Source: Pagrus major | Taxonomy: Eukaryota > Chordata > Actinopteri > Spariformes > Sparidae | Assembly: GCF_040436345.1 (NCBI RefSeq) | Contig: NC_133218.1 | Coordinates: forward strand, 23,173,070-23,237,069 | Length of the DNA stretch: 64,000 bases | Direction: 5' to 3' | Part shown: piece after piece, positions 1-64,000 of the stretch | Numbering within the stretch: position 1 is the first letter of the stretch | Layout of the letters: every line of letters begins with the position of its first letter | Translations under genes and position numbers: made by a program | Notes under the pieces: generated by a model | What the model was told of the DNA's origin: nothing | What the model saw: only the letters and a program-made list of their open reading frames with translations | The model's database searches: none

Positions 1-526
1 ACCTTATGTGTGTTTGTTAAGGATCCACTGTGAATCCCAAATCCCTAAAACATTCAAGGGGATTAGTCCACAGCTCTATGGGGATTTTTCCACCTACACT
101 CCAAAAATTCACCTCAGATCCTTTTCTCTCCCAGGGGTTCGAGGCAAGAATGAAAAACCCTTCTGAGATGAGAACAGCATAAAGTCACTGCACATTTATC
201 TGCTTCATTTTTAATTATATATTGTATTTGGTGCAATAAACATCATATCAGGTTTCAGAAACCGAGTTGAGGCAGCTGTTAAACTCCAGGATTATGTTGA
301 GTCAGGCTGACGTGTCGAGTCAACACTCCTGACGGCACTGACAAAGGAGACATGGCTTGTGATGTACAGACATCCTCTCCTCTCTGTCTTCTAGTGTATC
401 TGAAAATAATATAATGTAATTACTACTTGATTTTATGTGTAAGACATTCTGGCTTTGCAAATTGTTACTGCTGCAATTCAAGAATAACCAGGAATGTAAG
501 AGTTTACAGCCTCAGGTGCATTTCAA

Positions 527-622
527 ACCTGTTGCTTTTATTGCAGTCTTGGAGAAAACTGCTATCAAATGCATCATTTAATCAATCCATCATCACTTAA
601 GATTGAAAGAAAAACAGTGGAA
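527..622. repeat. Dispersed repeat, copy A
   Basis: This segment begins with ctgttgcttttattgcag and continues through cttggagaaaactgct to catcatcacttaagattg. Nearly the same series recurs at 3695-3783 in the same orientation, with a short internal deletion in the second copy. The family is not identified. Confidence 0.6.
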
Positions 623-3093
623 TGGTGCTGACTGCCTGATGTGCAACATCCTTTTTTCTTATCAATAAAGTCATACAGGAATTTAGTGGAATCAACTCAT
701 CTTTTCTCATTTTCTTAAAGGAAATACACAAATTTTACTTATTTCAAGTCAATTAAACTTGACATTTCTAGTTATTAGAACTTATAAACACAACTTCTTA
801 CAACTTTAAGTCTTTTAAATTGAAATAATGAGTTCGAGTTCAATCAACTCATTAAAATAAGTTTCTAAAGACACATGATCGGCGTCTTATAGACATCCCA
901 GCATGCATTGCTTGAGACAAAACTCTCCTGAGACCCTTCTTTTTCACTGTTTGAAGAAAACATATGTAATTGAAGCTTGCTGTGTGTCTTTCGTACATTT
1001 TAAGAAGTCCTTGTTGTTTGTTTTCACAGTCATGAAAACACCATCATAAAGGTATTGATTTCAATCTTTACACCCTCACACTCTGATTTTGAAAACATTA
1101 TTGGGGTGGTGAAGAAATCAGCTTGAACAGGAATAACTGCAGTTGTATGAAATGTAAAAGGAAGTCAAATTTGTTTGTAATACTGTTGGGGGGACTGACC
1201 AGTTGTTGAAATGAACATAATAACTTTTACAACTTTTATAAAAAAAGACTTTGAACTAATTATTCAACATTAATTAAAGCAACATTATGTACAAATTGGT
1301 ATTTTGTGCGATTTGGCACCCCCCACAGTTTCTGAGTGCAACAACACTGTCGTAAATACAAATCCCAGGTCTGTCACAATTTGTCAGACGTAATGTAGGT
1401 GCTGACTATAAACAAAACTCATTACGTCATAACAATGTTATGTGTTGAAAACTTGTATGTTGAAGTAAACATGTATGTATATATTTTAAGGTACATTTAA
1501 GACAAGCAGTTGAACTCAGTTGAAATAGCCCCAAAATAATTACACTGTACTCGGAAATATGGATCATTAACAATCAACTATTCACAGAGTGATTTAAAGT
1601 ACTTTAATATTAGTTACCAATCAAGTCACCCTTTGATTAATGACAGAATCATTTGATCTGCAATGTTTTGTCTGCAAAAACCTGCAGTTTCATCGCACAC
1701 TCAGTAACAAGTTAACACTGTGTCACTGTTTGGAAAAAAGCCTTGAATAACTGCAGCTGCAGTGTCACATTATATCTTGCAGAGGAGCAGCGAGGAGTCA
1801 AGTGTAGCACAAGGACGTTTCTTTATCTCGTGGCATTTTCAGCTTTTTGCCCCACAGCAGCTACAACATCAGTCTGACTGACTCAGAAACCTTGAAGGCA
1901 AATGTCAGGCAAAGTCTCATACACTGGAGTTTGTGCATGGTAGTGAGTGTGTGTGGGGGTGATTATGGCTCAGAGACACATAAAAAATAACTGAACTGAA
2001 ACTTGCAGAGACATGAAGGGAAAAGTAAACACAGGTAAGAGTCAACATTGTCTGTGGGTGTCTTCAGATGGATCAAATTCAAAGGCTGAGGCGCCCCCTG
2101 TAGGCCGACCAGTGCCAATGCAGCAGTACAGCTGAGAAGATCAACTTCTCCCGTTTAAACATCAAACAGAAGATCAGACAGTTTACCAAACTCGATCAAA
2201 GTCAGCGTCTATGAAGAAGTGTGAGCTCGTGCATGTCGATCATATCAACTATATAACAGAGTGTAAAACAAGAGGGGGATTTCATTTTTTCTTATGAACT
2301 CAACCATCTAAAGATGCTCCAAAGAAGTTAGTTAAAAAGAGTCAAATCTCGTTAGATTTCTATGTAAACAACATTTCATGAGCTGAAAGAAGAAGCCTAC
2401 CTTTGTCTCTGTGCAGTCGCAGTGTTTGTTCAAAGATCCATTCTTTAACAGAGTCTGTGTCGCTTTCTCTCTCTGCAGCCTGAAAACTGACCTGTTTTTT
2501 TTTTTTCCTGCGGAAAAATCGTCTCCTCTGTATAACTTCATGCAATGAGGAGAGAGAGAGAGAGAAAAAAAGGAAAAGTAGACTTCACAGGAAATGATGA
2601 CGCAGCTGTATGGAAATCATTTTGCGTGATAAAAAACACTGAATGTCACCAAACAGTTGCAGAATAATTCAGGTAGTTACAGTTTAGTTTAACAGATTTG
2701 AATGAGGAGTTTAACTGGTTGCGTCCCAGATGTTTCCAGATATCTTCAGTCAATAAAAGTAGCTGAAGAATTTCAATCTGAATGTGCTATAAATCAGTGT
2801 CACGACATGACTAGATTGGGTTATTTTTAGCAACTAACTTTCACCCAAATGTGACTGTAAACATGCCTGTAAAGTGATATGGGAAATTCTGGATTCTGGT
2901 CCAGAGAGTGTTTTTCCATTGGCTGTGTCAAATCACCAAAGCAGTGAACAGAGATTAGCATAAGAGTGAGACTGACTGTTAGAAGACAAAACAACTAACT
3001 CCTAACTTTGCCAGAGTGGCTATTACTTTGTGGTAATCTATTTTTTTATTTATTTTTTGGTAATATGCACAACAAAAGTGCAATTTTTAAATA

Positions 3094-3690
3094 GTGAGGG
3101 CTCGACTGATATATCTGTTGGCTGACATCATCAGCCGATATTGGCCTTTTGCAAATATAATGGTATCAGTCTATGATTTGTCCAATACACTCCAACACCT
3201 TTTCTCAGACATAATAATGCAGAAAAGTAAGCTTGAGGTCAGAATCAGAATCAGAAATACTTCATTGATTCCTACAGGAATATTGGTATGTTACAAGTAT
3301 CACACCATAGAGAGATATCAGTAATACGTAATTAAAGGAGACAATAAGAAATGAGAGTAAGTAAAAATGAAATATACATAAATACATTTCGATAATATAA
3401 GTAAAAAGAAGTTGTTTTTTAAAAAAGTGCATTAAACTATATGTGACAAGTATATCACATATTTACATAATAAATAGAATTGTTGCTAGAAATAGAGATG
3501 TAAGAAATGTGCCGAGTACTACACTACAACTACGGTGTAGATAATATTTACGAATATTACAGTATGTGATAGTTAACAGTAGTTAACTATATAAATGCTG
3601 CAAACAACATGATATTGCAGAGTGAGGTATTATGAGGTATTGCAGTTAGATTCTCATCAGTGAATTAAGAAATTATTAGATACCCAGTTA
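3094..3690. repeat. Teleost interspersed repeat(s)
   Basis: The opening ggctcgactgatatatctg with cagccgatattggcc resembles a dispersed fish element I know. At 3240 the string agaatcagaatcagaaatac followed by ttcattgattcctacaggaa matches the start of another very common fish repeat (gaatcagaaatactttattg-type). AT-rich decayed sequence follows. Identification is from memory, not a database search. Confidence 0.45.
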
Positions 3691-3694
3691 AGTT

Positions 3695-3783
3695 CGAACC
3701 TGTTGCTTTTATTGCAGTCTTGGAGAAAACTGCTTTAATCCATCCATCATCACTTAAGATTAAAAGAACACTGAAATAGTGCT
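3695..3783. repeat. Dispersed repeat, copy B
   Basis: Second copy of the segment at 527-622. The shared blocks are ctgttgcttttattgcag, cttggagaaaactgct and catcatcacttaagatt; about 15 bases between the second and third blocks are missing here. Confidence 0.6.
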
Positions 3784-5117
3784 GTACTCTAGTAAACCCA
3801 GCTCTGTAAGCGTTAAAGGAATGAGTGGGCTATCATGACATGTCGTAGTGTTGCTAAGAAAAGCGGCAACATCCGACTCGCCATAGGTAATATCTGTTTG
3901 TGTACAAACTGTCAGGTACTTTGTTCTTGGACCTGAAAGAGAAATCAGCGGTAAGGCCTTCCGCTCATGTAAAGCATGAAGAATTTCAACACATTACAAG
4001 AACAAGAATCACAAATATTACATAAATTTATTTCAAAGTTAAAGGTACCACATATACAATAGTTAAGAACACTTTCATAGGTCACCCAACAGTGGTTCTT
4101 TATCCACTCTGCCCATGTACACAGCCCCGATATACACAAAATAAACTCTGTAACTCAATGACATCGCTCTCTGTCATACTAAAGACAACAAGGACCTTCA
4201 TAATGTAACTGAAGTTAGCGCACAGAAGTGCCAAAATCAAAGACAAGAGATTGGTTTAGGCAGTAGAGGAGGGCACTGATTTCAACAGATGAGGATCAAT
4301 AGCACAGCTAAGTTCACTATGACATCACCAAGAAATTGCATCGATTTCAGTGAAACTACTTCGAATATGAAATGTAGTGTAATGCATTAAATGATGGATT
4401 CCACACCAGTTATCAGACATGTAACATTATGGAAGGAATGAAGAACTGAAAAGACATTTATAAAAGAGCTATTATAAAACATGCATTTTCAAAGAAGGCT
4501 TTATACTTTACACTTCTTCCTTCTATCCTGTGGTGAGAGCAGTAGTTCCAAGTTATATTAGTTTAGGGGTGGAAAATGGCCACCAGCTACACGTTAACAG
4601 GTCCTTATTGGTCCAGTTATACAGCCAAGATGAGTGGGACCAACCAACATCTGGATGTTTTACTCTGACAGCCAGTTTGTCTCGTAAAACTGAAAGACCT
4701 GACACTGTGGCCAGAAGGAGTTGGAGGATGTTATAAAATATTCACTCGAAAGATTTATTTTTATCTCACATTTATTAGTCTCTCTCTACCATCAAATTTT
4801 TTAATTGCAAATTCTCTCTGGTGACTTGGCACTTCTGCTAACCAGACTGCAGGCAGGGAGGAAATTCTGCTTTTGGAAAAATGCCATTTAAGACTGTTCA
4901 TTAAAGATTGTGCAAAGAGGAATTCACTGTAATCTCTTGTGCAGCCTGTAGACTAAATAAGAGCTCCCAGCTTTGATTAAACACCTGCCAGGGAGTCCTG
5001 CTCTACAGATCCAGATTACTTCACCATGTTCTCCTCAAGAGTGAAACATTTGATGAGATACAAACCACAAATGAGAGAAAGGAAGCGTTATAAACTGAGG
5101 GCTCCGTCACAGTGCTT

Positions 5118-5156
5118 TTTTTGTTTGTTTGTTTGTTTGTTTGTTTGTTTGTTTTT
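5118..5156. repeat. (TTTG)n microsatellite
   Basis: About nine tandem TTTG units lie 40 bases beyond the tmem9b stop codon, inside its presumed 3' UTR. They would be read as CAAA repeats in the transcript. Confidence 0.9.
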
Positions 5157-5190
5157 GCTCCACCAGTAACTCGTTTGGTCGCAGGGCAGT

Positions 5191-9949
<4,759 letters not shown>

Positions 9950-10140
9950 CTTTACAGGCTGTCACAGCTTTACAGTTCCCAACAACCGTTGAACAGCTGC
10001 TCGACCGTTTCCAGTAACGTTAGTGTAAAAAAAGTAACCTAATACCCGACGACGTTTGACATCAAGCTAGCTAATTCAGGGATAAACACCCTCAGCTTCC
10101 TAGCAGCTGACTTGTAGTTTCCGGAGATGGCGGTCGCCGG
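9950..10140 (-). promoter_or_regulatory. tmem9b 5' UTR and probable promoter
   Basis: Directly upstream of the tmem9b start codon the sequence becomes richer in CpG than its surroundings. A YY1-type site, GAGATGGCGG, lies at 10124-10133 next to GTTTCCGG (ETS-like). Such motifs sit at transcription starts of TATA-less housekeeping genes, and none of this region shows coding potential. The transcription start is probably near 10.0-10.13 kb; this is inferred from motif position only. Confidence 0.5.
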
Positions 10141-10451
10141 TTTCCGTACACAGTAACACTGGGAGCGCTCGATTATGGGTATGATGAGAACCGGATGGGC
10201 GGTGATATGTCAAGGTGTGCCTTTATGACGAATAACAGTGAGTTTACAGTGACCATTCCCTTTGTAGTCAGGGTTTGATTATTTCCCATAATTTTAAATA
10301 TATAAAGAATGGCTGTATTATTATACACACCGCCCTCGCTATTGACCGGATGAGTGAATGTAGAGTAAAACGATCGCCACCCTCGATTCGACATTGTAAA
10401 CAGTCGGATTACCGAACTATGGTTCCGGTGTCGTGCCGAGAAGAGACTGCT

Positions 10452-12122
10452 TGCCGAAAAACGACTGCCCCCGACGGGAACGCGCTTCAGAGGAAGTGGG
10501 CGTTGCATTCATTCTCTGTCTTTTCAGCATTAATAGTAGAGGAAACCAGGTGCATGTACAGTGAATTTGGTCAATATCACTCTTGCAATAAGGACTTACA
10601 GGGTGCAGTCACTTTTCGGCAGGGCCTGCCGAAAAGTGACTGCACCCTGTAACTCTGGATTGGGAGGGGTTACATTCTCTGTCTTTTCAGCATTAATAGT
10701 AGAGGAAACCAGGTGCATGTACAGTGAATTTGGTCAATATCACTCTTGCAATAAGGACTTACAGGGTGCAGTCACTTTTCGGCAGGCCCTGCCGAAAAGT
10801 GACTGCACCCTGTAACTCTGGATTGGGAGGGGTTACATTCTCTGTCTTTTCAGCATTAATAGTAGAGGAAACCAGGTGCATGTACAGTGAATTTGGTCAA
10901 TATCACTCCTTGCAATAAGGACTTACAGGGTGCAGTCACTTTTCGGCAGGGCCTGCCGAAAAGTGACTGCACCCTGTAACTCTGGATTGGGAGGGGTTAC
11001 ATTCTCTGTCTTTTCAGCATTAATAGTAGAGGAAACCAGGTGCATGTACAGTGAATTTGGTCAATATCACTCCTTGCAATAAGGACTTACAGGGTGCAGT
11101 CACTTTTCGGCATGGCCTGCCGAAAAGTGACTGCACCCTGTAACTCTGGATTGGGAGGGGTTACATTCTCTGTCTTTTCAGCATTAATAGTAGAGGAAAC
11201 CAGGTGCATGTACAGTGAATTTGGTCAATATCACTCCTTGCAATAAGGACTTACAGGGTGCAGTCACTTTTCGGCAGGCCCTGCCGAAAAGTGACTGCAC
11301 CCTGTAACTCTGGATTGGGAGGGGTTACATTCTCTGTCTTTTCAGCATTAATAGTAGAGGAAACCAGGTGCATGTACAGTGAATTTGGTCAATATCACTC
11401 CTTGCAATAAGGACTTACAGGGTGCAGTCACTTTTCGGCAGGGCTTGCCGAAAAGTGACTGCACCCTGTAACTCTGGATTGGGAGGGGTTACATTCTCTG
11501 TCTTTTCAGCATTAATAGTAGAGGAAACCAGGTGCATGTACAGTGAATTTGGTCAATATCACTCCTTGCAATAAGGACTTACAGGGTGCAGTCACTTTTC
11601 GGCAGGGCCTGCCGAAAAGTGACTGCACCCTGTAACTCTGGATTGGGAGGGGTTACATTCTCTGTCTTTTCAGCATTAATAGTAGAGGAAACCAGGTGCA
11701 TGTACAGTGAATTTGGTCAATATCACTCCTTGCAATAAGGACTTACAGGGTGCAGTCACTTTTCGGCAGGGCCTGCCGAAAAGTGACTGCACCCTGTAAC
11801 TCTGGATTGGGAGGGGTTACATTCTCTGTCTTTTCAGCATTAATAGTAGAGGAAACCAGGTGCATGTACAGTGAATTTGGTCAATATCACTCCTTGCAAT
11901 AAGGACTTACAGGGTGCAGTCACTTTTCGGCAGGGCTTGCCGAAAAGTGACTGCACCCTGTAACTCTGGATTGGGAGGGGTTACATTCTCTGTCTTTTCA
12001 GCATTAATAGTAGAGGAAAACAGGTGCATGTACAGTGAATTTGGTCTATATCACTCCTTGCAATAAGGACTTACAGGGTGCAGTCACTTTTCGGCATGGC
12101 CTGCCGAAAAGTGACTGCACCC
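10452..12122. repeat. Tandem array of 163/164-bp units, each with a 57-nt palindrome
   Basis: Ten units start (at attctctgtc) at 10511, 10674, 10837, 11001, 11165, 11329, 11493, 11657, 11821 and 11985. The period is 163 in the first two and 164 afterwards, because of one added C (atcactcttg becomes atcactccttg). Each unit contains a palindrome. In unit 1 the arms are 10596-10623 and 10625-10652, 28 nt each, around one central base. Units differ at only a few positions. Read from palindrome centre to centre, each period is a 162-bp element with 28-bp terminal inverted repeats (cctgccgaaaagtgactgca ... and its complement), so the array looks like a head-to-tail concatemer of a MITE-like unit. 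A decayed arm (tgccgaaaaacgactgcccc, 10452-10471) marks the left edge and a truncated arm ends at 12122 on the right. Open frames across it are by-products of the repeat. Confidence 0.95.
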
Positions 12123-12578
12123 CATATTATTTCAGACTGTTAACCTGTCTGCCAGAATTTGTATCCCCCCATATCTTTGGCTAGAAGATCAAATAAAACT
12201 ATTACAGAAGCACAAGAAATTGACCGGAGAGATATGTAGGAACAGGATACAGATAAGTAGAAAAAAAACACACAAATAATAAATTAATCGAGTTAAAAAT
12301 GTTACTCAAAGCCAGTGAACATGAATGAAATGTATGTTTTCTTAGAAATGCTGTGGTTTTGCTAATATTCCAGATCATATAAATTGAGAATCACACAAAA
12401 AGACTATCACACATATCCTAAAATGAGCAGCTCATATAATATTTAGGCATTTAGTTAGACAGACAGTCAAAAACCTAAGAGAGTAGAGTGTTATGGGTTT
12501 TTCTTTTTTCTTTTTTTGCCTTAACACAGTCTTGCTGATGAGTATGTATACATTTTAACTGGCCTAAAAGAGCAGCAA

Positions 12579-12600
12579 TTGTGTGTGTGTGTGTGTGTGT
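12579..12600. repeat. (GT)n microsatellite
   Basis: About eleven GT units in the intergenic DNA between the palindrome array and the scube2 3' end. Confidence 0.9.
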
Positions 12601-12699
12601 AATATGTGAATGAAAGTTAAAAAGTTGTTTTGTATCACAAAAAAGGTAGAAAAAATAATACTTGGAAAGGGAATATAAACACAAACTAAGTTTCCTATC

Positions 12700-13716
12700 T
12701 TTATTTACAGCATATTAGATGTACAAAACCATAAAAATATACATACATGTGTCATCTAAGACAGGTGAATAGCTCAGTTCTATTTTACATGACTTTTCAT
12801 TTATTTTCTGACCTCAGTCTCTTAAATCACATCACTTCCAATCCTCTAAGTGTGCTAAGTGTCTGCAGAGTGAACGGTTTTCTTTGGTTACACACTGTAT
12901 CGATTCATACTGGTACTATTTTTTGCTGAAGTAACTTTTTTGGAAGATGAGAAGGTTTTTCAGAACAGTAGCACATGTTCACACATCAAATACATGATCG
13001 ATCAGCTATCGCAGCAATGCTAGACCGTCAAAAACACACGTTGTTGCTACAATACTTTTAGCATTTCACCTAAAACTTTTTACATCATATACAAAACATT
13101 CGGCAGAATAATTGCTCTTGTGGTGCCACTACTTTCTTTAGTAGTGCTAATGTTTGAAAACATTTGTGCTATATTTGTTTCTGACATTTAGCAGTCACTC
13201 TGTCAATTAACCTCTACCTGTGAAAGTAGCCTATGTTAAAACTAGATACACACTCTATATACAGTATCACTGACGTTCAGTATATATCTGTTTAGCTACC
13301 ATATTTGATGCTGTGAGCAAATGTCTCGATGTGGTACTTAGCAATATTCAAATACACAGACAGACTTGCACTTTGGATTTGAATACTAAGACTTCAAAGG
13401 AGGGTATAAAGTCATTACATGCTTCTGTTGCTAATTAAAACATGTTTCCAAGTGTCCAAACAAAGTGAAGAGCTCCAGATCCCTGTCTGAGGATGCCTGT
13501 GAGGATCAACACCGATCATTTTTCCATCTTAAAGCTCCAGTTAAAAGTCCACTTTCTCTTCAGGGTCAGTATTATCAGCTGTAGTCCTCTCTAGTATCGC
13601 TGCATGTGAAAACAGAAAACTACAGAATATTCTAAAAGGGGTCAGTGGATAAAACAGATACTACAGCTAGTATCGAATGTAGGTTTTCATGAATTATCAG
13701 CAGTAACCGGACCATC
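12700..13716 (-). other. scube2 3' UTR with poly(A) signal
   Basis: After the scube2 stop codon (13719-13717) there are about 1,000 bases with no coding features. A minus-strand AATAAA at 12705-12700 is the best-placed poly(A) signal. It would give a UTR of ordinary length. The end is inferred from the hexamer alone. Confidence 0.55.
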
Positions 13717-33572
<19,856 letters not shown>

Positions 33573-33760
33573 GGTGATATGATCCAAGTTTAGAGGTCTT
33601 CTCAAAAGGACGCGTACGCACTGAAGTCGTGACCGAGCGTCCGCCTCATTTTCATTCTAGCCTGTCAATCTGCTTCACAAGGGGCTTTTGAAAAGAGAAA
33701 GGAGTGAGTAAGTGAGTGAGTGAGTGAGTGTGTGTGTGTGTGTGTGTGTGTTTCGGCGAG
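33573..33760 (-). promoter_or_regulatory. scube2 5' UTR/promoter-proximal region with GAGT/GT microsatellite
   Basis: Upstream of the scube2 ATG (33572) lies a CpG-containing stretch (ggacgcgtacgcactgaagt, cgtgaccgagcgtccgcctc) and then a (GAGT)n(GT)n microsatellite at 33702-33750, read as (AC)n(ACTC)n on the gene strand. The transcription start was not located; no clear TATA box is seen. Confidence 0.5.
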
Positions 33761-34089
33761 CGAGAATGAGAGCGTGCGTGCGCGTACACATTAGAGTGGA
33801 AAAAAAGGCTTTTGAAGCGGGGCGTCAAGTCGGTCGGATAGCCAGTGCAAACCCGGAAGTAGTGGGACTTTGCGTAAAATGTTACAACTTCATCGCACTG
33901 AAGAGGCTTTTATTTTGAAAGCTATGGTCGGATTTCCTTTTGTGAACCTGACATGATTGAGTTCTTTTAAAGTCTCAACTCTGTAAACATGGCCTTTGGT
34001 GTCTGTGTTAAAGTCAACCATGCCAAACCTCTGTGATAAAAAAACACCAAACACACATAACACAACCACATAACATGCCGTTAATGGCG

Positions 34090-34620
34090 TCTGGTTAGCT
34101 CAAAGCTAACTTCTATCTAACTAGCTAGTCCGGGGAGCGTAATTACCGTTAGCCAAACAACATGGTTGCTAGGCAACACACGTTTATCGGTTCTATAACG
34201 ACTCCAAAAGCGACTCAGCCGCAGAAAACTGACCTTTGTTTTGTTTGTTTTGTTTATTTTGTCAGTCATATAACATAACACTGTGGAGGAAGATGAAGAA
34301 TTTAGCAGTGAACACAAATGAAACGAAAAAAAACAAAAAAAACATTACACGATGAAGAACGCCGTCTTTCCCTCCTAAAAAGTTAGGTTTTGGTGCCTTT
34401 TCAGAGTGTCCTTAATAGAAGCGGTGATAGATAACTCTTACCAAGCTACTTCCAACGCAGTCAAAGGTCTTCAACATGACTGATTTCTGTCCTAATTTAG
34501 GTAACAGGTTTTATATCTAACTAGCTAACATTAAGCTAATTGTGTGGCGTATCAAATTATGGGTCGTTCTTATCCGTCTCTATTTAAATAGCTGTTACCA
34601 AAATGGCGCCTCCAATTCTT
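34090..34620. promoter_or_regulatory. Promoter-like region with RFX X-box and YY1-type site
   Basis: Between scube2 and the sinhcaf 3' UTR is a stretch with a palindromic X-box, GTTGCTAGGCAAC, at 34165-34177 and a YY1-type motif, CAAAATGGCGCC, near 34600. These usually occur at transcription starts. It may be a distal scube2 promoter or 5' exon, or drive an unannotated transcript. No open frame of note is present. Confidence 0.4.
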
Positions 34621-35007
34621 TTTCTATCGGGTCGCATTTTTTATTTTATTATTTTTTTTTACTGTAAAGAAAAACTGTTTTGACTCACATTTTTTGTTTC
34701 AAAATATGTAACTTCTACTAATTAATATGGAGATTTAAGGAGGGACATGTTTGGTAACAGCTCAATACAGTACGTACAAAAAGTATGATAAAAACCTGCG
34801 CAGTAGCAACACATCAGGGCTCCTAATTGGGTCACAGAATTTAGTGTAACACCCATAAATCAATTCAATGATATAACGGGAAATAAAAGACTCAAGTAAC
34901 CTCATCCACACCAGTGTCTTCAATGTTCATTACATCCTTGTATGTAGCTCTTGTACACCACCTACAGGCTCCAACAAATATCACCAGCACACTTTTCTTT
35001 CAATTCT

Positions 35008-36946
35008 TTTATTACAATACGGATCTACTTTGTGGTACAGTATACAAAAAAGCATTAAAAACATCTACATTGCATGTTCAAAGGAAGTGCACAAATTAAT
35101 TAACAGACTTTCTGAAAGGCTCTACACCAGTTATCAAATCTTCAGTAAAAAAAAAAAAAAAGGAAAAAAGTTTTGCAATAAATAAATATAAATTACGTGA
35201 TAATCATAAAGGTCAGGTAATTCATTAAGGCACATCTCACATCCCAAAATGTACCTCGCAAAACAAAAACAAAAGAAATATATGGCAACTCCCTAAGGAC
35301 AAAAACAAGCTTATTTTCCCAGCTGAAAAAGGGAGCAGCATTTCTCCTTTTAGTAAGAATCATAAAACATGTTCAGCATTTAACTACCCTGCCGCAGAAA
35401 TGTTTATATATTAAGCAACTTTATAGAGCATTGCCTGTCAATTCATGAAGTCTGAGATTGGTTACAGAAATGCAACAAAAAGAAAAACAACCGTTGTCAC
35501 TGCAGTGATAATTTGAGACAGTATGCACCGTGGCTAAAACTGCAAACTGAGCATTATTTTAACATGACACACAAGAAATATCTTGAGACAATTGTGAATT
35601 GTGAGTAGGAAAATGTAAAATTATTGCTGAAATATCAGATGCTTTTTACAAGCCAATTTGGTTGAATAAGGATCCATCACTTTGCACTATATTAATGAAA
35701 GTGACAGAAAGCCCCCAGAGCACTTCTCACATTCAAAACGTCTGCATAGTTTGAACTTTGACAATTGCTTCTGAAGATAAATCACAACAATCACAAACAC
35801 ATTTTCTCTAACAGCACTTCTTTGCCAAAAATGTAGCATAACCATTAAAAATATGTCACATGATTCCTGTGTGTTCAGCTATTGACCATTGCAAGCCATT
35901 AGCAATAAAACATAAGGAATATTGCAGCAATTAAGCATATAGCTTTCCCTGCAGTTTACACGTATTTCAGAACATAGCATAGGCTACAGCTTTGCATGCC
36001 TGTAGAGAAATGCCTTGGAGAAAATTAGATGTCACAGTGTGCTAAAACTTAACTGGCTTAGCATAAAAGTACAAATTTCAACACCGTTCAGACACTCAAA
36101 TTTCTCATTTTTACAGAAGTAGTGGTTTGCCATTCTGTAATTTTAAAAAAGTTTGGATGTACCAAGAGCCAAAACACTGTATTTACAAAATTCATTTTAA
36201 AAACATTTGCTTTACAACATGCATTGTCATTTCATTGGAGGCTGTACAAAAGAAATAAATAAATCACTTTTGTCATTCCAGAGGGCAGAGGAATGTACTG
36301 CATGCATGGAGTGTTTTAAACTTGCGGCATGCTTAAGCTGTGAATATGTCAGATTATACACACATTAAAAGCTCATTACGTTCATTGAGAACAGTTGTAC
36401 TAATGGTCCCTGGTGTAACCAATGTGTGCACTAAAAGACCCTACAGACTCATACTTTTGGACAGATACAACAAAACATTGCAGCAAAATGTTGAAGAGTC
36501 ACACACACACATACGCGCACGCACACAAAAAAAGCTGTTATTAGAATAGCTGGTGTCTTTCATATGCACACTTGGAAAAATCATGAAAAAATAGAACAGT
36601 CTTGATATGTACGAAAAAGTGACAATATTTTCACAAACGTTGATCAATACAAAATAAACAAAAATAATTCAGAATCAGAAATGGAGCCTTAACAAAATTT
36701 TCTTCCTCATCCTATAAATAACACTAATGCCCTTAAGTTTTTTTTTTCTTTTTATCTTTCTATAAAAAAGAAAATTAACTCTATACAAAATTTAAAAAAA
36801 TACCCATATAAAAAGTAATATTACAAAAGAAAGGAAACATCTAACTAACAGACATAGTTGGAGTGGAATTGGGGAGGTCTGCCACTGGAGACAAATCCAG
36901 ACGGGGATGTCTTGGATAACCCTACAGGGGGATTCAATAAAAGCGA
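35008..36946 (-). other. Probable sinhcaf 3' UTR
   Basis: About 1.9 kb of AT-rich sequence after the sinhcaf stop carries no other gene. It ends at a minus-strand AATAAA (35013-35008) followed on that strand by a GT-rich stretch (gtgtgctggtgatatttgtt), a good cleavage context. Mammalian SINHCAF also has a long 3' UTR. The extent is inferred and earlier poly(A) signals are possible. Confidence 0.5.
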
Positions 36947-38899
36947 TCACCAGCTTTCTTTCACATCTTCTGGAAGTGGTGGAGGAAGTGTGTCTGGAAG
37001 GTGTGCGGCCACTTGCGTGGATGCCAGCGTCTTCTGTTTTTTGGAACTGCAGCAGGGCTTGAAAAGTCGAGGATCAATAATCACCTCTCCGAACCGCCCC
37101 TTATAGACAATCCCACAGCACACCTTTTGCCTAAAAGGAAAACAAAAACAAAAAACAGATGCTTTGTTATCATATGAAAAAAAACAACAACAGTTTAATT
37201 AATCTGTCCCGCAAACAGCAGTAGCTTACCTTTTCCAGTACAAACGATCCAAGAAGGAGAAGATGGAGGGAGTCGAGCGTCTTTGTTTGGACTCGATGTC
37301 TGAGCCATCGTCTGACTGGTTGCTGTAACTGGGTGACTGCGCAGGAGACACACTGGAGGTCGTACTGTGGGCATCTGAATCTGCTTGGAAAACAAAAGAA
37401 ATACTTAAACATTGTCATCAGATTGATTTGGTTAAATGAGGACTATAGTTGACTAAAGTTTTAACAGTTCCCTCTCAACCATGATTTATTACTGGGCAGA
37501 AAGGTGACAATTAACAGATGGGAAATTCAGCAAGTCTTAATATTTGAGGGGATTTTTAAAAAAATAAATACACAGTAGAGTGAAAGTAGGTCAACAAAAA
37601 CTAATTTGAACAAGGGCAACAACTGTCAATTATATTAATCTTTGTAGTATTTTTTGTAGTCTATAAAATGTCTGTAAACACTGAAAGTGCCCACAGTAAT
37701 TTCCTGATACTCTGACCAACAGTCCAAAATCCATGTGTTTAGTTTACCATCATGGAAGACTAAAAAAAAAAAACCATTAAAAAACATCAACATTAGAGAT
37801 GCTGGAATGTGGTATTTTTCATCAAAATTTATGCAACTCAATTTTCTGAAAACTGGCTATTTAATTGAATGCACTGAATCCAATGCATGCCTTACATTGC
37901 AGTTAAACTACACTACTCAAATTTAAATCAAGGATATTGGGATATTTTATTGTTTTACTTTATTGTTTATTCTGTGACATTTCTGTGAATTTTTATTTTG
38001 AGAATATTTTTGGTCCACAGAAATAATGCAACACATTTCATTAGACTTTTATTGCATATCCATGCACACGCATTTATGCACCCATATCCTAATATCCCTA
38101 ACTCATCTTGAGTAGCGCATGTCTGCCCTAACAAAAAGAGCCACAAGATGCTGCTATACAATCAATTCTTAATTAGGCTGTCAGTTTGGGCTGAGAAGAG
38201 AAGGAAACTACAACAAACCCAAAAATTGCATGCATCGGTCTGACCATGATATTAGGCACATAAGTCAATATTTTAATCAACAAATCATCTAGCATGCTGA
38301 TATTTTTTATGAAACTTACTTTGTCTCTTTAACTTGTGAAGCTTCTTTAGCTTGCTTTTCTTCTTCCCATCACTGTTCTTCATCTTCTTGGGTTTTGTCA
38401 CCTTGAAGCCTGGTCCAGCTCTGGCATCCACCACCTGAGTCAGGTCACAAGCAAGCAAGTCAATTGAAGGCTCACGATAAACCAGAAAAGATCGTTGCTG
38501 TGTTGTCTGACATCACTTACATGGTTCCAGTTCTTCTTGGAGCCATTAGGTAGCTTCTTCCACCTCTTCACCAATAACACACAGGCATTGCAAATGTCTC
38601 CAACACGATCCTCTGACAGCCTTAAAAAAAATAATAAATGGAGCATGCAAACACAGTGGGAAGTTTAACACCCTGGTGCATTAGTTTAATCTCAATTCAC
38701 ATGCACACAAGCAAAAGATAGAGAGATTAACACTGTACAAACGCACAACATGAATGAATGGGAGCTCTTACCCAAAACAGAGCCTGAACGTCTCCTCATA
38801 TCGGCTGCTGTCTGTGAAACGTGAGCTGGAGGACTTGGTCTTGCAGATGCAACAGCCGTCGTTACTCCGGTAGATCTTTGACTTGTGAAAGCCAAACAT
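36947..38899 (-). CDS. sinhcaf: SIN3-HDAC complex-associated factor (SINHCAF/FAM60A family)
   Basis: Five coding exons: 38899-38772, 38620-38521, 38434-38320, 37380-37230 and 37130-36947 (TGA), giving 225 aa (human 221). The N-terminus MFGFHKSKIYRS with GCCICKTKSSSSRFTDSSRY is the family's atypical Cys-rich, GATA-like zinc-binding region, continued by DICNACVLLVKRWKKLPNGS. The middle is Lys-rich, then Ser-rich (TTSSVSPAQSPSYSNQSDDG). The C-terminal module has CCGIVYKGRFGEVIIDPRLF and KPCCS. The last 30 residues (Pro-rich, ending VKESW) differ from the human tail. Known role: a nuclear SIN3-HDAC subunit that represses TGF-beta targets and supports stem-cell proliferation. A 5' exon ending at 40056 probably splices to 38934 just before the ATG. 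The gene may be the fish paralogue sinhcafl/fam60al rather than the 12p11 orthologue. Confidence 0.93.
37610..37900. repeat. Teleost interspersed repeat (ctctgaccaacagtccaaaa family)
   Basis: In the last-but-one large sinhcaf intron, gtctataaaatgtctgtaaa, gaccaacagtccaaaatcca and gtttaccatcatggaagact follow the order of a very common fish repeat. Related, more decayed copies lie near 7745-7810, 40620-40740 and 61570-61830. The assignment is from memory of the consensus. Confidence 0.6.
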
Positions 38900-40055
38900 A
38901 GTCTATTTGTTGGTCAGTGTTGTGGCAAAAAAATCTGAAAACGGAAAACAAAGATCGGTAATTGTCTCAGTCCTCGTGATGAGCGCCGTGAATGTCTGCA
39001 GACAGTTGTGCTTTCTACTACGGAGAGGGGGGCGGTCCCTGAACGCATTCACACACACATATACACACAATCCAGTCTTAACCCATCATTTTAACACATT
39101 TCTGTATGAAACTCAGCCATTAGATAGAAGTTGAATCCATTTAAAGTGAGTTACAAGTTAAAAAGCTGAACTAACCTGTTTAAAACAACACCCGAGTAAC
39201 GTTATGTGTGGTATTTAAAACCAAGTCGCGGGAACACCAAAACATCAAAAAACAGACCTCACGCTGACGTTATAACCCGATGTTATAGGTTGTGTTGGAA
39301 AAGAGGCAAACTATCCAAACATAGTGGATGTTTGAAGCTAGAGTTGATGTATAAAGCGACCGAGGCAGGCTCTCAAACTTTCAAACACTTCGCACGGTTA
39401 AACGTAGGTCAATCACAGATACGTTACACCCACAACACAGCGTTTTACTATCGTTAACTGACGCCAATGTTACTTTTCTGAACGCTGGTTAATGCCACAG
39501 AAACTTTGTGAATTTGTTAGCACCAACACAATGCACATATCCGAAGCCAGGCATTGTTCAACTACAGACTTGTTTGCAGCGAATACTCGAAACAAAAAGC
39601 GGGCAGGAGCGCTTTCTGAAGTCAAGAAACAAAAAGCTACCGGGCTATTCGATGAATTATGTGAAACACGCGTGTTTTTAAAAACACAATTATCAACTCG
39701 GCGCAATTCGCTTGTGTTGTCACATTTTGAATAAAATACGAAAAGTTGCGATGAACCCGTCCTTCCCTTTAAATTCTAACTTTTGCCCGCTAGAGCGCCA
39801 AATATGGCTCATTGTTGTTAGCTGTTAGCATGCTAGCTAGCCGACTCTGCTACCATTACCACGCCACGCTCTCGTTCACTTCCACGTTATCCCATTGTCG
39901 AGGCGCTTCGTCTTTGTACATTTAGCTCGCAACAACTGGAAACGAACACGTCAGGTAAACATCGCCACACGTTACGACCTGTCTACCCACGCAAAACAAA
40001 TCGCTAAAATTCCACAAATGTAATTTCTTTACAAGAGAAATAACGATGCACTTAC

Positions 40056-40240
40056 TGAACAAAAACTTTGAATCTTCGCCGTATTCTTTTGACGCACTGC
40101 GCATGCTCTTACTACTAATGCATACAGCTGGCCATTAGAATATGATTTGCATAAAAAGCCGGAATGAAAGGGCTGAGCCTACAATGACCATATAAGGAGT
40201 GCAGCCGTTGAGTTTGAACCTGATTCGACCAATCGCTGCC
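40056..40240 (-). promoter_or_regulatory. sinhcaf 5' non-coding exon and promoter with octamer, CArG and CCAAT elements
   Basis: A strong donor (gtaagt, 40055-40050) ends a probable 5' UTR exon that would join an acceptor at 38935 (tttcag), 35 bases before the ATG. On the gene strand, upstream to downstream, come ATTGG (inverted CCAAT, near 40228), a CArG box CCTTATATGG (40197-40188), a perfect octamer ATGCAAAT (40152-40145) and an NRF1-like GCATGCGCAGTGCG (near 40106-40093). No other gene reads from this region. The elements are seen directly; their use is inferred. Confidence 0.55.
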
Positions 40241-40599
40241 GTCCTCGCGTGCTCTCCAGAAGACATGAATGATGGGAGGCGTAGTGAAAGAGCGGGAGAT
40301 CGCCGCACCGTCACAGCTGTTAACGGCCTTCTTTTTAAACTCAAAGTCCCAGAATCCACCTGGCTCAAGGCTTTAAAGAAAAACAGCTATATGACATGGC
40401 GCGAAGAGTTTGTTGACATTTTCTCAGCTGAGAAAGCACAGAGAAAGCTTAGAGTATAAATCTGTCCATGACCCGCTTGTCAAGGCTAATACAGTTACTT
40501 TTCAACTATGATTAAATGGGGAATTCAGAGTTGTAGGTTAAATATTTTAGGATATTTTGTTTTTAATAAACACAAAGTAGAGCTAAAGCGGGCCGGATA

Positions 40600-41255
40600 A
40601 GGCGAAGAATAGACTCGTTTCAACTAACACTTATTTTCATTATCTATTAATCTGCATATTACTATAATCGTTTAAAAAGTCATTTGATCCATAAAATGTG
40701 AGAAGAATCACCATTTCTCAAAAAACAAGTTCACATACTGGCGAAAGTAAAGATATTGTGTTAAAATATTACTTTGGTAAAATATGATAGTAATTGAATA
40801 AAAGTATCTGATATTAACTACTATATTCAAGTACCAAGCATCATTTTCTGGCAGTAATGCACTTAAGTATCAAAAGAAAACCTACAAGTACATTGTACAT
40901 ATATTTACATGTACACTGTATACTGTGGGTCGACTGATTATTGTATCTGATATTCAGCATTTTTCTGATTATCTGAATCAGTATTTTGTTTTGTTTTTTG
41001 TTGTCTTTTATCCGATTGCTGATAAACTAAATACATTTTAAAAAGTTATGTCCAAAGTAACTAGTAACTTATTATCAGTTATCAAATAATGGTACGGGAG
41101 TAAAACTACAATATTTTCCTCCAAAATGAAGTGGAGTGGCAGTATAAAGTAGCAGAAAATGGAAATACTCAAGTAAAGTACAAGTACCTCAAAACTGTAC
41201 TCAAGTACAGTACTTAAGTAAATGTATTTAGTTATATTCCAACACTGCTACCAAT
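40600..41255. repeat. Decayed teleost repeats in the sinhcaf-dennd5a interval
   Basis: The left part (cattatctattaatctgcat, catttgatccataaaatgtg) matches the family at 37610-37900. The right part ends with gtacttaagtaaatgtattt and agttatattccaacactg, the end of another widespread fish element also seen at 60490-60605. No coding sequence is visible. Confidence 0.55.
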
Positions 41256-41415
41256 AGTCCAGAGGCCAAAGGTAAAGTAAATGTTCACATTTAAGAAGCT
41301 TAAGTTGTTTTTCAAAGTGAATTTCATTTTCTTAGTGGAACATATAATATAAATATATTAATGAATAACTGTAAACTCTGATACAATTAAATCCACTTTA
41401 ATGCATTACAGATGC

Positions 41416-42721
41416 TTTATTCTTAATATATTTTTACACTGTACACTGTTGCTCACTTAGTAAACACTACATTACACAGCTATGTCAATAAATGTACAAC
41501 AGTACTGGAAAACAAAAATATATATCTCCCAAGATGCTCATGTGTGGGTCGTACACAGACGAGTACAACACAGTCATTCCAGACGTTGTTGGCACAGAGA
41601 AAACAGTCCTTCACATATCAAATCTCTTGTTCTGCACTGTTAAGTTCAATGTATGTAACGGAGGAGGGCCAGGTAACACCTCAAGACAGCCCGATATGGA
41701 GAGACCAGGGGGCTGAATTTTCTCTCTTGTGGATATTGCATAGCAAGAAACCATGATGACAAAATCAGGAAGGGGGGAACAAGATGTCCTTTTGCCTCCT
41801 CACGCAGGAAGCAGGGGATCATCCTTTATCACGAGGAGTCTACACAGATCATCACACTGTTGTTGTTCAGAGAAGAGGATAGATGTAGTGTAAGGGCTGG
41901 GGTGGCGGTAGAGGAAAGGGCTGGTTGGAGGTATTTACATGAAGGCTGTAATTGTGATCCACTTTGCACAGAAAGCCGGGAGGACAAACCAAAGACTTGG
42001 GGTATTTTTCTCTATCCAACTGAATGTACTGTCCATCACTGGATACAGGCTTGAGCCACACAGTCTTATTATCATGCAAAAAGGATAATTTTCTCTGCTA
42101 AAGGTATTCCATGTAAAGATCTGCATACTAGTACATTTCCCAGGGAAAGGGTCGAATGTAACAGCCTTTTTTATTTCTGTGTAGGTGAATCATCGTCCAC
42201 ACTACAAACCCCCTGTCATACACATACTTATAAAGCATACTTCTACATCATTTGCTTTAAGCTCTGCGTAATGACAATGGAATCTGAGTTGACAACAGAG
42301 CAAGCAACTTGACTGATTTAACAAAATAATACTGTTTTATCTCTGAAAATATATTAACAGTTTTGATCCTCACTTTCCCTTAAATATAGCCATTGTCAGC
42401 AGTTCATGATAACAATGAAAATATTTAGCTTTCAATAGAACATTATAGCACAAGTAGGTCAATAAATGTGAAAATCATGGTTCATAATAGAAAACATATT
42501 TTTAACATCTAATGGCAACATCATTGAGGATAAAAATAACAACATATCTTGAAAGGCTCATTGCACTTAATATATGGCAAATGTAACAGTAGCTTTAATA
42601 TAAGCCAGAAAAAGTCCTTTTGTTCAAGTCAGTTCCTGCATATAAAAGGTTCAGTTATTCTTTTTCCGTGGTCCCCAGCGATCTTCCCGGTCAGGTACAA
42701 CTGGTGTGAAGTGGGTTCAGT
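41416..42721 (-). other. dennd5a 3' UTR with poly(A) signal
   Basis: From the stop codon at 42724-42722 to a minus-strand AATAAA at 41421-41416 there are 1.3 kb without another gene. That is a plausible UTR length for this family. The end was not otherwise confirmed. Confidence 0.55.
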
Positions 42722-59652
<16,931 letters not shown>

Positions 59653-60489
59653 CTGTTTCACGCACACAGAGAGAGTGAAGGAAAGACTGTGTAAGAGATA
59701 TGTGCCCGCAGTGTGTATAAGGTTCATTTCCTGACTTGATTATAACATTAAAGTTATGGTGATTGTAATGATTCTGCGATGACTTGTGGTTTTCCTGATT
59801 CGTTTCGACAGCACAATCATCAAAATCTCCACAAGCAAATGGCTGTTCAATGATGTGTTATTTCAATATGTCCTGGACCAGAGTTTTTAGTGTTTTCAGC
59901 TAAATTTAAAGCCACAATGGGGCAGTGGTTAGTTTTCATAAAATCTATTATCTATTATTCTAAATGACTAAAGTGCATTTTTGAGACAAAGCCTGACATT
60001 CAAATGAGGCAAAAACAGGTTGCACAACTCTTTCCCCACGTTTAATTTCCCTCAAGGTTCTGGCGTACACTGGTTTCGTTTGATAGATGCTGTTTTTTCT
60101 TCTAAACAGCATGTGACAGAAAAGTTGTGCAACACGTCTCATGTCTTCAATGAGATTACATTGTTTATGCCTCAGCTCTTCTGTTTGCACATGATAGCTA
60201 ATCCTGCTGTGTTTGCAGTAACTACACATTTCCATCCAAAAAAGTGGATGAACATGACAAGACAAGAGGAAACGCCCAACTCTAATACAGTGTTAATTTT
60301 TAGTCTGGCTGTCTTTGTTATTCTCTGTTATGAGAATGTAGGAGTGCAGTGAGAGATCAATGACCGACCTAAAAGGAATTAGCTGTGATCACACGCAAGC
60401 TGTGTCCAACTTTAGGGCGTGGATCCTTATTTGCAGATCAAATCATAACAAGCAGATATGGCCTGACTTTAACAAACAGTTGCAAATGC

Positions 60490-60608
60490 TAGTTGCGGAG
60501 TGGAAGTATAAAGTATCAGAAAAGCGACATACACAAGTTAATTGTGCCTCAAAATTGCTCTTAAATAGTACTTGAATAAACTGTACTTAGTTACATTCCA
60601 TCACTCTG
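60490..60608. repeat. Widespread fish repeat (second copy of the 41200 element)
   Basis: The series tggaagtataaagtatcaga ... aaactgtacttagttacatt, ccatcact matches the sequence near 41120-41250 and a repeat common across teleosts. Confidence 0.55.
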
Positions 60609-61319
60609 ATAAAATTCTAAAAATTCTTCTTCATTTTTGGTCTCTGTGAGTTTCTGAAGTCCTCTGAAGGCCCTTTGGAGGCTCCAGACTCTGAACTGTG
60701 ACACAGCTCCAGTCAGCTGGTCCTGTGGCTAATGTTAAATTCCTTTCTCATGACTCCATGAAGCACTCCTTCATGTTCAGGCTTTCACACTTAAGTCAAC
60801 TGGTATACACACAAATATGTGTCCAGTCCTCCTCATCTGCATTCTTACTCTATCATGTTGACGCGTACTGTACATTCAGCAGCAGCCCTGCCTCTCCTGT
60901 TATGGTGCCAAAATAAATACCATTCCTTCATTTGGTCATGTGCTGCTCCATGAGAAGAGGCTCTCACCCCAGCCTGGGCCTCCCCCCCTCGTCCCCCCTC
61001 TCAGCAGGCTTCCTCTCCCAGGATGGGGACAGGAATACTAACATCAACCGTCTGTTCTTAAACTAGGCCACCATAACAAGAAACCAGTCACAAAGAGTCA
61101 AGCACTGTTGCTTATACATATATATATATACAGGTGCATGGCAGCATTTTGAAGAGACGCTTGAACGATTCAGTTTACATACTAAGTGCAAATGTGTGCA
61201 GTACAGCAGGCTAAAAATACTATGAACACACAGAAGTGAAACTTCTTCAGATCTCAGTACTTCACTGATTAAATAATGTGTCGGACTAAACGTGCTCCAT
61301 GTTCGTTTAAACAGCTTTA

Positions 61320-61405
61320 AACTAACTCCCCTCCAGTTAGTTAGAACTGACGAAGCCTCTTGGATGAGAGGTGAAACGTCTTCCAGAAGCTGAAACAAGT
61401 CCAGT
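61320..61405. repeat. Common fish repeat fragment
   Basis: ctgacgaagcctcttggatg, agaggtgaaacgtcttccag and aagtccagttgcc match a repeat I recognise from many teleost genomes (GAAGCC.CTTGGATGAG.GGTGAAACGTCTTC). The class is uncertain. Confidence 0.5.
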
Positions 61406-61569
61406 TGCCTACGATACAGCACTTAGAAGTACCTCCAATAATTGAGGCTTCACATTCTGAGTAATTAATATTTTAGTTCAGGAAGAAGTGAAGGGAAAAG
61501 CCAAACAGCGAAACTCTGACTTGTCTTGCTGGTTGTCAGTGCAGAAGTCCAGTTCTTACAATATGTAGC

Positions 61570-61830
61570 CTAAGCCTGCAACATTTAATTATTTTCATTA
61601 TTGTATATTATTGTGTATTCATATGTTTTGTGTCATATGACCAACAGTCCAAAACCCAAAGATTTACTGTGCAAAATGAAAAAAATAAATAAATAAAACC
61701 TCAGCAAATCCTCACGTATGAGAAGGTGGAGCCTGAGAATGTTCTGCAGTTCTTCTTAATAAATCCACAAACAATTATCAAAATAGTTTTCTGTCAGTCA
61801 ACTTTCCTATCATATATTTGAGTAAGCTTT
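61570..61830. repeat. Teleost interspersed repeat, copy of the 37610 family
   Basis: gaccaacagtccaaaaccca, aagatttactgtgcaaaatg, agcaaatcctcacgtatgag and caattatcaaaatagttttc follow the consensus order of the family described at 37610-37900. Confidence 0.6.
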
Positions 61831-61869
61831 TCAGCTTTGGTCAAAACGACATCATTTATATAAGAGATA

Positions 61870-62175
61870 TTGCAGCATAAAGACTAAAATGGAAACTGAT
61901 AATATGTGGTTAGAAGCTGCAACTTAATTTCTTTTAAATCACTTCTTAAAACCCACTTCCTTTTAGTCTTTCTATTGTTTTATTCTTTTCACTGTTCTTA
62001 TTCTTTATATCTTAATCTTATTCCTCTTATGTGATGTCGTCTTTTTATCGTCCTTTAATTGCTTTTATTTGTATTTAATTGCTTTTTATGTGTTTTTGTC
62101 TTTTTTTATTGCCTGTATTCCTTTGATTTGTATTCATTCTTATTGACATTTTGTCATAATATGAATAATAAAATT
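61870..62175 (+). repeat. Probable L2-type LINE 3' end
   Basis: tcacttcttaaaacccactt resembles the codons that end L2-type ORF2 proteins in fish. It is followed by a long T-rich tail and an AATAATAAAATTC end. No reverse-transcriptase domain is present, so the copy is 5' truncated. Confidence 0.4.
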
Positions 62176-63181
62176 CTCGTTAGTCTGGTCTTCTTTCTGT
62201 TTGGCTTGACTGTTTAGAGTTTAGTCTGTTATATTACCTTCCTGAGTTTCGTGCTTTTGCTTTGTCTGCCAGACTGTTTTTAAAGGTGCTATAAAAATAG
62301 TTTAAAAAAGTTGTTCTTGTTAAACAACCACCATTGCTAATTAAAATCTATCTGACGTGACTCAGACAGAAGTGTCTACGAAAGGGGAAGGTGTCATGAA
62401 GTTTAATTTGCGTCTTGTTTAGTCACATTCGTCCACTTCCTTCCTCACTCTCTAACGTATCCTCTGATGTTTCCTAGGAAGTTATACCACAAGGCAACCA
62501 AATGAAATGCGCCGTTACCTTGAGTAAAATTAGATTTTCTTGGTTTGATTAATGTTGGAAACATTTGGAATAATGTAAGTATGTAATGTAATGTAACATA
62601 ATATATATAAAAGGTCGAGTAATTTCTATGCTGAATATGCTACATATTATATCTTTAATTTCAGATGAAGCATCTCGGTGCCTCAAATGTGCGTTTTGTA
62701 ACTGCAACGTCCTCAGTTCACACCCAGATCCCCCTCTCCCCTCATCTCTACTGTCACTCTCAGCTGCACAAATCACATAAAGACTGAAAAATCCTGTGAA
62801 ATAACAATAACAAATAATGGCTTCCAGTAATTGCAGCGTGTCACCATGGTTGACACATGATCGACACATGATGAGCTTCCTGTTTGAGAAAGACGGAAGA
62901 AGCAGCAGACAATCTCTTCTTTTAAGGCCTCATGTTAGAAATACTGGCCAGCGTCTTTTTTTTTATTTATTTTTTTTAATCAGAGTTTTTCTGGTGCTAT
63001 TTTTAGCACGTAGCACATACAGTCCTTTCGTTATTTGCAGAGCATCCCTCTCCTCAGTGTGTGTGTGTGTTTAACAGCGAGGCGTCTTTCCCGAACAGTC
63101 CCTCATTTCTTCTCAGTGGCATATTGCCAGGGCTTAACTCTACACAACACCCTTCACACGTTCTGCAGTGATGAGCCTCAT

Positions 63182-63195
63182 GGGGGGGGGGGGGG
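63182..63195. repeat. Poly(G) run
   Basis: Fourteen consecutive G on the plus strand inside a dennd5a intron. Such runs are error-prone in sequencing, so the exact length is unsure. Confidence 0.85.
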
Positions 63196-63269
63196 ACGAC
63201 AAAGAGGCATGATGTCACTTCCAACCAATAATAATCATCCTGCATCACTGCTATCCTCCCTGTCTCCAG

Positions 63270-63282
63270 GTTGCCTGGCAAC
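63270..63282. promoter_or_regulatory. Palindromic RFX X-box
   Basis: GTTGCCTGGCAAC fits the symmetric RFX consensus (GTTGCC-N-GGCAAC) exactly. It lies in the dennd5a intron at the right edge, in DNA richer in GC than its surroundings. Use as a regulatory site is inferred. Confidence 0.5.
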
Positions 63283-63424
63283 ACCACAGCTTTCCCCCTT
63301 AAGAGCTTCTCCCCCCCGGCCCCTGGCGTTTTGTAAACCATTTGCCTTCTCTTGCCATTGTAATAGATCCAATCACAACACCAGATCCAGCACCCTTAAA
63401 TGATTTCCTTTCTTCACCTCAAAA

Positions 63425-63442
63425 ACACACACACACACACAC
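63425..63442. repeat. (AC)n microsatellite
   Basis: Nine AC units in the dennd5a intron. Confidence 0.85.
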
Positions 63443-64000
63443 TCTCAAAATGGTGAACAATGACATGAATGTCACCTTTCTGAATTATTACTCTGCACGT
63501 CAAAGGACTGAATGGATTAATTTTATCTTTACTGAGCTGTTATTCGTAATAAATAAATACTAACGAGGATCAAGCTCCCAACATTTTCGGACTGAAGTGG
63601 GAATAAAGATTGATTATCAGACTCTCTCTGTCTGTGTTTTGCCTAAAGGATGAATAACAAATACGAGTCACAGCTACCAAAAGAGGGCCGCTTAGCCTCG
63701 CAGCTTAAAATGTGCAAACAAGAAGGACCTACACAGCAACTCACACACAGACAAACACACACACTTACATGTGAGTCCTGGTAGAAGGAGCTGCCTGTGG
63801 TGGGTGAGGGGGCCGACATTTACACAGGCTAGTACACTGCACACTGCATCACTTTAATGGAAACACTCAACAGGTTATGTAATCTCCTGGATAAAAGTCC
63901 CACCATGCATATCAAAAATGTGTCGTAGCCTAAAGCTGTCGTTTTTTGTTCGTCCAGACATTTTTAAATCCTCAAATTTCTGGTCAGAGTGGTTTTATGG

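Follow-up and report, generated by a model that had tools for sequence, protein, structure and literature searches.

The ten-unit tandem array in the 64,000-nucleotide stretch of Pagrus major DNA analysed here (the window) quite probably forms the middle of a fold-back DNA transposon that is non-autonomous and most likely of Ginger1 type, and whose transposase would be encoded elsewhere. The parent element is a non-coding fold-back transposon with the array at its centre, and copies of it occur at many loci in the genome. Its anatomy and dispersal, the deletions, the empty sites of CCGG type and the motif match are direct observations. No transposase-coding copy was found, and membership of Ginger1 is therefore inferred, as are the binding role and the route of amplification.

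A ten-unit palindrome array in the window

The array comprises ten units, starting at positions 10510, 10673, 10836, 11000, 11164, 11328, 11492, 11656, 11820 and 11984, the last of which ends at 12122. The first two periods are 163 bp and the following seven 164 bp; TRF reported 9.8 copies with 99% matches. Each unit carries a 57-nt palindrome (28 + 1 + 28), perfect in six of the ten, with one mismatch in three (units 4, 6 and 9) and truncated in unit 10. Chance is excluded for these palindromes. Within the window the 21-nt half-site is present at 21 places, exact at 20 of them and with three mismatches at the other, whereas 100 shuffles gave a mean of 0.00. The palindrome of unit 1, folded as DNA, gave -34.1 kcal/mol, against -7.4 (s.d. 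1.87) for 200 shuffles.

Unit spacing, TRF, shuffles and folding bear out the first-pass annotation in its description of a ten-unit, 163/164-bp array with a near-perfect 57-nt palindrome in every period. Its reading of each period, centre to centre, as a 162-bp element fits the first interval between palindromes, whereas the other eight intervals are 163 bp. It had also placed the start of the array at 10452; the sequence there is no diverged unit but part of a transposon terminus that begins 23 bases upstream, at 10429. Interpretation of this sequence as a diverged array arm was likewise rejected, as it is the end of a larger element found at many other loci.

The array lies between a SCUBE-like gene and a TMEM9-family gene. 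Domains of both are encoded on the minus strand: the TMEM9 domain at 7471-7653 and at 8668-8850, and CUB and Ephrin_rec_like domains in exons at 14929-18826. These exons are upstream of the TMEM9-family gene, and the gene to which they belong is probably SCUBE.

Table 1. Features of the array and of the element remnant in the window
Feature	Position	Strand	Basis
CCGG, 4-bp site beside the element's left end	10425..10428	+	sequence; CCGG also precedes 42/93 distinct ends
Left terminus of the fold-back element (TGTCGTGCCGAGAAGAGACTGCTTGCCGAAAAACGACTGCC...GTGGGCGT), remaining arm deleted	10429..10503	+	alignment to L016 arm; genome-wide 1-mismatch terminus C4:23183496
Terminal motif TGCCGAAAAACGACTGCCCCC, 3 mismatches from array half-site	10452..10472	+	motif search
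Central tandem array of 163/164-bp units, nine complete and the last truncated	10510..12122	+	TRF and unit spacing
Palindrome of unit 1, perfect	10596..10652	+	sequence, folding
Palindrome of unit 2, perfect	10759..10815	+	sequence
Palindrome of unit 3, perfect	10923..10979	+	sequence
Palindrome of unit 4, 1 mismatch	11087..11143	+	sequence
Palindrome of unit 5, perfect	11251..11307	+	sequence
Palindrome of unit 6, 1 mismatch	11415..11471	+	sequence
Palindrome of unit 7, perfect	11579..11635	+	sequence
Palindrome of unit 8, perfect	11743..11799	+	sequence
Palindrome of unit 9, 1 mismatch	11907..11963	+	sequence
Palindrome of unit 10, cut; right edge of element remnant, right arm absent	12071..12122	+	sequence

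The left terminus of the parent element, aligned with a 5-bp gap, is followed in the window by the arm deletion and then by the array. No right arm or right terminus was found after the array (3' of 12122); beyond it lies a different repeat, which is also present near loci L032 and L021. With 75 bp of the left terminus retained and the right arm lost, the window copy is probably a dead remnant. One arm is reduced to its terminus in L019, L029, L039 and L041 as well.

The array is the centre of a dispersed fold-back transposon

The dispersal through the genome that the first-pass annotation had anticipated is evident from the exact palindrome, which occurs 500 times (250 + 250), against none for the reversed control. 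A query of about two units gave at least 974 matches in the species' own 786 Mb genome, counted over the best 38 of 237 candidate places. Because the genome searches score the best candidates only, DNA queries yield minimum copy numbers, and places found by pattern match are those among the matches listed (about 100).

We assembled a sample of 37 array loci, consisting of the 36 best-scoring fetched loci and the window, all oriented with the window. The proposed transposon-derived origin held up in this sample: the array adjoins at least 28 bp of element arm in 33 of the 37 loci, on both sides in 10. Of the remainder, L029 has only a terminus beside the array, and L015, L030 and L037 have neither arm nor terminus. 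Beyond the arrays, many loci have further sequence in common, in inverted orientation, a typical arm position being matched by 25-28 other sets. These inverted arms are about 650-700 bp long, the element ends being TGTAGTGCCGA...TCGGCACTACA and the arm ending at GGTGTAGTGCCGAGAAGAGACTGCTTGCCGAAAAACGACTGCCCCC, with 97.7-98.9% identity between arms over 316-701 aligned columns in the five copies measured. Termini with up to three mismatches number 109 genome-wide (control, 0), and 15 of 16 further termini opened run into the same array units. The element thus has the long near-identical inverted repeats, internal repetition and non-coding middle of a fold-back transposon, with its repetition in the middle and not within each arm.

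Between the arms lie 0 to more than 35 units, depending on the copy, and whole elements measure 1.2 to more than 6 kb with the array at the centre. In L045 and L046 (about 1.18 kb each), the arms join at the palindrome without a full unit; L047 (1.5 kb) has about one unit, L052 (6.3 kb) has 28 array cores, one of which possibly belongs to the right arm, and L014 has 36. L052 consists of arms and array; of its ten stop-to-stop frames of at least 80 aa, the longest (103 aa) falls within the array, and another, of 101 aa, passes through the right arm. No transposase-coding copy was noticed on inspection of the loci opened.

Three loci showed further arrangements. At C2:19755673-19773373, many exact palindromes extend over about 16 kb at mixed spacings (for example, 164 and 248 bp), and this long array is flanked by a terminus and an arm. 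In L045 (C11:16560950-16562420), the element splits a host palindrome at its centre, leaving about 100 bp or more of the palindrome on either side. In L106 (C21:14654450-14655520), 54 nt of the terminus are followed by a different, 31-bp tandem repeat, as if the element family gained internal arrays repeatedly; the longer open frames of L106 run through this repeat, and no autonomous copy was found there.

Origin and turnover of the unit

The unit matches the inner end of the arm in a stretch of some 35 bp (CCAGGTGCATGTACAGTGAATTTGGTCAATATCACT) as well as in half of the palindrome. On this basis we read the unit as having arisen by duplication and enlargement of the centre together with the inner end of the arm, such that the palindrome in each period would be the centre of the parent fold-back, repeated. 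Comparison of 412 units, all 164 bp long (a further 16 that differed in length were dropped), gave a mean of 3.68 differences per 164 positions within a locus and 4.45 between loci. Fifteen of 211 unit haplotypes occur in two or more loci, one of them in 28, and nearest-neighbour units come from the same locus in 39% of cases, against 3.7% in 50 shuffles. Haplotype sharing together with the excess of same-locus neighbours indicates that the loci draw on one shared and young pool of units, which then changed further at each locus. The differing unit counts across loci speak against a single assembly artefact and, with 0 to more than 35 units per copy, they agree with the earlier proposal of amplification in that array size changed after the unit had formed.

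In the element, two near-identical inverted arms of about 650-700 bp meet at a palindromic centre, and we propose that the innermost arm and this centre were enlarged into the 164-bp unit. The number of units at a locus may then have risen and fallen, probably through unequal exchange, which would account for the range of unit counts. Copies insert at CCGG-like sites. The array palindrome repeats, on both strands, a motif of about 21 nt that is also placed at the element ends; by analogy with Galileo and Tetris, the array plausibly offers extra sites, or a field of putative sites, for transposase binding.

Target sites and likeness to Ginger1

As described in Bao 2010 (PMC2836005), Ginger1 elements have TGTNR ends, 4-bp duplications of CCGG (75%) or CCGT/ACGG (24%), inverted repeats of 40-270 bp and a transposase that resembles Gypsy integrase, with an OTU or Ulp1 domain in most families. 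Ginger1 relics have been reported in alligator, turtle, coelacanth and frog (PMC9004415). The present element carries TGTAG...CTACA at most ends of the large form, in keeping with TGTNR. Its arms exceed the Ginger1 range of inverted repeats, in which respect a fold-back derivative may differ. Among 93 distinct ends, TGTAG is preceded by CCGG in 42 and by CAGG in 34, together 76.

Flanks were compared in 23 both-ended copies, a set that omits L012, whose left end was unrecognised, and L051, which has the same flanks as L047. The pairs were CCGG/CCGG (six), CAGG/CCTG (six), CCGG/CCTG (four), CAGG/GGTG (two) and one each of CCGT/CCGT (L084), GTGG/GTGG (L052), ACTC/CCTC, CAGG/CCGC and GGGG/CCGG. 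Identical 4-bp flanks are therefore present in 8 of 23 copies (six CCGG, one CCGT, one GTGG) and absent from 15, and duplications of Ginger1 type (CCGG/CCGG or CCGT/CCGT) are found in seven. In the six copies with CAGG on the left and CCTG on the right, CAGG is read inward at both ends, and a plain 4-bp duplication cannot give such flanks. Target duplications of 1, 2 or 3 bp were considered and rejected, since the letters adjoining the ends differ in direct orientation in most both-ended copies.

Paralogous empty sites were available for two copies, ten for each: those of L046 read CCGG in seven, CAGG in two and GCGG in one, and those of L047 CCGG in six, CCAG in two, CTGG in one and CCGT in one. 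When joined, the flanks of either copy align with the empty sites with no gap at the junction. Both copies have CCTG as right flank; its T occurs in 0 of 10 hosts of either copy, and the A of the left flank of L046 in 2 of 10. The absence of the right-flank T from all hosts indicates that at least this T arose at or after insertion. Insertion sites show a weak CpG preference: over the 22 ends for which 1.3 kb of flank was available, the CpG observed/expected ratio is 0.77 within the nearest 300 bp and 0.50 at a distance of 1 kb (P = 0.023); GC content near insertion sites showed no significant shift (P = 0.17; 22 ends).

Miniature relatives of 95-149 bp, a family traced via a neighbour of L017, were matched at nine places, eight of which were fetched (the L116-L123 series). 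Their ends are mostly TGTCG or TGTTG. Five of the eight have CCGG/CCGG flanks by script, L118 likewise by eye and L117 TCGG/CCGG by eye; L122 has no right end, and L119 and L120 have the same flanks. Inside the diverged relatives in L017 and L116-L123 there are short repeats of telomere-like sequence, and one to three terminal motifs were recognised by eye. In L017, the miniature relative and the adjoining large element have one CCGG in common.

Unit edges as possible transposon ends

The unit end and the element terminus are alike at 18 of 21 nt, against a maximum of 16 in 200 shuffles, and the terminus and the array palindrome have the motif TGCCGAAAA..GACTGC.CCC in common. In L010, L011, L017 and L028, the array starts flush with foreign DNA at CAGG followed by GCCTGCCG, which is the unit end; the opposite end is a normal terminus in three of these four. 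Left edges against foreign DNA thus fall on the same base in 4 of 12 cases (simulated P = 8e-5, tested after the pattern had been noticed), three of the four CAGG edges having been shifted from 69, 66 and 65 (chance flank matches) to unit position 70, which was confirmed.

We also examined 25 array edges against non-element DNA, picked by hand when the coincidence of the four edges was already known. This set excludes edges into arm, terminus or inverted unit and two left edges, that of L015, which was not clear, and that of L030, where the fetched sequence ends. Nine lie within 8 bases of a palindrome centre, against 2.6 expected (P = 0.0006), and 18 lie inside the palindrome, against 8.7 expected (P = 0.0002). 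Palindrome breakage would give the same excess, so the edge test is no proof of use as transposon ends. The left edges of L036 and L041 also coincide, at unit position 130, for which end use does not account.

The likeness of unit end and terminus, together with the four flush arrays, suggests that units may act as alternative transposon ends and that unit ends may have served as such in these loci. We tentatively put forward a joint reading, which we consider rather doubtful as a whole, of a Ginger1 fold-back whose core consists of its own ends set back to back, with any unit boundary usable and arrays spreading as arrays, and which in addition carries its own CAGG flank into CCGG targets. 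If this held, the carried flank would make CAGG face inward on both sides although no true duplication had taken place. In a similar way, piggyBac and other elements that target TTAA carry their own 4-nt flank along.

Alternative readings

The ungapped match of joined flanks to empty sites and the inward CAGG at both ends in 6 of 23 copies would also suit a Spy-like transposon of the PHIS superfamily that makes no target duplication, has GGTGTAG...CTACACC as its ends and enters between CM and KG; Spy itself lacks target duplications (PMC4482050). We consider this unlikely. CCGG is palindromic, so the ungapped join is equally compatible with a CCGG duplication. The direct repeats CCGT/CCGT and GTGG/GTGG are not palindromic, and some ends have letters other than GG before TGTAG. 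Spy inserts in AAATTT (PMC4482050), whereas here CCGG or CAGG precedes most ends.

The first-pass annotation had taken the 162-bp period for the mobile unit, that is, a MITE mobile as such and amplified into satellites. Although the unit ends resemble the element terminus and the four coinciding left edges, found post hoc, agree with such mobility, the array adjoins arm sequence in nearly all sampled loci, complete elements end at TGTAG termini, and the loci opened contained no solo unit, including the solo units with flanking duplications that it had named as supporting evidence. Six single-palindrome loci opened among the matches listed (L051, L053-L057) each proved to be part of an array of several units or to be enclosed by the arms of the larger element. 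Judged by the loci opened, a mobile 162-bp MITE is very improbable, and the moving element is the fold-back transposon. We give least credence of all to a Helentron/HINE-type rolling-circle element with central tandem repeats. HINEs have short central arrays with monomers averaging 140-180 bp and no duplications (PMC7492417); in the present element, however, the inverted repeats at the ends are long and nearly perfect, insertion is at CCGG-like rather than oligo-T sites, and some copies have direct duplications of 4 bp.

Relation to known systems

A Ginger1-type fold-back joins two separate themes, satellite-seeding fold-back elements and the little-studied Ginger1 group, and through the family, arrays prone to form cruciforms have reached many chromosomes. 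The excision chemistry of Ginger1 is stated to be unknown in Bao 2010 (PMC2836005), and the pattern of CAGG and CCGG at the ends, for which empty sites are known, gives a direct handle on it. Among the literature matches listed, no title or opening of an abstract reports a fold-back Ginger1. Like Ginger1 (PMC2836005), the present element has TGTNR ends, CCGG/CCGT 4-bp duplications in part of its copies, and non-autonomous copies; it differs in its fold-back arms, its central palindrome array, its frequent CAGG flanks and the lack of a transposase among the loci seen.

Galileo, of the P superfamily, similarly has long, internally repetitive inverted repeats with several transposase-binding sites, but it belongs to a different superfamily, and binding there was footprinted, whereas here it is only putative (PMC3688188). 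The Cg_HINE Helentrons of oyster resemble the present element in having short, dispersed, satellite-like arrays as a non-autonomous core; unlike it, they are not long-inverted-repeat elements with a CCGG-like target (PMC7492417). Tetris of Drosophila virilis is likewise a non-autonomous fold-back, whose internal tandem repeats of about 220 bp seed satellite arrays and have a short stretch in common with the outer arm (PMC4079207). In Tetris, however, the repeats lie inside each arm and the duplications are 8-10 bp, whereas in the present element the array is central, each unit contains a palindrome and the insertion site is CCGG-like.
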